DNA from: Glycomyces sambucus
GTDB lineage: Bacteria; Actinomycetota; Actinomycetes; Mycobacteriales; Micromonosporaceae
Reading direction: 5' to 3'
Assembly (NCBI RefSeq): GCF_900102815.1
Contig: NZ_FNGF01000004.1
Span: forward strand, 310,001-374,000
DNA length: 64,000 nucleotides
Part shown: in pieces, positions 1 through 64,000 of the stretch
Layout: each line of letters opens with the position of its first letter
Position numbering within the stretch: the stretch's first letter is position 1
Program-made: the position numbers and the translations under genes
The notes under the pieces: model-generated
Told to the model about the DNA's origin: nothing
The model's input: the letters and a program-made list of their open reading frames with translations, nothing else
Database searches by the model: none

Positions 1-1
1 C

Positions 2-1276
2 GCACCGGCCGCGCTCGAACTCGTCGTCGCCGGGTACGCGGTGTCGTATGCCGCGCTCATGGTGCTCGGCGGACGCCTCGGCGACGCGCATGGGCGCCGC
101 CGCATGATGGTGCTGGGCCTCATCGGGTTCGGGGCCGCCTCGCTCCTGTGCGGGCTGGCGGTCTCCCCGGCGATGCTCGTGGCGGCCCGCATCGCCCAGG
201 GTGCCGCCGCGGCGCTGCTGCTCCCGCAGGGCATGGCGACGATCCAGGCGACCACCTCCGGTCCGCAGCGCGCCCGCGCGATGGGGATGTTCGGCGCCAC
301 GGTCGGCGTCGCGTTGGCGTTCGGGCAGGTCCTCGGCGGTCTCCTCGTGGCCGCCGACGTGGCCGGCACCGGGTGGCGGGCCGCGTTCCTCATCAACGTG
401 CCGCTGGTCGCGGTGACGGCGGTCCTGCTGCGGCGCACCGTCCCCGATACGCGCTCCGAGCGGCCCGCGCCTCCCGACCGGATCGGTGCGCTCCTGCTCG
501 GTGCGGCGATGGTGCTGCTCCTCGCGCCGCTCACGGAAGGCCGCGCCGCGGGCTGGCCCGTGTGGGCGTGGGTGTGCCTGGCGGCGTTCCCGGTCGCGGC
601 CTGGGCGTTCGCGGCGACCCAGCGGCGGGCCGAGCGCGCGGGCCGCGTGCCGCTGCTGCCGCCGAGTCTGCTCGCGCTGCCGGGGATGCGCCGGGGCGTG
701 CCGGTCATGATGCTGTCGATGGCCGGGTTCAGCGGCTTCCTGTTCACCGCCGCGGTCTCGCTCCAGAACGGCCTGGGACTGGGGCCGGTGGCCGCCGGCT
801 GCTCGCTGGTGCCGTACGCGGTGGCGTTCTTCGCCAGCTCGGTCCTGGGCCCGCGCCTGGCGCCGCGCCTCGGCGGCCGGGCGGTCACGGTGGGCATCGG
901 CATCCAGTTGGCCGGGCTCGCCGGCCTGGTGTGGGCGGTCGCGTCGGCGTGGTCGACCACCGCGCCGCTCACCACGGTGCTGTGGCTCGCACTGCCGCTC
1001 GCGGTGGTCGGCTTCGGGCAGGGCATGCACCTCCCGGTCCTGTTCCGGGTGGTCCTCGCTGACGTGCCGCCCGAACGCGCGGGCGTGGGCAGCGGCGCGA
1101 TGGGCACGGGCCAGCAGATCGCGATGGCCTCGGGCATCGCGCTCCTCGGCGCGCTGTTCCTGCACCTGTTGCCGCGCATCGGCATCGGCGAGGCGTTCGC
1201 CTGGACGATCGCCGCCCAGGCCCTCTCAGCCGTGGTGAATCTCGGGCTGAGCCTGCGACTGCGCGACGGCCGCTGA
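2..1276 (+). CDS. MFS efflux transporter, DHA2/EmrB-QacA type (5' partial)
   Basis: Proton-driven multidrug efflux pump of the cytoplasmic membrane by family. The frame is open from the window edge and reads PAALELVVAGYAVSYAAL before any start codon, which matches the end of the first membrane segment. The N-terminus is therefore outside and the GTG at 41 is internal. The MFS A-loop GGRLGDAHGRRRMM follows, then roughly ten to twelve hydrophobic segments. The gene ends with a short Arg-rich tail. Substrate cannot be predicted. A hairpin at 1298-1314 may end transcription. No regulator is visible in the window; it may lie upstream. Confidence 0.85.
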   Translation, partial: APAALELVVAGYAVSYAALMVLGGRLGDAHGRRRMMVLGLIGFGAASLLCGLAVSPAMLVAARIAQGAAAALLLPQGMATIQATTSGPQRARAMGMFGATVGVALAFGQVLGGLLVAADVAGTGWRAAFLINVPLVAVTAVLLRRTVPDTRSERPAPPDRIGALLLGAAMVLLLAPLTEGRAAGWPVWAWVCLAAFPVAAWAFAATQRRAERAGRVPLLPPSLLALPGMRRGVPVMMLSMAGFSGFLFTAAVSLQNGLGLGPVAAGCSLVPYAVAFFASSVLGPRLAPRLGGRAVTVGIGIQLAGLAGLVWAVASAWSTTAPLTTVLWLALPLAVVGFGQGMHLPVLFRVVLADVPPERAGVGSGAMGTGQQIAMASGIALLGALFLHLLPRIGIGEAFAWTIAAQALSAVVNLGLSLRLRDGR

Positions 1277-1297
1277 TCCGGTCGCTGCAAGCCCTCT

Positions 1298-1350
1298 GGG
1301 AGGGCGCGCCTCCCGTGACCGCTTTCGGACGGTCTCGGCGGGAAGCGGTC
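1298..1350 (+). terminator. Two hairpins after the MFS gene
   Basis: GGGAGG/CCTCCC stem at 1298-1303/1309-1314, then GACCGCTT/AAGCGGTC at 1317-1324/1343-1350. Both lie between the MFS stop and the next start. Neither has a U-tract. Confidence 0.35.
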
Positions 1351-1406
1351 CGAACAGATGTCCGGGTGCCGGTGCGCGTGCCGCGAGCGGCCGATACGCT
1401 CGGAGG

Positions 1407-1901
1407 GTGGTGGCGATCTTGATAACCGGAATGTCGGGTACGGGCAAATCTACAGTCCTGCAACGGCTCGCGCAGCTCGGTCACACCACTGTGGACACCG
1501 ATGAGGGCGGCTGGATCGAGCTCGCGCCGCTGCCTGACGGGACCGGCACCGAGCGGATGTGGGTCGAGGACCGGATCGACGCGCTCCTGAGCGTCCACGA
1601 GCTGTCGGGCGAGCCGCTGTTCATCGCGGGGACGGTGTGGAACCAGGGCCGGTTCTACCCCCGCTTCGACGACGTGGTGCTGCTCAGCGCGCCGGTCGCG
1701 GTGGTGCTCCAGCGCATCGCCGACCGCGACGCGAACCCGTACGGCAAGAGCCCCGCCGAACGCCTCCGGGTCATCGCCGACCTCACCGAGTTCGAGCCCG
1801 TGCTCCGCGAGACGGCGACCGTCGAGATCGACACCACCCGCTCCCTGGACGACGTCGTCGCCACGCTCGCCGCCCTCGTGGATCCTTCGCTGGAGGCGTG
1901 A
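1407..1901 (+). CDS. P-loop nucleotide kinase-like protein (AAA_18/shikimate-kinase fold)
   Basis: 164 residues. A glycine-rich Walker A loop GMSGTGKST lies at residues 8-16, directly after the first beta-strand, as in small-molecule kinases of the adenylate/shikimate kinase fold. A DTDEGG segment near residue 30 fits the early acidic motif of these kinases. RIADRDANPYGKSPAERLR near 110-128 resembles the lid region with Arg residues. Substrate is unknown. Two adjacent GTG codons (1407, 1410) can start it. GGAGG lies directly against the first, so translation may be leaderless or begin at the second. A bidirectional terminator at 1916-1943 separates it from the convergent fusion gene. Confidence 0.8.
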   Translation: MVAILITGMSGTGKSTVLQRLAQLGHTTVDTDEGGWIELAPLPDGTGTERMWVEDRIDALLSVHELSGEPLFIAGTVWNQGRFYPRFDDVVLLSAPVAVVLQRIADRDANPYGKSPAERLRVIADLTEFEPVLRETATVEIDTTRSLDDVVATLAALVDPSLEA

Positions 1902-1915
1902 CGGCGCAGTGAAAG

Positions 1916-1943
1916 CGGCGGCCGGGAGCGCACCCGGCCGCCG
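1916..1943. terminator. Bidirectional hairpin terminator
   Basis: Perfect 11-bp stem (1916-1926 with 1933-1943) and a 6-base loop, between the convergent genes ending at 1901 and 1954. There is no U-tract, as is common in high-GC actinobacteria. Confidence 0.7.
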
Positions 1944-1953
1944 ACAACGCGGG

Positions 1954-2985
1954 TCAGCTCGCGGGCTTCCAGTACGGGTCGCGGCCGATGAAGGCCACCA
2001 TGCGGTCCTGCGCGGTGGCGTCCTCGCCGACCGGGAACGCGGCGGTGCCGAACTGGCCGCTCGCGCGCAGCATCGGCTCGATCGGGACCATGTTCGCGAG
2101 GGCCGCCCGGCAGCGCTCCTCGCCGAGGTCCACGTCGCGGCCGAGGGCCTTCGCGAGGTCCCAGGAGTGCATCCAGATGTCGGGCGTGTAGAACTCGTCG
2201 ATCGCCTCGTCCACCGGCCTGTCGCCGGTGTTCGGGTTGCTGAGCACCCGCCCGCCGGGCGCCTCCAGGATCGCCTGGATGTCCGCGACGTGCCGGCGCC
2301 AGGCGGCGGCCGGGTCGGCGTCCACGTCCAGCGCCTCCAGCTCGATGCCCGCGCCCTTGAGGAAGTCGCGCGGCCATTCGACCAGGTGGCGCACCACGTC
2401 CACGGCGGCCCAGTCGGCGACCGGGCTGCGGCGCGACCAGTCCTCGGGCGCCGCCGACTCGACCAGCGCGGTGAGCGGGACGGCCTCGCGCGCGTGGCGC
2501 CCGGCCGGGCCGTCGCCGAGGAGTTCGTCGAGCTTCTCGAAGCCCTCGCCCACGCCGGTCTCCATGTCGGAGGCGAGGATGCCGTCGCGGGTCGAGAAGT
2601 CGCGCACCAGGCTCAGTGCCCGCAGCCGGGTGCGCCCGTCGCCGGTCGGCTCGAACTCGAGCGTCTCCAGGGCGACGGCGTCGGGGTCGCCCTCGAAGGT
2701 GAAGGTGCGCACGATCCGCTCATTTTCGCGCACTTCGTGGAAGCTGCCGTAGAACGCGGCGACCTCCGCACCGCCGCGGTCGTTGGCGAAGGCCCACTCG
2801 CCGCCGGTGCGGGCGTCCCAGCGGACGATCCGGGTGGTCATCGAGCGCGGCCCGATCCACTGGGCGAAGAGGCCGGGGTCGGTGTGGGCGCGGAAGACGC
2901 GCTCGGGCGCGGCGTCGAACTCCCTGGTGATCGCGATCGACGGCACGTTCGGGTCGGCCGTGATCTCGGTCTTGTTCGCGGTCAT
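1954..2985 (-). CDS. SRPBCC/AHSA1 domain fused to an MDMPI-like (TIGR03086-type) domain
   Basis: 343 residues with two recognisable parts. Residues about 15-155 look like an AHSA1/SRPBCC ligand-binding domain (ITREFDAAPERVFRAHTDP, then QWIGP and the ETLEFEP strand). Residues about 165-343 resemble mycothiol-dependent maleylpyruvate isomerase/DinB-fold proteins (WAAVDVVRHLVEWP, then FYTPDIWMHSWDLAKALG). Both halves usually occur as separate proteins. The start overlaps the ArsR stop by 4 bases (ATGA), so the two are translationally coupled. ArsR-AHSA1 pairs are common and the regulator probably controls this gene. Biochemical activity is unknown. Confidence 0.8.
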   Translation of the reverse strand: MTANKTEITADPNVPSIAITREFDAAPERVFRAHTDPGLFAQWIGPRSMTTRIVRWDARTGGEWAFANDRGGAEVAAFYGSFHEVRENERIVRTFTFEGDPDAVALETLEFEPTGDGRTRLRALSLVRDFSTRDGILASDMETGVGEGFEKLDELLGDGPAGRHAREAVPLTALVESAAPEDWSRRSPVADWAAVDVVRHLVEWPRDFLKGAGIELEALDVDADPAAAWRRHVADIQAILEAPGGRVLSNPNTGDRPVDEAIDEFYTPDIWMHSWDLAKALGRDVDLGEERCRAALANMVPIEPMLRASGQFGTAAFPVGEDATAQDRMVAFIGRDPYWKPAS

Positions 2986-3350
2986 GTCTGGTCCTTCTTC
3001 CGGCAGGGCGGCTGGTCCTCGGGTCCGGCCGTGCGGGCGAGCAGGTCGTCGAGGCGCCGGTGGCGCTCCTCGACCTCGATGCGGTACCGGTCGATCCAGG
3101 TCGACATCAGGTCGAGCGCCTCGGCCTTCAGGTGCACGGGCCGGCGCTGGGCGTCCCTGCTGCGGGTCACCAGGCCGGCCTCTTCGAGCACCTTCACGTG
3201 CTTGGAGATCGCCTGGAGGCTCACGTCGTAGGGCTCGGCCAGCTCGCTCACGGTCGCGTCCGAGACGGCCAGGCGGGCGACGAGCCCGCGCCGGGTCGCG
3301 TCGGCGAGCGCGGCGAACGCCCGGTCGAGCAGGTCTGCGCTCTGTTCCAC
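2982..3350 (-). CDS. ArsR-family winged-helix regulator
   Basis: 122 residues. The typical ArsR start RAFAALADATRRGLVARL is followed by the recognition helix region VSLQAISKHVKVLEEAGLV and a wing with RPVHL. No paired metal-binding Cys residues are visible, so this belongs to the non-metal ArsR group that often partners AHSA1 proteins. GTG start with AGGAAG upstream. First gene of a two-gene operon with the AHSA1 fusion. Two palindromes immediately upstream (3360-3421) are likely autoregulatory operators. Confidence 0.88.
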   Translation of the reverse strand: MEQSADLLDRAFAALADATRRGLVARLAVSDATVSELAEPYDVSLQAISKHVKVLEEAGLVTRSRDAQRRPVHLKAEALDLMSTWIDRYRIEVEERHRRLDDLLARTAGPEDQPPCRKKDQT

Positions 3351-3359
3351 GTCACTTCC

Positions 3360-3421
3360 TCAACCAATCGGTTGAATACGACGGTACCGCCGCCGGGCAC
3401 CGTTGTCAACCGATCGGTTGA
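3360..3421. promoter_or_regulatory. Two ArsR operator palindromes
   Basis: TCAACCGATCGGTTGA at 3406-3421 is a perfect 16-bp palindrome. TCAACCAATCGGTTGA at 3360-3375 is the same site with one mismatch. They are 46 bp centre to centre, just upstream of the ArsR start at 3350. Autoregulation is inferred. Confidence 0.75.
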
Positions 3422-3453
3422 GGAAGCCGCACGGGAAGCCGCCCGAGAAGCCG

Positions 3454-3912
3454 CTAGACCCCGCTCAGGGCGGGCTCGGCCGCCGCGAACCGGGCGAAGT
3501 ACTCGCGCTCGCCGTCGCTGAGCTGGCGCGGCCGGAGCCGCTCGGTGTCGATGGCGACGGCGACGGAGGCGACCTCGCAGTAGACGGCCTCGTCGTCGCG
3601 GATGCGACTGGCCAGGTGCAGCGAGGAGCGGCCGATCCGCGTCACGCGGGTCTCGATGCGGACCGGCGCGGTGCGCAGCGTCAGCTCGCGCTTGTACTGG
3701 ATCTCGTGGCCGGCGTAGACGAAGCAGGGCGCGGCGACCACACCGGCCTCGCGTTCGAGGTAGCACCACCGCACCTGGGCGTCCTGGACCATCTCGAGCA
3801 TCCGGACGTTGTTGACGTGGCCGAGCCAGTCCAGGTCGCCGAGTCCGAGATGGCGTTCGCACACGTGCACCTGCCCGCCGGTCGCCTCCGCGCGTCCTTG
3901 GCGCTGTTCCAT
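3454..3912 (-). CDS. Acyl-CoA thioesterase, hotdog fold (4HBT type)
   Basis: 152 residues from the ATG at 3912, which has GGAGGG about 9 bases upstream; the longer in-frame extension is unlikely. The HVCERHLGLGDLDWLGHVNN segment carries the D-x-x-x-H-x-N signature of 4-hydroxybenzoyl-CoA-type thioesterases. It is followed by the long helix and the strand FVYAGHEIQYKREL that are usual in the fold. Predicted to hydrolyse acyl-CoA thioesters in the cytosol; chain specificity is unknown. Its neighbour across a short gap is a WS/DGAT acyltransferase, divergently transcribed, so a role in acyl-lipid turnover is possible but inferred. Confidence 0.82.
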   Translation of the reverse strand: MEQRQGRAEATGGQVHVCERHLGLGDLDWLGHVNNVRMLEMVQDAQVRWCYLEREAGVVAAPCFVYAGHEIQYKRELTLRTAPVRIETRVTRIGRSSLHLASRIRDDEAVYCEVASVAVAIDTERLRPRQLSDGEREYFARFAAAEPALSGV

Positions 3913-4097
3913 GTCCTCGTCCCCTCCACTGGTCTGCGATGCCCGCGATGAGCCGGGATACCTTCGCACGATCCGACCCAGAAAACGGTCATTGACATCT
4001 ATTCACCACTTTGGTTCACTCTCGCACCGCCTACCGGACCCGCGCGGCGGGCCGCGGGCGCCAGGAACCGGGGATCGGAGTCTCCTATGCTGCGGCT

Positions 4098-5309
4098 GTG
4101 AACGAGAGGAGCACCGCGCCGCGCAGGGCCATGGACCGGGCGCTGCGGCGGAGCCCGGCGATCTCGCCGCAGACGCTGCCGCACGTCGGCATGGTCCTGC
4201 ACTGCGAGGGGCCGGTGCCGGGCCTGGAGGAGGTCGCGGCGCACGTCGCGCAGCGGCTGCCCACGGTGCCGGCGCTGCGGAGCACCCCCGCCGGGTCGCG
4301 CTGGAGCATCGCCGAAAGCCTCGATATCTCGTCTCATGTGGAAGAGCGAACGCTCGCACCGGGATCGCTCGACGCTGCCGTCGGCGAGCTCATCGGCGCG
4401 CCGCTGCCCGAGCCCGCGTGGCGACTGCACCTCCTGCACGGCCACGCCCCGGACGGGTTCGCGCTGCTCTTCCGCGTCCACCACTCGCTCCAGGACGGCG
4501 GCGGCATCCTCCACACTCTGGAGGCGCTGTTCTCGGAGGAGGCGCCCGCGTCGGCCGCGTACCCCGGGTTCGCACGGCCGCAGCGGATCACGATCCGCGA
4601 CCTCGCCACCTCGGTGCGCCTCCTGCTCGGCGGGACCGTGCGGCGGGGCGCGTGGACCGCGCACCCGGAGGGGTTCTCGGGCTCGCGCGAGCACCGGTGG
4701 CGCACCGTGCCGCTCGACCTCCTCCGCAGCGCCGCAGGGCGACACAGCGCCTCCGTCAACGACGTCTTCCTCGCCGCGCTCGCCCACGCCCTGGTGCGGA
4801 CGGGCGAGCGGCCGCCCTCGACACCGGCCGCGGTGCCGTTCCTGGTCCCGGTGAACCTGCGCCGCCCGGGCGAGGAGGCCGCGCCCGGCAACCGGGTCAT
4901 CCTCACCTCGCTGGCACTCCCGGGCGGCGAACGCACTGCGGCCCAACGGCTCTCGCTGACCGCACAGGCCACCGGCGCGCTGCGGTCGGCGAGCCTGCGC
5001 GCGGCGCTGCGGCGCATCACCGACCTGACCCCGGTTCCGGTGCTCGCCGCGGTGCGCAGGTCCGTGACGAGCCCCGCCCACGCCGCGATGCTCGCCTCCA
5101 ACGTCGCCGTGGGACGGCCGCTCGCGTTCCGGGGCGCCCGCGTCACCGGCGCGGCACCGGTCATGTGGGCGCCGCTCGGCATCCCGGCCGCGGCGGTGCT
5201 GACGACCTACGGGGACACCGCGACCGCGGGCTTCGTCACCGACCCCGCGATGCCCGGCCTCGACGGCCTCCCGGACCTGTGGCGCGAGGCGGTCGAGACA
5301 CTGGCCTGA
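4098..5309 (+). CDS. WS/DGAT-like wax ester synthase/diacylglycerol acyltransferase
   Basis: 403 residues from the GTG at 4098; the open frame extends upstream but without protein-like sequence. The acyl-CoA-dependent acyltransferase motif HHSLQDG (HHxxxDG) lies at residues 128-134. The C-terminal half has PFLVPVNLRRPGEEAAPGN and a SNVAVG/APVMWAPLGIP region, typical of the family. Enzymes of this family esterify diacylglycerol or fatty alcohols with acyl-CoA to make storage triacylglycerol or wax esters. The protein is shorter than the usual ~450-480 residues, mostly at the N-terminus, so it is a divergent member and substrate is uncertain. Confidence 0.75.
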   Translation: MNERSTAPRRAMDRALRRSPAISPQTLPHVGMVLHCEGPVPGLEEVAAHVAQRLPTVPALRSTPAGSRWSIAESLDISSHVEERTLAPGSLDAAVGELIGAPLPEPAWRLHLLHGHAPDGFALLFRVHHSLQDGGGILHTLEALFSEEAPASAAYPGFARPQRITIRDLATSVRLLLGGTVRRGAWTAHPEGFSGSREHRWRTVPLDLLRSAAGRHSASVNDVFLAALAHALVRTGERPPSTPAAVPFLVPVNLRRPGEEAAPGNRVILTSLALPGGERTAAQRLSLTAQATGALRSASLRAALRRITDLTPVPVLAAVRRSVTSPAHAAMLASNVAVGRPLAFRGARVTGAAPVMWAPLGIPAAAVLTTYGDTATAGFVTDPAMPGLDGLPDLWREAVETLA

Positions 5310-5321
5310 GCCGCGGGCACC

Positions 5322-5339
5322 GGCCCGCCTCGACGGGCC
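5322..5339 (+). terminator. Hairpin after WS/DGAT gene
   Basis: GGCCCG (5322-5327) pairs with CGGGCC (5334-5339) across a 6-base loop, 13 bases past the acyltransferase stop. Confidence 0.4.
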
Positions 5340-5414
5340 CGGGCGGTGGCGATCGGGACCTACACTGACCGCGTTTCTCCGTCCGTGCCCGGCAGGAAAG
5401 CGAACGACATCATC

Positions 5415-6710
5415 ATGAAGATCAGAGCAGCGCTGTGCTGCCTCGCCGCCTCGGGACTGCTGCTCGCAAGCGCGTGCAGCGACAAGAGCGGCACCATCGA
5501 GGACCCCGCCGAGGAGTCCGCCGCCACCTCCGACGAGGCCGTCGAGGAGATCGAGGCCGACCCCTTCGACCCGCCGATGCGGTTCGACACCGCCGCGGGC
5601 GTCCCCCTCCCCGAGGAGGCCGCGGCCGGGAACATCAACCTGGCGGGCAACGCCGTCCAGCCGCTCCCGGTGGCCCTGTCCGGCACGAAGGCGTTCATCG
5701 CCTCCGCTGACCGGCTCCAGATCGTCGACGCCGCCACCGCGGAGGCGCTGCCCGCGATCGTGCCCGAGTCCGGCACGCCCATGGACCCCGCGCTCACCGT
5801 GTTCGCGGGCGACAACCCGATCCAGGCGCCGATCGTCGTGACCCTCGACGGCAAGGACCTCGTGGTGGTGCCGTTCCTGACCACCGGCGAGGCCGTCGGC
5901 ACGGCCGTGGCGCACCAGAGCCTCGAACTGGTCGCGGTCGACGCGGCCACCGGCGCGGAGGCGTTCCGCGTCGTGTCGGAGCTGCCCATCCCCGAGGAGG
6001 ACGCCGAAGGGCGGTACGCGAACGCGGTCGCCAAGGGCGAGTCCGGCGGGGTCGTCGTGGTCGACCTCGACGTCTACCCGGCGTACACCGTCGCGGTGGA
6101 CCTGAACGCGCAGGCCGTGGCCTGGGAGCAGGTCTTCGCGACCGAGGCGGTCGCGGGCGACACGGTCGTCGGCATCCCCGGCGAGCGCGACTTCAACCGG
6201 CACCACAGCGGCCTGGCCGTCGCCGACGGCACGGTGAAGTGGGACGCGCCGGACTTCGGCTACGAGAACCTGCGACCGGCCGGGCCGAAGTACGTCTACG
6301 GGTTCGGCGGCTACGACCACATCGACGGCGGCCTGTACCTGGTCGAGGCCGCGACCGGCACGGTCACGAGCCTGGAGGCCGAGGAGCGCGACTCCGGCAC
6401 CTGCCGCTTCGACGGCCAGACCACATTGGTGTGCAACGACACCTGGGGCTGGCTCGGCGCGGTGAACACCGAGACCGGCGAGTGGGCGTGGGAGCTCGAC
6501 CCGACGCCCGAGCGCTCCAGCGTCGGGATCACTGCCGTCTGGCACGGGGCCGTGTACGGCAACGCGGAGAACGGCCCGGTCGTGCTCGACGCCCTCACCG
6601 GCGCCGACGCCGAGACCGCGCCCGGGATCGCCCCGTGGGTCGTCGACGAGTACGTGGGCATCGCCCAGGACCCGAGCGGCGGCGTCTCGACCTACCCCGC
6701 GATCGGCTAG
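5415..6710 (+). CDS. Secreted lipoprotein with PQQ-like beta-propeller repeats
   Basis: 431 residues from the ATG at 5415. A short charged start (MKIR), hydrophobic core and lipobox LASAC (Cys21) predict lipid anchoring on the outer face of the membrane. An acidic, low-complexity linker follows (about 25-55). The rest has recurring beta-strand units such as LQIVDAATAEALP, LVAVDAATGAEAF, LGAVNTETGEWAWEL and VVLDALTGADAE, the D-A-x-T-G signature of PQQ/WD-like propeller blades. No catalytic residues are recognised. Role unknown: scaffold or binding protein. Stands alone between the acyltransferase and the cation exporter. Confidence 0.75.
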   Translation: MKIRAALCCLAASGLLLASACSDKSGTIEDPAEESAATSDEAVEEIEADPFDPPMRFDTAAGVPLPEEAAAGNINLAGNAVQPLPVALSGTKAFIASADRLQIVDAATAEALPAIVPESGTPMDPALTVFAGDNPIQAPIVVTLDGKDLVVVPFLTTGEAVGTAVAHQSLELVAVDAATGAEAFRVVSELPIPEEDAEGRYANAVAKGESGGVVVVDLDVYPAYTVAVDLNAQAVAWEQVFATEAVAGDTVVGIPGERDFNRHHSGLAVADGTVKWDAPDFGYENLRPAGPKYVYGFGGYDHIDGGLYLVEAATGTVTSLEAEERDSGTCRFDGQTTLVCNDTWGWLGAVNTETGEWAWELDPTPERSSVGITAVWHGAVYGNAENGPVVLDALTGADAETAPGIAPWVVDEYVGIAQDPSGGVSTYPAIG

Positions 6711-6928
6711 CTACACGGGAAGTCAGGGCCCGGCGGAGGACGACCGTCCTTCAGCTCCGCTTCAGCCGCCCTCAGGCACCATCGGCCTCGGGGGCGCTGC
6801 GTACTACACGCGGGGGTAACTCCGATCCACCCGCCGCCGGGCCCTGCACCCTGCGCGCGCCCGCCCCGGCACGGGGGTGCTGTTGCCATGGTCGGGCAAG
6901 TGCGAGCGTTTTGCCTGGTAGACCGGCA

Positions 6929-6934
6929 TATAAT
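6929..6934 (+). promoter_or_regulatory. Possible -10 element (TATAAT)
   Basis: An exact TATAAT lies 39 bases upstream of the CDF start in otherwise GC-rich sequence. No convincing -35 at normal spacing was found. Confidence 0.3.
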
Positions 6935-6972
6935 GAAGGGTTGCCGCCGCCGAGTCGAAGCCAGGGAGACCC

Positions 6973-8112
6973 ATGTCCGGTCACGACCACCCGCATCACC
7001 GCCATGAGGCCCACGGTCATGAGGACCACGACCGTGCCCACGACGATCATGCCCATGACGACCATGCGCAGCACGGCCACGCCCACGACGACCGTGCGCA
7101 CCATGACCGCGAGCCTCACGACCACACCCACGACCACCGAGGCGGCCGGGCGCACCGGCTGCGGCACCTGCTCGCGCCGCACTCGCACGACAGCGCCGAC
7201 AAGACCGACCGGGCGCTGGAGTCGAGCCGGGAAGGGCTGCGGGCCTTGTGGATCTCGCTCGCGGTACTCGGGGCGACGGCCATCGCGCAGGCGGTCGTGG
7301 TCGCGTTCACCGGTTCCGTGGCCCTGCTCGGCGACACCCTCCACAACGTGGCCGACGCGCTCACCGCGATCCCGCTCGGGATCGCGTTCCTCCTCGGCCG
7401 CCGCGCGGCCACCCGCCGCTACACCTACGGGTTCGGGCGGGCCGAGGACCTGGCCGGGATCGTCATCGTGGCCTTCATTGCCGCCTCGGCCGTGGCCGCC
7501 GGGGTCGCGGCGGTCGACCGGCTCCGGCACCCCGCCGAGGTCGACCACCTCTGGGCGGTGGCCGCGGCGGGCCTGATCGGCTTCTGCGGCAACGAACTCG
7601 TCGCCCGCTACCGCATCCGGGTCGGCCGCCGGATCGGCTCGGCGGCGCTGGTCGCCGACGGCCTCCACGCCCGCACCGACGGGTTCACCTCCCTCGCGGT
7701 GCTGCTCGGTGCGGGCGGGGTGGCGCTGGGCTGGGACTGGGCCGACCCGGTCGTGGGCCTGGCGATCACGGTCGCGATCGCGCTGGTGCTCAAGGACGCC
7801 GCATGCCAGATCTGGCGGCGGCTGATGGACGCGGTCGACCCGGACACCGTCGCCGCGGCCGAAGCGGTGCTCGCGGCGACGCCGGGCGTGCGGCGCGTCG
7901 ATGCGCTGCGGCTGCGCTGGGTCGGGCACCGGCTCCACGGCGAGGTCGACCTCGCCGTCGACGCCGCGCTCACGGTCACGGCCGCCCACGCCATCGCGGT
8001 CGACGCCGAGCACCGCCTCATCCACGCCGTGCCGCACCTCGCCCGCGCGACCGTCCACATCGACCCTGCGGACCACGCTGACGCGCACCGGGTCCTGGCG
8101 GGCCACCGCTGA
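6973..8112 (+). CDS. Cation diffusion facilitator (CDF) metal exporter with His-rich N-terminus
   Basis: 379 residues. The first 60 residues contain 21 His and many Asp residues, a putative cytosolic metal-binding tail of unusual length. About six membrane segments follow. The paired metal-site signatures are GDTLHNVADAL (segment 2) and VADGLHARTDGFTSL (segment 5), both HxxxD. A C-terminal cytosolic domain (about 290-379) with HGEVDLAVDAALTV follows. Such proteins export Zn, Co or related divalent metals in exchange for protons. ATG start with GGGAGA upstream. The gene is monocistronic, with no metal regulator beside it; it converges on the HxlR gene. Confidence 0.9.
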   Translation: MSGHDHPHHRHEAHGHEDHDRAHDDHAHDDHAQHGHAHDDRAHHDREPHDHTHDHRGGRAHRLRHLLAPHSHDSADKTDRALESSREGLRALWISLAVLGATAIAQAVVVAFTGSVALLGDTLHNVADALTAIPLGIAFLLGRRAATRRYTYGFGRAEDLAGIVIVAFIAASAVAAGVAAVDRLRHPAEVDHLWAVAAAGLIGFCGNELVARYRIRVGRRIGSAALVADGLHARTDGFTSLAVLLGAGGVALGWDWADPVVGLAITVAIALVLKDAACQIWRRLMDAVDPDTVAAAEAVLAATPGVRRVDALRLRWVGHRLHGEVDLAVDAALTVTAAHAIAVDAEHRLIHAVPHLARATVHIDPADHADAHRVLAGHR

Positions 8113-8121
8113 CCGGCGAGG

Positions 8122-8487
8122 TCAGTCCGCGGGCGCCTCGGCGCGCTCGCGGGCGGCGAGGATGTCGGGCACGTGCGCCTCGGCCCACTGGCGCACGGCT
8201 CGCAGCGGCACCAGCAGGGAGCGGCCGAGGTCGGTGAGGGCGTACTCGACGTGCGGCGGGTTGCCGCCGAGGTCGGTGCGCACGAGCAGGCCGTCGGCCT
8301 CCATGGCGCGCAGGGTCTCGGTGAGGGCCTTCGCGGTGATGCCGCGGATGTGGGCCTTGAGCCCGGTGAACCGCATCGGCCCGGCTTCGAGTGCGTTGAC
8401 CACGAACACGGTCCAGCGCGCCCCGATGCGGTGCAGCACGGTGCGGCTCGGGCACGTCGCCGCCATCACGTTGTACGCCTTGCCCAT
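8122..8487 (-). CDS. HxlR-family transcriptional regulator
   Basis: 121 residues of the MarR/HxlR winged-helix type. It begins MGKAYNVMAATCPSRTVLHR with the Cys near residue 12 typical of the family. The core RWTVFVVNALEAGPMRFTGLK and HIRGITAKALTETLRAME (recognition region) follow, then the wing. GGAGGAG lies 5-6 bases before the ATG. It is divergent from the SDR at 8544 with an array of three half-sites in the shared promoter, so it probably represses both genes. The inducer may be a reactive electrophile or quinone sensed by the Cys, as in other HxlR proteins; this is inference. Confidence 0.88.
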   Translation of the reverse strand: MGKAYNVMAATCPSRTVLHRIGARWTVFVVNALEAGPMRFTGLKAHIRGITAKALTETLRAMEADGLLVRTDLGGNPPHVEYALTDLGRSLLVPLRAVRQWAEAHVPDILAARERAEAPAD

Positions 8488-8511
8488 CAGGCTCCTCCCG
8501 GTAGCGTTGCG

Positions 8512-8534
8512 TATACCGGTATAGATTGTATACC
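8512..8534. promoter_or_regulatory. HxlR operator: three TATACC/GGTATA half-sites
   Basis: TATACC-GGTATA (8512-8523) is a perfect 12-bp palindrome. Its right half forms a second inverted repeat with TATACC at 8529-8534 (5-base spacer). The array sits between the divergent HxlR and SDR genes. Confidence 0.7.
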
Positions 8535-8543
8535 GTCGGGCCC

Positions 8544-9224
8544 ATGAAGCAGGAACTGACAGGCAAGCGCATCCTCATCGTCGGCGGCGCCCGCGGTATC
8601 GGCGCCGACCTCGCCCAGCGCGCGGCGAAGGCCGGTGCCCAGGTCACCGTGGCCGCGCGATCCGGGACCGAGGTCCGGATCGACGTCACCGACGAAGCGA
8701 CCATCGAGCGGGCCGCGGCGTCGCTCGATGCCTTCGACCACGTGGTCTCCACCGCGTCGGCCCACCACGACGTACCGGTGGCCGACCTCGAAGCAGAGAG
8801 GATCCAGGCCGCGTTCGCCGCCAAGGTCACCGGCCCGCTGCTGCTGGCCAAGCACTTCGCGCCTGCGATGCCCGAGGGCGGGTCGTTCCTGTTCTTCTCC
8901 GGCATCGTCGGATGGCGTCCCAAGCCGGGCACGGTCGTCAAGGGCACCGCGAACGCGGCGCTCGCGGCGCTCGTGACGCACCTGTCGGTGGAGCTCGCGC
9001 CCTTGCGCGTCAACGCGATCGCACCGGGAATCACCGACTCCGGCACCTGGGACCGGCTCCCGGACGAGCGCCGCCGCGCCCTGTACGACGGCGCCGCCGC
9101 GGCCTCGCTCACCGGCCGGGTCGGCACGCTCGACGACGTCGGGGAGGCCGCCCTGTGGCTCCTCGGCGCCGGCTGGGTCACCGGCGAGACGGTCCACGTC
9201 GACGGCGGCTCCCGCCACCGCTGA
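8544..9224 (+). CDS. Atypical short-chain dehydrogenase/reductase (SDR) lacking YxxxK
   Basis: 226 residues. The Rossmann nucleotide site is intact (LIVGGARGIGADLAQRAAKAG) and the C-terminal VNAIAPGITDSGTW and TGETVHVDGGSRHR are typical. At the catalytic position the usual YxxxK is replaced: the stretch GTVVKGTANAALAAL aligns with KxxxN where Tyr and Lys are expected. It may be a non-canonical reductase, an isomerase-like enzyme or a binding protein. ATG at 8544 chosen because the upstream frame enters the operator. Divergent from, and probably controlled by, the HxlR gene. Confidence 0.8.
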   Translation: MKQELTGKRILIVGGARGIGADLAQRAAKAGAQVTVAARSGTEVRIDVTDEATIERAAASLDAFDHVVSTASAHHDVPVADLEAERIQAAFAAKVTGPLLLAKHFAPAMPEGGSFLFFSGIVGWRPKPGTVVKGTANAALAALVTHLSVELAPLRVNAIAPGITDSGTWDRLPDERRRALYDGAAAASLTGRVGTLDDVGEAALWLLGAGWVTGETVHVDGGSRHR

Positions 9225-9236
9225 CCGGTGGCCTGT

Positions 9237-9258
9237 CCCGGAACAGCGCCGTTCCGGG
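9237..9258. terminator. Bidirectional hairpin terminator
   Basis: CCCGGAAC (9237-9244) pairs perfectly with GTTCCGGG (9251-9258), loop 6, between convergent genes. Confidence 0.65.
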
Positions 9259-9314
9259 GCAACGCTGTTCAAAGGCAAGGTCATTCGGGCCCGTGGCCGC
9301 CCCGCCCGGGCCGG

Positions 9315-9755
9315 TCAGGAGAGCTGCTGCGCCAGGCCGACGACGATGCCCTCGGGGCCGCGGACGTAGCACAGCAGGTAGACGTCCTCGTAGCGGACGA
9401 TCTCGCCGACGAGTTCGGCGCCGTGGGCGAGCAGTCGCGCCACGGTGTCCTCGATGTCGTCGACGGCGAACATGACCCGGCGCAGGCCGAGCGTGTTCGC
9501 GGGCGCGTCGACCGGCTCCGACCGGACCGGCTCGGGCCGGTGGAACTTCGCCAGCTCGATCCCGCTGGCGCCGTCGGGGGTCCGCAGCATCGCCACGTCC
9601 TGCCGGACGTCCTCGAGCCCGATCACCCGCTCGGCGAAGTCGCCTTCGAGCGGGCCCCGCCCCTGGAGGGTCAGCCCGAGCTCGACGAAGAAGGCGACGA
9701 CCGCGTCCAGGTCCTCGACCACGATGAGCACGTTGTCCATGCGCTGGATAGCCAT
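9315..9755 (-). CDS. VOC-family (glyoxalase/bleomycin-resistance-like) protein
   Basis: 146 residues starting MAIQRMDNVLIVVEDLDAVV. Two beta-alpha-beta-beta-beta modules are visible: the first ends with the ELAKF strand and the second starts at RRVMFAVDDIEDTVARLLAHG and ends with the LCYVRGPEGIVVGLAQQ strand. The Glu in ELAKF and the Glu of GPEG could be metal ligands in the VOC fold. Substrate is unknown; family members include glyoxalases, dioxygenases and drug-binding proteins. The open frame extends upstream but only with Arg/Pro-rich shadow sequence, so the ATG at 9755 is used. A monocistronic gene in the same direction as the downstream-reading SDR gene. Confidence 0.8.
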   Translation of the reverse strand: MAIQRMDNVLIVVEDLDAVVAFFVELGLTLQGRGPLEGDFAERVIGLEDVRQDVAMLRTPDGASGIELAKFHRPEPVRSEPVDAPANTLGLRRVMFAVDDIEDTVARLLAHGAELVGEIVRYEDVYLLCYVRGPEGIVVGLAQQLS

Positions 9756-9801
9756 GCCCCGAGCGTAGGGCCCGCCCGCGACGCAGGGGTGCGCGGGCGG
9801 G

Positions 9802-10713
9802 TCAGCGCGCGGCGGGCACGGCGGTGCCGGTGAGGCGTTCGGCCTCGGTCCACAGCCGGGCCGCGACCTCCTTGTCCCGGGCCGGGCGCGGCAGCCGCGC
9901 CGGGACGGCCGGGCCGACCAGGCCCCAGCGGGGTCCGTAGTAGGCGCCCTGGGCCGCATCGGGATCGGTGGCCGCGCGCAGGAGCGGTCGCGCACCGCCC
10001 GCGGCGTCCTGCGAGGGCATGATGCGGGCGAGGACCGAGATGAGCAACGGCGCGCGCCCGCCCATGGTCGGGCCGGTGGTCTGGAGGTTGGTGCGGGCGC
10101 TGCCGGGGTGCGCGGCGGTGGACAGCAGCGGCCAGCCGCGGGCGGCGGCCAGGTCGGCGAGGTGCCCGGTCATCATCAGGTTCCCGAGCTTGGACTGGGC
10201 GTAGGCCGGGATTGGCCGGTAGCCGGTGGTGAAGTCGAAGTCCCCGAAGCGGATCGCGCCGCGGGCGGCCATGCCGCTGCTCATGGTCGCCACGCGCGGC
10301 GCGGGCGCCCGGAGCAGGAGCGGCAGCAGGCGGACGGTGAGGGCGAACGGGCCGAGGAAGTTGGAGCCGAACTGGAGCTCGAAGCCGTCCGCGGTCTCGT
10401 GCCGCACCGGCGGCATCATCACCCCGGCGTTGTTCACCAGCAGGTCGAGCGGGGCGCCGTCCGCGATCAGGCCCTCCGCGAACGCCGCGACCGAGGACAG
10501 GTCGGCGAGGTCGAGGCGGCGGACCTCGACGTCGGCGCCGGGGTGGGCGGCGAGGATGTCGGCGCGGGCGGCCTCGCCCTTGGCGGGGGTGCGGACAGCA
10601 AGGACCGTGCGGGCGCCGGCGGCGGCCAGCGCGGTGGCGGCGGCCTTGCCGGTGCCGCTGTTCGCGCCGGTGACCACGGCGAGCCTGCCGGACTGGTCGG
10701 GGACCTGGTACAT
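9802..10713 (-). CDS. Short-chain dehydrogenase, retinol-dehydrogenase-like
   Basis: 303 residues. A classical NADP-binding SDR: the [19 protein letters not shown] cofactor loop near residue 15, the NNAGVM motif, Ser in ATMSSG and the catalytic YAQSK. The length and the long C-terminal part after [10 protein letters not shown] match the retinol dehydrogenase/protochlorophyllide-reductase-like group. Physiological substrate is unknown. It is divergent from a TetR regulator at 10805; three copies of a TACCGTCGGTA-like element lie between them, two close to each other and one next to this gene's start. Regulation by that TetR is strongly suggested. Confidence 0.87.
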
Positions 10714-10727
10714 CGCGACTCCTTACG

Positions 10728-10790
10728 TACTGGCGGTATCTTCTTTCGAACATAACATACCGTCGGTACTCAATCAAGGTACCGTCGGTA
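10728..10790. promoter_or_regulatory. TetR operator array (three near-palindromes)
   Basis: TACCGTCGGTA occurs at 10758-10768 and 10780-10790 (TACCG-T-CGGTA palindrome). A degenerate copy, TACTGGCGGTA, lies at 10728-10738. All are in the SDR-TetR divergent gap. Confidence 0.7.
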
Positions 10791-10804
10791 TGTAACATGG
10801 GGCG

Positions 10805-11470
10805 ATGACCTTCCAACGAGCCCGGACCGACGAGCAGCGCGAAGCGCGGCGGCGCCAGATCCTCCAGACCGCGTGGGAGATGCTGACCCAGATGCCGGTC
10901 GCGAAGCTGAGCCTGAACGAGCTGAGCCGCCGCGCCGGCCTCGCCAAGCCGAACGTGCTGCGCTACTTCGAGTCGCGCGAGGCGATCCTGCTCGAACTGC
11001 TCAACGCCGAGCTCGCCGACTGGGTCGACGGGCTCAAGGAGGCCCCGCTCCCCCAGGGCACGGCCCGCGAGCGCGGCGACGCCCTCGCTGCGGCCCTGGC
11101 CGCCTCGATCGCCGCGCGGCCGGTCCTGTGCGACCTCGCCAGCGCCCAGGCCGCGGTCCTGGAGCGGAACATCTCGACCGATGTGGCCTTGCGGCACAAG
11201 CACGCCGCGAACGCGGCCGCGGCCGACCTGACGGCGCTCGTGCGCCGGGCACTGCCCGAACTGGCGGCGGAGGACGCGTACGACGTCGTGGTCGTCACCC
11301 TCGTCCACGCCTCCGCGCTCTGGCCGCACTCGCAGCCCTCGGAGGCGGTGCGCGCCGCCTACGCCGCCGACCCGTCCCTCGCCGGGTTCCGGCTCGACTT
11401 CACGCAGGCCCTCGGCCACGCGATCGAACTCGTGATCTCAGGACTGGTCGCCCGCCGCGGCGAGGGCTGA
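10805..11470 (+). CDS. TetR-family regulator
   Basis: 221 residues. The N-terminal HTH is clear: EARRRQILQTAWEML, then LSLNELSRRAGLAKPNVLRY with the FESREAILLEL helix, residues about 15-65. The C-terminal ligand domain is all-helical and Ala-rich. Divergent from the SDR gene and just downstream of the operator array at 10728-10790, so probably an autorepressor that also represses the dehydrogenase. The ligand is unknown. ATG at 10805 with GGGG shortly upstream. Confidence 0.88.
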   Translation: MTFQRARTDEQREARRRQILQTAWEMLTQMPVAKLSLNELSRRAGLAKPNVLRYFESREAILLELLNAELADWVDGLKEAPLPQGTARERGDALAAALAASIAARPVLCDLASAQAAVLERNISTDVALRHKHAANAAAADLTALVRRALPELAAEDAYDVVVVTLVHASALWPHSQPSEAVRAAYAADPSLAGFRLDFTQALGHAIELVISGLVARRGEG

Positions 11471-11523
11471 GGCGGGCCGCGAATCGCGTTGCCGTGCAGC
11501 GCGCGCGGCACTAGCCTGCTGAC

Positions 11524-12063
11524 GTGGAGCACATCGAGATACAGCGATTCACCGCAGCCGACGCCGAGGCGCTGGCGGACTTCCTCGCCGGCGAGGAGTG
11601 GCCCTTCCACGGTTCGGGCCGGGTCGACCGGGCGGACGTGCTGCGGCGGGTCGCCGAGGGCTACTACGACGACGAGGAGGCCCGCACGTTCTGGATCCTG
11701 GTGGACGGGAAGGCCGCGGGCACGCTGCGCCTCTTCGACATCGGCGACGACACCCCGCTGTTCGACCTCCGCATCGGCGCGGCGAGCCGGGGCCGCGGTG
11801 TCGGCACGCATGCGGTGCAGTGGCTCGCGTCGTACGTGTTCACCGAGTTCCCCGAGGCCCAGCGGATCGAAGGCACGACCCGCCGGGACAACGCCGCGAT
11901 GCGGCGGGTGTTCCTGCGCTGCGGCTTCGCGAAGGAGGGGCACCACCGCCGGGCCTGGCCCGACGCCGAAGGCGTGCTGCACGACGCGGTCGCGTACGCG
12001 ATCCTGCGCGGCGACTGGGCGACGGGCACGGTGACGCCGGTCGAGTTCGACGACGAGCCTTGA
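11524..12063 (+). CDS. GNAT N-acetyltransferase, RimJ/RimL-like
   Basis: 179 residues. The core GNAT strand-loop-helix that holds acetyl-CoA is DLRIGAASRGRGVGTHAVQWL (R-G-x-G-x-G/A motif, about residues 83-103). TTRRDNAAMRRVFLRCGFAKEG follows, the C-terminal motif of the RimJ/RimL branch. It likely acetylates an amino group on a protein N-terminus or small molecule; the substrate cannot be told. GTG start at 11524. It follows the TetR gene by 53 bases in the same direction but is probably an independent unit; a hairpin follows at 12089-12106. Confidence 0.85.
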   Translation: MEHIEIQRFTAADAEALADFLAGEEWPFHGSGRVDRADVLRRVAEGYYDDEEARTFWILVDGKAAGTLRLFDIGDDTPLFDLRIGAASRGRGVGTHAVQWLASYVFTEFPEAQRIEGTTRRDNAAMRRVFLRCGFAKEGHHRRAWPDAEGVLHDAVAYAILRGDWATGTVTPVEFDDEP

Positions 12064-12088
12064 GAGCGGCAAGGCCGGACAACGCCGA

Positions 12089-12106
12089 GCCCGGGACGCA
12101 CCGGGC
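12089..12106 (+). terminator. Hairpin after GNAT gene
   Basis: GCCCGG (12089-12094) and CCGGGC (12101-12106), loop 6, shortly past the acetyltransferase stop. Confidence 0.45.
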
Positions 12107-12185
12107 CCGAGGAGCACGGTCTGGCGCCGCGTTTGATCACGCCGGCCGAGGAGGCGCGTTGCAACCGCAGCTCAGCATTATTGGA

Positions 12186-12199
12186 CTATGCATATATAG
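12186..12199 (+). promoter_or_regulatory. AT-rich palindromic site before PadR gene
   Basis: CTATGCATATATAG in a locally AT-rich patch contains the perfect palindrome TATGCATA (12187-12194), 17-30 bases upstream of the PadR start. It could be promoter and autoregulatory operator. Confidence 0.35.
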
Positions 12200-12215
12200 G
12201 TGTTAGCATCTAGGC

Positions 12216-12785
12216 ATGTCACTCAAGCACGCCGTCCTCGGGATGCTCGCCATCCAGCCGATGAGCGGGTACACCCTGAAGAAGGCCATCGACGAGAGCG
12301 TGGGCCACTTCTGGACCGCCGACCAGTCGCAGGTCTACCGCACCCTCGCCGGGCTCGTGGACGACGGCCTGGCCTCGCGGCGCACGGTCGTCCAGGACGA
12401 GCGCCCCAACCTCCACCTGCACTCGATCACCGACGAGGGCCTGGCCGAGCTCGACCGGTGGCTCGCGTCGCCGCTGCGCACGCCGCCCGCGCGCGAGCCG
12501 TTCCTGGCCCGGCTGTTCTTCGCCGACCGGATGGCGCCCGAGGCGATCCGCGACCTGTTCCGCAACCGGAGGCGCGAGGTCGGCGAGGCGCTCGCGGCCC
12601 TCGAAGCGGTCACCGTCCCCGAGCACGCCGAGGACACCGGCACCCTGCTGCGCCTGGCCACGCTCGACTACGGCATCGCCCAGGCCAGGACCGAACTCGC
12701 GTGGCTCGACGCCACCGAGCAGCGCATTGGCAAGAAACGCATACACGAGAAGCACACTGACGAGCACCGGCCGGAGGCCCCGTGA
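12216..12785 (+). CDS. PadR-family regulator
   Basis: 189 residues. The N-terminal winged helix is typical of PadR: MSLKHAVLGMLAIQPMSGYT, then HFWTADQSQVYRTLAGLVDDG and the wing ending LHSITDEGLAELDRWL. A long helical C-terminal dimerisation domain (about 85-189) corresponds to the PadR C2/Vir class. The start of the serine hydrolase overlaps its stop by 4 bases (GTGA), so the two are translationally coupled, and it is likely to control that operon. The AT-rich palindrome at 12186-12199 is a candidate operator. Confidence 0.88.
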   Translation: MSLKHAVLGMLAIQPMSGYTLKKAIDESVGHFWTADQSQVYRTLAGLVDDGLASRRTVVQDERPNLHLHSITDEGLAELDRWLASPLRTPPAREPFLARLFFADRMAPEAIRDLFRNRRREVGEALAALEAVTVPEHAEDTGTLLRLATLDYGIAQARTELAWLDATEQRIGKKRIHEKHTDEHRPEAP

Positions 12786-13855
12786 ACGCGTCCCTCGCCG
12801 CCCGGCTCGACCGCGTCGCGGCCCGCTTCGCCGCCAAGCCCGCCGTCCACTCGCTGAGCCTCGCCGCCGCGCAGCCGTCCACCGGGTTCACCTGGGAGTT
12901 CGGGGAGGCGCGGCGCCCGTACTTCATCGCGAGCATCACCAAGCTCGCCACCGTCGCGATGGTCATGCAGCTCCGCGACGAGGGCGCGCTGACGCTCGAC
13001 ACCCGCGCCGCCGACCTCATCGGCGAGGACGTCATGCGGGGCCTGAACGTGCGCGACGGCCGCGACCTCGGCCCCGCCGTCACCGTCCGCGAGCTGCTGA
13101 CCCAGACCTCCGGCATCCCCGACTACTTCGAGCAGCGGCGCCCCGACGGCGGCACGTTCCTCGCCGACGTCCTCCGCGAGGACGGCGCCTGGACCTTCGA
13201 GGACTACCTCGCGATGGCCCGGAGCCTCCCCAGCCGCTTCGCCCCCTCCGCGCCCGGGCGGGCGCACTACTGCGACACCAACTACCAGCTCCTCGGGCGC
13301 ATCGTGGAGACGGCCACCGCCGGGGGCTTCGAGCGGGCCCTGCGCCGGCGGGTCCTCGAACCGCTCGCGCTGCAGGACACCTGGCTGTTCACGCCGGACA
13401 CCCTGGACCGGTACGACGAGGTCGCGCCGGTCTTCCACGGCCGCAATGCGATCCGCATCCCGAAGGCGATCGCCTCGTTCGCCCCGGACGGCGCGCTCGT
13501 CTCGACGGCGGCCGACCAGATCCGGCTCCTGCGCGCGTTCCTCGGCGGCGAGCTGTTCCCCGCGGCGTACCTCGCCGAGATGACCGCGCACTGGAACCCG
13601 GTGTTCTCGCGCCTCGAACCGATCGAGTACGGCATGGGCGTGATGCGGTTCGCGCTGCCGCGGTGGCAGTCGCCGCTCGCCCCCGCACCGGCGATGATCG
13701 GGCACTCCGGGGCCTTCGGCAGCGTGCTCTACCACGTCCCCGACCTGGACCTCTACCTTGCGGGCACCGTCAACCAGATGCGGCCGCGGAGCCTGCCGTA
13801 CCCGCTCCTGCTGCGGCTGGCCGGGCAGTTCGGGCGACGCGCCCCGGTCGCTTAA
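12782..13855 (+). CDS. Serine hydrolase, class C beta-lactamase/DD-peptidase-like fold
   Basis: 357 residues. The nucleophile motif SITK (Ser51-Lys54) follows YFIA. The second motif is in HYCDTNYQLLG (Tyr of the Y-x-N box). The third, HSG, occurs in MIGHSGAFGSVLYHVPD near the C-terminus. This set is that of the Beta-lactamase (PF00144) family of esterases and D-aminopeptidases. No signal peptide is evident, so it is probably cytosolic, which argues against a resistance enzyme. GTG start overlapping the PadR stop. Substrate unknown. Confidence 0.85.
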   Translation: MNASLAARLDRVAARFAAKPAVHSLSLAAAQPSTGFTWEFGEARRPYFIASITKLATVAMVMQLRDEGALTLDTRAADLIGEDVMRGLNVRDGRDLGPAVTVRELLTQTSGIPDYFEQRRPDGGTFLADVLREDGAWTFEDYLAMARSLPSRFAPSAPGRAHYCDTNYQLLGRIVETATAGGFERALRRRVLEPLALQDTWLFTPDTLDRYDEVAPVFHGRNAIRIPKAIASFAPDGALVSTAADQIRLLRAFLGGELFPAAYLAEMTAHWNPVFSRLEPIEYGMGVMRFALPRWQSPLAPAPAMIGHSGAFGSVLYHVPDLDLYLAGTVNQMRPRSLPYPLLLRLAGQFGRRAPVA

Positions 13856-13926
13856 TGCAAGTAGTTGGCGATAGTAGGATCCGGGCGTACCGTCGCGTGG
13901 TGAGCGCGGCGCCGCCGACCGTGACT

Positions 13927-13977
13927 GAACGACCGTGCATGAACGACCGCGCGTAAAACAACCGCGCATCGAACGAC
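13927..13977. repeat. Degenerate ~14-16 bp tandem repeat upstream of tsaD
   Basis: GAACGACCGTGCAT (13927-13940), GAACGACCGCGCGT (13941-13954), AAAACAACCGCGCATC (13955-13970), then a partial GAACGAC. About three and a half copies end just before the tsaD ribosome-binding site. Confidence 0.6.
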
Positions 13978-13990
13978 GAGGAGCCGCCGC

Positions 13991-15034
13991 ATGGGCACCG
14001 CACTGCCGCCCGGAGCCCTGGTGCTGGGCATCGAGTCCTCGTGCGACGAGACCGGCGTCGGCCTCGTCGCGGGCGGGAAGCTGCTCGGCGAGTGCACCGC
14101 CACGAGCATGGACGCGCACGCCCGCTTCGGCGGGATCGTGCCCGAGGTCGCGGCCCGCGCACATCTGGAGTCGATGGTCCCGGCCGTCCGGACCGCCCTT
14201 GAGCGCGCCGGGGTCGACAAGTCCGATGTGGAGGCGGTGGCGGTGACCGCCGGGCCGGGCCTGGCGACGGCTCTGACGGTGGGGATCGCCGCCGCCAAGG
14301 CGTACGCGATCGCGCTCGGCGTCCCGCTCATCGGCGTCCACCACCTGGCCGGGCACGTCGCCGCCGACACGCTCGAACACGGGCCGCTGCCCGAGCGCAG
14401 CGTCGGCCTGGTCGTCTCCGGCGGCCACACCTCGCTGCTCATGCTCGGCGACCTCGCCCGCGCGCCCGTAGTGCACCTCGGCGACACCGCCGACGACGCC
14501 GCGGGCGAGGCGTTCGACAAGGTCGCGCGGCTCCTGGGCCTGGGCTACCCGGGCGGGCCGGCCCTGTCGAAGGCGGCCCTCGACGGCGATCCGGAGGCGA
14601 TCCGCTTCCCGCGCGCGAACGTCGGGAAGTACGGGTTCTCCTTCTCCGGCTTGAAGAGCGCGGTCGCCCGCTGGGTCGAGACCGCCGAGGGGCCGCTGCC
14701 GGTGGCCGACATCGCCGCCTCGTTCCAGGAGGCCGTCTGCGACGCGCTCACCGCCAAGGCCGTCGCCGCGTGCACCGACCACGGCGTGGACACCCTGGTC
14801 ATCGCCGGCGGCGTGGCCGCGAACCAGCGCCTGCGCGACCTCGCCGAGGCCCGCTGCGCCGAACGCGGGATCTCGCTGCGGGTCCCGCCGCCGCGCCTGT
14901 GCACCGACAACGGCGCGATGATCGCCGCCGTCGGCTCCTTGCTCGTCGACGCCGGCGCGCCGTGGGCCCCGCCGGGCCTGTCGGCCGACTCCTCCGCCCC
15001 GCTCACGGCCGCCTCGCTGCACCCGGTGCGGTGA
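13991..15034 (+). CDS. tsaD: tRNA N6-threonylcarbamoyladenosine transferase TsaD
   Basis: 347 residues, the normal length. It transfers threonylcarbamoyl from the TC-AMP intermediate to A37 of ANN-decoding tRNAs. Family signatures: [16 protein letters not shown] at the N-terminus, the metal ligands His118 and His122 in HHLAGH, the VVSGGHTSL nucleotide loop, [19 protein letters not shown], and [12 protein letters not shown] plus CTDNGAMIA at the C-terminus. GAGGAG lies ahead of the ATG. In many actinobacteria tsaD sits with tsaE, tsaB and rimI; none of these is next to it here. A tandem repeat lies just upstream. Confidence 0.96.
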
Positions 15035-15180
15035 GCCGTTCACCGTTTTCACGATCGCGCGGAAAGATTCCACAAAGCACCACAGTTCCAGTCCTGGCGA
15101 CCGGTTCGCCGAGGCCGCATACTGCGAACCGGGGCGCCGGAGGCCGGCGCGGCGCCCGTCCGCACACCGAAAGGGAGTCC

Positions 15181-16377
15181 ATGAACCGATCGAGCGACCT
15201 GACCGCACTCGAAGACCGCTACGGCGCGCACAACTACCACCCGCTGCCGGTGGTCCTGGCCGAAGGCGAGGGCGCCTGGGTCACCGACACCGAGGGGAAC
15301 CGCTACCTCGACTGGCTCGCGGCCTACTCCGCGGTCAACTTCGGGCACCGCCACCCGCGCCTCGTCGCGGCCGCCAAGGCCCAACTCGACCGGCTCACCC
15401 TCGCCTCGCGCGCCTTCCACACCGACACGCTCGGGCCGTTCCTGTCCGGCCTCGCCGAGCTGTGCGGCAAGGACGCGGTGCTGCCCATGAACACCGGCGC
15501 CGAAGCGGTCGAGACCGCGATCAAGGCCGCCCGCAAGTGGGGCTACACCCGCAAGGGCGTCGCCCCCGGCAAGGCCCGCATCGTGGTCTTCGACGGGAAC
15601 TTCCACGGCCGCACCACCACGATCGTCGGCTTCTCCTCCGACCCCGACTCGTACGAGGGCTTCGGGCCCTACGACGGCGGCTTCGACTCGGTCCCCTACG
15701 GCGACACCGAGGCCCTGCACGCCGCGATCGGCCCCGACACCGTCGCCGTCCTCATCGAACCCGTCCAGGGCGAGGCCGGCGTCGTCGTCCCGCCCGCCGG
15801 GTACCTGCGCGCGGTGCGCGCGGCCTGCGACGCGAACGGCGTGCTCATGATCGCCGACGAGATCCAGTCCGGGCTCGCCCGCACCGGCCGCACGTTCGCC
15901 TGCGACCGCGAGGACGTGGTGCCCGACGTGTACCTGCTCGGCAAGGCCCTCGGCGGCGGCATCGTCCCCGTCTCGGCCGTGGTGGCCGACCGCGAGGTCA
16001 TGGACGTCTTCTCCCCCGGCACCCACGGCTCCACGTTCGGCGGCAACCCGCTCGCGGCGGCCGTCGCCACCGAGGTCGTCGCCATGCTCGCCACCGGCGA
16101 ATGGCAGGCCCGCGCGCTAGAGCTGGGCAAGCACCTCGAAGGCGCGCTCACCGGGCTCGACGGCGTGGACGGGGTCCGGGTGTGCGGCCTGTGGGCCGGG
16201 GTCGACCTCGCCGACGGCGGCCCGACCGCCCGCGAAGTGTGCGAACGCGCGGCATCACTCGGCCTGCTGTGCAAGGAGACCCACCGGCGGACGGTGCGCA
16301 TCGCGCCGCCGCTGGTCGTCACGCCCGAGGAGATCGACCGCGGCATCGCGACCCTGAAGCAGGCCATCGCAGGATGA
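15181..16377 (+). CDS. rocD: Ornithine--oxo-acid transaminase
   Basis: 398 residues. PLP-dependent class III aminotransferase that converts ornithine and 2-oxoglutarate to glutamate-5-semialdehyde and glutamate in arginine/ornithine breakdown. The ornithine aminotransferase start YGAHNYHPLPVVLAEGEGAW is diagnostic. MNTGAEAVETAIKAARKWGY, IADEIQSGLARTG with PLP-contacting Asp226, and the Schiff-base Lys255 in LLGKALGGG are all present. AAAGGGAG lies ahead of the ATG at 15181; a longer frame upstream is a shadow. Transcribed alone and closed by a strong hairpin at 16384-16412. Confidence 0.93.
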   Translation: MNRSSDLTALEDRYGAHNYHPLPVVLAEGEGAWVTDTEGNRYLDWLAAYSAVNFGHRHPRLVAAAKAQLDRLTLASRAFHTDTLGPFLSGLAELCGKDAVLPMNTGAEAVETAIKAARKWGYTRKGVAPGKARIVVFDGNFHGRTTTIVGFSSDPDSYEGFGPYDGGFDSVPYGDTEALHAAIGPDTVAVLIEPVQGEAGVVVPPAGYLRAVRAACDANGVLMIADEIQSGLARTGRTFACDREDVVPDVYLLGKALGGGIVPVSAVVADREVMDVFSPGTHGSTFGGNPLAAAVATEVVAMLATGEWQARALELGKHLEGALTGLDGVDGVRVCGLWAGVDLADGGPTAREVCERAASLGLLCKETHRRTVRIAPPLVVTPEEIDRGIATLKQAIAG

Positions 16378-16383
16378 CCCGCG

Positions 16384-16412
16384 CGCGGCCGGCGCGACGC
16401 GCGCCGGCCGCG
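16384..16412. terminator. Bidirectional hairpin terminator
   Basis: Perfect 13-bp stem (16384-16396 with 16400-16412), 3-base loop, exactly filling the gap between rocD and the convergent FAD monooxygenase gene. Confidence 0.78.
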
Positions 16413-16413
16413 G

Positions 16414-17589
16414 CTACCTCGCGGCGCGTGCGGCGCGCAGCACGAGGCCGCGCAGGGCGGGCACGCGCATGGCGCGCATCGCCGCCTCGTTCATCCAGAC
16501 GCGGCCCTTGGTGGGCGGCGCGAACTGGGCCATGCCGCGGCGCGCCAGCGCCTGCCGCTTGCGGACCTCCGGCCGCAGGCCGGCCTCCCAGGACGCCAGC
16601 GCGGCCGGGACGTCGTCGGCTTCGAGGGCGTCGCCGAGGCGGTCGGCGCCGCTCATCGCCAGGGCCGCACCGTATCCGGCGAAGAGGGTGACGCACCAGG
16701 CCGCGTCGCCGAGGAGGACGACCCGGCCCGTGCTCCAGGCGTCCATGCGGATCTGCGACGCCGAGTCGAAGTAGGCGCGGCCGGGGTCGTCGCGCAGTCG
16801 CCGCAGCGCGTCGGGCACGCCGCCGCCGAGGTCGCCGAACGCCCCCGCGAGCGCCTTCGCGGGTCCGAGCCGCAGCTGGGCGGCGGTGTCGTGGGTGCGG
16901 TAGGCGAAGAACGCGGAGGACCGGCCGGGGCCGAGGGCGATGAGCGCGGCGGTGCGGCCGGGTCCGATGTAGGTGGTGCCGGTGCCCGCTTCGAGTCCGG
17001 CCGGGGCCTCGTCCAGGGGGAGGGCGCCGACCATGTGGCCCATGTCGGTCAGGTGGTCGGGCTCGGGGCCGAAGGCGAGGGCGCGGACGGCGGAGTGGAG
17101 GCCGTCGGCGCCGATGAGGAGGTCGGCGCGCTCGGTGGAGCCGTCGCTGAGGACCGCGGTGACGCCGTCGCGGTCCTGCTCGATCGCGGTCGCGGTGGTG
17201 CCGAAGCGGAACTCGGCCGTGTCCCGGACCGCTTCGAAGAGCACGGCCTCGAGGTCACCGCGGAAGACGGTGAGCGCGCGGGGGCCGACCGAGGCGGCCA
17301 CGATCTCCTCGGGGACGGCGAACTTCGCGGTGCCGTCGGCGCGGACGATGATCGAGGTGAACAGGCCCAGGTCCCGTTCCCGAAGCGCCGGAACGAGTCC
17401 CAGGTGCTCGGCGGCGTCGAAGCCGCCGTCGACCAGGTTGATCATGTAGCCGCCGCTGCGGCGCTCGGGCGCGCGTTCGACCACGAGGGCCGACCAGCCG
17501 GCCCGGCGCAGGCGGAGCACGGCGGCGAGCCCGGCGATGCCCGCGCCGACGACCACCGCCCGCCGCCCGCGGTGTCCTGCTGCTGCCAT
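16414..17589 (-). CDS. FAD-dependent monooxygenase (PHBH/UbiH type)
   Basis: 391 residues. The N-terminal dinucleotide fold AVVVGAGIAGLAAVLRLRRA ends with the Glu of VVER that binds the FAD ribose. The central DG motif is ADLLIGADGLHSAVR. The GD motif is VVLLGDAAWCVTLFAGYGAA. Together these define class A flavin monooxygenases that hydroxylate aromatic or polycyclic substrates with NAD(P)H; the TetX/antibiotic-modifying branch is a possibility. It is divergent from a TetR gene with two ATGAAC-N4-GTTCAT sites between them, so inducible expression is likely. Substrate is unknown. Confidence 0.87.
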   Translation of the reverse strand: MAAAGHRGRRAVVVGAGIAGLAAVLRLRRAGWSALVVERAPERRSGGYMINLVDGGFDAAEHLGLVPALRERDLGLFTSIIVRADGTAKFAVPEEIVAASVGPRALTVFRGDLEAVLFEAVRDTAEFRFGTTATAIEQDRDGVTAVLSDGSTERADLLIGADGLHSAVRALAFGPEPDHLTDMGHMVGALPLDEAPAGLEAGTGTTYIGPGRTAALIALGPGRSSAFFAYRTHDTAAQLRLGPAKALAGAFGDLGGGVPDALRRLRDDPGRAYFDSASQIRMDAWSTGRVVLLGDAAWCVTLFAGYGAALAMSGADRLGDALEADDVPAALASWEAGLRPEVRKRQALARRGMAQFAPPTKGRVWMNEAAMRAMRVPALRGLVLRAARAAR

Positions 17590-17607
17590 GTGGGCCTCCT
17601 CACGAGT

Positions 17608-17646
17608 ATGAACACTTGTTCATCCATAGTATGAACGACTGCTCAT
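17608..17646. promoter_or_regulatory. TetR operators, ATGAAC-N4-GTTCAT
   Basis: ATGAACACTTGTTCAT at 17608-17623 and ATGAACGACTGCTCAT at 17631-17646 (one mismatch in the right arm), 23 bp apart, between the divergent monooxygenase and TetR genes. Confidence 0.72.
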
Positions 17647-17691
17647 CCTCGCTGCGCTCAGGCCCGGGTCCGCGCCGTTACACTGGGGCAC

Positions 17692-18273
17692 GTGCCACGA
17701 GGTATCGCGATCCCCCAGCTCAGGCAGCATCTCTTCGCCGCCGCCGAGACCGTCGTCCTGCGCGGGGGCCCGACCGGGCTCACCGGGCGGGCCGTCACCG
17801 TCGAGGCCGGGGTCGCCGCCGGACTGCTCTACCGCCACTTCGCCGACTTCGACGCGTTCCTGGCCGCGTACGCCGTCGACCGGTCCTTCACCCTCGCCGC
17901 CGCGCCCGCGCTGACCGAGCGCGTCGGCACCGGCGAGGTCGCCGCGAACCTCGCCGGCGCCCTCACCGCGCTCCCCCGCCCCGCGCTCACCGCGCTGGCC
18001 CGGCTCCTGGCGATGCGCCCGGACCTGGTGCCGCGCATCGAGGACGTGCTCGGCGCGGGCGGCTCGGGCTTCGACGCGATCGAACGCGCCGCCGCCGAGT
18101 ACCTTGCGGCCGAACGGCTCCAGGGCCGGCTTCCGGAGCGCGCCGACCCGGCGGCCCTGGCGCTCGCGGCCGTCGGCGTCCTCCACCGGCTCGTCTTGGC
18201 GGGCCGCGACCTCGACCGGCTCCGCGGCGTGGTCGACGCCCTGGTCACCGCAGCAGCCCGCGAGGGCGCCTGA
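17692..18273 (+). CDS. TetR-family regulator
   Basis: 193 residues. HTH region: IPQLRQHLFAAAETVVLRGG, then LTGRAVTVEAGVAAGLLYRH with FADFDAFLAAY, residues about 10-60. Compared with classical TetR proteins the recognition helix is Ala/Gly-rich, but the Y-x-H-F pattern is kept. The C-terminal domain is helical. GTG start at 17692. Divergent from the FAD monooxygenase with paired palindromes between; the usual arrangement of a drug- or metabolite-responsive repressor and its target. Confidence 0.82.
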   Translation: MPRGIAIPQLRQHLFAAAETVVLRGGPTGLTGRAVTVEAGVAAGLLYRHFADFDAFLAAYAVDRSFTLAAAPALTERVGTGEVAANLAGALTALPRPALTALARLLAMRPDLVPRIEDVLGAGGSGFDAIERAAAEYLAAERLQGRLPERADPAALALAAVGVLHRLVLAGRDLDRLRGVVDALVTAAAREGA

Positions 18274-18331
18274 CCCGCGCCAGCGGGAATCGGGTTGCAC
18301 GGCGCCACCGGTGCCCGTGAGACTGGCGGTG

Positions 18332-19315
18332 ATGATGCCCTTGAACGAGATCGACCGCCTGAAACGCACCGTGACCGACGCGTGGGAGAGCCCCGTCGCC
18401 GACCGGGTCGCGGCCGAATGGGGCCACCCCGCCGGGACCGCGAAATGGTGGCGCTCCAGCGCCGCGCACGTGTTCGTCCTGCCCGACCCGGACGGGAAGC
18501 GGTACCTGCGCTTCACACCCGAGACCTACCGCGGCGCCGCGATGGCGGACCCGGTGGCGGACCTGATGGCCCGCCTGTCTGCGAGCGGATCGGCGGTGGT
18601 GCGCCCGGTCCCGACCGCGGCCGGGACGCTGACCGCTACGGTCCACACCGAGCTGGGTGCCATGCGCGCCATGGTGGTCGAGGCCGCACCGGGCGAGTCG
18701 ATCGACGCCGACGACCTCACCGAGGAGCGCGCCGCGGCGTGGGGCCGCGCCCTCGCCCAGGTCCACCGCGACGCCGCGGGAGCGAAGGGCCTCACAGGGT
18801 CCTTCACCGAACTCGCCGCGGTCCCCGAGCGGTTCGCCGCCGACCGGCCGCTGGTGGAGGCCGCCGCGCGGATCGCCGCGCGCCTGGCGGAGCTGCCGCG
18901 CGACAAGGCGGTCTTCGGCGCGGTGCACGGCGACTTCGAGCTGGACAACCTGGCGTGGGACGGCGACCGGGCCACCGCCTTCGACTTCGACGAGGCCGCC
19001 GACTCCTGGTACGCCGCCGACATCGCCGGCGCACTGCGCGACCTGACCGGCCCGGACGGGCGGCCCGACCCCGGTCTGCGGGCGATGCACGACGCCTTCC
19101 TGGCCGGGTACCGCACCGCGCGCCCGCTCACGGACGCCGAGGTCGCGGCCCTGCCGCTGTTCGCGGCGGCGCAGGCGGTCGGCGCACTCGCGGCCATCGA
19201 CCGCGCGCTCGGCGCCCCTGGCGACGACGAGGCTCCCTGGCTGGTCGAACTCCGCGCGCGCCTCGCCGACCTGGCCGCGTCCCACCGCGCGCTCGCGATC
19301 GCCGCCGACCTGTAG
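18332..19315 (+). CDS. Aminoglycoside phosphotransferase/choline-kinase-like protein
   Basis: 327 residues from the ATG at 18332 (a GTG at 18329 and an ATG at 18335 are alternatives). It has the APH kinase fold: the catalytic loop is AVHGDFELDNLAWDG and the metal-binding loop is TAFDFDEAADSWYAADIA, as in APH and homoserine/choline kinases. The N-lobe includes KRYLRFTPE and a hinge around MVVEAAPGE. Likely an ATP-dependent small-molecule kinase; true antibiotic resistance cannot be inferred from sequence alone. The gene follows TetR by 58 bases in the same direction. Confidence 0.8.
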   Translation: MMPLNEIDRLKRTVTDAWESPVADRVAAEWGHPAGTAKWWRSSAAHVFVLPDPDGKRYLRFTPETYRGAAMADPVADLMARLSASGSAVVRPVPTAAGTLTATVHTELGAMRAMVVEAAPGESIDADDLTEERAAAWGRALAQVHRDAAGAKGLTGSFTELAAVPERFAADRPLVEAAARIAARLAELPRDKAVFGAVHGDFELDNLAWDGDRATAFDFDEAADSWYAADIAGALRDLTGPDGRPDPGLRAMHDAFLAGYRTARPLTDAEVAALPLFAAAQAVGALAAIDRALGAPGDDEAPWLVELRARLADLAASHRALAIAADL

Positions 19316-19393
19316 GGAACCGGCGGCGATCCGCCGCGGATGTCGGTGCCCCGTGGCAGGGTCGAGGCGACCTCGACTGCAAGGGAGCTGGAC

Positions 19394-20128
19394 ATGACCG
19401 CGACGATGCCGGACGGCGCCCCCGCCTGGGCGGACTCGGTGACCACCGACTTCGATGCCGACCTCGCGTTCTACACCGGACTCTTCGGGTGGACGCCGGT
19501 GGGCTTCGGGCCGGAGGTGGAGTACTACGTGGACTTCCACGCGGGCGGCCGGGCGATCGGCGGGCTCGTCGGCGCCTCCCCCGCGTTCCTTCCCGGCGTG
19601 CCGAGCCGCTGGACGGTGTACTTCCGCACGCCCGACTGCGCGGACGCGGTCGCCCGCGCCACGGACCTCGGCGCCGACGTCGTCATCCCGGCCTCACCGG
19701 TGGGCGGCGACCTCGTCTACGCGCTCCTGGAGGATCCCGCCGGAGCGCACTTCGGCCTCTTCGAGATCCGCTCCGGCACCGCGGGCCTCCAGGCGTCCGG
19801 CGAACCGGGCGCTCCCGCGTGGTTCACCTACGCCGCCACCGATCTCGATGCGCCGCTCGACTTCTACCGGCGCCTGCTCGACTGGTCCGTCGAGGACGGG
19901 CTGACCGCCGCCGGAGCCGCCGCGCCGTTCGGCGCCGCCCACCGCGCGGAGCGGGAGCACGGCTGGACGGTCTACTACGAGGTCGACTCGGTCGACGCGG
20001 CCGCTTCCCGCGCGAGCGAACTCGGCGGCACGCTCGGTACCGCGCCGCTCGAGGCCGCCGGCCACCGCCTCGCCGTGCTCACCGCGCCTTCCGGCGCCCG
20101 CTTCGGCGTGGCCGCCCCGATCCGTTAG
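19394..20128 (+). CDS. Two-domain VOC-family protein
   Basis: 244 residues. Two consecutive VOC units: the first, about 10-125, has FDADLAFYTGLFGW and ends with AHFGLFEI; the second, about 140-244, has DLDAPLDFYRRLLDW and ends with ARFGVAAPI. This tandem architecture matches CFP-30B/hydroxylase-like VOC proteins common in actinobacteria. AAGGGAG lies ahead of the ATG at 19394. Substrate is unknown. The second domain has an odd Ala-rich loop (AAGAAAPFGAAHRAERE), which suggests loss of one domain's metal site. Confidence 0.83.
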   Translation: MTATMPDGAPAWADSVTTDFDADLAFYTGLFGWTPVGFGPEVEYYVDFHAGGRAIGGLVGASPAFLPGVPSRWTVYFRTPDCADAVARATDLGADVVIPASPVGGDLVYALLEDPAGAHFGLFEIRSGTAGLQASGEPGAPAWFTYAATDLDAPLDFYRRLLDWSVEDGLTAAGAAAPFGAAHRAEREHGWTVYYEVDSVDAAASRASELGGTLGTAPLEAAGHRLAVLTAPSGARFGVAAPIR

Positions 20129-20134
20129 CCGGAG

Positions 20135-20166
20135 GCTGCGGGGACCGCGAGCGCGGCCCCCGCAGC
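20135..20166. terminator. Bidirectional hairpin terminator
   Basis: GCTGCGGGG (20135-20143) pairs with CCCCGCAGC (20158-20166), and an inner CCGCG/CGCGG stem extends it. It fills the gap between convergent genes. Confidence 0.72.
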
Positions 20167-20169
20167 GCA

Positions 20170-21492
20170 TCAGGCCGTCGCGGCCCGGATCGTGCGGCGG
20201 CCGACGACCGCCGTCACGCCCAGCGTCACCCCCGCGCCGACCGCGACGGTGAGGACGAACGGGACGGGCGCGAACGCCGCCGCCGGACCGCCCGTTTTGG
20301 CGATCGCGAACGGCAGGATGCTCACCAGCGCACCGAGACCGCCCGCGGCGGCGCTCACGATCGCGCTCGCCGCGACCTCGCCCAGGAGCATCCGGCGCGA
20401 CTGGCCGGCGGTGGCCCCGATGAGCGACATCGACGCGAACTCCGGTGCGCGGCGGGCGATCGAGGCGACGAGGTTGTTCGACAGGGCGATCGCCATGAAC
20501 AGCGCGATCAGGGCCACCACCAGGTAGTTGATCGCGGCCAGGACCTGGCCGTCGCTGCCGGCGGCGCCGAACTCGTTCTCGATGCCCTGCATGCCGAGCG
20601 TCCCGGCGGCCACGCCCACGAACAGGGTGAGGAACGTGACCGCGGGCCGGGCCCGCTCGGGCGCGGCGGCGAGGTTGCGCGCCGCCAGGTGCCCCGGCGC
20701 GTGCGCCCGCAAACGCGGGACGCGGTCGAACGCGAAGTCCGCCAGCGCGACCAGCTCCGGCGCGAGCAGGCACAGGCCGACGGCCACGAGCACGCACCCG
20801 GGGCCGGTGAGCGCCGTGGTGAGGATGCTCGCCGGGTCGACGGCGAGCACCGTGTAGGAGGAGGCCAGGCCCGCGCCGACGACGACCAGCGCGGTCGTCC
20901 TGCGGCCCCGCCCGCCGCGGCGGCGGCCGGTCCCGGCGCCGAGTCCGGCGACGGGGCTGCGGGCGGCGACGGCCCGGCTGCCGAGCCATGCCGCGGCAGC
21001 GGCGGCGGCGAGGACGAGCAGGGCGCCGAGCAGGAGGAGTCCGGCGCCGGGCGCGTACGCGGTCGCGTCGGCGATGAGGCCGGTGGAGCGGATGCCGGCC
21101 AGGAGCCCGGCGCCGAGGAGGTACCCGAGCGCGGTCCCGGGCACGGCGGCGAGGGCGGTGACGGCGACGGTCTCGGCCGCGACCATGGCGCGGACCTGCG
21201 GCGGGGTGGCGCCGATGAGGCGCAGTCCCGCGATCTCGCCGGCCCGGCCCTGGAGGGCCACGCCGATGGTGGAGACCATGGCGAACAGGACGATCGCGAG
21301 GACCCAGCCGCCGAGGATGAGCGGGAACTGGACGAGGAAGGCGCGGTCGGCGGCCGCGGTGGCGTCCGCGAGGCCGGTGCCGAGTAGTCCGGCCATGGCG
21401 GTGACCAGGGCGATCCCGGCGGTGGCGACGAGTCCGGTGGCGATCGCCGAGACGCGGTGGTGCGCGAGCGAGCGCAGGGCGAGGCCGGTCAT
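20170..21492 (-). CDS. ABC transporter permease, FtsX/MacB type
   Basis: 440 residues. Begins MTGLALRSLAHHRVSAIATG, the usual cytoplasmic start of FtsX-like permeases. About eight to ten membrane segments follow in two repeated blocks; each block has a segment near a G-x-x-P/R-x-Q coupling stretch (LRLIGATPPQVRAMV near 155-170 and MSLIGATAGQSRRMLL near 365-380). The paired RLIGAT/SLIGAT repeats are the ATPase-contacting helices. Its start overlaps the ATPase stop by 4 bases. With the ATPase it forms an exporter for drugs, peptides or lipids; substrate unknown. Confidence 0.87.
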   Translation of the reverse strand: MTGLALRSLAHHRVSAIATGLVATAGIALVTAMAGLLGTGLADATAAADRAFLVQFPLILGGWVLAIVLFAMVSTIGVALQGRAGEIAGLRLIGATPPQVRAMVAAETVAVTALAAVPGTALGYLLGAGLLAGIRSTGLIADATAYAPGAGLLLLGALLVLAAAAAAAWLGSRAVAARSPVAGLGAGTGRRRGGRGRRTTALVVVGAGLASSYTVLAVDPASILTTALTGPGCVLVAVGLCLLAPELVALADFAFDRVPRLRAHAPGHLAARNLAAAPERARPAVTFLTLFVGVAAGTLGMQGIENEFGAAGSDGQVLAAINYLVVALIALFMAIALSNNLVASIARRAPEFASMSLIGATAGQSRRMLLGEVAASAIVSAAAGGLGALVSILPFAIAKTGGPAAAFAPVPFVLTVAVGAGVTLGVTAVVGRRTIRAATA

Positions 21493-22268
21493 CGCCGGGC
21501 CGCCGCGGCGTTGAGGGCCTGCTCGGCGGACTCGACGAGGACGGCCATGCGGCCGGCGACCGCCTGGGCCGTGGGCCGGCGGACGCGGTCGACGATGGCG
21601 CCGTCGGCGAGGAACAGGACCTCGTCGGAGTAGGCGGCGGCGACCGGGTCGTGGGTGACCATGATGATGGTCTGGCCCTGGTCGGCGAGGGCGCGCAGGA
21701 GGGTGAGGACCTCGCGGGCGCTGCGGATGTCGAGCGCGCCGGTCGGCTCGTCGGCGAAGACGAGCTGCGGGTCGGTGATGAGCGCCCGCGCGATGGCGAC
21801 GCGCTGCTTCTGGCCGCCGGAGAGCTGGTCGGGCCGGTGGCCGGTGCGCTCCCCCAGGCCGACGCGGGCGAGGAGCGCGCGGGTGCGCCGGCGGTCGGGG
21901 CGGCGGGAGTCCAGGCGCAGCGGCAGCTTCACATTGTCCATGGTGGACAGTGCCGGGAGCAGGTTGAAGGACTGGAAGACGAAGCCGACGCGGCGGCGGC
22001 GCAGGCGCGCGAGCTCGGTCTGGTCGAGCGTCCCGAGGGACCGGCCGTCGAACTCGGCCGTGCCGGAGGTGGGGGTCTGGAGTCCGGCGGCGCAGTGCAG
22101 GAGCGTGGTCTTGCCGGAGCCGGAGGGGCCCATGACGGCGGTGAACGAGCCGGCGGGGATGTCGAGGTCGACGCCGCGGAGGGCGTGGACGGGGCCGCTC
22201 TCGCCCGGATACTCGCAGCGCAGGTCGCGCAGGCGCAGGACCGGCGGTACGGAGGTGGTGGTGTGCAC
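21489..22268 (-). CDS. ABC transporter ATP-binding protein (MacB/LolD type)
   Basis: 259 residues. Walker A GPSGSGKTT (47-55), Q-loop in FVFQSFNLLP (about 97-106), signature LSGGQKQR (149-156) and Walker B LVFADEPTGALD (169-180) are all complete, with the H-switch in MVTHDP. LolD/MacB-type ATPases work with FtsX-like permeases such as the one encoded immediately downstream (ATGA overlap). First gene of the operon. It is divergent from a TetR regulator with two strong palindromes in between, so expression is probably induced when that repressor binds a toxic compound. Confidence 0.93.
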   Translation of the reverse strand: MHTTTSVPPVLRLRDLRCEYPGESGPVHALRGVDLDIPAGSFTAVMGPSGSGKTTLLHCAAGLQTPTSGTAEFDGRSLGTLDQTELARLRRRRVGFVFQSFNLLPALSTMDNVKLPLRLDSRRPDRRRTRALLARVGLGERTGHRPDQLSGGQKQRVAIARALITDPQLVFADEPTGALDIRSAREVLTLLRALADQGQTIIMVTHDPVAAAYSDEVLFLADGAIVDRVRRPTAQAVAGRMAVLVESAEQALNAAAARR

Positions 22269-22284
22269 GGTGGTTCCTTCCGGG

Positions 22285-22311
22285 TAAACGATCGTTGTAA
22301 ACGAACGTTTA
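22285..22311. promoter_or_regulatory. Tandem TetR operators (TAAACG-N2-CGTTTA)
   Basis: TAAACGAACGTTTA at 22298-22311 has perfect 6-bp arms. The abutting 22285-22298 (TAAACG-AT-CGTTGT) has a degenerate right arm. They lie between the ABC operon and the TetR gene. Confidence 0.75.
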
Positions 22312-22328
22312 TCTTATATCATGTCGGG

Positions 22329-22889
22329 ATGAGCAACCGAGACAAACTCCTGTCCGCGGCCCGGGAGTGCCTGCTGACGATCGGGTACGCGAACACCACC
22401 GTCCGCGAACTCGTGCGCGCCTCCGGTGCGAACCAGGCGTCGATCAACTACCACTTCGGGTCCAAGGAGCAGCTGCTCACGCTCACGCTGCGCGAGCTCA
22501 ACCGGGAGTGGGGCGAGGTGCTGTTCGCCGCGATCGGCGACCAGGAGGGCACGGTGACCGACGCCGAGCGCGAGGCGCTGTGGGCGCGCATCATCGAGTC
22601 GGTGCAGGCGAACCGGGCGCTGTGGTTCGTCAACTTCGAGTCGGTCGCGGTCGCGCGCACCGACGAGGAGATCCGGGCCATGATCACCGAGGGCCTGCGC
22701 ATGTCGCGCCGCTCGCTGGCGCGCGCGTTCACCGGCCTCGACCCCGACCGCGACGACCCCGCCCGGGTCAGGGCCGCGGGCTCGCACTACTACGCGCTGC
22801 TGGTCGGCGTCGCGGCGCAGTGGATCGCCGACCCCGAGAGCGCGCCCTCGGCCGCCGAGGTCGCCGCCGCGGACGGCGCTCCGGCCTGA
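22329..22889 (+). CDS. TetR-family regulator of the adjacent ABC exporter
   Basis: 186 residues. HTH: MSNRDKLLSAARECLLTIGY, then VRELVRASGANQASINYHFG with SKEQLLTLTL, the consensus TetR recognition helix (residues about 5-55). The C-terminal ligand domain resembles the AcrR/PF17940-type group (ESVQANRALWFVNFES). ATG at 22329 follows the AT-rich operator region closely, so the operator at 22285-22311 overlaps its own promoter as well as that of the divergent ABC operon. Autoregulation plus repression of the exporter is the likely role. Confidence 0.9.
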   Translation: MSNRDKLLSAARECLLTIGYANTTVRELVRASGANQASINYHFGSKEQLLTLTLRELNREWGEVLFAAIGDQEGTVTDAEREALWARIIESVQANRALWFVNFESVAVARTDEEIRAMITEGLRMSRRSLARAFTGLDPDRDDPARVRAAGSHYYALLVGVAAQWIADPESAPSAAEVAAADGAPA

Positions 22890-22936
22890 CCGGCGGGGGG
22901 ATTGACCCGCGCGCCGGGCGCTGATTCGATGGCACG

Positions 22937-24217
22937 ATGCCGGATTCAGAGATCACCGCGCCGGAGGCGGCGGCCCTGGCCGCCGTCGACCCCGCCGCCG
23001 TCGCCGCGGACCTGCTCGCGTTCCTGGCCGTGCCCAGCGTCACCGGGACCGCCGCCGAATCCGAGATGCAGCACCTGCTCGCGGACCGCCTCGACCGGCT
23101 CGGGCTCGCCACCGACCTGTGGTCCATGGACCTCGCGGCCCTGCGGGAGACGCCGGGGTTCCCCGGCACCGAGGCGCCGCGGGACGAGGCGTGGGGGCTC
23201 GTCGGCACGGCCGAGGGCGCCGGGGACGGCCCGCGGATAATCCTCCAGGGCCACGTCGACGTGGTGCCGCCCGGCGACCGGGCCCAGTGGGACGGCGACC
23301 CGTTCGTCCCGCGGCTCGACGGCGGGATCGTGCGCGGCCGGGGCGCGTGCGACATGAAGGCCGGCGTGGTGGCGAACCTCGCGGCGGTGGCCGCGATCCG
23401 CGCGAGCGGGGTCCGGCTGCGCGGGGAGGTGGCGGCCCACTTCGTGGTCGGCGAGGAGGACGGCGGCATCGGCGCCTTCGGAACACTCCAGCGCGGGCAC
23501 ACGGGGGACGCCTGCGTCATCACCGAGCCGACCGGAGGGACGCTGCTGACGGCGAACGCGGGCTCGCTCACGTTCCGGATCGCGGTGCCCGGCAAGGCGA
23601 CCCATGCGAGCACCAGGGACGCCGGGGTCAGCGCGATCGACGCGTACGCGCCCATCGCCGCGGCCCTGGCCGCACTGGAGGCGGAGCGCAACGCCGACCC
23701 CGATCCGCTGCTCGCGGAGTACCCGCTCCCGTACGCGCTCTCGGTGGGCGTGCTGCGCGCGGGCGACTGGGCGAGCAGCGTCCCCGACCTGCTCGTCGCG
23801 GAGGGCCGGCTCGGCGTGCGGCTCGGCGAGGACCCGGCCGCGGCGCGCGCCGCGTTCGAGTCCACTGTGGCCGAAGCGTGCGGGCGCGACCCGTGGCTGC
23901 GCGACCATCCGGCCGTCGTCACCTGGCCCGGCGGCGTGTTCGCCAGCGGCAGGCTCCCGAGCGGGCACCCGCTGGGCGACGTCGTGGCGCAGGCGCACGC
24001 GGACGCCGCCGGCGGGCCGCGCCCGCGCGAGCGGGGCGCGCCCTACGGCAGCGACCTGCGCTTGTACGCCGGGGCCGGGATCCCGACGCTCCAGTTCGGA
24101 CCGGGCGACGTGCGCGTGGCGCACAGCCCGCGCGAGCACGTCAGGCTCGCGGAGGTCGTGGAGGTGGCGCGGACGCTGGTGCTCGCGGTGCTCCGCACCG
24201 TCGGCACGGTCGACTGA
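22937..24217 (+). CDS. M20-family peptidase/deacylase (ArgE/DapE type)
   Basis: 426 residues. Two-zinc metallohydrolase with metal-site motifs LQGHVDVVPPGD (first His plus catalytic Asp), GRGACDMKAGV (bridging Asp), FVVGEEDGG (catalytic and ligand Glu), CVITEPTG, and the final His in VAHSPREHV. The inserted dimerisation domain covers about 200-320. It is closest in layout to acetylornithine deacetylase/succinyl-diaminopimelate desuccinylase-like proteins; the exact N-acyl amino acid substrate is unknown. The gene is followed by a highly structured intergenic stretch and then a second, oppositely oriented M20 gene. Confidence 0.88.
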   Translation: MPDSEITAPEAAALAAVDPAAVAADLLAFLAVPSVTGTAAESEMQHLLADRLDRLGLATDLWSMDLAALRETPGFPGTEAPRDEAWGLVGTAEGAGDGPRIILQGHVDVVPPGDRAQWDGDPFVPRLDGGIVRGRGACDMKAGVVANLAAVAAIRASGVRLRGEVAAHFVVGEEDGGIGAFGTLQRGHTGDACVITEPTGGTLLTANAGSLTFRIAVPGKATHASTRDAGVSAIDAYAPIAAALAALEAERNADPDPLLAEYPLPYALSVGVLRAGDWASSVPDLLVAEGRLGVRLGEDPAAARAAFESTVAEACGRDPWLRDHPAVVTWPGGVFASGRLPSGHPLGDVVAQAHADAAGGPRPRERGAPYGSDLRLYAGAGIPTLQFGPGDVRVAHSPREHVRLAEVVEVARTLVLAVLRTVGTVD

Positions 24218-24298
24218 GCCCGGACGCGGGCGGCGCCGCCCCCGGAGGAGGACGGCGCCGGGGTTCCGCTAGTTCCAGTCGTCCTCGCGCACGGCGCG

Positions 24299-24370
24299 CT
24301 CCTTCCTCCACGGGCCCGACGGGCCCTGCCCGTGCCGATTGAACGCGCGATCGGGCGGCACGGGAAGGAG
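24299..24370. other. Highly structured intergenic element
   Basis: Nested complementarity: CTCCTTCC (24299-24306) with GGAAGGAG (24363-24370); CCCGTGCCG (24329-24337) with CGGCACGGG (24355-24363); and GGGCCC-GAC-GGGCCC (24312-24326). More than a simple terminator between the convergent M20 genes. No confident gene lies here. Confidence 0.45.
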
Positions 24371-24405
24371 GCGTTGGAATCGGCTGGACGCCACCGGGAA
24401 CGGCG

Positions 24406-25596
24406 TCAGTCGCGGGCCATGCGGCGGCCGGTCAGCTCCGCGAGGAGGGCGGCGCCGTCGGCGAGCACCGAGTCGTCGAACGCGGCGCGCGGGGAGTGGT
24501 TCGAGGCCGCCTCGCGCGGGTCGTCGTGCACGCTGGCGCCGTAGAACATGTAGCTGCCCGGGACCGCTTCGAGCACGCGCGAGAAGTCCTCCGAACCGGT
24601 CGCCGGGTCGGCCATCTCGACGTACCGGTCATCGCCGAACAGGTCCCGCGCCGTGGCGGCGACGAACGCGGCCTCCGCGGGGTCGTTCACAGTCGCGGGG
24701 TCCTCGCGGACGAACGCGACCTCCGCGGTCAGGCCGTGCGCGGCGGCGATGCCCTCGGCGAGCCGCACCGACTCGGCCTCGACCTGCGCCAGCGCCGCCT
24801 CCGAGAACGTGCGCACGCTGGCCTCGAACCTGGCGTTGTCGGGGATGATGTTGTGCCGCGTGCCCGCGTGGAAGGTGCCCACGGTGATGACGATGGGCTC
24901 GAACACGCTGAAGCGGCGCGTGACGAGCGTCTGGAGCGCGGTGACGATCTCGGCGGCGACCGGGATCGGGTCGAGGGTGGTGTGCGGGCGGGACCCGTGC
25001 CCGCCCTTGCCGACCACGTTCACCGACAGTCCGGCGATCGCGGCCATCATCGGGCCCGGCCGGGTGGTGACGATCCCGCGGGGCAGCCGGTCGGACATGA
25101 CGTGCAGGCCGTACGCGGCGTCGGCTCTGCGGCCGGCGGCGTCGAGGACGCCTTCGGCGATCATGTGCTTCGCGCCGTCGCCGCCCTCCTCGCCGGGCTG
25201 GAACATGAAGACCACGTCACCCGCGAGGTCGGCCTGCCGCGCGGCGAGCAGCCGGGCGGCGCCGACGAGGCCGGCGGTGTGCATGTCGTGGCCGCAGGCG
25301 TGCATGGTCCCGACGTGTTGCGAGACGTAATCGGCGTCGTTCTCCTCGGTCACCGGCAGGGCGTCCATGTCCGCGCGCAGCAGCACCACCGGGCCGGGCC
25401 TCCCGCCGCGGAGCACCGCCGTGACGGAGGTGGAGGTCTCCCCGAGGGTGATCTCCAGCGGCAGTCCTTCGAGCGCCGCGAGGACGGCCGCCTGGGTCTT
25501 CGGTAGGTGCAGGCCGACCTCGGGGAAGCGGTGGATCTCGCGGCGCAGCGCGATCAGGTTGTCCTCGATCGCGGCGGCCGCAGCGCGGAAGTCCAT
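24406..25596 (-). CDS. M20D amidohydrolase (hippurate/N-acyl amino acid hydrolase-like)
   Basis: 396 residues from the ATG at 25596, which has AGGAG 6 bases upstream. Family signatures: IALRREIHRFPEVGLHLPKT near the start, ALPVTEENDADY, the MHACGHDMHTAGL metal-binding motif with Cys and two His, MFQPGEEGGDGAKHMI with the catalytic Glu pair, and GRGGH-like GKGGHGSRPH in the lid domain. MADPATGSEDFSRVL near the C-terminus is the usual GSEDF box. It hydrolyses N-acylated amino acids or amides in the cytosol; possible IAA-amide or hippurate substrates are inference only. Confidence 0.9.
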   Translation of the reverse strand: MDFRAAAAAIEDNLIALRREIHRFPEVGLHLPKTQAAVLAALEGLPLEITLGETSTSVTAVLRGGRPGPVVLLRADMDALPVTEENDADYVSQHVGTMHACGHDMHTAGLVGAARLLAARQADLAGDVVFMFQPGEEGGDGAKHMIAEGVLDAAGRRADAAYGLHVMSDRLPRGIVTTRPGPMMAAIAGLSVNVVGKGGHGSRPHTTLDPIPVAAEIVTALQTLVTRRFSVFEPIVITVGTFHAGTRHNIIPDNARFEASVRTFSEAALAQVEAESVRLAEGIAAAHGLTAEVAFVREDPATVNDPAEAAFVAATARDLFGDDRYVEMADPATGSEDFSRVLEAVPGSYMFYGASVHDDPREAASNHSPRAAFDDSVLADGAALLAELTGRRMARD

Positions 25597-25720
25597 GTCA
25601 CTCCTGGGGGTCTCGTCCACTTGCCGGGCGGTCGGTTCGCCTGGCGGAGGCAATAGTGCCACGCGTCCCCGCGCGCTCCGGGAGCGCCGCCGCGGACGCC
25701 GGTGGACCGGCCGCCGGAAC

Positions 25721-25754
25721 GGTGCGGCCCCGGCCCGCGGGCCGGGGCCGCACC
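25721..25754 (-). terminator. Perfect palindromic terminator after YCII gene
   Basis: A perfect 34-bp palindrome (16-bp stem, 2-base centre) immediately after the end of the leftward YCII gene at 25762. Confidence 0.72.
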
Positions 25755-25761
25755 GGGAGTC

Positions 25762-26136
25762 CTACTCCGGGGCCTCTTGGAGGGCGCGGACCTCGATGCG
25801 GGAGCCGAGGGCCGCCGACGCCTGCTCGGCCCAGGCGAGGGCCCGCTCCTGGTCGGGGGCCTCGATGATCCAGAAGCCGCCGACGTACTCGGCGGCCTCG
25901 ACGAACGGCCCCGGCGTGTGCTGCGGCGCATCACCGGTCGCGTCGACCGTGATCGCGGTCGAGGGCGGGTGGAGGCCGCCGGCGGTGACGAAGGCGCCGG
26001 CCTCGTTCAAGTCCGCGTTGAACTTGCCGACGGCGGCCATCATGGCCTCGAGCTCGGCGGGGTCGAACTCCTGCATCGACTCCATCGTCGGCTCGTCGGC
26101 CGTGTCGTGCGGGAGGGTGAGGAAGTACTGCGTCAT
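25762..26136 (-). CDS. YCII/DGPF-domain protein
   Basis: 124 residues from the ATG at 26136 (MTQYFLTLPHDTADEPT). The sequence has the ferredoxin-like beta-alpha-beta pattern of YCII-related proteins: EFDPAELEAMMAAVGKFNAD, AGAFVTAGGLHPPSTAITV, and the C-terminal GGFWIIEAPDQERALAWAEQ with GSRIEVRAL. In actinobacteria such proteins often sit next to sigma factors of the ECF41 type, but none is found here. Function is unknown. Ends at a perfect palindromic terminator. Confidence 0.8.
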   Translation of the reverse strand: MTQYFLTLPHDTADEPTMESMQEFDPAELEAMMAAVGKFNADLNEAGAFVTAGGLHPPSTAITVDATGDAPQHTPGPFVEAAEYVGGFWIIEAPDQERALAWAEQASAALGSRIEVRALQEAPE

Positions 26137-26334
26137 CGGTGCTGCTCGCAATCTGTTCGCGTGTAACGGACTTCGGTTGTGGGCAGTGTGCCGCCGGGCC
26201 TGGCGCCCCGGCGGGCGGCGTCACCGCCGCCGGCCTCCCCTGATCGTCACGTCCTCGATGCGGAAGAGGCCCGTGTCGACGATACTTCCCTCGACGTTCC
26301 CGGGCTCGGGCTCGCGGCCGTGCCGAACACCGTT

Positions 26335-26371
26335 CCGCCCGGAGACGCGACGGGCCCGCGTCTCCGGGCGG
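26335..26371 (-). terminator. Hairpin terminator after DUF4383 gene
   Basis: Perfect 15-bp stem (26335-26349 with 26357-26371), loop 7, 29 bases past the end of the leftward DUF4383 gene. Confidence 0.75.
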
Positions 26372-26399
26372 CGGGGCGAACGCCGCGGTCACCGTGGCA

Positions 26400-26852
26400 T
26401 TAGGCGGTGACGCGCTTCGCCTGTCGGGAGAAGATCGCGCCGAGGGCGAGCATGCCGATGGCCAGGCCCAGGTGGAGCCAGTTGTCGGCGTCGTTGACGG
26501 GCACGAAGTTCGCGGCCGAGTCGAGGTCGATGAGCAGGCCGTACAGCCACAGCACGAAGTAGATCGCCCCGCCGGTGAGCAGGTAGGCGACCGCGGCGCC
26601 CGCGGTGCGGGCCATGGCGAACCCGACGATGCCGAAGAGCAGGTGCACCGCGTTGTGCAGCACCGACACCTCGAAGACGCCGAGCAGCCGCGCGTCGGAG
26701 TGGTGGCCGGCGAACGTCATCGCGTCGAAGCCGGTGGTGATCCCGGGGACGAACCCGAGCACCCCGACGAGCGTGAAGACGGCGGCGATCACCAGGGTCA
26801 CGACCTGGACCGGGGCCCGCCCGGTGGTCGTCTGGGCGGATGAGTAGGACAT
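26400..26852 (-). CDS. DUF4383-family four-helix membrane protein
   Basis: 150 residues from the ATG at 26852, preceded by AAGGAGG at 5 bases. Four hydrophobic segments: VVTLVIAAVFTLVGVLGFVP, LHNAVHLLFGIVGFAMA, AVAYLLTGGAIYFVLWLYGL, and LHLGLAIGMLALGAIF. The internal motif SVLHNAVHLLFGI and GFDAMTFAGHHSDARLLGVF match DUF4383. Function is unknown; family members are widespread in actinobacteria and often stress-linked. Transcribed alone; the sequence upstream contains a 15-bp tandem repeat. Confidence 0.85.
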   Translation of the reverse strand: MSYSSAQTTTGRAPVQVVTLVIAAVFTLVGVLGFVPGITTGFDAMTFAGHHSDARLLGVFEVSVLHNAVHLLFGIVGFAMARTAGAAVAYLLTGGAIYFVLWLYGLLIDLDSAANFVPVNDADNWLHLGLAIGMLALGAIFSRQAKRVTA

Positions 26853-26954
26853 TGCGGCCTCCTTGCCGAGAGCGTTCGGTACAAGGGTGGTTCGTCGCCG
26901 CGGGCGTGCCGGATGGGTCGGAACGCAATGTTTTCTCAGAATGCCCGGATTCAG

Positions 26955-26995
26955 GTGCGCGGTTTGAAAGTGCGCGGTTTGAAGGTGCACGGTCT
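26955..26995. repeat. 15-bp tandem repeat between DUF4383 and response regulator genes
   Basis: GTGCGCGGTTTGAAA (26955-26969), GTGCGCGGTTTGAAG (26970-26984), then a partial GTGCACGGTCT (26985-26995). The last copy ends 14 bases before the response-regulator stop region. Confidence 0.65.
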
Positions 26996-27008
26996 CCGAT
27001 CGGGCCGG

Positions 27009-27671
27009 TCAGGACGGCGGTGTCTCGGGCCAGAGGTCGATGAGGTCGCCCGGGCCGAGGCCCAGGGCCCGTTCGATGTCGCCCGGCGAGGTCGCCTGGA
27101 GGTACTGCGAGACCGTGCCGGTGAGGTCCCGCCAGTACCCGCGCAGCGTGGACTCCGAGAGGAACAGCGACCGGCTCAGCTCGGCGTAGGTCAGGCCGCG
27201 GGCGCGGCCGGCCAGGACGTCGCGCTGGCGGGGCGTCAGGATCGTGAGCGCGCCCCGCCGCGCGAGCACCTCGATCAGGCCGGTGACCGCGGGCGGCAGC
27301 ACCAGCTCCCCCTCGGCCACCGCGCGGAAGGACGTCTCGGCGTCCTCCAATGAGGACGCCTTCGAGACCACGCCCAGCGCTCCGGCCGCGAGGCACGCGG
27401 CGAGCACGAACCGGCGCTCCTCCTGGGTGTACACGCACACCCGGTACCCGGCCCCGATGACCTGCCGCACCGCCGCGATCCCCTGGCTGGCGGCGGGTTG
27501 CAGGACGTTCGTCAGGTGCAGGTCGAGGATCACCACGTCGGCGGGCGGGCGCTCCTCCAGGAGCTCTTCGACGTTGCGGTGGACCGACACGAACTGCATG
27601 GCGGGCAGCAGGTCCGCGATCGAGGCCCGCAGGGCCGTCGCGTCGTCGACCATCGCGAACCGCGCCGTCAT
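27009..27671 (-). CDS. Response regulator with LuxR-type DNA-binding domain
   Basis: 220 residues. Receiver domain 1-120: acidic pair Asp9-Asp10 (AMVDD), phosphoacceptor Asp50 in VVILDLHLTN, and conserved Lys104 in VVSKAS. C-terminal LuxR HTH about 143-205 (ILTPRQRDVLAGRARGLTYA). The recognition helix SESTLRGYWRDLT differs from the common S-x-x-T-V-K-x-H form, so DNA specificity may be unusual. The start overlaps the kinase stop by 4 bases (ATGA). Faces the peptide/ABC/protease block at 29-32.9 kb and is a candidate controller of it. Confidence 0.87.
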   Translation of the reverse strand: MTARFAMVDDATALRASIADLLPAMQFVSVHRNVEELLEERPPADVVILDLHLTNVLQPAASQGIAAVRQVIGAGYRVCVYTQEERRFVLAACLAAGALGVVSKASSLEDAETSFRAVAEGELVLPPAVTGLIEVLARRGALTILTPRQRDVLAGRARGLTYAELSRSLFLSESTLRGYWRDLTGTVSQYLQATSPGDIERALGLGPGDLIDLWPETPPS

Positions 27672-28846
27672 CGGGACCCTCCGCCGCGGACCGCCGTGTA
27701 CCTCGCGTGCAGGACGGCCGTGGTGCCGAGGCCGGGCATGCTCGTGATCTCGGCGGTCACACCGCGGGTCGCAAGCTGGTCGACGACGACTTGGCGCAGG
27801 CCCACGCCGAACGACTCCGGCGCCGCGTGGAACCCGATGCCGTCGTCGTGGACGGTGACCGCCCAGCCCCCGCCGTCGGCGGACTCCTCGGCGTGGATCA
27901 CCACCTGCCCCGCCCCGGCGTGCTGGTGGACGTTGAGGAGCAGACTCCGCAGGGCCGCACCGAGATCCGCGGCGAGGCCCGGTTCGAGGCGCACGCCCAC
28001 GGCGAGGTCGGCGACGACGGTGAGCGGCATGTCCGCGTGCTCGGCGCCGATCGCGGACACCACCGCGGCCAGGTCGGTCTGGTCGCCGTCCACCCGCGGC
28101 GTGCCGCTCAGGTAGGCGCGCATGCGGTTCACCTCCGTCTCGGCCTGCACGCGCAGGCGCGCACGGGTCGCCTCGTCCGCGGACTCGTCGGCGAGCAGCC
28201 GCAGCAGCGCCGTGCCATTGTGGACGGCGAGCCGGGCCCGGCGCTCCTCCTCCTCGCGGGCGATCCGCGCGGCGTAGGCGCGGGCCTCGTCCGCCTTGTT
28301 CCCGATGCGGATCACGACCCGGGTGCTCACCCACGTGAGCGGGCCGACCGCGAGCAGCGTGAACAGGTTCCCGACCGCGGTGGGCAGGTCCCGGACGCCG
28401 TGGACCGTGGGCGCCAGGTACAGGACCTCGGCCGCCGCCAGCGCCAGCATGAGCGCCGCCCAGGTCTCCCGGCGGCGCACGCCCGCAAGGGAGCACGCGA
28501 CGCACACCGCGTACGCGAGCTGGAACCCCTCCCAGGTCCCGAAGCGCATCTCCGGCGGCACCGTCCACGTCCCGACCACGAGCAGGCCCACGGCCACCGC
28601 GACGTCCGCGGTCTCGAACCGGGCCCCCGGCGGCGTCCGGCGCGCGATCGCGACCACGGCGATCCCGACCAGCATCGCCAGCGCCGAGCCCCAGCTCACC
28701 GCGACCAGGACGGGGAACTCGGTGCCCTCCAACGCGTACGGGACCGACGGCGCCATCTGGACGACCGTGGCCAGGCGGATCCCGGCGACGAAGAACGCCG
28801 CCAGGCGCTGGGCTTCGATGCGGGTGGAACCCGTCGGAGGGGGCAC
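27668..28846 (-). CDS. Membrane sensor histidine kinase (NarL/DesK class)
   Basis: 392 residues if the GTG at 28846 is used; a longer frame exists but its extra part reads like non-coding sequence and enters the divergent promoter. About five or six membrane segments (about 12-180) precede a coiled stretch IAREEEERRARLAVHNGTAL with the presumed phosphoacceptor His209. The context V-H-N-G is not the usual L-H-D. The ATPase domain is intact: N-box LLLNVHQHAG, G1 DDGIGF, G2 GVGLRQVVV. Cotranscribed with the response regulator. Signal is unknown. Confidence 0.85.
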   Translation of the reverse strand: MPPPTGSTRIEAQRLAAFFVAGIRLATVVQMAPSVPYALEGTEFPVLVAVSWGSALAMLVGIAVVAIARRTPPGARFETADVAVAVGLLVVGTWTVPPEMRFGTWEGFQLAYAVCVACSLAGVRRRETWAALMLALAAAEVLYLAPTVHGVRDLPTAVGNLFTLLAVGPLTWVSTRVVIRIGNKADEARAYAARIAREEEERRARLAVHNGTALLRLLADESADEATRARLRVQAETEVNRMRAYLSGTPRVDGDQTDLAAVVSAIGAEHADMPLTVVADLAVGVRLEPGLAADLGAALRSLLLNVHQHAGAGQVVIHAEESADGGGWAVTVHDDGIGFHAAPESFGVGLRQVVVDQLATRGVTAEITSMPGLGTTAVLHARYTAVRGGGSR

Positions 28847-29030
28847 CTCTGCATTTTGGCGCCCCGCGTCCAGCAACGGGGGCCGGCGGCCGAAAAATGC
28901 GGATTCGTTGGGTATCGGGCCCACTCGGGCGGCCCTAGCCTGAGGCCATGAACGCCACCCCTCGACCGCATCTTCGACGACCGCTCCGAACCCGATTCCC
29001 GTACGTGCGACGCCAGCTTGGGGAACCGCC

Positions 29031-29273
29031 ATGCAGATAGAGCCCACGCACCTCGACACCGCCAGCTACCTGACCGTCCGCCAGCGCCGGGTGATCGCCT
29101 GTGTGGCGCAGGGGATGTCGAACACCGACATCGCGACCGCGCTGTTCATCTCGCTGAGCACCGTGGAGCGCGAGCTGCGCCGCGCCCGCCGGACGCTGCG
29201 CGCCGCCAACCGCGCGGAGCTCGTGGCGAACGCCGCGTGCCGCGGACTGATCGGCATTCACCGATCCCGGTGA
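29031..29273 (+). CDS. Orphan LuxR-type HTH protein (80 aa)
   Basis: 80 residues, essentially only a LuxR/GerE DNA-binding domain: SYLTVRQRRVIACVAQGMSN, then the recognition helix region LSTVERELRRARRTL and the fourth helix. No receiver or ligand domain. Divergent from the histidine kinase gene (gap about 180 bases) and the first gene before the peptide/ABC/protease genes. Stand-alone GerE-like proteins regulate development or bacteriocin loci elsewhere; here a local activator role is inferred. A hairpin overlaps its stop codon. Confidence 0.82.
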   Translation: MQIEPTHLDTASYLTVRQRRVIACVAQGMSNTDIATALFISLSTVERELRRARRTLRAANRAELVANAACRGLIGIHRSR

Positions 29274-29287
29274 CGGGTGCCCGTCAC
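29270..29287 (+). terminator. Hairpin overlapping the LuxR-type gene stop
   Basis: GTGACGGG (29270-29277) pairs with CCCGTCAC (29280-29287); the 2-base centre makes it near-palindromic. It may also be a regulator site. Confidence 0.45.
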
Positions 29288-29457
29288 GGATTGACGGTCT
29301 CCCATCAACGCCTCCGCGATCCCTTGACCGCGCAGCGTGAGCGGCGCCAGCATCGAAACCGGCGGAGGACGCACGACCGGTCCGCCGCCGCATCGAAGAC
29401 CGGGGCGGTCCGCAAGGGCCGCGTCCGGTCGCCCCACTCCCATTGAAAGGGAATCCC

Positions 29458-29718
29458 ATGACCGAGTTCATGACCCTGGCCGGCGTCAAGGCGACCACCG
29501 CGGGCGCCTCCCTGGCCGGGAAGGCCAAGGACCGCTTCGACGACCTGCTCGTCCGCTACGACGCGTGGTTCCTGGTGTTCATCGCCGTCCTGCTCGCCCT
29601 GGGCGCGACGCTCCTGGCCGGCATGGCGATCTGGTGCCTGGTGAACCAGAAGGGCCGCTTCACCGGCTCGTGGCGCTGGGACAGCGGCATCGCCGTGTCC
29701 ATGGAGTGCGTGCGCTAG
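29458..29718 (+). CDS. Small single-pass membrane peptide (86 aa), unknown
   Basis: No family recognised. 86 residues from the ATG at 29458, with GAAAGGGA 5-6 bases upstream. An amphipathic N-terminal part (about 1-35, with AGKAKDRFDDLLVRYDAW) is followed by one membrane segment, FLVFIAVLLALGATLLAGMA (about 38-57). A polar C-terminal tail follows, GRFTGSWRWDSGIAVSMECV, with two Trp and one Cys. It sits directly ahead of an ABC ATPase, permease, 2-TM protein and M50-like protease. It could be the substrate peptide or a transporter subunit; neither is proven. Confidence 0.65.
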   Translation: MTEFMTLAGVKATTAGASLAGKAKDRFDDLLVRYDAWFLVFIAVLLALGATLLAGMAIWCLVNQKGRFTGSWRWDSGIAVSMECVR

Positions 29719-29890
29719 CGCGACGCACCCCGTGGGCTGACACGTCAGTCTCATCAACGCGGAGGGTTCGTCCGATTCGGAGCCGCGAGCGCCATGCCGG
29801 GCGCGATCGGCCTCGCCGTCACATCGGGCCGGACGGGCGGACCCTTCCGCGACCATCGTATCCGACCGCATCGCCGAGGAGCGGGACAAC

Positions 29891-30607
29891 GTGAACGACC
29901 TGGAGATCACCGGCCTGACCCACTCGTACGGGCGGGACGCGAGGGCCCTGGACGGGGTCGGCTTCGCCGTCCCGCGCGGATCGATCGTCGGCCTGCTGGG
30001 GCCCAACGGGTCCGGCAAGTCGACGCTCATCAAGAACGTGTTCGACCTGCTGCGCCCGCAGGCGGGGACGATCACGATCGACGGGAGCCCCCACGCCGCA
30101 CCGGACGCGAAGCGGAAGGCGGTCTACCTGTCCAGCAACGACTACCTGCCCGAGTTCCTGACGGCCGCCGAGTACGCGGCGATGATCGCGAGGTTCTACG
30201 GGCTCGAAGTGGACCGCGAGGAGGCCCTGGAGCTGTTCTCGCGCTTCGGGATGGACGGGCGCTACGACGACCTCGTCGAGGACTACTCGCACGGCATGCG
30301 CAAGAAGACGCAGCTGATGGTGGCGCTCATGGTGCGCCGCCGCCTCACCGTCATCGACGAGACGCTCAACGGCGTCGACCTCGAAGCGCTGCACCTGGCG
30401 GAGAAGGAGCTCGCTGGCCTGCGCGACGAGGGCCTGTCGGTGCTGCTGTGCACGCACGACTTCCCGGTGCTCGAACGGCTCGCCGACGAGGTCGTGTTCC
30501 TCGACCGCGGCCGCGTCGTCTACAACGCACCCACGGCCGACCTCGTCGCCGAGCACGGGTCGCTGGAGCGGATGGTCTACGGCTACCTCGAATCGGGCGA
30601 GCGGTGA
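29891..30607 (+). CDS. ABC transporter ATP-binding protein
   Basis: 238 residues, GTG start. Walker A is LGPNGSGKSTL near 36-46. The signature is degenerate, YSHGMRKK instead of LSGGQ. Walker B is LTVIDETLNGVD, with the catalytic Glu retained and the following Pro replaced. The H-switch is CTHDFP. The degenerate signature (xSHGMxKK) is typical of ATPases serving ABC-2-like exporters of natural products, bacteriocins and immunity systems. Its stop overlaps the permease start (GTGA). Part of the 29.4-32.9 kb block. Confidence 0.88.
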   Translation: MNDLEITGLTHSYGRDARALDGVGFAVPRGSIVGLLGPNGSGKSTLIKNVFDLLRPQAGTITIDGSPHAAPDAKRKAVYLSSNDYLPEFLTAAEYAAMIARFYGLEVDREEALELFSRFGMDGRYDDLVEDYSHGMRKKTQLMVALMVRRRLTVIDETLNGVDLEALHLAEKELAGLRDEGLSVLLCTHDFPVLERLADEVVFLDRGRVVYNAPTADLVAEHGSLERMVYGYLESGER

Positions 30608-32133
30608 ACCTGCGGATGCGGCAGTCGGCGCACCTGGCCGGCCTGCTGCTGCTGTTCTTCCGCCGCCGGGTGCTGCGCGTAGGCCTGCTGCGCGCCAGGG
30701 CGGTCCGCGCGGGCGCCGCGGTCCTGGCGCTCACGCTGTTCGGGGTGCTGTGCGCCGCGGCGTACCTGTTCCTGGAGCCGCTGGCGCTCTCCCCGGAGCT
30801 GTGGGACCTGATGTTCCGGATCAGCACGGTCTCGCTGGTGCTGTGGGCGATGGGCGCGTTCCTGGTCGTGAAGGTGCTGTTCATCAACGCGGCGGACATG
30901 CTGGAGCTGACCTACCAGCTGCCGGTCACCAATCGCGAACGGGCGCTGGCGTTCCTGATGTACGAGGCCGCGATCACCGGGTGCGTGACGGCCCTGGGGT
31001 TCGCGGCGCTCGCGGTGTCCTCGATCGCGCTCATGGGTGTTTCGGCGCTGCCGTACCTCGTCACGGCCTTCGCCGTCCCGGCCGCGGTGGTCTACTTGGG
31101 ACTCGGGGTGCTGCACCACCTGCTGGTGCGCTTCTGGACCCTGCTCAGGCTGGGGAACATCGCCGGGCTCCTGTCGGTCATCGTCCTGTTCATACTGCTG
31201 GTGTGGTACTCGACGACGATGAACGCGACCATCGTGGCGATCACCGACGGGTACTTCGACGGCGGCGGGGTGTTCCTGTGGCAGAACGCGGTCGCGTGGC
31301 TGTGGGACCGGAGCCCGGTCCTGGCGCTGGCCGCGTCGCCGGCCGCCGTCGTGGCCCTCGTCGGCGCGAACCTGGCGCTGACGCCGGACCAGTACGTGCG
31401 CCAGTCGAAGTTCCTGTCGCTGTTCACCGAACCGTACGCGCGCCGGGTGCTGCATGCGTACGACTACTGCCTGGTGCGCAACTCCCAGACCGCGGTCGCA
31501 GCGGTCGTCACCGTGGTGCTGTACGCCTACCTGCTCATCGCCGGGCCCGGGATCAATCCGATGTGGAGCCTGGTGGCGCTGTCGACGGCGGGCCTGTACC
31601 ACTACTCGGGTACCGAGCCGCTGCGGCGCCTGCCGATCGCGACCCGCTCGGCGGGCCTGGTCTACGCGCGGCTGTGCAAGGGCCAGGTCCTGCTCATCGC
31701 CGCGTTCGCGGTGCCGCAGTTCCTCATCGGGGCCCTCGTCGACCCGGCGGCGATGACGGACTCGGCGATGCCGCTGCTCGGCGCGTTCGCCGGGATCGTC
31801 CTGACCGTCTGGGTGTCGGTCGTCTTCCCCTCGGAGAGGAACAACCCGTTCTCCATCCTGCTCGGCATCGCCTGCGCCGCGGTCGTGTTCGGGCTCATCG
31901 CGATCGGCCTCGGCATGCTCGACCTGCCCGCGGCCGTCACCCGGGCCGTCATCGCCTGCTGCGCGGCGGCGGTCGCCGCCCACTCGATCGTCGAGATCCA
32001 CGACAACGAATCCAAGAGGAGCAACCGTGAAGAAGTTCCGAATCATCCTGGTGTCGCTCGGGAGCGCGCTGGTCATCACCCTCGCCGCGACCGTCGTGTC
32101 GCTGATGCTGCTCATGTTCTCCACGACCGGTGA
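30604..32133 (+). CDS. ABC-2-like multi-pass permease (509 aa)
   Basis: GTG start overlapping the ATPase stop. About ten to twelve membrane segments, for example VRAGAAVLALTLFGVLCAAA, ISTVSLVLWAMGAFLVVKVL and GNIAGLLSVIVLFILLVWY, with the cytoplasmic loop ELTYQLPVTNRERALAF typical of ABC-2 permeases of bacteriocin or lantibiotic immunity exporters. The membrane part ends near residue 470. The last ~35 residues (after NESKRSN) are Arg/His-rich and run 107 bases into the next gene in a different frame, an unusually long overlap. Either the natural stop has been lost or the tail is real. Confidence 0.8.
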   Translation: MNLRMRQSAHLAGLLLLFFRRRVLRVGLLRARAVRAGAAVLALTLFGVLCAAAYLFLEPLALSPELWDLMFRISTVSLVLWAMGAFLVVKVLFINAADMLELTYQLPVTNRERALAFLMYEAAITGCVTALGFAALAVSSIALMGVSALPYLVTAFAVPAAVVYLGLGVLHHLLVRFWTLLRLGNIAGLLSVIVLFILLVWYSTTMNATIVAITDGYFDGGGVFLWQNAVAWLWDRSPVLALAASPAAVVALVGANLALTPDQYVRQSKFLSLFTEPYARRVLHAYDYCLVRNSQTAVAAVVTVVLYAYLLIAGPGINPMWSLVALSTAGLYHYSGTEPLRRLPIATRSAGLVYARLCKGQVLLIAAFAVPQFLIGALVDPAAMTDSAMPLLGAFAGIVLTVWVSVVFPSERNNPFSILLGIACAAVVFGLIAIGLGMLDLPAAVTRAVIACCAAAVAAHSIVEIHDNESKRSNREEVPNHPGVARERAGHHPRRDRRVADAAHVLHDR

Positions 32134-32347
32134 CGAGCCGGTCCGCAAGACCGCGCTCTTCGACGCCGTGTACTTCGAGGTCACCGAGGCCAGCGCGAAC
32201 TCCACCAGCGCCACCATGGGCGTCGACGGATTCGTCCCGCTGGCGGTGATCTTCGCGGTCGTCGCGGCCTTCATCGCCCTCGTCCAGATCATCCTCGACA
32301 CGCTCCAGACGCGCCGCCGCCAGCTCCTGGCGCAGCGCGGTGAGTAG
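32027..32347 (+). CDS. Small two-TM membrane protein (106 aa), unknown
   Basis: No family recognised. GTG start with AGAGGAG 5 bases upstream. Two hydrophobic segments: IILVSLGSALVITLAATVVS (about 6-30) and PLAVIFAVVAAFIALVQIIL (about 71-92). Between them is a ~40-residue segment (TGDEPVRKTALFDAVYFEVT and SANSTSATMGVDG), and a basic cytoplasmic tail follows. Lies inside the peptide/ABC/protease block and overlaps the permease 3' end by 107 bases and the protease start by 8 bases, so all three are probably coupled. An accessory or immunity-type protein is one guess. Confidence 0.68.
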   Translation: MKKFRIILVSLGSALVITLAATVVSLMLLMFSTTGDEPVRKTALFDAVYFEVTEASANSTSATMGVDGFVPLAVIFAVVAAFIALVQIILDTLQTRRRQLLAQRGE

Positions 32348-32861
32348 CCGCGGCGCCCGCTCCGGAGCCTCCCTCCGGGGCGTGGCGCTCGCGGTGGCCG
32401 CGCAGGTCTGGCCGCTGCTGGCGCTCGCCTCGCTGATCCTCGCGGCGGCGCTCGGCTGGGCGGCGGTCAGCGGCGACACGACCCAGCTCCCGGTGGCGGC
32501 GTGGATCTTCCTCGCCGCCACCGCGGGCCTCACGGCCTCGTTCGCCCTCCACGAGTGCGTCCACGCCCTACTGCTGCACCGCATCCCGACGGTCGCCTCG
32601 GTGACGGTCGAGCGCACGCCCGCCCGCATTTCGGTGGTCCCCCGCGGCCGCATGACGGGATGGCAGACGGCGGCCGTGGCCGCGGCGGGCCCGCTCGCGT
32701 GCGTCCTCGCGGGCGCCGCCCTCGCGGTGCATGAGGCCACGCGCCCGCTCTCGTGGTGGTACCTCGGGCACGTCCTGTTCCTGCTCCCCCTCTTCGGCGA
32801 CGGCACGGCCCTCGTGAAGGGCCTGCTCGCGGGTCCGCGCCTCCTCGACGTCGGCCGCTGA
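32340..32861 (+). CDS. M50/S2P-like intramembrane metalloprotease (DUF3267-type)
   Basis: 173 residues, GTG start. The zinc motif HECVH (His71, Glu72, His75) is in a hydrophobic helix AGLTASFALHECVHALLLH. An AAGPLA element at about 116-121 and GDG around Asp154 in LFGDGTALVKG give the third ligand position. These three elements, with four membrane segments, are the hallmarks of site-2-protease/M50 and DUF3267 zincins. They cleave peptides within the membrane, including bacteriocin or pheromone precursors. Last gene of the block. Substrate may be the 86-residue peptide at 29458-29718 (inference). Confidence 0.78.
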   Translation: MSSRGARSGASLRGVALAVAAQVWPLLALASLILAAALGWAAVSGDTTQLPVAAWIFLAATAGLTASFALHECVHALLLHRIPTVASVTVERTPARISVVPRGRMTGWQTAAVAAAGPLACVLAGAALAVHEATRPLSWWYLGHVLFLLPLFGDGTALVKGLLAGPRLLDVGR

Positions 32862-32879
32862 GACACCGGGCGCCTCAGC
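32857..32879. terminator. Short hairpin between convergent genes
   Basis: GCTGAG (32857-32862) and CTCAGC (32874-32879), loop 11, between the protease stop and the lipase-EF-hand stop. Confidence 0.45.
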
Positions 32880-32880
32880 G

Positions 32881-34443
32881 TCAGAAGCGGCCGAAGAGCC
32901 AGGCGCCGGGGCGGTCCTCGCCGGTGCAGAAGCCGCGCACCGCCTCCACCAGTTCCTCGGCGCTCACCTTGCCGTCGCCGTCCAGGTCCAGGGCCCGGCA
33001 GGTGCGCTCGACCTCGGCGGGTTCCTGGCGGCAGGCGATGAGGAGGCGGGCGAGTTCGGTCCGGTCGAGGACGCCGTCGCCGTCGGCGTCCACGAGGGCG
33101 ATGACGGCCGCGGCGAGCGGGCGCACGGCCGCGGCGAACCCCTCATGACGCGATCGCCCCGCGACCCAGGCGCGGTACTCCGCCGCGGCGACCGTGCCGC
33201 TCCCGTCGGTGTCGGCGGCCGTGCGCACGGCGTTCCACAGCCGGCGGTAGCCCTCGCGCACCGCGACCGCCTCGGGCGAGCGCGGGGCGTGGCCGAGGGA
33301 GCGGGCCAGGCGCAGGGCGAACGCGTCGTAGTCGTCGCGGGCGAGGCGCCCGTCGCGGGACTGGTCGAGCAGGTCGAAGCGGTGCGCGGCGACCTCGATC
33401 GCGGCGGCTTCGGCGGCCAGGTGCGCCAGTCCGAACGCGAGCGCGCTGGGATGGCCGGCGGCGAGCATCCCGGCGTGCGAGGCGCTGTCGTGCGGCACGT
33501 CGAGGACCGAGGCGCCGGCCTCGCGCAGTGCGGCGGCGAACGCGCGGACCGGGCCGAACGGCAGGACCTCGTCGGCGCGGCTGGCGGCGATGAACACGGG
33601 CCGGTCGAGGTAGGTCACCGGGACGCTCACGGCCGCAAGGACTTCGGCCACGTCGGGGACGGCGGCCACGCCGGTGGTCCCGGCGGCGTCGTTGGTGAGG
33701 CCGCGGACCGCCCGGAACATGTCCCTGAGCGTCGCCCCGGCGGCCCGGGAGACGAGCGCGGCCCCGACCGGCGTGAGGGTGTCGGCGACGTCGAAGTCGG
33801 GATGGGTGACGGCCACGCCCGCGAGGGTGAGGATCGTGATCGGCGAGAGCGGGCCCGCGCCGTCCGCGGTGAGGTGCGCGACGAGGTCGGCGACGCACGC
33901 GGCGGGCGCGAGTGCGATGGTGCCGCGGAAGTCGAGCTCGGGGGCGTAGCCGGTGGCGATGTTGGCGACGTGCATCGCGGCGTGCCCGCCCTGGCTGAAC
34001 CCGGCGACGAGCCAGGCGTCGGCGATCGGGTGCCCGAGGCCGCGGAGCGCGCGGACGGCGTCCACGACGTCGTCGGCGACCGCCTCGCCGTTGAAGTACG
34101 GGTGCGGGCCGGGCGTGGCCAGGCCCTCGTAGTCGGTCGCGGCGACGGCGTACCCGGCCGCGAGCCAGCGCCCGATGTGGTCGCGTTCGAGGCGGGAGAA
34201 GCCCGACCGGGAGGGCGCGGAGGCGTTCGACAGGCCCGTGGTGCCGTGGGCGAAGGCCACGACCGGCCAGCCGGACCCGGGCGCCCGTCCGGCGGGGAGG
34301 AACGCGGAGCCGGAGACGAGGCGGCGTTCGCCGTCGTAGCCGAAGCCGCGGTAGAAGATCCGGTGCGCGGCCGACGCCTCGTCGGGCCAGAACCGGCGCG
34401 GCAGCGGCCGGTGCCGCACGAGCGCCCCAGGTGCCCAGGTCAT
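32881..34443 (-). CDS. Alpha/beta-hydrolase lipase fused to four EF-hands
   Basis: 520 residues from the ATG at 34443, preceded by GGAGG. Residues about 20-345 are a secretory-lipase-type (LIP, PF03583-like) hydrolase: nucleophile Ser150 in AGFSQGGHAAM, probable acid Asp291 and His323 (ASHAGM). Residues about 350-505 form a calexcitin-like calcium-binding domain with loops at 360-371, 411-422 (DTDGSGTVAAAE), 452-463 (DADGDGVLDRTE) and 486-497 (DLDGDGKVSAEE). All four have acidic residues at positions 1, 5 and 12 (position 3 is Ser in the first). No signal peptide is seen. Calcium-controlled lipase activity is inferred. Confidence 0.85.
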   Translation of the reverse strand: MTWAPGALVRHRPLPRRFWPDEASAAHRIFYRGFGYDGERRLVSGSAFLPAGRAPGSGWPVVAFAHGTTGLSNASAPSRSGFSRLERDHIGRWLAAGYAVAATDYEGLATPGPHPYFNGEAVADDVVDAVRALRGLGHPIADAWLVAGFSQGGHAAMHVANIATGYAPELDFRGTIALAPAACVADLVAHLTADGAGPLSPITILTLAGVAVTHPDFDVADTLTPVGAALVSRAAGATLRDMFRAVRGLTNDAAGTTGVAAVPDVAEVLAAVSVPVTYLDRPVFIAASRADEVLPFGPVRAFAAALREAGASVLDVPHDSASHAGMLAAGHPSALAFGLAHLAAEAAAIEVAAHRFDLLDQSRDGRLARDDYDAFALRLARSLGHAPRSPEAVAVREGYRRLWNAVRTAADTDGSGTVAAAEYRAWVAGRSRHEGFAAAVRPLAAAVIALVDADGDGVLDRTELARLLIACRQEPAEVERTCRALDLDGDGKVSAEELVEAVRGFCTGEDRPGAWLFGRF

Positions 34444-34560
34444 GTGGTCCTCCGTCGAGTCGAGACGGTTCAAGGAGAGGACATGGGGCCCTTCCGCACC
34501 ACCCTCAACCGCCGCACCGGGCGCCGCGAGCGCCGCATCCGTCCAGACGGCGCCGGGGCG

Positions 34561-34596
34561 AGTGCACTAGGTCGACTGCTCGCGCCCTAGTACACT
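34561..34596. promoter_or_regulatory. Inverted repeat upstream of sensor-domain gene
   Basis: AGTGCACTAGG (34561-34571) and CCTAGTACACT (34586-34596) are inverted copies with one mismatch, 14-base spacer, 101-136 bases upstream of the sensor-domain start. Confidence 0.6.
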
Positions 34597-34696
34597 TCAT
34601 CACCTTTTGGGTGGAAATCGTCGTGCTCGTGCGGGAGTCTGGGGGCATGAGAACCGATACAGCGTACGCATCCGACACCGAGGGCGGGCCGGTCGC

Positions 34697-35392
34697 ATGA
34701 AGCAGCTCTACGTCAAGGTCGTCAAGCAGGTCGCGGCCGACACCGCGTATCTGTGCACCGCCTTCCCGATCGCGCTGGCCGCCTTCGCGGTCGGGGTGGC
34801 GGCCTTCGCCGCGGGGGTCGGCACCGTGGCCGTGTGGGTCGGCGTGCCGATCCTCGCGGCGACCCTGTACGCGGTGCGCGGCCTCAGCGCCGCCGCCCGC
34901 GGGCGCCTCGCGGCGCTGCTGCGCCGCCCGGTCGCCCGGCCCCGGTACAAGCGGGCTCCGGGCGACGCGGGCCGCATGCGCCGCTTCCTGGCCCCGCTGA
35001 CCGACCCTCGGTCGTGGAAGGACCTGGTGTGGGCCGCGGTCCAGTTCCCGGTGGCGCTCTTCGGGTTCGTCGCGGGCGTGACCTGGTGGGCCGTGACCCT
35101 CGCCGTGACGCTCTATCCGCTCTACGGCTGGCTCATCCGCCGCCATGTGGAGACCGACGGCATGGAGTACGCGACCACCTGGCTCGGCTGGGGCGACGCG
35201 TACTCCGACGCCACGACCCTCGCGGGCATCGGGAGCTTCGTGTTCTCGATGCTCCAGCCGGTGGTCCTGCGCGGCCTCGCGAAGATGCAGTCCGCGGTCG
35301 ACGCGGCCCTGCTCACCTCCCCCGCCGACGAGGTCCGGCCCCCGGTGGTCGGCGACGCCGTCGCCCGCGCCCGCCAGCGCCTCGCCGTCTGA
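34697..35392 (+). CDS. Stand-alone histidine-kinase-type sensor domain (PF13796-like)
   Basis: 231 residues from the ATG at 34697. Two pairs of membrane segments: about 20-58 (TAFPIALAAFAVGVAAFAAG, TVAVWVGVPILAATLY) and about 110-145 (AAVQFPVALFGFVAGVTWWA, VTLYPLYGWL). Between them lies a basic loop with the DPRSWKDLVWAAVQFP motif typical of the sensor domain found at the N-terminus of actinobacterial NarL-type histidine kinases. No kinase or ATPase domain follows, so this is an orphan sensor. Followed closely by a membrane protein gene (22 bases). Confidence 0.72.
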   Translation: MKQLYVKVVKQVAADTAYLCTAFPIALAAFAVGVAAFAAGVGTVAVWVGVPILAATLYAVRGLSAAARGRLAALLRRPVARPRYKRAPGDAGRMRRFLAPLTDPRSWKDLVWAAVQFPVALFGFVAGVTWWAVTLAVTLYPLYGWLIRRHVETDGMEYATTWLGWGDAYSDATTLAGIGSFVFSMLQPVVLRGLAKMQSAVDAALLTSPADEVRPPVVGDAVARARQRLAV

Positions 35393-35414
35393 ACCCGAAC
35401 GAGAGGAGAAACCC

Positions 35415-36434
35415 ATGGAGGACAACGGGTCGCGCGGCCGGATCAAGGCCGCCTGGACACTGGTCGTGCTGGCGCCCTTGTGCGCCGAGCTGACGTTCAC
35501 CGCGGTCGCGGTGCCGCAGACGTGGATCGCGCTGCCGCTGCTGATCCCGATGTACGGCGCGGGCGTGCTGCTGATCCGCGAGGCGGTGGTCCGCGCGGGC
35601 GGCGGCTGGCCGAGCCTGGTGGCGCTCGGGCTGGCGTACGAGCTCGCGGAGGACGGGCTCGGGCTCCAAGCGCTGACGAGCCCGACGATGTACGACGCGG
35701 CCGAGTGGAGCCTGCGGTTCCTCGGGTTCAACGGCACGTACTGGCTGGCGCAGGTGGGCGTCCACGTCGTGTTCAGCGTGCTGATCCCGTTGCTGCTCAT
35801 GGACATGCTGTTCCCGCGGCACCGGTCGCGCCCGTACCTGCGCACGGGCGGGCTGGTCGTCGCGGCTGCGGCCGCGGTGCTCGGCGTGGCCGGGCTGCGG
35901 TTCGGGATCGCGGCCACCCAGGACCCTGGTTATCAGGCGCCGGTCGGCGCGCTCATCGCGTTCGCCGCGGTGATCGCGGTGCTGGCCGTGGTCGCCTTGA
36001 AGGTCCTTCCGGGCCGCGCCGCCGCGGCGCGACCACTGCCGTCGCGTCCGATCTGGCTGGGCCCCTTCGGTGCCGCCGCCACGCTCGTGTTCCTGGGGCT
36101 GCTCATGCCCGCGGGCCTGCGGCCGGGCGGGCCGGTCTTCGGGGACGCCGTGCCGCTCGTCCTGCCGCTGCTGGGCTCGCTCGCGGTGGGCGCGGCGACG
36201 ATCGTGCTGCTGCGCCGCTGGGCGGCCGATCCTGGCTGGGGCGACGCCCACCGACTGTGGCTCGTGGGCGGCGCGATGGTCGCGCACACGGCGTTCATGG
36301 TCCCCGGCCACGGGACCGCGGGCCTGGTCACAGCGGTGGTCACCATCGCCGCCGAAGTCCTCGCGCTGCTATGGCTGGCCCGGCTGGTGCGCAAGCGCGA
36401 GCACTCGGCGGTTTCCAGTTCCCCCAAGGCATGA
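35415..36434 (+). CDS. Multi-pass membrane protein, unknown (339 aa)
   Basis: No family recognised. ATG at 35415 preceded by GAGAGGAG. About nine or ten hydrophobic segments, such as TWIALPLLIPMYGAGVLLIR, VGVHVVFSVLIPLLLMDML and AAATLVFLGLLMPAG. Conserved-looking polar elements inside the membrane region include ELTFTAVA, YELAEDGLG and GFNGTYW. A basic C-terminal tail ends RKREHSAVSSSPKA. Sits 22 bases behind the orphan sensor-domain gene and is probably cotranscribed with it, under the inverted repeat at 34561-34596. Confidence 0.75.
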   Translation: MEDNGSRGRIKAAWTLVVLAPLCAELTFTAVAVPQTWIALPLLIPMYGAGVLLIREAVVRAGGGWPSLVALGLAYELAEDGLGLQALTSPTMYDAAEWSLRFLGFNGTYWLAQVGVHVVFSVLIPLLLMDMLFPRHRSRPYLRTGGLVVAAAAAVLGVAGLRFGIAATQDPGYQAPVGALIAFAAVIAVLAVVALKVLPGRAAAARPLPSRPIWLGPFGAAATLVFLGLLMPAGLRPGGPVFGDAVPLVLPLLGSLAVGAATIVLLRRWAADPGWGDAHRLWLVGGAMVAHTAFMVPGHGTAGLVTAVVTIAAEVLALLWLARLVRKREHSAVSSSPKA

Positions 36435-36531
36435 CGGTGCGGCGCCGGCGGTCGTGGACCTGGCGCCGCACACGCTGCCGCTGGTGGCCGCGTTCGGCGT
36501 CGACGGCTCGCTCGCGCAGCCGATGCACTGA
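36433..36531 (+). pseudogene. Possible C-terminal gene remnant
   Basis: Directly after the membrane protein gene a short in-frame stretch ends in VVDLAPHTLPLVAAFGVDGS and LAQPMH before a stop. It reads like the end of an enzyme, but there is no start or upstream coding part. The parent gene is not identified. Confidence 0.3.
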
Positions 36532-36535
36532 CCGG

Positions 36536-36682
36536 CTAGGACGCCCGGCCGATGAGCCGGTCGACACCGTCCAGAATGCGCTCCAGACCGAACGAGTAGT
36601 CGAGCCGCCGCTCGTCCTCCGCGACCTCCGACGGGTAGTCGAACGCTTGGCCCGCAACGGCAACGACCCCAGCCAATTTCGC
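36536..36682 (-). pseudogene. TetR-family regulator remnant (C-terminus only)
   Basis: About 48 codons, stop at 36536, encode FDYPSEVAEDERRLDYSFGL followed by ERILDGVDRLIGRAS. This is the typical last part of a TetR C-terminal ligand domain (fefGLerlLdGv). No HTH part remains; the frame runs into the 3' end of the AraC gene. It lies opposite the other remnant, and together they look like a deletion scar. Not expected to be expressed. Confidence 0.55.
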
Positions 36683-36694
36683 TCGACAGCGGCG

Positions 36695-37633
36695 TCAGGC
36701 GCTCGCGCGCTGGCGGTAGGCGAGGGGGCTGGCGCCGTAGTGGCGTTTGAAGGCGGTGCTGAAGGTGAACTGGCTGCGGTAGCCGACGTCGGCGGCGACG
36801 CGGAAGACCGGGGTGTCGTCGTGGCGGAGCCGGTCGGCTGCGAGCGCCAGGCGCCACGCGGTCAGATAGGACATCGGCGGTTCGCCGACGGCGGCGGTGA
36901 AGCGCCGGGCGAAACCGGCGCGGGAGAGGCCGACGCGGCGGGCCAGGGAGGCGACGGTCCAGGGTTCGGCGGTCTCGTCGTGCATGAGGTCCAGGGCCGC
37001 CCCGACGACGGGGTCCGCGCCGGCGCTGAGCCAGCCGGGCGGGTTCTCGGCCGAGGCTTCGACCCAGTGGCGGATCGCGGTGACGGTGAGGCCGTCCAGG
37101 AGCCGGTCGAGGAGGCTGGCCTGGCCGACGCCTTCGCCGTTGATCTCCTCGGCGAGCAGTGCGATGAGGCCGGTGCGGTGGTCGGCCCGGCGCACGAGGA
37201 TCGTGGGCGGCAGCACGCCGAGGAGCCGCGACCCGGCTTCGCCCACGCTCGGGTAGGTGCCCACGAGCATGGTGTCGCGGCCCGCCGCGGCGTTGCCCCA
37301 GGTGCGGACCCCCTGCCGCATGGGGAGCTCGAGGCTGGCGCCCGCGGGCGTCTCGCACCGGCCGCCCAGGTGGATGACCGCCTGGGGCGGGCGGTCGGCA
37401 TTGTCGGCGAACAGGTACGGGTCAGGCCTGGCGATGAGCAGCAGGTCGCCCGGGAGCAGTTCGACCGGATCGCCCTCGTCGGGCGCGTAGCAGGCCGAAC
37501 CCGAGGTCACGGCGACCACGGTCAGCGGCGCCTCGTCCTCGATGCGCACCGACCACGGCGGCGACATCGTCACCCGCAGCAGGAAGGCGCCTTGCGCGCG
37601 AGGGGCGTCGAGGAGGGCGGTGACCGGGTCCAT
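36695..37633 (-). CDS. AraC-family regulator with cupin N-terminus
   Basis: 312 residues. The N-terminal part (about 15-185) is a cupin/AraC_6-type sensor (VRIEDEAPLTVVAVTSGSAC, LLPGDLLLIARPDPYLF). The C-terminal double HTH (about 200-310) reads PWTVASLARRVGLSRAGFAR, then FRVAADVGYRSQFTFSTAFK, the AraC/XylS signature. Divergent from a DUF1772 gene 80 bases away, which it likely controls. Its 3' end abuts the TetR remnant. ATG at 37633. Confidence 0.88.
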   Translation of the reverse strand: MDPVTALLDAPRAQGAFLLRVTMSPPWSVRIEDEAPLTVVAVTSGSACYAPDEGDPVELLPGDLLLIARPDPYLFADNADRPPQAVIHLGGRCETPAGASLELPMRQGVRTWGNAAAGRDTMLVGTYPSVGEAGSRLLGVLPPTILVRRADHRTGLIALLAEEINGEGVGQASLLDRLLDGLTVTAIRHWVEASAENPPGWLSAGADPVVGAALDLMHDETAEPWTVASLARRVGLSRAGFARRFTAAVGEPPMSYLTAWRLALAADRLRHDDTPVFRVAADVGYRSQFTFSTAFKRHYGASPLAYRQRASA

Positions 37634-37713
37634 CCGATGAGCGTAGACGAATTCGAATGGAATCGCGTCTGTGAGCTATGGATGATCGCAGCGGCGTCGG
37701 CTTTGATAAAGAC

Positions 37714-38250
37714 ATGACGACAGCACCGAACACCCTCGCCCGCCCGGTCCGGCACCCGCTGCGCACCGGCGTCCTGCTCCTCGCCACCGTGACCACCGGC
37801 ATGACCGCCGGCGTCTACACGGACTGGTCGAACACGATCATGCCCGGTCTCGGCGACGTGGACGACCGCACCTTCGTGACGGCCTTCCAGGCGCTCGACG
37901 CCGCGATCATGAACCCGCTGTTCCTCGGCGTCGAGTTCACCGGCTCGCTCCTCCTCATCGCCCTCGCCCTGGTCCTCCATCTGCGCTCCGGCCGGCGCGC
38001 CACCCTGGTCTGGCTGTCGGTGGCCCTCGCGGCCTACCTCGTCTCCGTCGTGATCACCATGGGCGTCAACGAACCCCTCAACCAGCAGCTCCGATCGATC
38101 ACCGAACTCGACACCGACGCCGACTACACGGCCGCCCGGGCGATCCTCGACGAAGCCCGCTGGGCCGCCTGGAACACCGTGCGCGCCTTCGCCACCCTGA
38201 CCGCCTTCGCCAGCCTCGCCTGGACCCTCGTCACCCACCAGCGCCGATGA
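37714..38250 (+). CDS. DUF1772 (anthrone-oxygenase-like) membrane protein
   Basis: 178 residues from the ATG at 37714. Four membrane segments: LRTGVLLLATVTTGMTAGVY (about 17-37), EFTGSLLLIALALVLHL (70-86), TLVWLSVALAAYLVSVVITM (93-112) and NTVRAFATLTAFASLAWTLV. The extracytoplasmic loop DWSNTIMPGLGDVDDRTFV and the MGVNEPLNQQL motif are those of DUF1772, whose fungal relatives are anthrone oxygenases. Bacterial function is unproven. Divergent from the AraC gene. Confidence 0.85.
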   Translation: MTTAPNTLARPVRHPLRTGVLLLATVTTGMTAGVYTDWSNTIMPGLGDVDDRTFVTAFQALDAAIMNPLFLGVEFTGSLLLIALALVLHLRSGRRATLVWLSVALAAYLVSVVITMGVNEPLNQQLRSITELDTDADYTAARAILDEARWAAWNTVRAFATLTAFASLAWTLVTHQRR

Positions 38251-38436
38251 CGGCATCGAGGGTCGCGGTCGCCGTCCCGGGTGACGAGCAGGATCCGGCC
38301 GGTCGGCGTTGAGCGGCAACGCAATCGCTACGAATCGGGCGGTGCGTCGGTCGCGATGTTTACCGGTCGACAGCGGCCTGGCGCCGCGATTCGGGTGCCG
38401 CTAGTGTGATCTTGATCATCTCACCCGGAGGCATCG

Positions 38437-39048
38437 ATGAGCGACGTGACCGCCATGTCCGACCACCCCGCCGACACCTCGACCCCGCAGGGCCGCGGAC
38501 TCAAGCACGCCTTGATCCGACGCTGGCCCACCCTCCTCGCGATCCTCGTGAGCATCCCCGGCTTCACCGACGAGCCCACGCGCGGCCTCGTCGACTCCTT
38601 CGCCGTGGCGATGCTCCTGCTCCCCCTGTGGTACGTCGTCATCGGCGCCACCGGCAGGCGCAACCTCACCTGGTGGGTCCTGGGCGGCGCGATCGCCCTC
38701 TTCGTCGGGCTCCGCTTCCAGGACGCGGTCGACCCGTCCGTGGTCCTCCTCTCGATCTCGCTCGCCGCGGTCGTGTGGGGGACGATCCGGGGCCGCCTCG
38801 TCGAGCCCGCGTTCCTGCTCCAGATCGCCGGCCTCGCGGTCTTCGCCGCGCTTTCGGCGACCGCACTCAACGCCGCGGACTTCGACACCGCCCTCTACGC
38901 CGTGGCCGCGGGCTGGTTCGCCCACGGCATCTGGGACATCGCCCACCACCGCGCCAACGCCGGGGTCGCCCGCACCGGCGCCGAATGGTGCGCCGTGGTC
39001 GACGTCCTCATCGCGGTGCAGCTCGTCCTGATGTCCCTCCTGCTCTGA
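38437..39048 (+). CDS. Multi-pass membrane protein, unknown (203 aa)
   Basis: No family recognised. ATG at 38437 with GGAGG 6 bases upstream. About six hydrophobic segments from residue 28 on: WPTLLAILVSIPGF, VAMLLLPLWYVVIGA, LTWWVLGGAIALFVGL, SVVLLSISLAAVVW, FLLQIAGLAVFAALSA and VVDVLIAVQLVLMSLL. A conserved-looking polar stretch GWFAHGIWDIAHHR with three His lies between the last two. The N-terminal ~25 residues are hydrophilic. A strong terminator at 39067-39097 follows. Confidence 0.75.
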   Translation: MSDVTAMSDHPADTSTPQGRGLKHALIRRWPTLLAILVSIPGFTDEPTRGLVDSFAVAMLLLPLWYVVIGATGRRNLTWWVLGGAIALFVGLRFQDAVDPSVVLLSISLAAVVWGTIRGRLVEPAFLLQIAGLAVFAALSATALNAADFDTALYAVAAGWFAHGIWDIAHHRANAGVARTGAEWCAVVDVLIAVQLVLMSLLL

Positions 39049-39066
39049 GCAGTTCGTTGAACAAGG

Positions 39067-39097
39067 CGACCCCGCGGCCGGTCCGGCCGCGGGGTCG
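39067..39097. terminator. Bidirectional hairpin terminator
   Basis: Perfect 14-bp stem (39067-39080 with 39084-39097), 3-base loop, between convergent genes ending at 39048 and 39110. Confidence 0.78.
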
Positions 39098-39109
39098 TTC
39101 GCTGTGCGC

Positions 39110-40828
39110 TCAGTGGGACTCGCGGTGGACCTCCGCGCCGCTCGATCCCTGGAGGAAGTCGAGGTCGGCGCCGGTGTCGGCCTGGGTGACGTGGTCGATG
39201 TACAGGCGCTCCCAGCCGCGGGCGGGTTTCGCGTAACCGTCCACAGTGGCCTCGTTCGGGACGCGCGCGGCGAGTTCGTCGGCGGGCACGTCGAGGTCGA
39301 GCAGGCGGTTGGGGACGTCGAGGACCACGTGGTCGCCGGTGCGCACCAGCGCGAGCGGCCCGCCCGCGGCGGCCTCGGGGGTGACGTGGAGGACGACGGT
39401 GCCGTAGGCGGTGCCGCTCATGCGGCCGTCGCAGATGCGGACCATGTCCCGGACTCCCTGCTCCAGCAGCTTCTTCGGCAGCGGCAGATTCGCGACCTCG
39501 GGCATGCCCGGGTAGCCCTTGGGGCCGCAGCCGCGCAGGATGAGGACGGTGTCGGCGTCCACGTCGAGGTCCGGGTCGTCGACGCGGTCGCGGAAGTCCT
39601 CGATCGAGTCGAACACGAGCGCCCGCCCGCGGTGCTGGAGCAGGTGCGGGGAGGCGGCCGCGGGCTTGATGATCGCGCCGCCGGGGGCGAGGCCGCCGCG
39701 CAGCACGGTGATGCCGGCGGCCTCCTGGAGCGGCCGCGAGCGCGGGGAGATGACGTCCTCGTCCCAGATCCGCGCGTCGTCCAGGTAGGACACCAGCGGT
39801 TCGCCGGTGATGGTGAGCGCGTTGGGGTCGAGGAGGTCGCGGACCTCGCGCAGGACGGCCGCGAAGCCGCCGGCGCGGTGGAGGTCGTCCATGAGGTACT
39901 TCCCGGCGGGCCGGAGGTTGACCAGGAGGGGCACGTCGGCGCCGATCCGGTCGAAGTCGTCGACGGTGAGGTCGATGCCGAGGCGCCCGGCGATGGCGAG
40001 GAGGTGGACCACCGCGTTGGTGGAGCCGCCGATGGCCGCGAGCGCGACGATCGCGTTGTGGAAGCTCGCCTCGGTCAGGAAAGTGGAGGGGCGGCGGTCG
40101 GCGGCGATGAGGTCGACGGCGAGCCTGCCGGTCTCGTGGGCGGCTTCGAGGAGCCGCGCGTCGGGGGCGGGGGTGCCGGCGAGGCCGGGCGGGACCATGC
40201 CGAGGGCTTCGGCCACGAGCGCCATTGTGGACGCCGTGCCCATGGTGTTGCAGTGGCCCTTGGACCTGATGGTCGCCGACTCGGACTTGAGGAAGTCGGT
40301 TTCGCTGAGGGTGCCGGCCCTGACCTCTTCGGAGAGTCGCCACACGTCGGTGCCGCAGCCGAGGGCCTCGCCGCGGAAGGTGCCGGTGAGCATCGGGCCG
40401 CCGGGGACGACGACGGCAGGGAGGTCGACCGAGGCGGCGGCCATGAGCAGGGCGGGGATGGTCTTGTCGCAGCCGCCGAGGAGGACGACGCCGTCGACGG
40501 GGTTGGCGCGCAGCATCTCCTCGGCGGCCATCGCGGTCATGTTGCGCCACAGCATGGCCGTGGGTTTGACCAGGGTCTCGCCGGGGGCGACCACGGGGAG
40601 GTTGAGGGGGATGCCGCCGGCCTCGTACACGCCGTGCTTGACGGACTGGGCGACCTCGTCGAGGTGGGCGTTGCACGGGACGAGTTCGGAGGCGGTGTTG
40701 GCGATGGCGATCTGGGGGCGGCCGTGGAAGGCGCTTTGGGGCAGGCCGCGCCGCATCCAGGCGCGGTGGATGTAGGCGTTGCGGTCGGTTCCCTCGTACC
40801 ATTCGGCGCTGCGGAGCCGTGAGTCCAT
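39110..40828 (-). CDS. IlvD/Edd-family sugar-acid dehydratase (arabonate/xylonate type)
   Basis: 572 residues from the ATG at 40828 (GGAGG upstream). Fe-S-dependent dehydratase: putative cluster ligands Cys52 (PCNAH), Cys120 (GGCDKT) and Cys193 (KGHCNTMGTAST), with GCGPKGYPGMPEV and DGRMSGTAYGTVVLHV near the end. EWYEGTDRNAYIHRAWMRRG at the start marks the L-arabonate/D-xylonate/galactonate branch rather than valine-pathway IlvD. Predicted to convert a sugar acid to its 2-keto-3-deoxy form. Divergent from an SDR, and near a glycolate-oxidase-like gene, which suits a non-phosphorylative pentose pathway. Confidence 0.88.
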   Translation of the reverse strand: MDSRLRSAEWYEGTDRNAYIHRAWMRRGLPQSAFHGRPQIAIANTASELVPCNAHLDEVAQSVKHGVYEAGGIPLNLPVVAPGETLVKPTAMLWRNMTAMAAEEMLRANPVDGVVLLGGCDKTIPALLMAAASVDLPAVVVPGGPMLTGTFRGEALGCGTDVWRLSEEVRAGTLSETDFLKSESATIRSKGHCNTMGTASTMALVAEALGMVPPGLAGTPAPDARLLEAAHETGRLAVDLIAADRRPSTFLTEASFHNAIVALAAIGGSTNAVVHLLAIAGRLGIDLTVDDFDRIGADVPLLVNLRPAGKYLMDDLHRAGGFAAVLREVRDLLDPNALTITGEPLVSYLDDARIWDEDVISPRSRPLQEAAGITVLRGGLAPGGAIIKPAAASPHLLQHRGRALVFDSIEDFRDRVDDPDLDVDADTVLILRGCGPKGYPGMPEVANLPLPKKLLEQGVRDMVRICDGRMSGTAYGTVVLHVTPEAAAGGPLALVRTGDHVVLDVPNRLLDLDVPADELAARVPNEATVDGYAKPARGWERLYIDHVTQADTGADLDFLQGSSGAEVHRESH

Positions 40829-40977
40829 GCTGTGCCGACCTCCGGAAGGTGGATCGATGGGGCGATGGCGGCTAGTATATCGGTAAACATGGGTGCAACG
40901 CGAGTGTCGATCTCGTATTCGACGGGCCCGGTCCCGGATTCGCACTGTTTGCCTGTGGCCGAACCGAGGAGGAGAGC

Positions 40978-41667
40978 ATGGGCGCATCCGCTCCCAAGGT
41001 CGCGGTCGTCACCGGGGGTGCGAGCGGGCTCGGCGCCGCCAGCGCGGCCCGGCTGCGCGAGGACGGGCTGCGGGTCGTCACGCTCGACCTCGACGACCGG
41101 GCCGACATCCGGCTCGACGTCACCGACGACACGGCGCTCGCGGAGGCGGCGGCGCGGGTGGGGCCGGTCGACGTCCTCGTGAACTCCGCCGGGGTCATCG
41201 GCGGCAACGCGCCGCTGCTCGAATCGACTGCGGCCGACTGGCGCCGGGTCCTGGACGTGAACGTGCTGGGCGTGGTCGGGGCCATGCGGGCGTTCGTCCC
41301 CGGGATGGTCGAGCGCGGCTGGGGGCGCGTGGTCAACCTCGCGAGCATCGCGGGCAAGGACGGGAATCCGGGCCTGGCGCCGTACTCCGCGTCGAAGGCC
41401 GCGGTGATCGCGCTGACGAAGTCCGCGGGCAAGGAGCTCGCGCTGACCGGGGTGCTGGTCAACGCCATCGCGCCCGCGGTGATCGCGACGCCGATGAACG
41501 ACGCGACGGCCCCTGAGGTGCTGGCGCACATCACGGGCCTGATCCCGATGAAGCGGGTGGGGCGGCCCGAGGAGGTCGCCGAGCTGGTCGCGTGGCTCGC
41601 CTCCGAGCGGGTGAGCTTCTCGACCGGCGCGGTCTACGACATCAGCGGCGGCCGCGCGACCTACTGA
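40978..41667 (+). CDS. Short-chain dehydrogenase (FabG-like)
   Basis: 229 residues, all classical SDR motifs present: VTGGASGLGAASAARLREDG, NSAGVIG, catalytic Ser in NLASIAG, YSASK (Tyr and Lys) and NAIAPAVIATPMN. Ends with STGAVYDISGGRATY. GAGGAG lies before the ATG. Divergent from the sugar-acid dehydratase, so it may oxidise the parent sugar or a pathway intermediate. Its stop overlaps the end of the convergent flavoprotein gene by 7 bases, leaving no room for a terminator. Confidence 0.88.
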   Translation: MGASAPKVAVVTGGASGLGAASAARLREDGLRVVTLDLDDRADIRLDVTDDTALAEAAARVGPVDVLVNSAGVIGGNAPLLESTAADWRRVLDVNVLGVVGAMRAFVPGMVERGWGRVVNLASIAGKDGNPGLAPYSASKAAVIALTKSAGKELALTGVLVNAIAPAVIATPMNDATAPEVLAHITGLIPMKRVGRPEEVAELVAWLASERVSFSTGAVYDISGGRATY

Positions 41668-43094
41668 GCGCCTGGCACGGCTGGTTCGCCTGGTGCGTCC
41701 GGTACTTCGGCCGCGAAGATCACGCCGGGGTTGAGGATGCCGCCGGGGTCGAGCGCGCGCTTGACCTCGCGCGAGATCCCGAGCAGGTCGTCGCCGATCT
41801 GGCCGGCGAGCCAGGGGCGCTTGAGGCGGCCGACGCCGTGCTCCCCGGTGATGGTGCCGCCCAGGCGGATCGCGAGGTCCATGACCTCGCCGTACGCGAG
41901 GCGGGCGCGCTCGGTGAGGTCGGGGTCGGCGGGGTCGTGGACGATGAGCGGATGGGTGTTGCCGTCCCCGGCGTGCGCGATGAACGCGATCGCGACCCCG
42001 CGCTCGGCCGCGATGGCCTCGACGCCCTTGACGAGGTCGGCGAGCAGGGGCAGGGGCACGCCGACGTCCTCCATGAGGAGCGGGCCGAGGCGTTCGACGG
42101 CGGGGATGGCCATGCGGCGGGCCTGCGCGAACCGCTCCCCCGCGGCCGGATCGGCTTCGAACGCCTCCGTCGCGCCGTGGTCGGCGAAGGCGCGCAGCAT
42201 GACCGCGATCTCGGCGCCGCCGGGGTGCTGGTCGTCGGAGCGGGCGACGACGAGCGCGGCCGCGTCGCGGCGCAGACCCATGTGCAGGACGTCCTCGACC
42301 GCGTTGACCGAGATGCGGTCCATGTACTCGAGCATCGAGGGCCGGATGCGCGAGGCGATCGCGAAGACCGCGGCGGCGGCCCGCTCGGTGCCGTCGAACC
42401 AGGCGACCACGGTCCGCGCGGGCGGCGGGGCGGGCAGGAGGCGGAGGGTGAGCTCGGTGATGACGCCGAGGGTGCCTTCACTGCCGACGAAGAGCTTCAG
42501 CATCGACAGGCCCGCGACGTCTTTGAGCCTCGGTCCACCGAGGACGACCGCGCGACCGTCGGCGAGGACCACTTCGGCGCCGAGGACGTAGTCGGCCGTG
42601 ACGCCGTACTTGACGCAGCACAGGCCGCCCGCGTTGGTCGCCGCGTTCCCGCCGATCGAGCAGATCTCGAACGACGCCGGATCGGGCGGGTACCACAGGC
42701 CCGCCGCCGCGGCGGCGGCCTTGACCTCGGCGTTGAGCAGGCCGGGTTGGACGACCGCCATGCGCGTGTCGACGTCGATCCGGACGGCGCGCATCCGCTC
42801 GGTGCCGAGCACGATCCCGCCCTCGATCGCGGTGGCGCCCCCGGAGAGCCCGGTCCCGGCCCCGCGCGGGGTCACCGGCACGCCGTGTTCGGAGGCCCAC
42901 CGCATGACGGCCTGCACCTGCGCGGTGGTCTCGGGCAGCACCACCGCGAGCGGCACGCCGGCACCGGGGTCGAGCGCCCGGTCCCGCCGGTACGGCTCCA
43001 CGGCCGCCGGCTCGGTCAGCACCACGATGTCCCCGAGCGCCGCACGGAGCGCATCGCGACGACCGCTCATGCCTTGTTCCGCACCGGATCCCAT
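41661..43094 (-). CDS. FAD-linked oxidase, glycolate oxidase subunit GlcD/D-lactate dehydrogenase type
   Basis: 477 residues (an internal ATG at 43070 is an alternative start). PCMH-type FAD domain: PVTPRGAGTGLSGGATAIEG binds FAD, then ICSIGGNAATNAGGLCCVKY and VLGAEVVLADG. The C-terminal FAD-oxidase domain has HAGDGNTHPLIVHD and the terminal TGEHGVGRLKRPWL. This set is that of GlcD and D-2-hydroxy acid dehydrogenases; it oxidises a 2-hydroxy acid and passes electrons onward. No GlcE/GlcF genes are adjacent. Possibly handles glycolate from pentose breakdown (inference). Confidence 0.87.
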   Translation of the reverse strand: MGSGAEQGMSGRRDALRAALGDIVVLTEPAAVEPYRRDRALDPGAGVPLAVVLPETTAQVQAVMRWASEHGVPVTPRGAGTGLSGGATAIEGGIVLGTERMRAVRIDVDTRMAVVQPGLLNAEVKAAAAAAGLWYPPDPASFEICSIGGNAATNAGGLCCVKYGVTADYVLGAEVVLADGRAVVLGGPRLKDVAGLSMLKLFVGSEGTLGVITELTLRLLPAPPPARTVVAWFDGTERAAAAVFAIASRIRPSMLEYMDRISVNAVEDVLHMGLRRDAAALVVARSDDQHPGGAEIAVMLRAFADHGATEAFEADPAAGERFAQARRMAIPAVERLGPLLMEDVGVPLPLLADLVKGVEAIAAERGVAIAFIAHAGDGNTHPLIVHDPADPDLTERARLAYGEVMDLAIRLGGTITGEHGVGRLKRPWLAGQIGDDLLGISREVKRALDPGGILNPGVIFAAEVPDAPGEPAVPGAQ

Positions 43095-43229
43095 CCTCAG
43101 ATGCTACTACCGCGGACCTCCGGAAACACCGGATTCACATCAGCGAACTCAGATACGTCTATGCGGAAGCGGCGAAGGGGATCGGCACGCTCCGCACCGC
43201 CGCCGCGAACGACGCGGGCCGCTTCGGCG

Positions 43230-43535
43230 TCATCCCGGATCCCTGATCGCGCGGACGCCCAAGCCGATGCCCACCACGAGCAGCACGCCGCCGCAGAAGC
43301 TCAGGAAGCCGCTCATCGCCTCGGTCCTGGTCTCCAGGTCCGCGACGCTGCTGCACCGGTTCTGCTCCAGCAGTTCACCGTCGAGGTCGTAGTAGGAGCA
43401 GATGTCGTCGGCTTCGACCACCTCGCCGTCGAACACCCACGACGTGCGCTCCACCTGGATGAACCCGCCGATCAGGGCGGCCAGCCCGATCACCACCGCC
43501 ACGACGGGACCGACCAGTGAAGGGCGCTGCGGCAT
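43230..43535 (-). CDS. Small two-TM membrane protein (101 aa), unknown
   Basis: No family recognised; resembles the DUF3592 type in layout. Two hydrophobic segments (VGPVVAVVIGLAALIGGFIQ about 8-27 and SGFLSFCGGVLLVVGIGLGV about 74-93) flank a ~45-residue extracytoplasmic loop with two Cys (ICSYYDLDGELLEQNRCSSV). AAGGA lies ahead of the ATG. Stands alone between the flavoprotein and the CBS gene. Confidence 0.7.
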   Translation of the reverse strand: MPQRPSLVGPVVAVVIGLAALIGGFIQVERTSWVFDGEVVEADDICSYYDLDGELLEQNRCSSVADLETRTEAMSGFLSFCGGVLLVVGIGLGVRAIRDPG

Positions 43536-43693
43536 GACTGGGTTCCTTCACTCTGGGGCACAGTGGATCTCGGGACTGCCCTTGAGGCTAGCGATACGGG
43601 CGCGGCGGGTCAACCACCCGCTCCCGGCTCGGCCTGCGGCGGTCGCCGCATGGCTCCGCACCGCCGTCCCGGAGGACGCGCTGGCGCACCGGA

Positions 43694-44128
43694 TCAGCCC
43701 ACTCCGGAGATGTAGCCCTCCAGCTGCTCCTTCTCGAACTCCAGGCGGCTGATGCGGGCCTTGACGACGTCGCCGATGCTCACGATCCCCACGAGCGCCC
43801 CGCTGCCGGAGAGCACGGGGACATGGCGGATGCGCCGCTCGGTCATGAGGAGCATCAGGTCCTCGATCGAGTCGCCGGGGGCGCGGGTGTGCACGTCGCC
43901 GGTCATGATCTGCGAGACGGGCGCGTCGAGCAGCGCCGGGTCCTCGTGGAGCCCCCGCGCGACGTCGCGCTCGGAGACGATGCCCGCGACGGTGGACCCG
44001 TCCGCGCTCACGACGACCGCACCGATGTTGTGGCGGGCGAGTTCGGCCACCAGCACCCGCACCGGGTCCTCCGGCCGGATGGTCGTGACGGTGGATCCTT
44101 TTGCTCGCAAGATGTCACTGATTCGCAT
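43694..44128 (-). CDS. CBS-domain-pair protein
   Basis: 144 residues. Two CBS motifs: residues about 8-62 (VRVLVAELARHNIGAVVVSA, VAGIVSERDVARGLHE) and about 73-132 (IMTGDVHTRAPGDSIEDLML, RHVPVLSGSGALVGIVSIGD). These form a Bateman module that binds adenine nucleotides or similar ligands. No catalytic domain is attached, so it is probably a stand-alone energy or redox sensor. GGAGG lies 6 bases ahead of the ATG. Monocistronic. Confidence 0.9.
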   Translation of the reverse strand: MRISDILRAKGSTVTTIRPEDPVRVLVAELARHNIGAVVVSADGSTVAGIVSERDVARGLHEDPALLDAPVSQIMTGDVHTRAPGDSIEDLMLLMTERRIRHVPVLSGSGALVGIVSIGDVVKARISRLEFEKEQLEGYISGVG

Positions 44129-44233
44129 GGACGACCTCCGGCAGGCGCGACGGGTAGCCCTCCAGATTAGTCGACCCAGGGCAGGAGGAACACCGTCAAA
44201 GCGACATCGGTCCCCGGCGCCGCGGGGATGCCT

Positions 44234-45538
44234 CTAGCTGCGCGAGTCGCCCGCGCGGACCACTCGGGCGACCTCGCCCGCGTACGCGGGCGGCGCCACC
44301 GGACGCCGCGAGGCGGGTGCGGCCCGCCTGGACGTGCTCCTGGGGATCACCACCGAGGGGATCAGGGCCGCGGCGACCGCTCCGGCCATGGCGAGCATGA
44401 CGTAGCCGCCGAAGGCCATCAGCGGACCGCACGCGAGCCCGGCGAGTGCCGCGGCCGTGCCCATGCCGACCTCTCCCATGCCCTCGCGCTTGACGCGCAC
44501 CTGCCGCGGCAGCGACGCCGTCAGCATCGCGCTGCCGGAGACCAGCCCGAGGTTCCAGCCGACGCCCAGGACCACCATGGCGATCCCGAGCATCCAGTGC
44601 GAGGTGGTGCCGGTCGCGGGGATGACGCACGCGCCGCTCATGACGACGCCGGCCAGCGCTGCTGTGCGGGCCGCGCCCAGGCGCTGGACCAGGTGCGCGC
44701 TGAGCACCGAGGGGGCGAACATGGCGGCGACGTGGGCGCTGACGACCAGTCCGACCGTCTCCAGCCCGCCGCCGTGGTGGCCCAGGTGCACCGGCGCCAT
44801 CGTCGAGACGCCGACCATGACCAGGTTGGACAGGGCCAGGACGGCGAGTCCCGTTGCGGCCGAGGCGAACCGGTCGTTCGCGGGCGCCGACGCCGGTGCG
44901 GGTGCCGAGGGCGGGGCGTCGTGCAGCCGTCCGGTGCGCAGCATGGCGATGGTGACCGCGAACGCCAGCGCCCCGAAGACGAACGGGCCGGCCAGTCCGG
45001 GCAGGCCGAGCCCTTCGGCGGCCAGGCTCGCGGGGGCGAGCAGGTTCGGTCCGGCCACCGCCCCGATGGTGGTCGCGGCCAGGATCGAGGCCATCGCCTT
45101 GGGGCGGAGGGATTCGGGCACCTGCTCGGCGGCGGCGTACCGGCCGAGCATGACCGTCCCGGTCCCGGCGCCGAGGAGTGCGCAGCCGATGAGGACGATC
45201 GCCAGTGAGGACGTCAGGGCCGCCGCGGCGATGGCGAGCGAGCCCGCCGCCGCGACCGCCGCCCCGGCGGAGAGGGTCCGCCGGCGTCCGAAGCGGATCG
45301 ACAGGCGGGAGGCGAACGCCGCCGCGGCGGCCGAGCCCGCCACGAGCACGGTCTGCGGCAGGCCCGCGGCCGTCTCGGAGCCGGTCACGTCGACGACGAG
45401 CAGGACGCCGGCGGTGCCGGTCAGGGACTGGGCGAAGCCGCCGGCGACGCAGGCGGCGCGCAGGGCCCGGATCGCGGGGCTGCGGAGCATGGCGCGGCCT
45501 GACGCATCGGGAAGGGCCGCAGTACGGTTGGTGTGCAT
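44234..45538 (-). CDS. MFS transporter, probable drug or metabolite exporter
   Basis: 434 residues with about twelve membrane segments. The conserved A-loop is at SRLSIRFGRRRTLSAGAAVA near residues 79-98. The sequence is Ala-rich and resembles the MFS_1 exporters beside Lrp or MarR regulators. A basic C-terminal tail contains PRSTSRRAAPASRRP. Divergent from an Lrp/AsnC gene 90 bases away; an imperfect inverted repeat lies between them. In such pairs the regulator senses an amino acid or drug and controls export; this is inferred. Confidence 0.83.
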   Translation of the reverse strand: MHTNRTAALPDASGRAMLRSPAIRALRAACVAGGFAQSLTGTAGVLLVVDVTGSETAAGLPQTVLVAGSAAAAAFASRLSIRFGRRRTLSAGAAVAAAGSLAIAAAALTSSLAIVLIGCALLGAGTGTVMLGRYAAAEQVPESLRPKAMASILAATTIGAVAGPNLLAPASLAAEGLGLPGLAGPFVFGALAFAVTIAMLRTGRLHDAPPSAPAPASAPANDRFASAATGLAVLALSNLVMVGVSTMAPVHLGHHGGGLETVGLVVSAHVAAMFAPSVLSAHLVQRLGAARTAALAGVVMSGACVIPATGTTSHWMLGIAMVVLGVGWNLGLVSGSAMLTASLPRQVRVKREGMGEVGMGTAAALAGLACGPLMAFGGYVMLAMAGAVAAALIPSVVIPRSTSRRAAPASRRPVAPPAYAGEVARVVRAGDSRS

Positions 45539-45559
45539 CAGACGAGGCTAGAAGGGTGG

Positions 45560-45588
45560 CCGGTCGAATCGAATGGCCTTCGAACCGG
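45560..45588. promoter_or_regulatory. Imperfect inverted repeat, possible Lrp site
   Basis: CCGGTCGAA (45560-45568) and TTCGAACCGG (45579-45588) are inverted copies differing by one inserted base, in the MFS/Lrp divergent gap. Confidence 0.35.
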
Positions 45589-45627
45589 TCTGCGGCCCTG
45601 CGGCTTTGCGAACGAAAGGAGATCGCG

Positions 45628-46131
45628 GTGCACGCTTTCCGGACGCCCGAACTCGACGATGTGGACTGGCTGATCCTGGCGGAGCTCCAGTCCGATGCCC
45701 GGCTCTCGTACAAGGAGCTGAGCCGGCGCGTGCACCTGTCGGCGCCGGCGGTGGGCGAGCGGGTGCGCCGGCTCGAGGAGTCGGGGGCCATCGCGGGGTA
45801 CGCCGCGCGGGTCGACCCGGCCAAGGCGGGCCAGCCGATCCTGGCGTTCATCCAGTTGCGCTGCAAGTTCGGCAGGTGCCTGCTCAAGACCTCCGCCGCC
45901 GAGGAGTACCCCGAGGTCACCGAGGTGCACAAGCTTAGCGGCGAGCACTGCTCGATGCTGAAGGTCCGCGCCACGTCGCTGGCGCACTTCGAGGGGTTCG
46001 TCGAGAAGCTGGGCCAGCACGGGGACATGCGGACCCACATCGTGCTGTCGACGCCGTACGAGGACCCGACGGTCGCCCCGGCGCCCCCGGACCGGGACGT
46101 GAGCGATTCGGACGGCTGGTCGGGCAGGTGA
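45628..46131 (+). CDS. Lrp/AsnC-family regulator
   Basis: 167 residues from the GTG at 45628, with AAAGGAG 6 bases upstream. N-terminal HTH: ELDDVDWLILAELQSDARLS, YKELSRRVHLSAPAVGERVR, RLEESGAIAGY (residues about 8-60). The C-terminal RAM-type effector domain follows, about 68-150 (ILAFIQLRCKFGRCLLK, VTEVHKLSGEHCSMLKVRA). It binds small molecules, often amino acids. Divergent from the MFS exporter, which it probably controls. Confidence 0.9.
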   Translation: MHAFRTPELDDVDWLILAELQSDARLSYKELSRRVHLSAPAVGERVRRLEESGAIAGYAARVDPAKAGQPILAFIQLRCKFGRCLLKTSAAEEYPEVTEVHKLSGEHCSMLKVRATSLAHFEGFVEKLGQHGDMRTHIVLSTPYEDPTVAPAPPDRDVSDSDGWSGR

Positions 46132-46231
46132 CGTCGGCGGCGAGATCGGCGGCGGCGCGGCCCGACGCGCGCGGTCGGGCGTCCGCGTACTGCGGTTGAC
46201 GGCGCCGGTGCGCGTCACTATGGTCCGGGTC

Positions 46232-46873
46232 ATGGCTTCGACAACGCATCCGAGCATGGAGGCGGCCCTGGCGGCCGCGGCGGCGGAGTTCCCCGCGGCC
46301 ACCGACGAACCGGCGCTCGCGGCCCTGTTCTCCGGCTCCCGGGCACGCTACGACGCGGGCACCCACACGGTGATCCTGATCGGCCCCAGTGAACTGCTCG
46401 ACGGCACGGTCGAGGGCATCTTTGAGACGTGCCCCGGCCGCGACCTGCCCTCGTGGGCGCCGTACACCGAGAACCTCCAGGGCACGTTGTGGACCGGGTG
46501 GGAGGCGGACAACACCGAGACCGTCGCCGCCATCGAGCGCATCGCCCAGATCTTCGCCGCCGCCGAACGGGCCCGGGTCCTCGCCCGCGACAGGCCCTCC
46601 ACCACCCCGGACGCCGACGTGTACTGGGAGCTCGAACGGCGCCTGGACCGCCTCAAGGAGCAGGCGTTCGTCCTCGAAGCGGTGAAGGTCCGCCTCGTGC
46701 GCGACCGCCTCGCGGCGGCGTCCTCCGGCGCCGAGCGCGAGGCGATCGCCAAGGAGGTCCACCTCTCCTTTGCGGAGTGGCAGCAGCTCCTCGTCGCCGA
46801 CCACATCGCCCTCGGCACCCTCACCGGACCTCCGGCCCCGGACGGCGCCGCCAGTTCGTCCACTCCGGACTGA
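46232..46873 (+). CDS. Hypothetical protein (213 aa)
   Basis: No family recognised. From the ATG at 46232, the first ~110 residues are mixed alpha/beta (FSGSRARYDAGTHTVILIGP, GRDLPSWAPYTENLQGTLW). The second half is a long charged helical region likely to form a coiled coil (YWELERRLDRLKEQAFVLEA, VRLVRDRLAAASSGAEREAI). It ends in a Pro/Ser-rich tail. No membrane segment or signal peptide, so cytosolic. The coding bias resembles its neighbours. It precedes the monooxygenase-like gene by about 100 bases in the same direction. Confidence 0.65.
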   Translation: MASTTHPSMEAALAAAAAEFPAATDEPALAALFSGSRARYDAGTHTVILIGPSELLDGTVEGIFETCPGRDLPSWAPYTENLQGTLWTGWEADNTETVAAIERIAQIFAAAERARVLARDRPSTTPDADVYWELERRLDRLKEQAFVLEAVKVRLVRDRLAAASSGAEREAIAKEVHLSFAEWQQLLVADHIALGTLTGPPAPDGAASSSTPD

Positions 46874-46976
46874 CTGCTTCGGCGGCACCGGTAAGGGTCC
46901 CCGTCGGTCGACTGATGCGCTCCTACTCCCTCCGGCAATAGCATCGGCCTCTCCGAGTGAAGGAGGCGACGAACCG

Positions 46977-47276
46977 ATGATCATGCGCACCTGGACCGCC
47001 AGGGCGACCCCGGACGGGACCGCCGCGTACCGGACGTACTTCGAGGACGTGCTGCTGCCGCTGCTGCGCGCACGCCCCGGTTTCGAGGGCGGCTACCTCG
47101 TGGCGGGCACGGAGAGCCTGGAGACCCTGACGCTGTGGGCCTCGCTCGATGCGATCCGCGCCTTCGCCGGGGAGGACTGCACCGCGGCCGTGGTCGAGCC
47201 CGAGGCGCGGGCCGTGCTCATCGACTACGACCGCGTCGTCGAGCACAAGGTGGTCCTGGTCGACGCCCGAGGCTGA
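46977..47276 (+). CDS. Antibiotic biosynthesis monooxygenase-like (ABM) small protein
   Basis: 99 residues from the ATG at 46977; AAGGAGG is 10 bases upstream. A dimeric alpha/beta-barrel (ferredoxin-like) pattern: IMRTWTARATPDGTAAYRTY, LLPLLRARPGFEGGYLVAG, TLTLWASLDAIRAFAGEDCT, and a final strand YDRVVEHKVVLV. ABM-fold proteins include heme-degrading and quinone-forming oxygenases, but also non-enzymatic relatives; the residues that decide this are not clear here. Confidence 0.75.
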   Translation: MIMRTWTARATPDGTAAYRTYFEDVLLPLLRARPGFEGGYLVAGTESLETLTLWASLDAIRAFAGEDCTAAVVEPEARAVLIDYDRVVEHKVVLVDARG

Positions 47277-47301
47277 TGCCTCGGTCGGCGCCTCCCCTCG
47301 G

Positions 47302-48030
47302 TCAGCGGTCCGGCTCTGCGGCCGCGGGCGGGACGGCGCCGAGTGAGCGGGGAAGCGCGTGGGCGGCGACGGTCCGCGTCCGTGCGGCCGCCCGGAGGAG
47401 CGCGGCGCCCTCCTCGTCGCGGGGAACCGCGCCCTCGGTGGCGGTGAAATACGCTTCGAGGAAGCGCCGGACCGGTGCGGCCGCCACTCCCCCCGGCTCC
47501 CGCACCGACGGGTCGATCGCGAGGGCGATCAGCAGCATCCCGTGCTCCCGTTCGCTGTCCGGGCGCAGCGCGGGCTGGAAGTAGGGGAGGTCGAGCGCGC
47601 GGGCGCCGTGCCGGCCGTAGAACGCGTACCGGCGCCCGGGGTCGCCCCATTCGGGGCGCCGGACGGTGCTGGTGGGCCGCTCGATCTCGGCGACGACCAT
47701 CACCGGGCGGAACCTGTCGGTCCAGTCCTCGAGTGCGGCTTCGAGCAGCCGGCCGCCGATCCCCTGCGAACGGCGCGAGGCGTCCACCGCCAGGTACGCG
47801 AGCAGGACGACCCCCGCCTCCTCGTACCACTCGGCGATCGCGGTGCCCAGCGGCCGGCCGTCGGCGTCGACGGCGGCGAGGACGTGGGCCCGGCCCGACT
47901 CCATGCCCTCGCGCAGGTCCGCCAGGGTGTCGAGCTGGTCGGGCGGGAACGAGGGCGCCAGCAGTCCGGAGTAGACCGTGTCGAGGCGGCGGTCCCCGTG
48001 GCCGAGCACCACGACGTTCAAGGCGTTCAC
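47302..48030 (-). CDS. GNAT N-acetyltransferase
   Basis: 242 residues, GTG start at 48030 (an upstream ATG at 48038 hits a stop after two codons). The acetyl-CoA binding strand and loop are VVLLAYLAVDASRRSQGIGG, followed by LLEAALEDW; the R-S-Q-G-I-G-G loop is a textbook A-motif. The FYGRHGAR element lies at about 150. The ~90-residue C-terminal extension is unusual and Ala/Glu-rich. Substrate unknown. Convergent with the ABM-like gene, 25 bases away. Confidence 0.83.
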   Translation of the reverse strand: MNALNVVVLGHGDRRLDTVYSGLLAPSFPPDQLDTLADLREGMESGRAHVLAAVDADGRPLGTAIAEWYEEAGVVLLAYLAVDASRRSQGIGGRLLEAALEDWTDRFRPVMVVAEIERPTSTVRRPEWGDPGRRYAFYGRHGARALDLPYFQPALRPDSEREHGMLLIALAIDPSVREPGGVAAAPVRRFLEAYFTATEGAVPRDEEGAALLRAAARTRTVAAHALPRSLGAVPPAAAEPDR

Positions 48031-48051
48031 GACGGCATTGTCGCACCGGGT

Positions 48052-50319
48052 TCACTCGTCCGGAGTGGCGGCCGACCGGGACCAGCGGAACACCGCGACG
48101 CTGCACACGGCGGCCATCACCAGGATCGCGGCGACGGCCCATGCGGCGAACGCGGGCTGCGTCAGGCCCGCGGCCTGGAGGATCTGCACGACTCCCGCGG
48201 CGCCGAACACCGCGATGGCGGCGAGCAGGGCGTCGACGACGCCGCGGTTGAACCGCTCCTGGCGGACACGGTCGGCCTCGAACCGCTGCTGGAGCTTGGT
48301 CGCCATCGCGTCGATGCGCACCTCGATGCGGTCGCTGAGCAGTTCCCGGAGCTTGGTCGCGAAGTCGAGTTCGAGCTGCTCGACCTCGGCGGCGCGCAGC
48401 AGGACCGAGAGCGCGGCGGCGTCGGTGGGCGAGGTGACCAGGTTGGGCGAGTGGATCAGCGAGAGCACCGACCGGGTCTCGGTGGCGAAGTCGTGGAGCA
48501 GGAGCTGCTCGACGTGCAGGCGTTCGCTGTACGCTCCCAGCGCCTCGACGCTCCGCTCGTCGGTGGTCTCGCCGACGAGGTGCGTGACGCGCGGGTGGTG
48601 GGAGGCGAGCCGGTCGTGCCAGGCGCTGAACAGGCCGTCGAGGGAGCCGACGAACTCGGCGAGAGTGCGGTAGGTGCCGATCATGAAGCTGGGGCTGCCG
48701 AACAGCGCGATCACGGTGGTGTTCTCGGTGGCGGCCACCAGGTCGCCGCGCTTGCGCACGTCGTGCAGCAGCTGCGACGCGTCGACGGCGTACCGGCTCC
48801 AGTCGCAGACCGAGCCGATCCCGTTCGCCACCGGGTGCAGCAGCGCCTGGGCGCCGAACAGGCCCAGCAGGTCCCCGCCGGAGGTCACCGGCCGCCGCTC
48901 GCGGGCGGGTGCGCCGGGGCCGGTGCCGGCGCTGAGCTCGTGGAGCGCGACGAGCACCTGGTAGCGGCCCGGCCGGGCGGTCACCTCGCCCTGCCCCGAG
49001 AGCCGTCGGGCCACACCGGCCTGGAAGTCGGCGGCGAAGTCGGCGAGGCGGTCCCAGGTGCGCCCGCCGCACTCGACGGCGATGCGGCCGTGCCCGTGCT
49101 CGGCCCGGAAGAGGGCCATCTGCATCTCGTGCGGGTCGGCGTCGCGGACCTCGGAGTCGAGGCGGAGGTAGTGGTTGCCGAGCTGGGAGAGCCGGAGTTC
49201 GGCGGTGAACTCGGCGATGGGGGCGCCGTCGAGGTGGCGCAGGCGGACCGGGGGCAGTTCGACGGCGGCGCCTTCGAAGCGGCGCTCGAGGTAGTCGGCG
49301 CCGGCCCAGACGTCGTCGAGTTGGAACGACTGGCGGATCGCACGCCCCTGGACGCCCGCGATCACCGGGGGCCCGTCCATGCCGCGCAGGGCTTCGACCA
49401 CCTCCATCGGAGGGCGGCCGTTGAGGCCGAACGGGATCACGAACGTGACCTCGGCCCGGTCGACGGTCAGCCACTCCTCGTCGGCGGCGGCCGCGATCCG
49501 CTCCAGGCTGAACCGGTGCGCGCGCAGTTCACTGCGCTCGATGGGAGACAGCTCATCGCTTCGCTCGGCCCGCGCGAGGGCGCGGATTCCGTCGGCGAGC
49601 GGGTCGAGGCGCCCGCGGAGCGCTTCGGCGGCCGACCCGACGGCGCCGCACAGCGCCCGGTAGTAGGCGATGCGCGCCTGCGCCAGCGCCTGGAAGTACG
49701 CGCGCAGGGGCGCGAAGCGCCCGCTCATCGCGGCGCTCGCCGACAGCAGCTCCTCGCCGGCCCGAAGGGTGTCGGCGGCCGCGGCCGCCTGGCGGGGCAG
49801 GTCGCCGCGGCACATCGCCGACTCGGCGTCGATCTCGAGGATCTGCAGGAGCGCGAGGGCGGCGCCGGCGTCGCCGGCCGCCCGCGTGTCGGGGTCGCCC
49901 GCGTCGCGGCGGTCGCGGTCCCAGAGGTCCGCGAAGGCGCGGAGGGTGCCGAGCATCCGGTCGAACCGGTAGGTGTGCTCCCACTCCTCGGCGCACAGGT
50001 TCCATACGTGCAGTGCGAGCAGGGCGCCGCCGGCCGGCTCCTCCCGCAGGGCCAGCAGGGCGTCGCCGAGCACCGTGTCGCGCTCGTCCCGGTCGGACTG
50101 CGGCGGTTGGTCCCCGGGGTCGGCGACTCCGGGTTCACCGCCTCCGGACTCGTCGTTCCATCGCGGCAGCCGCCAGAGCCGTTCGACGTCCACCTTGAGC
50201 GACTTGAGGAGGTCGGAGAGCGGGATGGGGTCCTCGGCGGCGAACGCCGCGATCGCCGCGGTCGCCTCAGGACTGAGCGGATCGCCAAGGGGAGGAACGG
50301 GAGCCGAGGGGTCAGCCAT
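48052..50319 (-). CDS. Large membrane-anchored protein of unknown function (755 aa)
   Basis: No family recognised. ATG at 50319 used; the GTG three bases upstream is possible. Layout: about 1-280 helical, with helix-turn repeats that could be TPR-like (CAEEWEHTYRFDRMLGTLRA, AYFQALAQARIAYYRALCGA). About 290-420 beta-rich (EVTFVIPFGLNGRPPMEVVE, LRLSQLGNHYLRLDSEV). About 425-600 mixed. A long coiled coil lies at about 640-690 (LRAAEVEQLELDFATKLREL, IDAMATKLQQRFEADRVRQ), then two membrane segments (VVDALLAAIAVFGAAGVVQI, AAWAVAAILVMAAVCSVAVF). Predicted: a big cytosolic part tethered to the membrane by its C-terminus. Confidence 0.75.
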   Translation of the reverse strand: MADPSAPVPPLGDPLSPEATAAIAAFAAEDPIPLSDLLKSLKVDVERLWRLPRWNDESGGGEPGVADPGDQPPQSDRDERDTVLGDALLALREEPAGGALLALHVWNLCAEEWEHTYRFDRMLGTLRAFADLWDRDRRDAGDPDTRAAGDAGAALALLQILEIDAESAMCRGDLPRQAAAAADTLRAGEELLSASAAMSGRFAPLRAYFQALAQARIAYYRALCGAVGSAAEALRGRLDPLADGIRALARAERSDELSPIERSELRAHRFSLERIAAAADEEWLTVDRAEVTFVIPFGLNGRPPMEVVEALRGMDGPPVIAGVQGRAIRQSFQLDDVWAGADYLERRFEGAAVELPPVRLRHLDGAPIAEFTAELRLSQLGNHYLRLDSEVRDADPHEMQMALFRAEHGHGRIAVECGGRTWDRLADFAADFQAGVARRLSGQGEVTARPGRYQVLVALHELSAGTGPGAPARERRPVTSGGDLLGLFGAQALLHPVANGIGSVCDWSRYAVDASQLLHDVRKRGDLVAATENTTVIALFGSPSFMIGTYRTLAEFVGSLDGLFSAWHDRLASHHPRVTHLVGETTDERSVEALGAYSERLHVEQLLLHDFATETRSVLSLIHSPNLVTSPTDAAALSVLLRAAEVEQLELDFATKLRELLSDRIEVRIDAMATKLQQRFEADRVRQERFNRGVVDALLAAIAVFGAAGVVQILQAAGLTQPAFAAWAVAAILVMAAVCSVAVFRWSRSAATPDE

Positions 50320-50426
50320 CACTCCAGGTTAGCGGGGACGCACGCCGGGGAGGCTCCCCGATCCGGGCGGAATCGGCCGCCGGATCGGCCGAACGCGCCC
50401 CCGGGAGGTCTGCGATCCTTGCCGGC

Positions 50427-50618
50427 ATGAGCGCGCCACCCGACGGACTGCCCGTCTACCGAGTCCTGACCGGCCCCGACGACGAGCGGTTCTGCCGCCG
50501 CGTGAGCGAGGCCCTCGCGCTCGGCTACGAGCTGCACGAGGGCCCCGCGGTCGCCTACAACGGCGAGAACGTCATCGTCGCCCAGGCCGTGCGCTGGCCG
50601 CGGTCGCCCGCGGAGTGA
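50427..50618 (+). CDS. DUF1737-family small protein
   Basis: 63 residues. LPVYRVLTGPDDERFCRRVS, then EALALGYELHEGPAVAYNGE and VIVAQAVRWP give the compact beta-alpha-beta-beta pattern of DUF1737. The family is usually single-domain and uncharacterised. ATG at 50427. Divergent from the large unknown protein gene (about 107 bases). Its 3' end overlaps the convergent membrane protein gene by 47 bases. Confidence 0.8.
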   Translation: MSAPPDGLPVYRVLTGPDDERFCRRVSEALALGYELHEGPAVAYNGENVIVAQAVRWPRSPAE

Positions 50619-51690
50619 GCGGCGGCCCGGCCTCGGCGCCGCCCGCGCCGCAGACGTCGCAGGCGCCTCGGCGCCGCCGGTGGTAGGCGATGGCGGCGAC
50701 GAAGAGCGCCGCGCCCCACACGACCCAGAACACCTCGGGGAGGGTCAGCGGCCAGGTGCTGAGGGTGACCCCGTCGATCGCCACGACCCGCACGTACATC
50801 CAGGCCGCGGACGTGATGAGGACCGAGACCAGCACCGCCGGGACGACTGCGAGCATCGGCGGCACCCGCTTCCCGCGCAGGCCGATCATCCAGCGCGGGA
50901 AGACCTCGCCCCAGCGCTGGATCAGCCCGAGGGTGAGCACGGCCCCGAGCGCGCCGAGCGTCGCGAGCAGCGCGCCCGCGATCCACAGGCCGATCTCCTG
51001 CCCCTCCCGGTAGAACTCGGGGTCGATGCCCAGGCTGAAGCCGAGCGCCCACGCCCAGCGGGTGGCGCAGTACAGCAGCGGCGCGAAGAACGCGATCCAC
51101 GTGGCGGTCCTGCCCGCGCGGTCGATCCAGGACGAGTCCTCGCCGGTGCGCCCGCACGCCTCGCAGCCGCCGGAAACCCTGCGGCGGTGGGCGACCGCTG
51201 TGAGCGCCCAGGCGACGCCCGCGAGGAGGCACACCAGGAGGTTCAGGCGGGGCACGGTGAACAGGTCGCTCCACTGGAACTCGCCGGCGAGGCCGGTGAA
51301 GGGCACCACGATGAGCATGATCGGGCTGTAGGCGACCACGATCAGGGTGCGGTAGTCCTGGATGCCGACCGCGAGCGCGACCGCGACCGTCCACGCGAAG
51401 GCCGGCAGGAGCCACCGGAGCGGGCCCTTCGCGTATCCGCGCGCCATGAGGACGGCGACGACCGCGCCGACCAGGCCGAGGGCGGCGATGACCGGCCCGG
51501 CGACCTCGGGGGTGGCCTCGCCGAGGAGGTTGAACTTCAGGGGCGGCTCCTCCTCGGCCGTGAGTTCGGCGTCGCCGACGCCGAAGGGGAACCCCCTGCC
51601 GCCGAACGTCCAATACAGACCCAGCAGGCCGTAGGCGAAGGTCCATGCGGCCGTTGCGTAGCCGATCCATCGATACCAAGTGCTTCTCAT
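50572..51690 (-). CDS. Multi-pass membrane protein with two CxxC motifs (372 aa)
   Basis: No family recognised. ATG at 51690. About nine or ten membrane segments. A central cytosolic loop has CEACG (about 175) and the C-terminal tail has CDVCG (about 350), each close to basic RRRR/HRRR stretches. The repeats look like two halves of a duplicated zinc-ribbon-like or redox site. The internal symmetry (HRRRVSGGCEACGRTG and HRRRRGACDVCGAGG) suggests an ancient repeat. The last ~15 codons overlap the 3' end of the convergent DUF1737 gene. Divergent from the two-component system at 51818, so it may be its target. Confidence 0.72.
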   Translation of the reverse strand: MRSTWYRWIGYATAAWTFAYGLLGLYWTFGGRGFPFGVGDAELTAEEEPPLKFNLLGEATPEVAGPVIAALGLVGAVVAVLMARGYAKGPLRWLLPAFAWTVAVALAVGIQDYRTLIVVAYSPIMLIVVPFTGLAGEFQWSDLFTVPRLNLLVCLLAGVAWALTAVAHRRRVSGGCEACGRTGEDSSWIDRAGRTATWIAFFAPLLYCATRWAWALGFSLGIDPEFYREGQEIGLWIAGALLATLGALGAVLTLGLIQRWGEVFPRWMIGLRGKRVPPMLAVVPAVLVSVLITSAAWMYVRVVAIDGVTLSTWPLTLPEVFWVVWGAALFVAAIAYHRRRRGACDVCGAGGAEAGPPLTPRATAASARPGRR

Positions 51691-51817
51691 GCCTCCAGTC
51701 TCGGACGGGCGGGCCGCGGCGGCGATATGCCGAACGGCGCGACCTCGGGGCCGCACGGGGCGCGGCTGGTCCTTTCGGCACATCGCGTCCGCGAGGGCGC
51801 CCGTTTAAGCTCGGGAG

Positions 51818-52978
51818 GTGAACGGACGACGGATCTTGGCGGCGGCGGTGGCGCTCACCCTCCTCGCAGGGGCGATGGCGCTGCCCGCCGATCCGGCCGT
51901 GCTCATGGCCGGTCCGCTCGCGGCGGGCCTGGCGGTGGCGGTGGCGCTCGCGGCCGGGCCGCGCAGTGCGCGCCTCGGCCCGGTTGCGGCCGTGGCAGGC
52001 GGGGCGGCGTCGATCGCGGTGACGGCGTGGATGGTGGCCCGGGCGCCCGGCGACGGGTCCGAACCCGATGCGGTCACGGGCCTGTGGATCCTGCTGGAGC
52101 CGGCGATGCTCGTGGCCCTGGTGTTCATGGCGGTGCGGTGGGCGCCGCCGCGCGCGGCCGTGGCCTCGGCCGGTGCGGCGGGCGCGGCGACGGCGCTGAT
52201 CGTGCAGCGCATGCTCACCGGCGAGCCGTTCCTCTCACTGGTGGCGGCGAGTGCACTGTGGACGGTACCGGCGCTGGCGGTCGGGACGGCGGCCTGGTAC
52301 TTGCGCTGGACGGTGGCCGAGCGCGAGCGCACCGTGCAGCGGGCCCGGCAGGAGCAGCGGCTGCGCCTGGCCGGGGAGCTCCACGACTTCGTCGCCCACG
52401 ACGTCAGCGAGATCGTGGCGCGCGTCCAGGCCGGCCGGATGGTCCTCGCCGGGGACGACCCGCGGCTGGCGCGGCTGCTGGAGCAGGTCGAGGCGGCCGG
52501 GGTCCGGGCCCTGGAATCGATGGACCGCACCGTGAACATGCTCCGCGACGACGAGGACGCCTCGCGCCGGCCCGTCTGCGGACTGGACGACATCGAGGCG
52601 CTCGCGCGGCGCTTCGCCGCCTCCGGGAGTGCCGCGGTCGCGGTCGACCGGCGGCTGGCGCGCGAGGCCGGGCGGGAGAACGGCGCCGTCGCCTACCGGG
52701 CCGTGGTGGAGGCGCTCACCAACGTGCGCCGCCACGCGCCCTCGGCCGAGACGGTGTCCATCGAACTGGTCGAGGACGAAGGGTGGCTCCGCGTGACCGT
52801 GGCCGACGACGGCCGCGCCCCGGCGAGACCCGTCAGGGCGTCGGCGGGCCTGGGCCTGCCGGGCATGGCCGAGCGCGTCGAACGCCTCGGCGGCACGGTC
52901 GCCGCCGGCCCGCGCGAACCCCGCGGCTGGCAGGTCGCGGTCCGACTGCCGATACCGGACCAGGGAGCGGGCGCATGA
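51818..52978 (+). CDS. Sensor histidine kinase, NarL/DesK class
   Basis: 386 residues, GTG start. About four or five membrane segments in the first 150 residues (AVALTLLAGAMALPADPAVL, LLEPAMLVALVFMAVRW), then a linker TVAERERTVQRARQEQRLRL. The HisKA_3 phosphoacceptor is in GELHDFVAHDVSEIVARV. The ATPase domain has ALTNVRRHA (N-box), VADDGR and AGLGLPGMAERVERLGGTV. All catalytic parts seem intact. Its stop overlaps the response regulator start (ATGA), so they are coupled. A membrane protein with two CxxC motifs is divergent. Confidence 0.9.
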   Translation: MNGRRILAAAVALTLLAGAMALPADPAVLMAGPLAAGLAVAVALAAGPRSARLGPVAAVAGGAASIAVTAWMVARAPGDGSEPDAVTGLWILLEPAMLVALVFMAVRWAPPRAAVASAGAAGAATALIVQRMLTGEPFLSLVAASALWTVPALAVGTAAWYLRWTVAERERTVQRARQEQRLRLAGELHDFVAHDVSEIVARVQAGRMVLAGDDPRLARLLEQVEAAGVRALESMDRTVNMLRDDEDASRRPVCGLDDIEALARRFAASGSAAVAVDRRLAREAGRENGAVAYRAVVEALTNVRRHAPSAETVSIELVEDEGWLRVTVADDGRAPARPVRASAGLGLPGMAERVERLGGTVAAGPREPRGWQVAVRLPIPDQGAGA

Positions 52979-53634
52979 CGACGCGGATCCTCATCGCGGA
53001 CGACCAGGAGGGCATCCGGGACGCGTTCCGCATGGTCCTGGACGCCCAGCCGGACATGACCGTCGTCGCCGAGGCGGCCGACGGGCGCAGCGCGCTCGAC
53101 CAGGCCCGCCACCTGCGGCCCGACGTCGTCCTGGCCGACATCCGCATGCCCGTCCTCGACGGCCTGGAACTGACCCGGGCGCTGGCCGGGCCCGAGGCGG
53201 CCGATCCGGTGCGGGTGGTCGTGGTGACCACGTTCGACCTCGACGAGTACGTGTACACCGCGCTGCGTGACGGCGCCTGCGGCTACCTGCTCAAGCGGTC
53301 GGGGCCGACGCTGCTGATCGAGGCGGTCAGGGCCGCGATGTCCGGCGACACGCTCATCAGCCCGCAGATCACGGTGCGCCTGCTGCGGCGGATGATCCAG
53401 GCCGAGCCTGCCGCGGGCGGGGGCGCGGCCCTGTCGGATCGCGAGCGGGAGGTCGCGCGGCTGGTGGCGCACGGGCTCACGAACGCCGAGATCGGGGCCG
53501 AGCTGTTCATCAGCGCCGGAACGGTGAAGAACCACCTCGCGAACATCCGCGGCAAGATCGGGGTGCCCAACCGCGTCGGCGTCGCCGCATGGGCCTGGTC
53601 GGCCGGGCTCGCACCGTCTCCGGCGCGCGAGTAG
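52975..53634 (+). CDS. Response regulator, NarL/FixJ type
   Basis: 219 residues. Receiver: acidic pair in LIADDQ, phosphoacceptor Asp55 in VVLADIRMPVLDG, Thr in VVTTFD and Lys in YLLKRS. C-terminal LuxR HTH about 150-210: LSDREREVARLVAHGLTNAE, LFISAGTVKNHLANIRGKIG. Directly coupled to the histidine kinase. It probably regulates its own operon and perhaps the divergent membrane protein gene; target sites were not found. Confidence 0.92.
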   Translation: MTTRILIADDQEGIRDAFRMVLDAQPDMTVVAEAADGRSALDQARHLRPDVVLADIRMPVLDGLELTRALAGPEAADPVRVVVVTTFDLDEYVYTALRDGACGYLLKRSGPTLLIEAVRAAMSGDTLISPQITVRLLRRMIQAEPAAGGGAALSDREREVARLVAHGLTNAEIGAELFISAGTVKNHLANIRGKIGVPNRVGVAAWAWSAGLAPSPARE

Positions 53635-53682
53635 CCAACCGAAATCGACTGCACCCCAGCCGAGTTCACGCCCTGGGCTCGT

Positions 53683-54249
53683 TCAGGGGGCCTTCAAGGC
53701 GTCCTGGTCGGCGTCCGAAGGGGTCCAGACACCGAACCACTGTTCGGCGTCCCATTCCTCGAACCGCTTGACCTCGGCGAACCCGAGCTTCGCCGCCAGG
53801 CGCATCGAGGACCCGTTCGCGGTCTGCGTCGTCAGCACGACCGGCTCGCCGGGCAGTGCCCGCGCGCACCACTCGAGGGCGGCCGCGCACGCCTCAGCCG
53901 CGTACCCGTGCCCCCACGACTGCGGCAGGAACATGTAGCCGAGCTCGACCTCCTCGGCCCCCGGCCGGACATGGACCGGATGCTCGGGGTCGCGGCGGTC
54001 GAGCGTGACGATCCCGATCATGGAACCGTCGAGATCGACCACGAACAGACCGGGACGCTTTCTCGGAGTCTCGGGCATCGCACGCTCGAACTCCTCGCGC
54101 GGTCGAGGCCCGCCGATGTACGTGCCCACCTCCGGCGAGGTGAACAGGTCGACGATCCCCGCCCGGTCCCCCACCACGGGCTCGCGGAGCACGAGCCGCG
54201 CGGTCTTGATCGGGTCAGGCGGCCAAGCGGCGGTTGCGAGTTCAGGCAT
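53683..54249 (-). CDS. GNAT N-acetyltransferase, RimJ/RimL-like
   Basis: 188 residues from the ATG at 54249; a TTG nine bases upstream is an alternative. Motifs: TARLVLREPVVGDRAGIVDL at the start (common in RimJ/RimL-type enzymes), VELGYMFLPQSWGHGYAAEA as acetyl-CoA-binding loop, and QTANGSSMRLAAKLGFAEVK. Likely an amino-group acetyltransferase for a protein or small molecule. Adjacent to a second, frameshifted GNAT in the same direction, separated by about 90 bases. Confidence 0.85.
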   Translation of the reverse strand: MPELATAAWPPDPIKTARLVLREPVVGDRAGIVDLFTSPEVGTYIGGPRPREEFERAMPETPRKRPGLFVVDLDGSMIGIVTLDRRDPEHPVHVRPGAEEVELGYMFLPQSWGHGYAAEACAAALEWCARALPGEPVVLTTQTANGSSMRLAAKLGFAEVKRFEEWDAEQWFGVWTPSDADQDALKAP

Positions 54250-54339
54250 GGCAGACAACCTACCGCGACCGTGAACCCGATCCGCACGGTCTCACCCGAT
54301 GCTGACGTAGAGCCCTTCGAGGGCGAGGTCGCAGCATCG

Positions 54340-55150
54340 CTACTCATCCCTTGTGGACGATACGGGTCGCATATAACTACGCTGCAGCCAGACCGGTCGG
54401 AAACCGAAGGCGTGGTAGAGAGAGGTGCTTCGGCGTGTCCTCGACCTCGGCGCCGATGAGGATCGATCGGGCACCGCCGGCGCGGGCCCGTTGCACGGCA
54501 TGGCGCAGCATCTGCGTCGCGATGCCCGCGCCCCGCTGCCCGGGGTGCACGAACACGTCCTCGATGACGCCGATGCCCTCGATGCCCGGCCATGCCGCGA
54601 TCGACCCGATGACCGCGCCGCCGCGCTCGGCGAGGAGGTACTGCACCTGCGGCCCCAACGATCGGCGCAGGTCGACCGCCGCGCGCGTCTGCGCCTCAGG
54701 CCGGGGGGCCGTGCCGTGGCGGGAGTCCTCTTCGAGGTGGTCGATGCGGAACAGCCGCTCGATCTCCCGCCAGTCATCGTCGCCCTCCGCGACGCGCACC
54801 TCAAGCCCCTCCGGTTCGGGCACCACGGTGCTCTTCGGCAGTTCCAGGAGCAGCAGATGCTCCACGGTCCAGTCGTGCAGGGCCGCTACGGCCTCGACCT
54901 CACCCGGGGTGTCCGCGTCCACGAGCAGCCGTCCAGGCACCACAGCGTCCTCGCCCGCCGCGATCACGGCCATCGCCGCAGCATCGCGCACCCGGTGGAC
55001 GAAGGTCCCGAGCGGATGATCCGGCGCCGCCGCGTGCCGGACGACCTCGAAACCCGCGTGCACGGTGCTCTCCGCACCGAGCATCCAAAACGCAGTCGCA
55101 ACGCGCTCAAAGCGCGAGCGGTCGGCCGATGCCGCCTGTCGGGAGATCAT
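54340..55150 (-). pseudogene. GNAT N-acetyltransferase, frameshifted near the 3' end
   Basis: From the ATG at 55150 the frame encodes GNAT features: IEDVFVHPGQRGAGIATQML with the acetyl-CoA loop and VQRARAGGARSILIGAEVED, after a ~120-residue N-terminal part. In this frame the protein ends at 54377 with TPKHLSLPRLRFPTGLAAA. Another frame continues as LYHAFGFRPVWLQRSYM to 54340, the expected C-terminal motif. The break lies in (AG)4 at 54417-54424 on the + strand: two extra CT units (4 bases) would explain the shift. May be a pseudogene, a phase-variable gene or a sequencing error. Confidence 0.7.
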
Positions 55151-55395
55151 GCGCTCCAACGTATCTGACCCTCCTGATCAAAGGGATGCGCCGGTCGCCG
55201 ACCATCATCGTCTTCTTCGTGCGATGAACAGTGCTTCGCGCCGACTGCGCGACGGCGGGGCCTCCGTTTCCAAGCGATTCCAACCGCTCCTGGCTCGACG
55301 GACGTACCGGTGTTCCTCTGGAATGAGATCCGACCGCGCTTGGGGTTGCGATAAATCGGTCAGCGCAGGTCATTGCAAGGGAACGGAGTTGCAGC

Positions 55396-55893
55396 ATGCA
55401 ACGAATCAGGAGCAGGCTGGCAGCGATCGGCCTGGCGCTCGCCACGACCATCACGCTCGTCTTCACGCAGTCGGTCGCTGCAAGCCCGGCGTCCTCGCCC
55501 CTCGATACTCCGAGCGGTATCGGCGCCCAGCAGAGCTGCCAGTCGGTGTCCGGCGGCCCGGAGTCCAACCCGAACGTGACCGGACGGCAGACCGTCCGGT
55601 CCATCGCCTCGTACCGGGGCACGATCCAAGTGCGTTCCGGCTACCTCAACGGTGTCCGCTACGGATGGGCCCGCGTCATCGACGGCAACCCCGTCTGGGG
55701 CATCGTGATGAAGATCGACCTCAACGGCGACCGCGTCGAAGACCTCGCCTGCGAACACGACGGCTTCTACACCGGAACGTCCTACATGTATCCGACCTCG
55801 ACCTCATCCAACCGGGCCTTCAAAGCCTGCATCCTCATCACCACCAACACCGACACCCCGTGCACCCCGCAGTACCAGACCGCATGGTGGTGA
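55396..55893 (+). CDS. Small secreted protein with four cysteines (165 aa)
   Basis: No family recognised. A clear signal peptide (basic start MQRIRSRL, hydrophobic core AAIGLALATTITLVF, Ala-x-Ala-type cleavage near VAASPASS, about residue 30). The mature part has four Cys (about 48, 118, 144, 156), enough for two disulfides, and beta-rich stretches (SIASYRGTIQVRSGYL, VRYGWARVIDGNPVWGIVMK). A DLNGDRVED segment around 109-117 resembles a calcium-binding loop. AACGGAG lies ahead of the ATG. Followed by a strong bidirectional hairpin. Function unknown. Confidence 0.75.
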   Translation: MQRIRSRLAAIGLALATTITLVFTQSVAASPASSPLDTPSGIGAQQSCQSVSGGPESNPNVTGRQTVRSIASYRGTIQVRSGYLNGVRYGWARVIDGNPVWGIVMKIDLNGDRVEDLACEHDGFYTGTSYMYPTSTSSNRAFKACILITTNTDTPCTPQYQTAWW

Positions 55894-55968
55894 CCTGACA
55901 GCTGGGCGTCGGCGATGACCGCCCGAACCAGGTCGGCCGCGGCGCGGACGTCCTCGATCGCGCTGGGC

Positions 55969-56006
55969 GGGAACCCTTCCGGTGGTGCTGCGGCGGAAGG
56001 GTTCCC
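55969..56006. terminator. Bidirectional hairpin terminator
   Basis: Perfect 13-bp stem (55969-55981 with 55994-56006), loop 12, between the secreted protein gene and the convergent esterase gene. Confidence 0.78.
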
Positions 56007-56017
56007 GTTCGGGCGGG

Positions 56018-57301
56018 TTATGCGGGTGTGCAGGTGACGGTCGGGGTCGCGGCGGGGCCCGATCCGACGAAGCCCCACGCGGCGGTGCGGGTCTGGCCCG
56101 CCGCGATGGCGCCGTTCCAGCCGACGTCGCGGGCGGTGACGGTGGAGCCCGAGGCGGTGACCTGGGCGTTCCAGCTACTGGCGAGGGACTGGCCGCCGGG
56201 CCAGGTCCAGGTGAGCGTCCACCCGGTGAGGGCGCGGGCTCCGGCGGTGACGTCGACGTCGCCCTGCCAGCCCGATCCCCAGTTCCCGACGGTGCGCACG
56301 GTCGCGGTGCAGCCGCCGGTCGGCGGCGGGGTGGTCTCGGGCGGGGTCGTGCCGCCGCCCGGGTCGCTCTGGTGCAGGCCGAAGAACTCGACGGCCAGCC
56401 GCGCCATGCCGCCCTGGGGCAGGCTGTGCCCGGCGCCGAAGGCGGTGACCGCCTCGACGCGGACCGTCCCGGAGGCGTCGGCGAAGCGCTTGCGCTCCCA
56501 GTTCGACTGGGGCCGGTCGGTGGTCGTCGGGTTCTGGCTCAGCCCGAACACGTTGGTCCACTGCTCGACCTCCTCCTGGAGGAGCTGGTACGGGACCAGG
56601 GTGTCCTGGCTGCCGTGCCAGAGCTGCACGCGCGGCCGCGGTCCGCTGTAGCCGGGGTAGGCCGCGCGCACCGAGTCGCCCCAGGACTGCGGGGTGCGGT
56701 CCATGGCGCCGTTGACGCACCGGCTGGTCTGCGGCGGGAAGTCGGCCTCGTTGGCGAAGCAGGTGAACGGCACGCCCATGAACACCGAGCCGGCGGCGAA
56801 CACGTCAGGGTAGAGCGCGAGGAGGGCGTTGGTCTCCATGCCGCCGGACGAGCTGCCGGTGACGAAGACCCGGTCGGGGTCGCCGCCGTACTGGCGCTCG
56901 ACGTACTCGACCATGGAGACGACGGATGCCGGGTCACTGCCGCCGCCCCTGGTCTTGGACGCCGCCGACCACACGTCGAAGCAGTTGCCCATCGCGGTCT
57001 GCTTGGTGGCGGTGGGGTAGACGACGATGAAGCCGTACTGGTCGGCCAGCGCGGCGAACTCCGAGCCCGAGTAGAACCCGGTGCCCGAGCCGCCGCAGCC
57101 GTGCATGGCGACGAGGATCGCCGGTTCGGCGGGCCGGGTGTCGGGGACGTACAGGTGCATGCGGAGCCCGCCCGGGTTGTCGCCGAAACCGGTGACCTCC
57201 TGGAGCGAGGCGGCCGCCGCCGGGGGCGCGAGCGCGGCCCAGGCGGTGACGAGCAGCAGTCCGCTGAGGACTGCGGCGAGTGCGGTTCTCGTTCGTTTCA
57301 C
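56018..57301 (-). CDS. Secreted CE1/PHB-depolymerase-type esterase with C-terminal CBM2
   Basis: 427 residues, GTG start with AAGGAAGG upstream. Signal peptide with cleavage near PPAAAAS (about 31). Catalytic domain about 32-305: oxyanion-type AMHGCGGSGTGF, nucleophile Ser in VTGSSSGGMETNAL, and His in FGAGHSLPQGG. A Pro/Thr linker (GGGTTPPETTPPPTGG) is followed by a family 2 carbohydrate-binding module about 330-427 (WGSGWQGDVDVTAGARALTG, Trp-rich with two terminal Cys). It likely cleaves ester side-chains (acetyl or feruloyl) from xylan or cellulose-bound hemicellulose outside the cell. No regulator adjacent. Confidence 0.9.
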   Translation of the reverse strand: MKRTRTALAAVLSGLLLVTAWAALAPPAAAASLQEVTGFGDNPGGLRMHLYVPDTRPAEPAILVAMHGCGGSGTGFYSGSEFAALADQYGFIVVYPTATKQTAMGNCFDVWSAASKTRGGGSDPASVVSMVEYVERQYGGDPDRVFVTGSSSGGMETNALLALYPDVFAAGSVFMGVPFTCFANEADFPPQTSRCVNGAMDRTPQSWGDSVRAAYPGYSGPRPRVQLWHGSQDTLVPYQLLQEEVEQWTNVFGLSQNPTTTDRPQSNWERKRFADASGTVRVEAVTAFGAGHSLPQGGMARLAVEFFGLHQSDPGGGTTPPETTPPPTGGCTATVRTVGNWGSGWQGDVDVTAGARALTGWTLTWTWPGGQSLASSWNAQVTASGSTVTARDVGWNGAIAAGQTRTAAWGFVGSGPAATPTVTCTPA

Positions 57302-57323
57302 GGTGGATGCCTTCCTTCTCTCG

Positions 57324-57349
57324 GGCCGAGGCCGCCGCTGGCCTCGGCC
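57324..57349 (-). terminator. Hairpin after the MHS transporter gene
   Basis: Perfect 10-bp stem GGCCGAGGCC/GGCCTCGGCC (57324-57333 with 57340-57349), loop 6, downstream of the leftward transporter stop at 57387. Confidence 0.65.
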
Positions 57350-57386
57350 GGGTCGTTCGCTGGTGCGGCGCGGGTTCGAGGCGGGG

Positions 57387-58676
57387 TCACCGGTCGGTCC
57401 CGGTGAGGTCGCGGCGGTGCGTCTCGCCGACGGCGCGGATGCACGCGACGGTGATCAGGCAGCACGCGGCGATGATCGCGGAGAGCACCCAGGGGTCGGC
57501 GCCCGCGGCGAGGAGGGCGGCGAACGCCAGGGGCGCGGCGCCGGCGCCGGTGGAGGAGATCTGGTAGCCGAGCGAGGCGCCGGTGTAGCGGGTGCGGGTG
57601 GCGAAGAGTTCGCTGTAGAGGGCGGCGAGGGGCCCGTACATGAGCGGGTGCACGAGGGCCTGGCCGAGGACGACGGCGAGGAGGAGCAGTCCCCATGAGC
57701 CGGTGTCGATCAGGGGGAAGAGGGCGAAGGCGACCGCGATCATGCCGATCGCGCCGGCGGCCACTACCGGGCGTCTGCCGACGCGGTCGGAGAGGGCGGA
57801 GTAGCCGAGGATGCCGGCGACCGCCAGGACCGAGGAGATGACGAGGGCGTTGAGGACGGCGCCGCGCTCGAATCCGGACTGCACGGCGTAGGAGACGACG
57901 AAGACGGTGAGCGTGGACTGGGCGACGAAGGCGCCGAAGCCGATCCCGATGGCCAGCAGGAGGTTTCGCGGGTGGCGCTTGACTACCTCGACGAGGGGCC
58001 AGCGCGGGGGCGCTTCGGCGGCGTCGTCGAACACGGGGCTCTCGGGCACCTTGAGGCGCACGAACAGGCCGAGGGCGAGGAGGGCGACGCTGAACAGGAA
58101 CGGGAGGCGCCAGCCCCAGGCGGCGAACTGGGCCTCGGTGGTGCCGGCGGCGACGAGGGCGAGGACGCCGGTGGAGACGACCATGCCGCTGGGCGCGCCG
58201 GCGTTGGTGAAGGAGGCCCACAGGCCGCGCCGGGAGGTGGCGTGCTCGGCGGAGAGCAGGACGGCGCCGCCCCATTCGCCGCCGAGGGCGATGCCCTGGA
58301 CGATGCGGAGGAGGACCAGGAGGATCGGGGCGGCGGCGCCGATCTGGTCGTAGGTGGGCAGGGCGCCGATGAGGGTGCTGGCGACGCCCATGGTGGTCAT
58401 CGTGGTGACGAGCGTCCGCTTGCGGCCCAGCCGGTCGCCGTAGTGGCCGAAGAGGGCGCCGCCGAGCGGGCGGGCGAGGTATCCGGCGAAGAGGGTGCCG
58501 AAGCTGGCGACGGTGCCGACGAGGGGGTCCATGTCGGAGAAGAAGACCTGGTTGAACACGAGGGCGGCGGCGGTGGCGTAGAGCAGGAAGTCGTAGAACT
58601 CGATCAGGCTGCCGAGATAGCTGGAGAAGACTGCGCGGCGGAGCGGGGTGCCCGGCGCGGTTCCGGTCCGAGACAT
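57387..58676 (-). CDS. MFS metabolite:H+ symporter (MHS family)
   Basis: 429 residues from the ATG at 58676, with GGAGG upstream; the longer open frame is a shadow of paaX. About twelve membrane segments. MHS hallmarks: SSYLGSLIEFYDFLLYATAA at the start, YLARPLGGALFGHYGDRLGR (A-loop), and LRIVQGIALGGEWGGAVLLS with the conserved Glu. This family takes up organic acids such as shikimate, dicarboxylates and aromatic acids. Divergent from paaX with an 18-bp palindrome in the gap. Likely importer for the substrate of the downstream CoA-pathway. Confidence 0.9.
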   Translation of the reverse strand: MSRTGTAPGTPLRRAVFSSYLGSLIEFYDFLLYATAAALVFNQVFFSDMDPLVGTVASFGTLFAGYLARPLGGALFGHYGDRLGRKRTLVTTMTTMGVASTLIGALPTYDQIGAAAPILLVLLRIVQGIALGGEWGGAVLLSAEHATSRRGLWASFTNAGAPSGMVVSTGVLALVAAGTTEAQFAAWGWRLPFLFSVALLALGLFVRLKVPESPVFDDAAEAPPRWPLVEVVKRHPRNLLLAIGIGFGAFVAQSTLTVFVVSYAVQSGFERGAVLNALVISSVLAVAGILGYSALSDRVGRRPVVAAGAIGMIAVAFALFPLIDTGSWGLLLLAVVLGQALVHPLMYGPLAALYSELFATRTRYTGASLGYQISSTGAGAAPLAFAALLAAGADPWVLSAIIAACCLITVACIRAVGETHRRDLTGTDR

Positions 58677-58759
58677 GGGACGCCTCCGGTGGGGTAGCGG
58701 TGGCGGGGCGGCAGGTGGACCGGCCCGCTCCCAAATAAACGTATGCAGATACATGACGA

Positions 58760-58777
58760 TAGTCAATATATTGACTA
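58760..58777. promoter_or_regulatory. Perfect 18-bp palindrome, probable PaaX operator
   Basis: TAGTCAATATATTGACTA lies 11 bases ahead of the PaaX start and about 84 bases ahead of the transporter start, in an AT-rich patch that contrasts with the surrounding GC. Confidence 0.75.
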
Positions 58778-58787
58778 ATATGAATTC

Positions 58788-59636
58788 ATGTTGAGTGACG
58801 ACTCGAGCGGCGGCGGCGGGACCCGCCCCCAGGCGCTCCTGCTCCCCTTCTTCGGCGGCCACGTGCTCGGGCGCGGTGTGCGCGTGTCGACCCGCAGCGT
58901 CCTGGACGTGCTCGCCCGCGCCGGCGTCGCCGAGACCGCCGCGCGCTCGGCCCTGTCCCGGATGGGCGACCACGGCCTGCTGGAGCGGCACCGGCGCGGC
59001 CGCAAGGTCTACCTGGGCCTCACCGCCCGCGCCCGCGGCATCCTCGACGACGGCGAGATCCGCATCTGGCGCGACGGCGTGGTCAACGAGCGCTGGGACG
59101 GCACCTGGACCCTCCTCGGCTTCACCGTCCCCGAGTCGCAGCGGCGGCAGCGGCACCTGCTGCGCTCGCGCCTGCTGTGGGCCGGGTTCGGGTCCCTCCA
59201 GGGCGGGCTGTGGATCGCACCGTCCCCAGTGGACATCGACACCGTGCTCGACGGCATCGAGGCCGCCCGGCACGTGAAGGTGTTCGAGGCCCGCGCGGTG
59301 GCCCCGACCGACGTCGACGACCTGGTCGACGGCGCCTGGGACCTCGACGGGCTCGCCAAGAACTACCACCGGTTCCTCGACCGCTGGTCCGCCGAACCGC
59401 CCGGCGCGGGCACCGCCGACGCCCTGGCGCTCCAGCTCCAGCTCACCGCCGACTGGCTCCAGGTCCTGCGCGCCGACCCGCGCCTGCCCGCGCGGCACCT
59501 GCCCGCCGGGTGGCCCGCCCAGGCCGCCCAGCGGCGGTTCCGCACCCTGCACGCCGAGCTCGAACCGCACGCGCGCGCGATCGCGTTCGCGGTCCTCGAC
59601 ACCGTCCCCGAGACCGACGACGAAGGAGGCCACTGA
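58788..59636 (+). CDS. PaaX-family transcriptional regulator
   Basis: 282 residues. PaaX layout: N-terminal winged helix (about 15-85: RPQALLLPFFGGHVLGRG, VAETAARSALSRMGDHGLLE), a central domain (about 100-180: GTWTLLGFTVPESQRRQRHL, LLWAGFGSLQGGLWIAP), and a C-terminal domain. PaaX repressors respond to aryl-CoA thioesters such as phenylacetyl-CoA. Here a CoA ligase, dehydrogenase, amidohydrolase and MaoC hydratase follow, so an aryl-acyl-CoA inducer is inferred. Its stop overlaps the SDR start by one base. Confidence 0.9.
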   Translation: MLSDDSSGGGGTRPQALLLPFFGGHVLGRGVRVSTRSVLDVLARAGVAETAARSALSRMGDHGLLERHRRGRKVYLGLTARARGILDDGEIRIWRDGVVNERWDGTWTLLGFTVPESQRRQRHLLRSRLLWAGFGSLQGGLWIAPSPVDIDTVLDGIEAARHVKVFEARAVAPTDVDDLVDGAWDLDGLAKNYHRFLDRWSAEPPGAGTADALALQLQLTADWLQVLRADPRLPARHLPAGWPAQAAQRRFRTLHAELEPHARAIAFAVLDTVPETDDEGGH

Positions 59637-60553
59637 TGGACCTGAGCGGCAGGAGCGTCATCGTCACCGGCGCGGGCCGGGGGCTGGGCCGGGCGTACGC
59701 ACTCGCGCTCGCGCGGGCCGGCGCGTCGGTGGTGGTCAACGACGCCGACGAAGCGGCAGCCGAAGCGGTTGCGGCCGAGGCGGTCGAGGCGGGCGGCGCG
59801 GCCGTCGCGGCCCCCGGCGCGGTCGGGCCCACCGCGACCGCCGAGATGCTCGCCGACCGGGCCGTCGACGCGTTCGGCCGCCTCGACGGCCTCATCGCCA
59901 ACGCGGGCGTGCTCCGCGACCGCATCCTGTGGAAGATGTCCGATGAGGACTTCGACACCGTCGTCGGCGTCCACCTGCGCGGCACGTTCACCTGCGTGCG
60001 CGCCGCGGTGCAGCGGATGCGGGCGCAGGGGGAGGGCGGGCGGATCATCGTCGTCGGCTCCCCCGCAGGGCAGCGCGGCAACGTCGGGCAGACCAACTAC
60101 TCGGCCGCGAAGGCCGCGATCGTGGGCATGGTCCGCACCTGGGCCATGGAGTGCGCCCGAGACCGCATCGCGGTCAACGCCGTGATCCCCGTGGCCGCCA
60201 CCGCGATGACCCGCACGATCCCGGTGTTCGCGCCCTATGTGGACGCGTGGGAGCGGGACGGACGCCCGCTGCCGGGCTGGCTGCGGGCCGGGGCCGGCTT
60301 CGGCGTCCCCGAGGACGTCGCGCAGCTCCCCGTGTTCCTCATGTCCGACGCGGCCGCCGCGGTCTCGGGCCAGGCGATCGGGCTCGGCGGCGACCGGCTC
60401 TCGCTGTGGTCGCACCCGCAGGAGACCGTCGCGGCCGTCGAAGGCGGCGGCTGGACGGCCGAGGGCATCGCCGAGGTGTGGCCGGCGGTCTTCGGCCCCC
60501 GGAGCGAGACCGTCGGCGTCCCCGCCGTCGAGGCCCCCGAGGAGCGGCCGTGA
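59636..60553 (+). CDS. SDR, 3-hydroxyacyl-CoA dehydrogenase type
   Basis: 305 residues. SDR motifs: VTGAGRGLGRAYALALARAG, NAGVLRDR, Ser in VVGSPAG, YSAAK, and NAVIPVAATAMTRTI. The N-terminal VTGAGxGLGRAYALALA and VLRDR stretches match the hydroxyacyl-CoA dehydrogenase domain of MFE-2/HSD17B4-like enzymes. Overlaps the amidohydrolase start by 4 bases (GTGA). Predicted to oxidise a beta-hydroxyacyl-CoA to the beta-ketoacyl-CoA. Corresponds to the dehydrogenase step of the Rhodococcus cou pathway by analogy. Confidence 0.87.
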   Translation: MDLSGRSVIVTGAGRGLGRAYALALARAGASVVVNDADEAAAEAVAAEAVEAGGAAVAAPGAVGPTATAEMLADRAVDAFGRLDGLIANAGVLRDRILWKMSDEDFDTVVGVHLRGTFTCVRAAVQRMRAQGEGGRIIVVGSPAGQRGNVGQTNYSAAKAAIVGMVRTWAMECARDRIAVNAVIPVAATAMTRTIPVFAPYVDAWERDGRPLPGWLRAGAGFGVPEDVAQLPVFLMSDAAAAVSGQAIGLGGDRLSLWSHPQETVAAVEGGGWTAEGIAEVWPAVFGPRSETVGVPAVEAPEERP

Positions 60554-61425
60554 ACATCGACGACCTCGTGGCCATCGACGTGCACGTCCACGCCGAGATC
60601 GGCGCCGACGGCCGCACGGCGCTGCCCGAAGCGCTCATGCACGCCTCCGCGGCGCACTTCGGCGCGCGCGAGCGCCACCCCACGGTCGACGAGATCGCCG
60701 CGCACTACCGCGAGCGGCGCATGGCCGCGGTGGTCTTCACCGTGGACGCCGAGCACGCCACCGGGCACCGGCCGGTCGCGAGCGAGGAGGTCGCCGAGGC
60801 GTGCCGCCGCAACGCCGACACCCTGATCCCCTTCGGCAGCGTCGACCCGTGGCGCGGCGCCGCCGCCGTCACCGCCGCCCGGCGCCTCGCGGCCGACCAC
60901 GGCGTGCGCGGCTTCAAGTTCCACCCCAGCCTCCAGGCGTTCGACCCCGACGACCGCATGGCCTACCCGCTGTACGAGGCGATCCAGGAGCTCGGGCTGC
61001 CGGTCGTGTTCCACACCGGACAGACCGGCATCGGCGCGGGCGTCCCCGGCGGCGGGGGGATCAGGCTGCGGCATTCGAACCCGATGCTCGTCGACGCCGT
61101 CGCCGCCGACTTCCCCGACCTGCCGATCGTCCTGGCGCACCCGTCCTTCCCGTGGCAGGAGGAGGCCCTGGCCGTGGCCGTCCACAAGCCGTCCGTCCAC
61201 ATCGACCTGTCGGGCTGGTCGCCGAAGTACTTCCCGCCGATCCTCATGCGCTACGCCGACTCGCTCCTGAAGGACAAGGTGCTCTTCGGATCCGACTACC
61301 CGCTGCTCACCCCCGACCGGTGGCTCGCCGACTTCGCCGGACTCGACCTCAAGGACGAGGTGCGACCGCTCATTCTCAAGGAGAACGCCGCCCGCCTCCT
61401 CGGCCTCCGACCCGCTGAGGGGTGA
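60550..61425 (+). CDS. Amidohydrolase-2 family hydrolase (ACMSD-like fold)
   Basis: 291 residues, GTG start. Metal-dependent TIM-barrel hydrolase: the N-terminal DVHVHAE (HxH), GFKFHPSLQAFDPDD, VVFHTGQTG (His), VLAHPSFPWQEEALA (His) and LFGSDYPLLTPDRW (Asp). In Rhodococcus jostii RHA1 an amidohydrolase-superfamily enzyme (CouO) cleaves 4-hydroxyphenyl-beta-ketopropionoyl-CoA hydrolytically. The gene context here suggests the same chemistry. Overlaps the CoA ligase start by 4 bases. Alternative roles: decarboxylase or lactonase. Confidence 0.87.
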   Translation: MNIDDLVAIDVHVHAEIGADGRTALPEALMHASAAHFGARERHPTVDEIAAHYRERRMAAVVFTVDAEHATGHRPVASEEVAEACRRNADTLIPFGSVDPWRGAAAVTAARRLAADHGVRGFKFHPSLQAFDPDDRMAYPLYEAIQELGLPVVFHTGQTGIGAGVPGGGGIRLRHSNPMLVDAVAADFPDLPIVLAHPSFPWQEEALAVAVHKPSVHIDLSGWSPKYFPPILMRYADSLLKDKVLFGSDYPLLTPDRWLADFAGLDLKDEVRPLILKENAARLLGLRPAEG

Positions 61426-62897
61426 AGCCCATGCGCGACTTCGGCATCGGGTCCTGGACGGCACGCCGGGCCCGCAAGACCCCGCACAAGACCGCCGTCC
61501 TCGACCCCGGCGGCCGGTTCACCTACGCCGAGCTGCACGAACGCGTGCACCGCCTCGCCCGCGCCCTGCGGGGCCTCGGCGTCCGCCGCGGCGACCGGGT
61601 GGCCTACCTCGGACCCAATCATCACGCGTTCCTGGAGGCGCTGTTCGCCACCGGCGTGCTCGGCGCGGTCTTCGTCCCGCTCAACACCCGCCTGGCCCCG
61701 CCCGAGCTCCGGCACTGCCTCCACGACTCGGGGGCCGCGGTGCTCCTGCGCGACCCCGCGCTCCCCGCCCCGCCCGCGGGGCGCACGGTCATGGTCGGGC
61801 CCGAGTACGAGGACCTGCTGGCCGGTGCGCCAGGCGAGCCGATCGACGAGGCCGTGGGGCTCGACGACCCGTGCGTCATCATGTACACCTCGGGCACGAC
61901 CGGCCGGCCCAAGGGCGCGCTGCTCACCCACGGCAACCTCACCTGGAACGCGTTCAACGTCCTCGTCGACATCGACCTCGCCTCCGACGAGACCACCCTG
62001 TGCACGGCCCCGCTGTTCCACACCGCGGGCCTCAACATGACCTGCCTGCCGACGCTCCTCAAAGGAGGGACGGTGGTCCTGGAGCCCGCCTTCGACCCCG
62101 AGCGCACGTTGAAGCTGGTCCGGTCCCTGCGCGTCACCTACATGTTCGGCGTCCCGGTCATGTTCGCGGCGATCGCGCGCTCGGCGGCCTGGGCGGACGC
62201 CGACCTGTCGAGCCTGCGGCGGGTCAGCTGCGGCGGCGCCCCGGTGCCGGCGGCGACGATCGCGGCGTACCTGGAGCGGGGCGTCGTCTTCAGCCAGGGG
62301 TACGGCATGACCGAGGCGTCCCCGGGGGTGCTGTTCCTGGCCGGGGAGGACAGCGCCCGCAAGGCCGGGACGGCCGGCGTCCCGCACTTCTTCACCGACG
62401 TCGGCATCGTCGACGCGGCGGCGCGCCCCGTCGGGCCCGGCGAGCGCGGCGAGGTGGTCGTGCACGGCCCCAACGTGATGCGCGAGTACTGGGACCGCCC
62501 CGAGGACACCGCCGCCGCGTTCGCCGACGGCTGGTTCCGCACCGGCGACATCGCCTCCGCCGACGCCGACGGCTTCGTGTCCATCCTGGATCGGGCGAAG
62601 GACGTGTTCATCTCCGGCGGCGAGAACGTCTCCCCCGCCGAGGTCGAGGCCGCGCTCGGCGGCCACCCCGCCGTCGCCGACTGCGCGGTCATCGGCGTCC
62701 CGGACCCGACCTGGGGCGAGGTCGGCCGCGCGATCGTCGTCGCGGCCGAGCCGGTGGACGGCGCCGAGCTCCTGGCGTTCCTGCGGGGCAGGCTCGCCGG
62801 GTACAAGATCCCGAAGTCCGTGGTCTTCACCGCCGGACTGCCCCGCTCCCCCACCGGCAAGATCATCCGGCGCGCACTGCGAGAGGAACACCGATGA
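61422..62897 (+). CDS. Acyl-CoA synthetase (AMP-forming)
   Basis: 491 residues, GTG start overlapping the amidohydrolase stop; an ATG at 61431 is an alternative. Adenylation motifs: the P-loop MYTSGTTGRPKGALLTHGN, GYGMTEASPGV (A5), GEVVVHGPNVMREYW, WFRTGDIASADADGF (A7), and SGGENVSPAEVEAAL, with the catalytic Lys in LPRSPTGKIIRRAL. Fits medium/aryl-chain CoA ligases (for example FadD or CouL type). Predicted to activate an aromatic or phenylpropanoid acid as the first step. Overlaps the MaoC gene by 4 bases. Confidence 0.92.
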   Translation: MKPMRDFGIGSWTARRARKTPHKTAVLDPGGRFTYAELHERVHRLARALRGLGVRRGDRVAYLGPNHHAFLEALFATGVLGAVFVPLNTRLAPPELRHCLHDSGAAVLLRDPALPAPPAGRTVMVGPEYEDLLAGAPGEPIDEAVGLDDPCVIMYTSGTTGRPKGALLTHGNLTWNAFNVLVDIDLASDETTLCTAPLFHTAGLNMTCLPTLLKGGTVVLEPAFDPERTLKLVRSLRVTYMFGVPVMFAAIARSAAWADADLSSLRRVSCGGAPVPAATIAAYLERGVVFSQGYGMTEASPGVLFLAGEDSARKAGTAGVPHFFTDVGIVDAAARPVGPGERGEVVVHGPNVMREYWDRPEDTAAAFADGWFRTGDIASADADGFVSILDRAKDVFISGGENVSPAEVEAALGGHPAVADCAVIGVPDPTWGEVGRAIVVAAEPVDGAELLAFLRGRLAGYKIPKSVVFTAGLPRSPTGKIIRRALREEHR

Positions 62898-63349
62898 GCA
62901 GACGAGTCAACGGCATCGAGGAGATCGCCGCCTTGGGCGGGACTGACCTCGGCCGCACCGGCTGGCGCGAGATCGCCCAGGACCGGGTGGACGGCTTCGC
63001 CGACGCCACCGACGACCACCAGTGGATCCACACCGACCCCGTGCGCGCCGCCGCCGGGCCCTTCGGCGCCGCCATCGCCCACGGCTACCTCACGCTGTCA
63101 CTGGTCATACCGATGTTCAACGAGCTCTTGGAGATCGGCGGCGTCACCGCGAGCGTCAACTACGGGCTCAACCGGGTCCGCTTCCCCGCCCCGGTGCGCG
63201 TAGGCGAGCGCGTGCGGCTCCACGCCGCCGTCGCCGCGGCTGAGGAGGTCGCGGGCGGCGCGCAGCTCACCCTCGACTTCACCGTGGAGATCGAGGACGG
63301 CGCGAAACCGGCGTGCGCGGCGCAGGCCGTCTACCGCTACTACCGCTGA
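62894..63349 (+). CDS. MaoC-type enoyl-CoA hydratase
   Basis: 151 residues. Hotdog-fold hydratase: residues about 35-47 read FADATDDHQWIHTD, the MaoC D-x-x-x-x-H catalytic dyad, then FGAAIAHGYLTLSLVIPMFN and VNYGLNRVRFPAPVRVGERV. Hydrates an enoyl-CoA to the 3-hydroxyacyl-CoA. ATGA overlap with the ligase. Last gene of the operon, followed by a 15-bp hairpin. It would supply the substrate of the SDR encoded earlier in the operon. Confidence 0.9.
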   Translation: MSRRVNGIEEIAALGGTDLGRTGWREIAQDRVDGFADATDDHQWIHTDPVRAAAGPFGAAIAHGYLTLSLVIPMFNELLEIGGVTASVNYGLNRVRFPAPVRVGERVRLHAAVAAAEEVAGGAQLTLDFTVEIEDGAKPACAAQAVYRYYR

Positions 63350-63355
63350 GGGAGC

Positions 63356-63389
63356 GGCCGTCCGGGACCGGGTTCGGTCCCGGACGGCC
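63356..63389. terminator. Bidirectional hairpin terminator
   Basis: Perfect 15-bp stem (63356-63370 with 63375-63389), 4-base loop, ending the catabolic operon and the convergent esterase gene. Confidence 0.78.
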
Positions 63390-63394
63390 CGGCG

Positions 63395-64000
63395 CTACCG
63401 CTCCGCGGTGAACAGGCGCGGCAGGAAGTCGATCAGCGCCTGCTGCCAGACGTCCCAGCCGTGCGGGCCGGGGATGACCGGCGCGAACTCGTGCGCGATG
63501 CCGCTGCGCTCCATCGCCGCGATCAGGTCGAGCGTCGGCTTGTACGTGAAGTCCTGGCTGTCACCGGTGTACACGCGGATGAGCGCGGTGCCGGCGTTGA
63601 CGGCGTCGATGTCGGTGCCCTCCGGCGGGCCGCCGAACGCCGACATCGCGCCGATGTAGGCGAACGCGCCGGGATGGGCCCACAGGGTGCTGAGCGTGTG
63701 GCCCGAACCCATCGACAGGCCCGCCAGCGCGCGCCGCCGCGGGTCCGCGCTCACATGGAGCCGGGCCTCGGCGGCCGGGGCGATGCGCGCGGTCAGCTCG
63801 GTCGGGAAGTCGACCCCGTTGCCGTTCGCCATGACCACGACCATGGGCACGACGGCGCCCTGGCGGTGGTGGTGGTCGAGGATGCGGTCGGCGTGGCCGA
63901 CCTCGATCCAGTCGGTCCACGTCTGGCCGCCGCCGTGCTGGAGGTAGAGCACGGGGTACGCCTCGGCGCGGTGCGGGTCGTAGTCCGGGGGCGTCCACAC
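63395..64000 (-). CDS. Esterase, CE1/Esterase D-like alpha/beta hydrolase (5' partial)
   Basis: 201 residues visible; the N-terminus lies beyond the right edge. Motifs: YPVLYLQHGGGQTWTDW (oxyanion region), MANGNG, nucleophile Ser in LAGLSMGSGHTLS, and the probable catalytic His in PGPHGWDVWQ. Belongs to the enterochelin-esterase/CE1-like group. Whether the full protein is secreted cannot be seen. Convergent with the catabolic operon, so probably not part of it. Confidence 0.82.
   Translation of the reverse strand: MWTPPDYDPHRAEAYPVLYLQHGGGQTWTDWIEVGHADRILDHHHRQGAVVPMVVVMANGNGVDFPTELTARIAPAAEARLHVSADPRRRALAGLSMGSGHTLSTLWAHPGAFAYIGAMSAFGGPPEGTDIDAVNAGTALIRVYTGDSQDFTYKPTLDLIAAMERSGIAHEFAPVIPGPHGWDVWQQALIDFLPRLFTAER

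Follow-up and report, generated by a model that had tools for sequence, protein, structure and literature searches.

In the window, the whole 64-kb stretch of Glycomyces sambucus DNA that was analysed, ORF calling gave six ORFs, all on the + strand. Their positions agree with those in an earlier note made from the letters, which had described a one-directional run with short gaps and then overlaps; this layout was confirmed. The gene names below are those of clusters for TMcins, a class of antimicrobial peptides published in 2025 (PMC12328743), the biosynthesis of which was described in a 2026 preprint (PMC13252029).

29031..29273, + strand: orphan LuxR/GerE-type HTH protein, 80 aa (GerE match, 2.1e-12)
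29458..29718, + strand: tmcA, predicted TMcin precursor, 86 aa, ATG start (profile matches in distant genomes and on Bacillota plasmids)
29891..30607, + strand: tmcB, ABC ATPase, 238 aa, GTG start (ABC_tran, 6.9e-24)
30604..32133, + strand: tmcC, ABC permease, 509 aa, GTG start (11 hydropathy peaks; orthologues adjoin tmcA)
32027..32347, + strand: tmcE, putative escort protein of two TM spans joined by a loop, 106 aa, GTG start (2 hydropathy peaks; orthologues hold this position at 10 further complete loci)
32340..32861, + strand: tmcP, predicted S2P-clan (DUF3267-like) intramembrane metalloprotease, 173 aa, GTG start (HECVH and distal GDG)

The core genes form one run in the order tmcA-B-C-E-P. 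A gap of 184 nt lies upstream of the peptide gene and one of 172 nt upstream of the ATPase gene, and overlaps of 4, 107, and 8 nt join the ATPase to the permease, the permease to the two-TM gene, and the two-TM gene to the protease. Comparison with the nearest relative (L026) showed that pS exceeded pN in all six genes (pS/pN: HTH, 0.356/0.063; peptide, 0.267/0.096; ATPase, 0.260/0.082; permease without the overlap, 0.289/0.091; two-TM, 0.250/0.077; protease, 0.395/0.162). Because five of the ORFs recur in order at 10 other loci and pS is above pN in each of the six, they are genes rather than chance ORFs. The last ~35 codons of tmcC consist solely of the overlap with tmcE; there, pS was 0 and pN 0.167 against L026, which fits an unselected extension, whereas the comparison of L027 with L028 showed the opposite trend (0.200/0.068).

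When the six proteins were scanned against Pfam and NCBIfam, only the ATPase and the HTH received names; at E ≤1, TmcC had no match in either collection, and TmcP had none in Pfam, PF11667 included. Among ten scanned proteins of the block and its neighbors, neither a radical SAM enzyme, the lack of which had been correctly noted before, nor a tmcD (DsbA) gene was found. VKOR and DsbA-like genes are present elsewhere in the same genome.

Distribution and flanking genes

The five genes were found in the same order at 10 other loci, nine of them in genomes from four genera of actinobacteria and one on a contig of a viral collection (L055). The earlier note was right to group peptide, membrane protease, and ABC exporter as one unit. 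The 86-aa gene, whose absence beside its partners in relatives had been named in advance as a refuting result, is kept with tmcB-C-E-P in related loci. The search profiles include seven of the 11 loci, which match by construction because their own sequences are in the profiles; the TmcA profile adds L055 and the four plasmids, to which the same applies.

When the peptide and permease profiles were searched independently against 394 class genomes, with up to 3 scored candidates per genome for the permease and up to 13 for the peptide, they converged on the same three distant loci. The peptide matched there at 6.0e-31, 5.1e-25, and 1.5e-20, and each of these loci also gave a permease match of nearly full length. 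In a set of 61 relatives, strong peptide matches and the protease occurred in the same four genomes. Matches dropped as chance were 14 of the 18 in the search of the 61 relatives (E 0.007–0.09) and three of the seven obtained with the peptide profile in the class search (E 0.005–0.01). The window's own genome was the sole find in a phylum sample of 396 genomes, and a scan of genome contigs with the permease gave one relative, G. lechevalierae. Peptide searches of plasmids located TmcA relatives on Bacillota plasmids; tblastn searches of plasmids with the window permease and of phages with the window and L055 peptides returned nothing. The scan of viral contigs with the ATPase gave 33 loci, of which L061 duplicates the L055 contig, and the other 32 (21–50% identity) are presumably ordinary ABC ATPases.

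We compared the flanking ORFs (≥55 aa, ≤4.5 kb from the core) of 16 loci by blastp (E ≤1e-4). At the actinobacterial loci, it revealed no additional gene that accompanied the five core ones across genera. Diverged genes escape this comparison: the DUF2975-type genes next to L058 (by record annotation) and L059 went unpaired. The orphan HTH precedes the cluster at all four Glycomyces loci, with 24–89% identity to the window HTH (24–34% for the versions in L027 and L028), and was unmatched among the flanking ORFs of other genera under the same limits of distance and E value. Judged from these comparisons, the HTH that the earlier note counted with the block is outside the conserved TMcin core. 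This LuxR-type protein is probably a local regulator of the cluster.

Features of the encoded proteins

Hydropathy analysis showed one TM segment in TmcA, and two Trp residues flank the helix. W37, W59, C60, and C84 were invariant in all 15 aligned peptides; F68 and G70 are also listed as invariant positions. The AlphaFold2 model, built on three sequences (mean pLDDT 62), contained a helix (residues 37–64) and two strands (67–73 and 79–85), that is, a helix plus a β-hairpin; beyond the helix, confidence was low (block pLDDT 58–67). TmcA is predicted to divide into a leader to about residue 33–35, the TM helix, and a C-terminal hairpin with Cys60 and Cys84, and the mature product computed from the window TmcA is predicted to be 5.6–5.9 kDa (~51–53 residues). 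Profile–profile comparison of seven actinobacterial peptides with four from Bacillota and one from a viral contig gave 99.9% (E 1.3e-31).

Regarding the exporter, the ATPase had been described as carrying a degenerate signature. This was not borne out, as Walker A (GPNGSGKS), the Walker-B glutamate E157, and SHGM-KK were invariant in seven of seven aligned TmcB orthologues. TmcC showed 11 hydropathy peaks both in the window and in the Staphylococcus epidermidis plasmid pHOB2, compared with the 12 TMHs published for this permease (PMC12328743, PMC13252029). TmcE has two TM segments by hydropathy, as has the published TmcE (PMC12328743, PMC13252029), and its profile matched pHOB2 (6e-21) and Roseburia (1.3e-11), neither sequence being part of the profile.

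The published TmcP is described as an S2P-clan zincin with HExxH, a distal Asp, four TM helices, and PF11667/DUF3267 (PMC12328743, PMC13252029). Here, four hydropathy peaks were observed in TmcP, and HExxH and DG were kept in all seven orthologues first aligned. The loss of HExxH that the earlier note had named as a refuting result did not occur in these seven; among loci added later, one (L099) has tmcA-B-C-E but lacks HExxH at the place expected for tmcP. PF11667 was matched below the cut-off by TmcP of L038, L039, and L059. Since the window protease has no Pfam match, domain-based mining would overlook such clusters. Sequence searches of the PDB returned nothing useful for the permease or the protease. 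The TmcP model, built from three sequences (pLDDT 76.5 for the best of five, 52.5–72.5 for the others), had no PDB match at E ≤0.001; its best match was the archaeal site-2 protease mjS2P (PDB ID: 3B4R; probability 0.99, E 0.059, TM-score 0.44), the structure which the preprint also gives for TmcP (PMC13252029).

Identity, proposed mechanism, and alternatives

The two sources mark TMcins by a TmcA with one TM helix flanked by two Trp, two Cys that are conserved universally, and a two-stranded β-sheet after the helix (PMC12328743, PMC13252029). The present analysis, covering gene set, conservation, motifs, and predicted folds, indicates with a probability of roughly 0.9 that the Glycomyces block is a complete TMcin biosynthetic gene cluster. 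It therefore belongs to a known family (PMC12328743, PMC13252029) and not to an undescribed system, as had been proposed.

Cleavage, disulfide formation, export, and pore formation in Glycomyces would be expected from the model published for S. aureus, in which the TMcin is made within the producer membrane, freed of its leader by an S2P-type protease, and then released to open large holes in competing bacteria (PMC12328743, PMC13252029). By analogy, TmcA would be made as a single-span membrane protein with its N-terminus inside, and TmcP, aided by the two-TM escort TmcE, would remove the leader just before Trp37; the earlier suggestion of a leaderless peptide does not agree with this model. 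A Cys60–Cys84 disulfide would form, probably through the VKOR/DsbA-like proteins of the cell because the block itself showed no oxidoreductase. The TmcBC exporter would then extract the ~51–53-residue helix-plus-hairpin product from the membrane, and the freed peptide may insert into the membranes of competing Gram-positive bacteria to form β-barrel pores. Nothing points to the membrane-stress sensor also considered before.

There is a small chance that the block, a TMcin cluster by descent, is silent or non-functional in this strain. Decayed copies are known, namely L099 and L041, the latter with tmcE kept and tmcC and tmcP as fragments, and no promoter was found in a scan limited to the sigma-70 type. 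Against silence, all frames in the window are intact, pS exceeds pN throughout, and purine-rich stretches, judged by eye, precede tmcA, tmcB, and tmcE.

A peptide-pheromone system modelled on the Eep/PptAB loci, in which the S2P-type protease cuts TmcA, a short C-terminal signal is exported, and the HTH responds, would use an identical parts list with an adjoining HTH. We consider it very unlikely; a helix and hairpin with both Cys conserved is needless for a short linear signal, the homologues have the architecture of a characterised pore-former, and the 80-aa HTH, unmatched among the flanking ORFs compared in other genera, is too small for a receptor domain. A membrane complex holding TmcA as a permanent small subunit, with nothing released, is less probable still: TmcA is the most conserved part in one comparison (L040; 56% identity vs 24–37% for the other four proteins), but not against L038 (46% vs 57% for the ATPase) or L039 (42% vs 44%), the protease motifs are kept, and TMcin-G1905 was secreted and purified (PMC12328743).

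Within the TMcin reading, no immunity gene was recognised. The relatives reveal which genes are always kept, which bears on self-immunity, though the flank comparison can miss diverged genes. We entertain, as a doubtful extension, that the Glycomyces cluster is rewired, with the LuxR-type orphan HTH replacing the membrane protein and other HTH of Bacillota plasmids, no DsbA, and self-protection residing within the five core genes, most likely in TmcE. In that event, LuxR-type control in a mycelial host could let the pore-former serve kin killing or developmental lysis besides competition.

Comparison with known systems

Epipeptide (Yyd) loci encode a peptide, an M50-type protease, an ABC transporter, and a radical SAM enzyme. 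The window shares the first three parts but encodes a membrane-spanning peptide with two invariant Cys, and a Yyd-type identity was rejected because no radical SAM enzyme was found among the ten scanned proteins. In Eep/RasP with PptAB/EcsAB, which process pheromones, an S2P-type protease cuts a short membrane peptide and an ABC exporter takes part; the window differs in its dedicated conserved cluster and large conserved product.

Plasmids of Roseburia sp. 831b (L059) and Paraclostridium bifermentans (L058) resemble the window in having homologues of tmcA and tmcB together with a membrane protease that carries HExxH but differ in carrying thioredoxin-type genes alongside; L058 additionally has a PqqD domain on the protease, and its TmcC and TmcE are unrecognisable by profile. 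In pHOB2 (NZ_CP018844.1, L056), a 9.3-kb mobilisable plasmid with a 297-bp tmcA and with tmcP (HEYLH) as fourth ORF, all five tmc genes were matched by profile. Unlike the window, it has the order B-C-E-P-A and, within a two-gene operon, an HTH of a different kind; no gene in its record is annotated as DsbA. It resembles the published staphylococcal cluster (9.3 vs 9.4 kb; 297-bp tmcA; tmcP as fourth ORF, HEYLH vs HEYMH; two-gene operon with HTH). The link to S. aureus G1905 TmcA runs through pHOB2 and described features rather than sequence alignment, and pCT545 was not among the plasmid matches to TmcA.

The two TMcin papers found characterise one member, TMcin-G1905, for which disulfide, leader removal, secretion, pores, and Gram-positive killing are on record; in these sources, staphylococcal clusters most often carry DsbA (PMC12328743, PMC13252029), and according to the preprint tmcD is absent outside staphylococci (PMC13252029). 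Glycomyces is not named in the main text of PMC12328743, and no report of a tested actinobacterial TMcin was found in the literature. The family is known; the branch seen here has a different kind of regulator.

As far as the TMcin-G1905 cluster of S. aureus pCT545 is described there, the window differs from it in gene order (A-B-C-E-P vs B-C-E-P-A), in the 107-nt tmcC/tmcE overlap, with no tmcD found, in having an orphan HTH of the LuxR type where pCT545 has a two-gene regulatory operon, and in its location, a contig ≥374 kb long rather than a small plasmid. The two share a precursor that has one TM span, two Cys, and a Trp at either end of the helix, an ABC ATPase and permease, a two-TM protein, an S2P-type protease with HExxH and Asp, and a nearby HTH. 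The Glycomyces locus thus appears to be a complete, divergent actinobacterial version of the TMcin cluster, and its predicted product matches the published one in size (5.6–5.9 vs 5.8 kDa; PMC12328743, PMC13252029).

Gene content and identity of the cluster

The six plus-strand open reading frames (ORFs) that an earlier note had claimed were all present, each at its position and with its length.

plus strand, LuxR/GerE HTH protein, 80 aa (GerE, 2.1e-12)
plus strand, single-TM protein, 86 aa (tmcA)
plus strand, ABC ATPase (tmcB)
plus strand, permease, 509 aa, without family match (tmcC)
plus strand, two-TM protein, 106 aa (tmcE)
plus strand, protease, 173 aa, with HECVH and GDG (tmcP)

As had also been claimed, the genes overlap from the ATPase onward, the last four by 4, 107, and 8 nt. 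The tmcC/tmcE overlap (32027–32133) is about 101–107 nt also in three other Glycomyces loci (L026, L027, and L028) and in the distant locus L038, and is short in the distant loci L039 and L040. Divergent histidine-kinase-like and response-regulator genes lie at 27009–29059 (minus strand); a match to this pair adjoins the cluster in L026 (genome G007), not in L027 or L028. A secretory-lipase-like hydrolase with C-terminal EF-hands is encoded by a single 530-aa ORF at 32881–34473 (minus strand).

A plasmid search with the L040 peptide returned six Bacillota records. One of them, the 9.3-kb S. epidermidis plasmid pHOB2, carried consecutive genes for an ATPase, a permease, a small membrane protein, a metalloprotease, and the peptide, and also a two-gene operon that includes an HTH gene; another record carried a thioredoxin-domain gene. 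TMcin-G1905 from S. aureus is described as a secreted 5.8-kDa peptide with an N-terminal TM helix and a C-terminal two-stranded sheet pinned by a disulfide; it opens large pores and is lethal to Gram-positive bacteria. Homologues whose operon includes tmcA, tmcP, and tmcBC have been reported from Bacillota and Actinomycetota (PMC12328743). The roles assigned in a 2026 preprint are leader removal by TmcP (an S2P-clan DUF3267 protease), escort by the two-TM TmcE, export by TmcBC, and, in staphylococci, disulfide formation by TmcD (PMC13252029). All five core genes (tmcA, tmcB, tmcC, tmcE, and tmcP) were found in the window. No DsbA gene was found in its cluster; a cluster DsbA is described as a staphylococcal feature, tmcD being missing elsewhere (PMC13252029). 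Apart from the cluster DsbA, and the span number of TmcC aside, the window carries the sequence-level features of TMcins that were examined, G1905 TmcA itself having been compared by its published features, and at this level the locus is a new, complete actinobacterial member. The candidate "undescribed system" of the earlier note is thus placed in a class already known (PMC12328743; PMC13252029).

Predicted properties of TmcA, TmcP, and TmcC

In an alignment of seven actinobacterial peptides, two Trp and two Cys residues were invariant and the tail was hairpin-like, which suggested a disulfide-closed hairpin. The TmcA motifs were kept in 15 of 15 aligned peptides, and profile homology extended to four Bacillota peptides and one from a viral contig (E 1.3e-31). 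The predicted structure, of low model confidence, contained a helix (residues 37–64) and two strands (67–73 and 79–85). Peptide identity to L040 was 56%, versus 24–37% for the other four genes, whereas the ATPase exceeded the peptide in comparisons with L038 (57% versus 46%) and L039 (44% versus 42%); the peptide is therefore not generally the best-conserved part.

Mature TMcin-G1905 has Cys residues at positions 25 and 50. Based on these positions and on the alignment with the pHOB2 peptide, taken with a 45-residue leader, cleavage would lie directly ahead of Trp37, in the stretch of residues 33 to 36, and the predicted product has 51–53 residues (5.6–5.9 kDa). A VKOR and a DsbA-like protein are encoded elsewhere in the genome and could form the disulfide in trans.

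HExxH and a distal Asp-Gly were present in all seven aligned TmcP orthologues. The TmcP model was S2P-like, its best PDB match being 3B4R at a probability of 0.99, but with an E-value of 0.059 and a TM-score of 0.44; SpoIVFB was the third match (probability 0.69). A profile of seven actinobacterial proteases matched pHOB2 TmcP (96.7%, E 3.2e-10). TmcC showed 11 hydropathy peaks, compared with 12 spans in the TMcin description.

Distribution and gene order

The proposal that peptide, protease, and ABC pair belong together was borne out when actinobacterial genomes were searched, as co-occurrence and conserved order were seen; the conserved core of the six-gene block forms a unit. Among 61 relatives searched, the 4 genomes in which the peptide matched strongly (E ≤ 2.6e-22) were also the 4 with a protease match, and the permease was found in these same four among 22 genomes of the genus; that of G. 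lechevalierae DSM 44724 was 82% identical to the window's. Across 394 class genomes, the permease profile matched five, among them the window's genome and one with a decayed copy. The peptide profile matched seven at E ≤ 0.01, strongly in four: the window's genome and the three others whose permease matched over nearly its full length, and there at the same loci. Within the family of one of these genomes (G319), 5 of 157 genomes matched, all of one genus, and a phylum-wide draw of 396 genomes gave no match beyond the window's own genome.

For gene order, profiles were run on 17 stretches. The order tmcA-B-C-E-P was complete in 11: the window, L026, L027, L028, L038, L039, L040, the viral-collection contig L055, L096, L097, and L098. 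The profiles had been built from seven of these, and L055 had contributed to that of TmcA alone; the other three (L096, L097, and L098) were independent of profile building. L099 had tmcA-B-C-E, and no HExxH was found in the three forward frames of 8100–9000, the expected place of tmcP. Retention of HExxH, to which the earlier note had tied peptide processing, thus held for the aligned orthologues and not for this locus. A decayed copy in another actinobacterial genome (L041:6894–7986, minus strand) comprised tmcE, the tail of tmcC, and a tmcP fragment, and four Bacillota plasmids departed from tmcA-B-C-E-P in order or content. Over the genomes searched, this is thus a rare locus with a patchy distribution and occasional loss, as in L099 and L041. 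An additional tmcC-like permease fragment lies upstream of the complete cluster in L096 (3404–3826, plus strand).

Flanking genes, immunity, and plasmid relatives

An HTH gene lies upstream of the cluster in all four Glycomyces loci, the window's version being 24–34% identical to those of L027 and L028. Directly downstream of tmcP, a second, convergent orphan HTH was observed (L027:3510–4001 and L028:3733–3933, plus strand), assigned as LuxR-type by a family scan covering the L027 copy. When ORFs within 4.5 kb of the core were compared among 16 loci by blastp, the sole cross-genus match was between two HTH genes, one on the Paraclostridium plasmid and one on the Roseburia plasmid. The DUF2975-type genes beside the HTH in both plasmids were left unpaired by blastp, so the silence of this comparison is weak evidence. 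Immunity resides in the core or comes from different or diverged genes; TmcE is presumed to prevent self-harm during biosynthesis (PMC13252029). Our literature search found no study of this actinobacterial lineage; the TMcin class is itself new, and the actinobacterial loci bear on the immunity question.

The Paraclostridium bifermentans plasmid (L058; CP124688.1) encodes, at 9511–10404, an HExxH membrane protease with an N-terminal PqqD domain (PF05402, 1.2e-13). PqqD-type domains bind RiPP leader peptides. PqqD is not mentioned in the main text of PMC12328743 or PMC13252029. Thioredoxin_4 and thioredoxin-DsbD-like genes were found in the TMcin-like loci of this plasmid (L058:10678–11088) and the Roseburia plasmid (L059:8119–9627). 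These loci are non-staphylococcal, whereas tmcD is described as missing outside staphylococci (PMC13252029).
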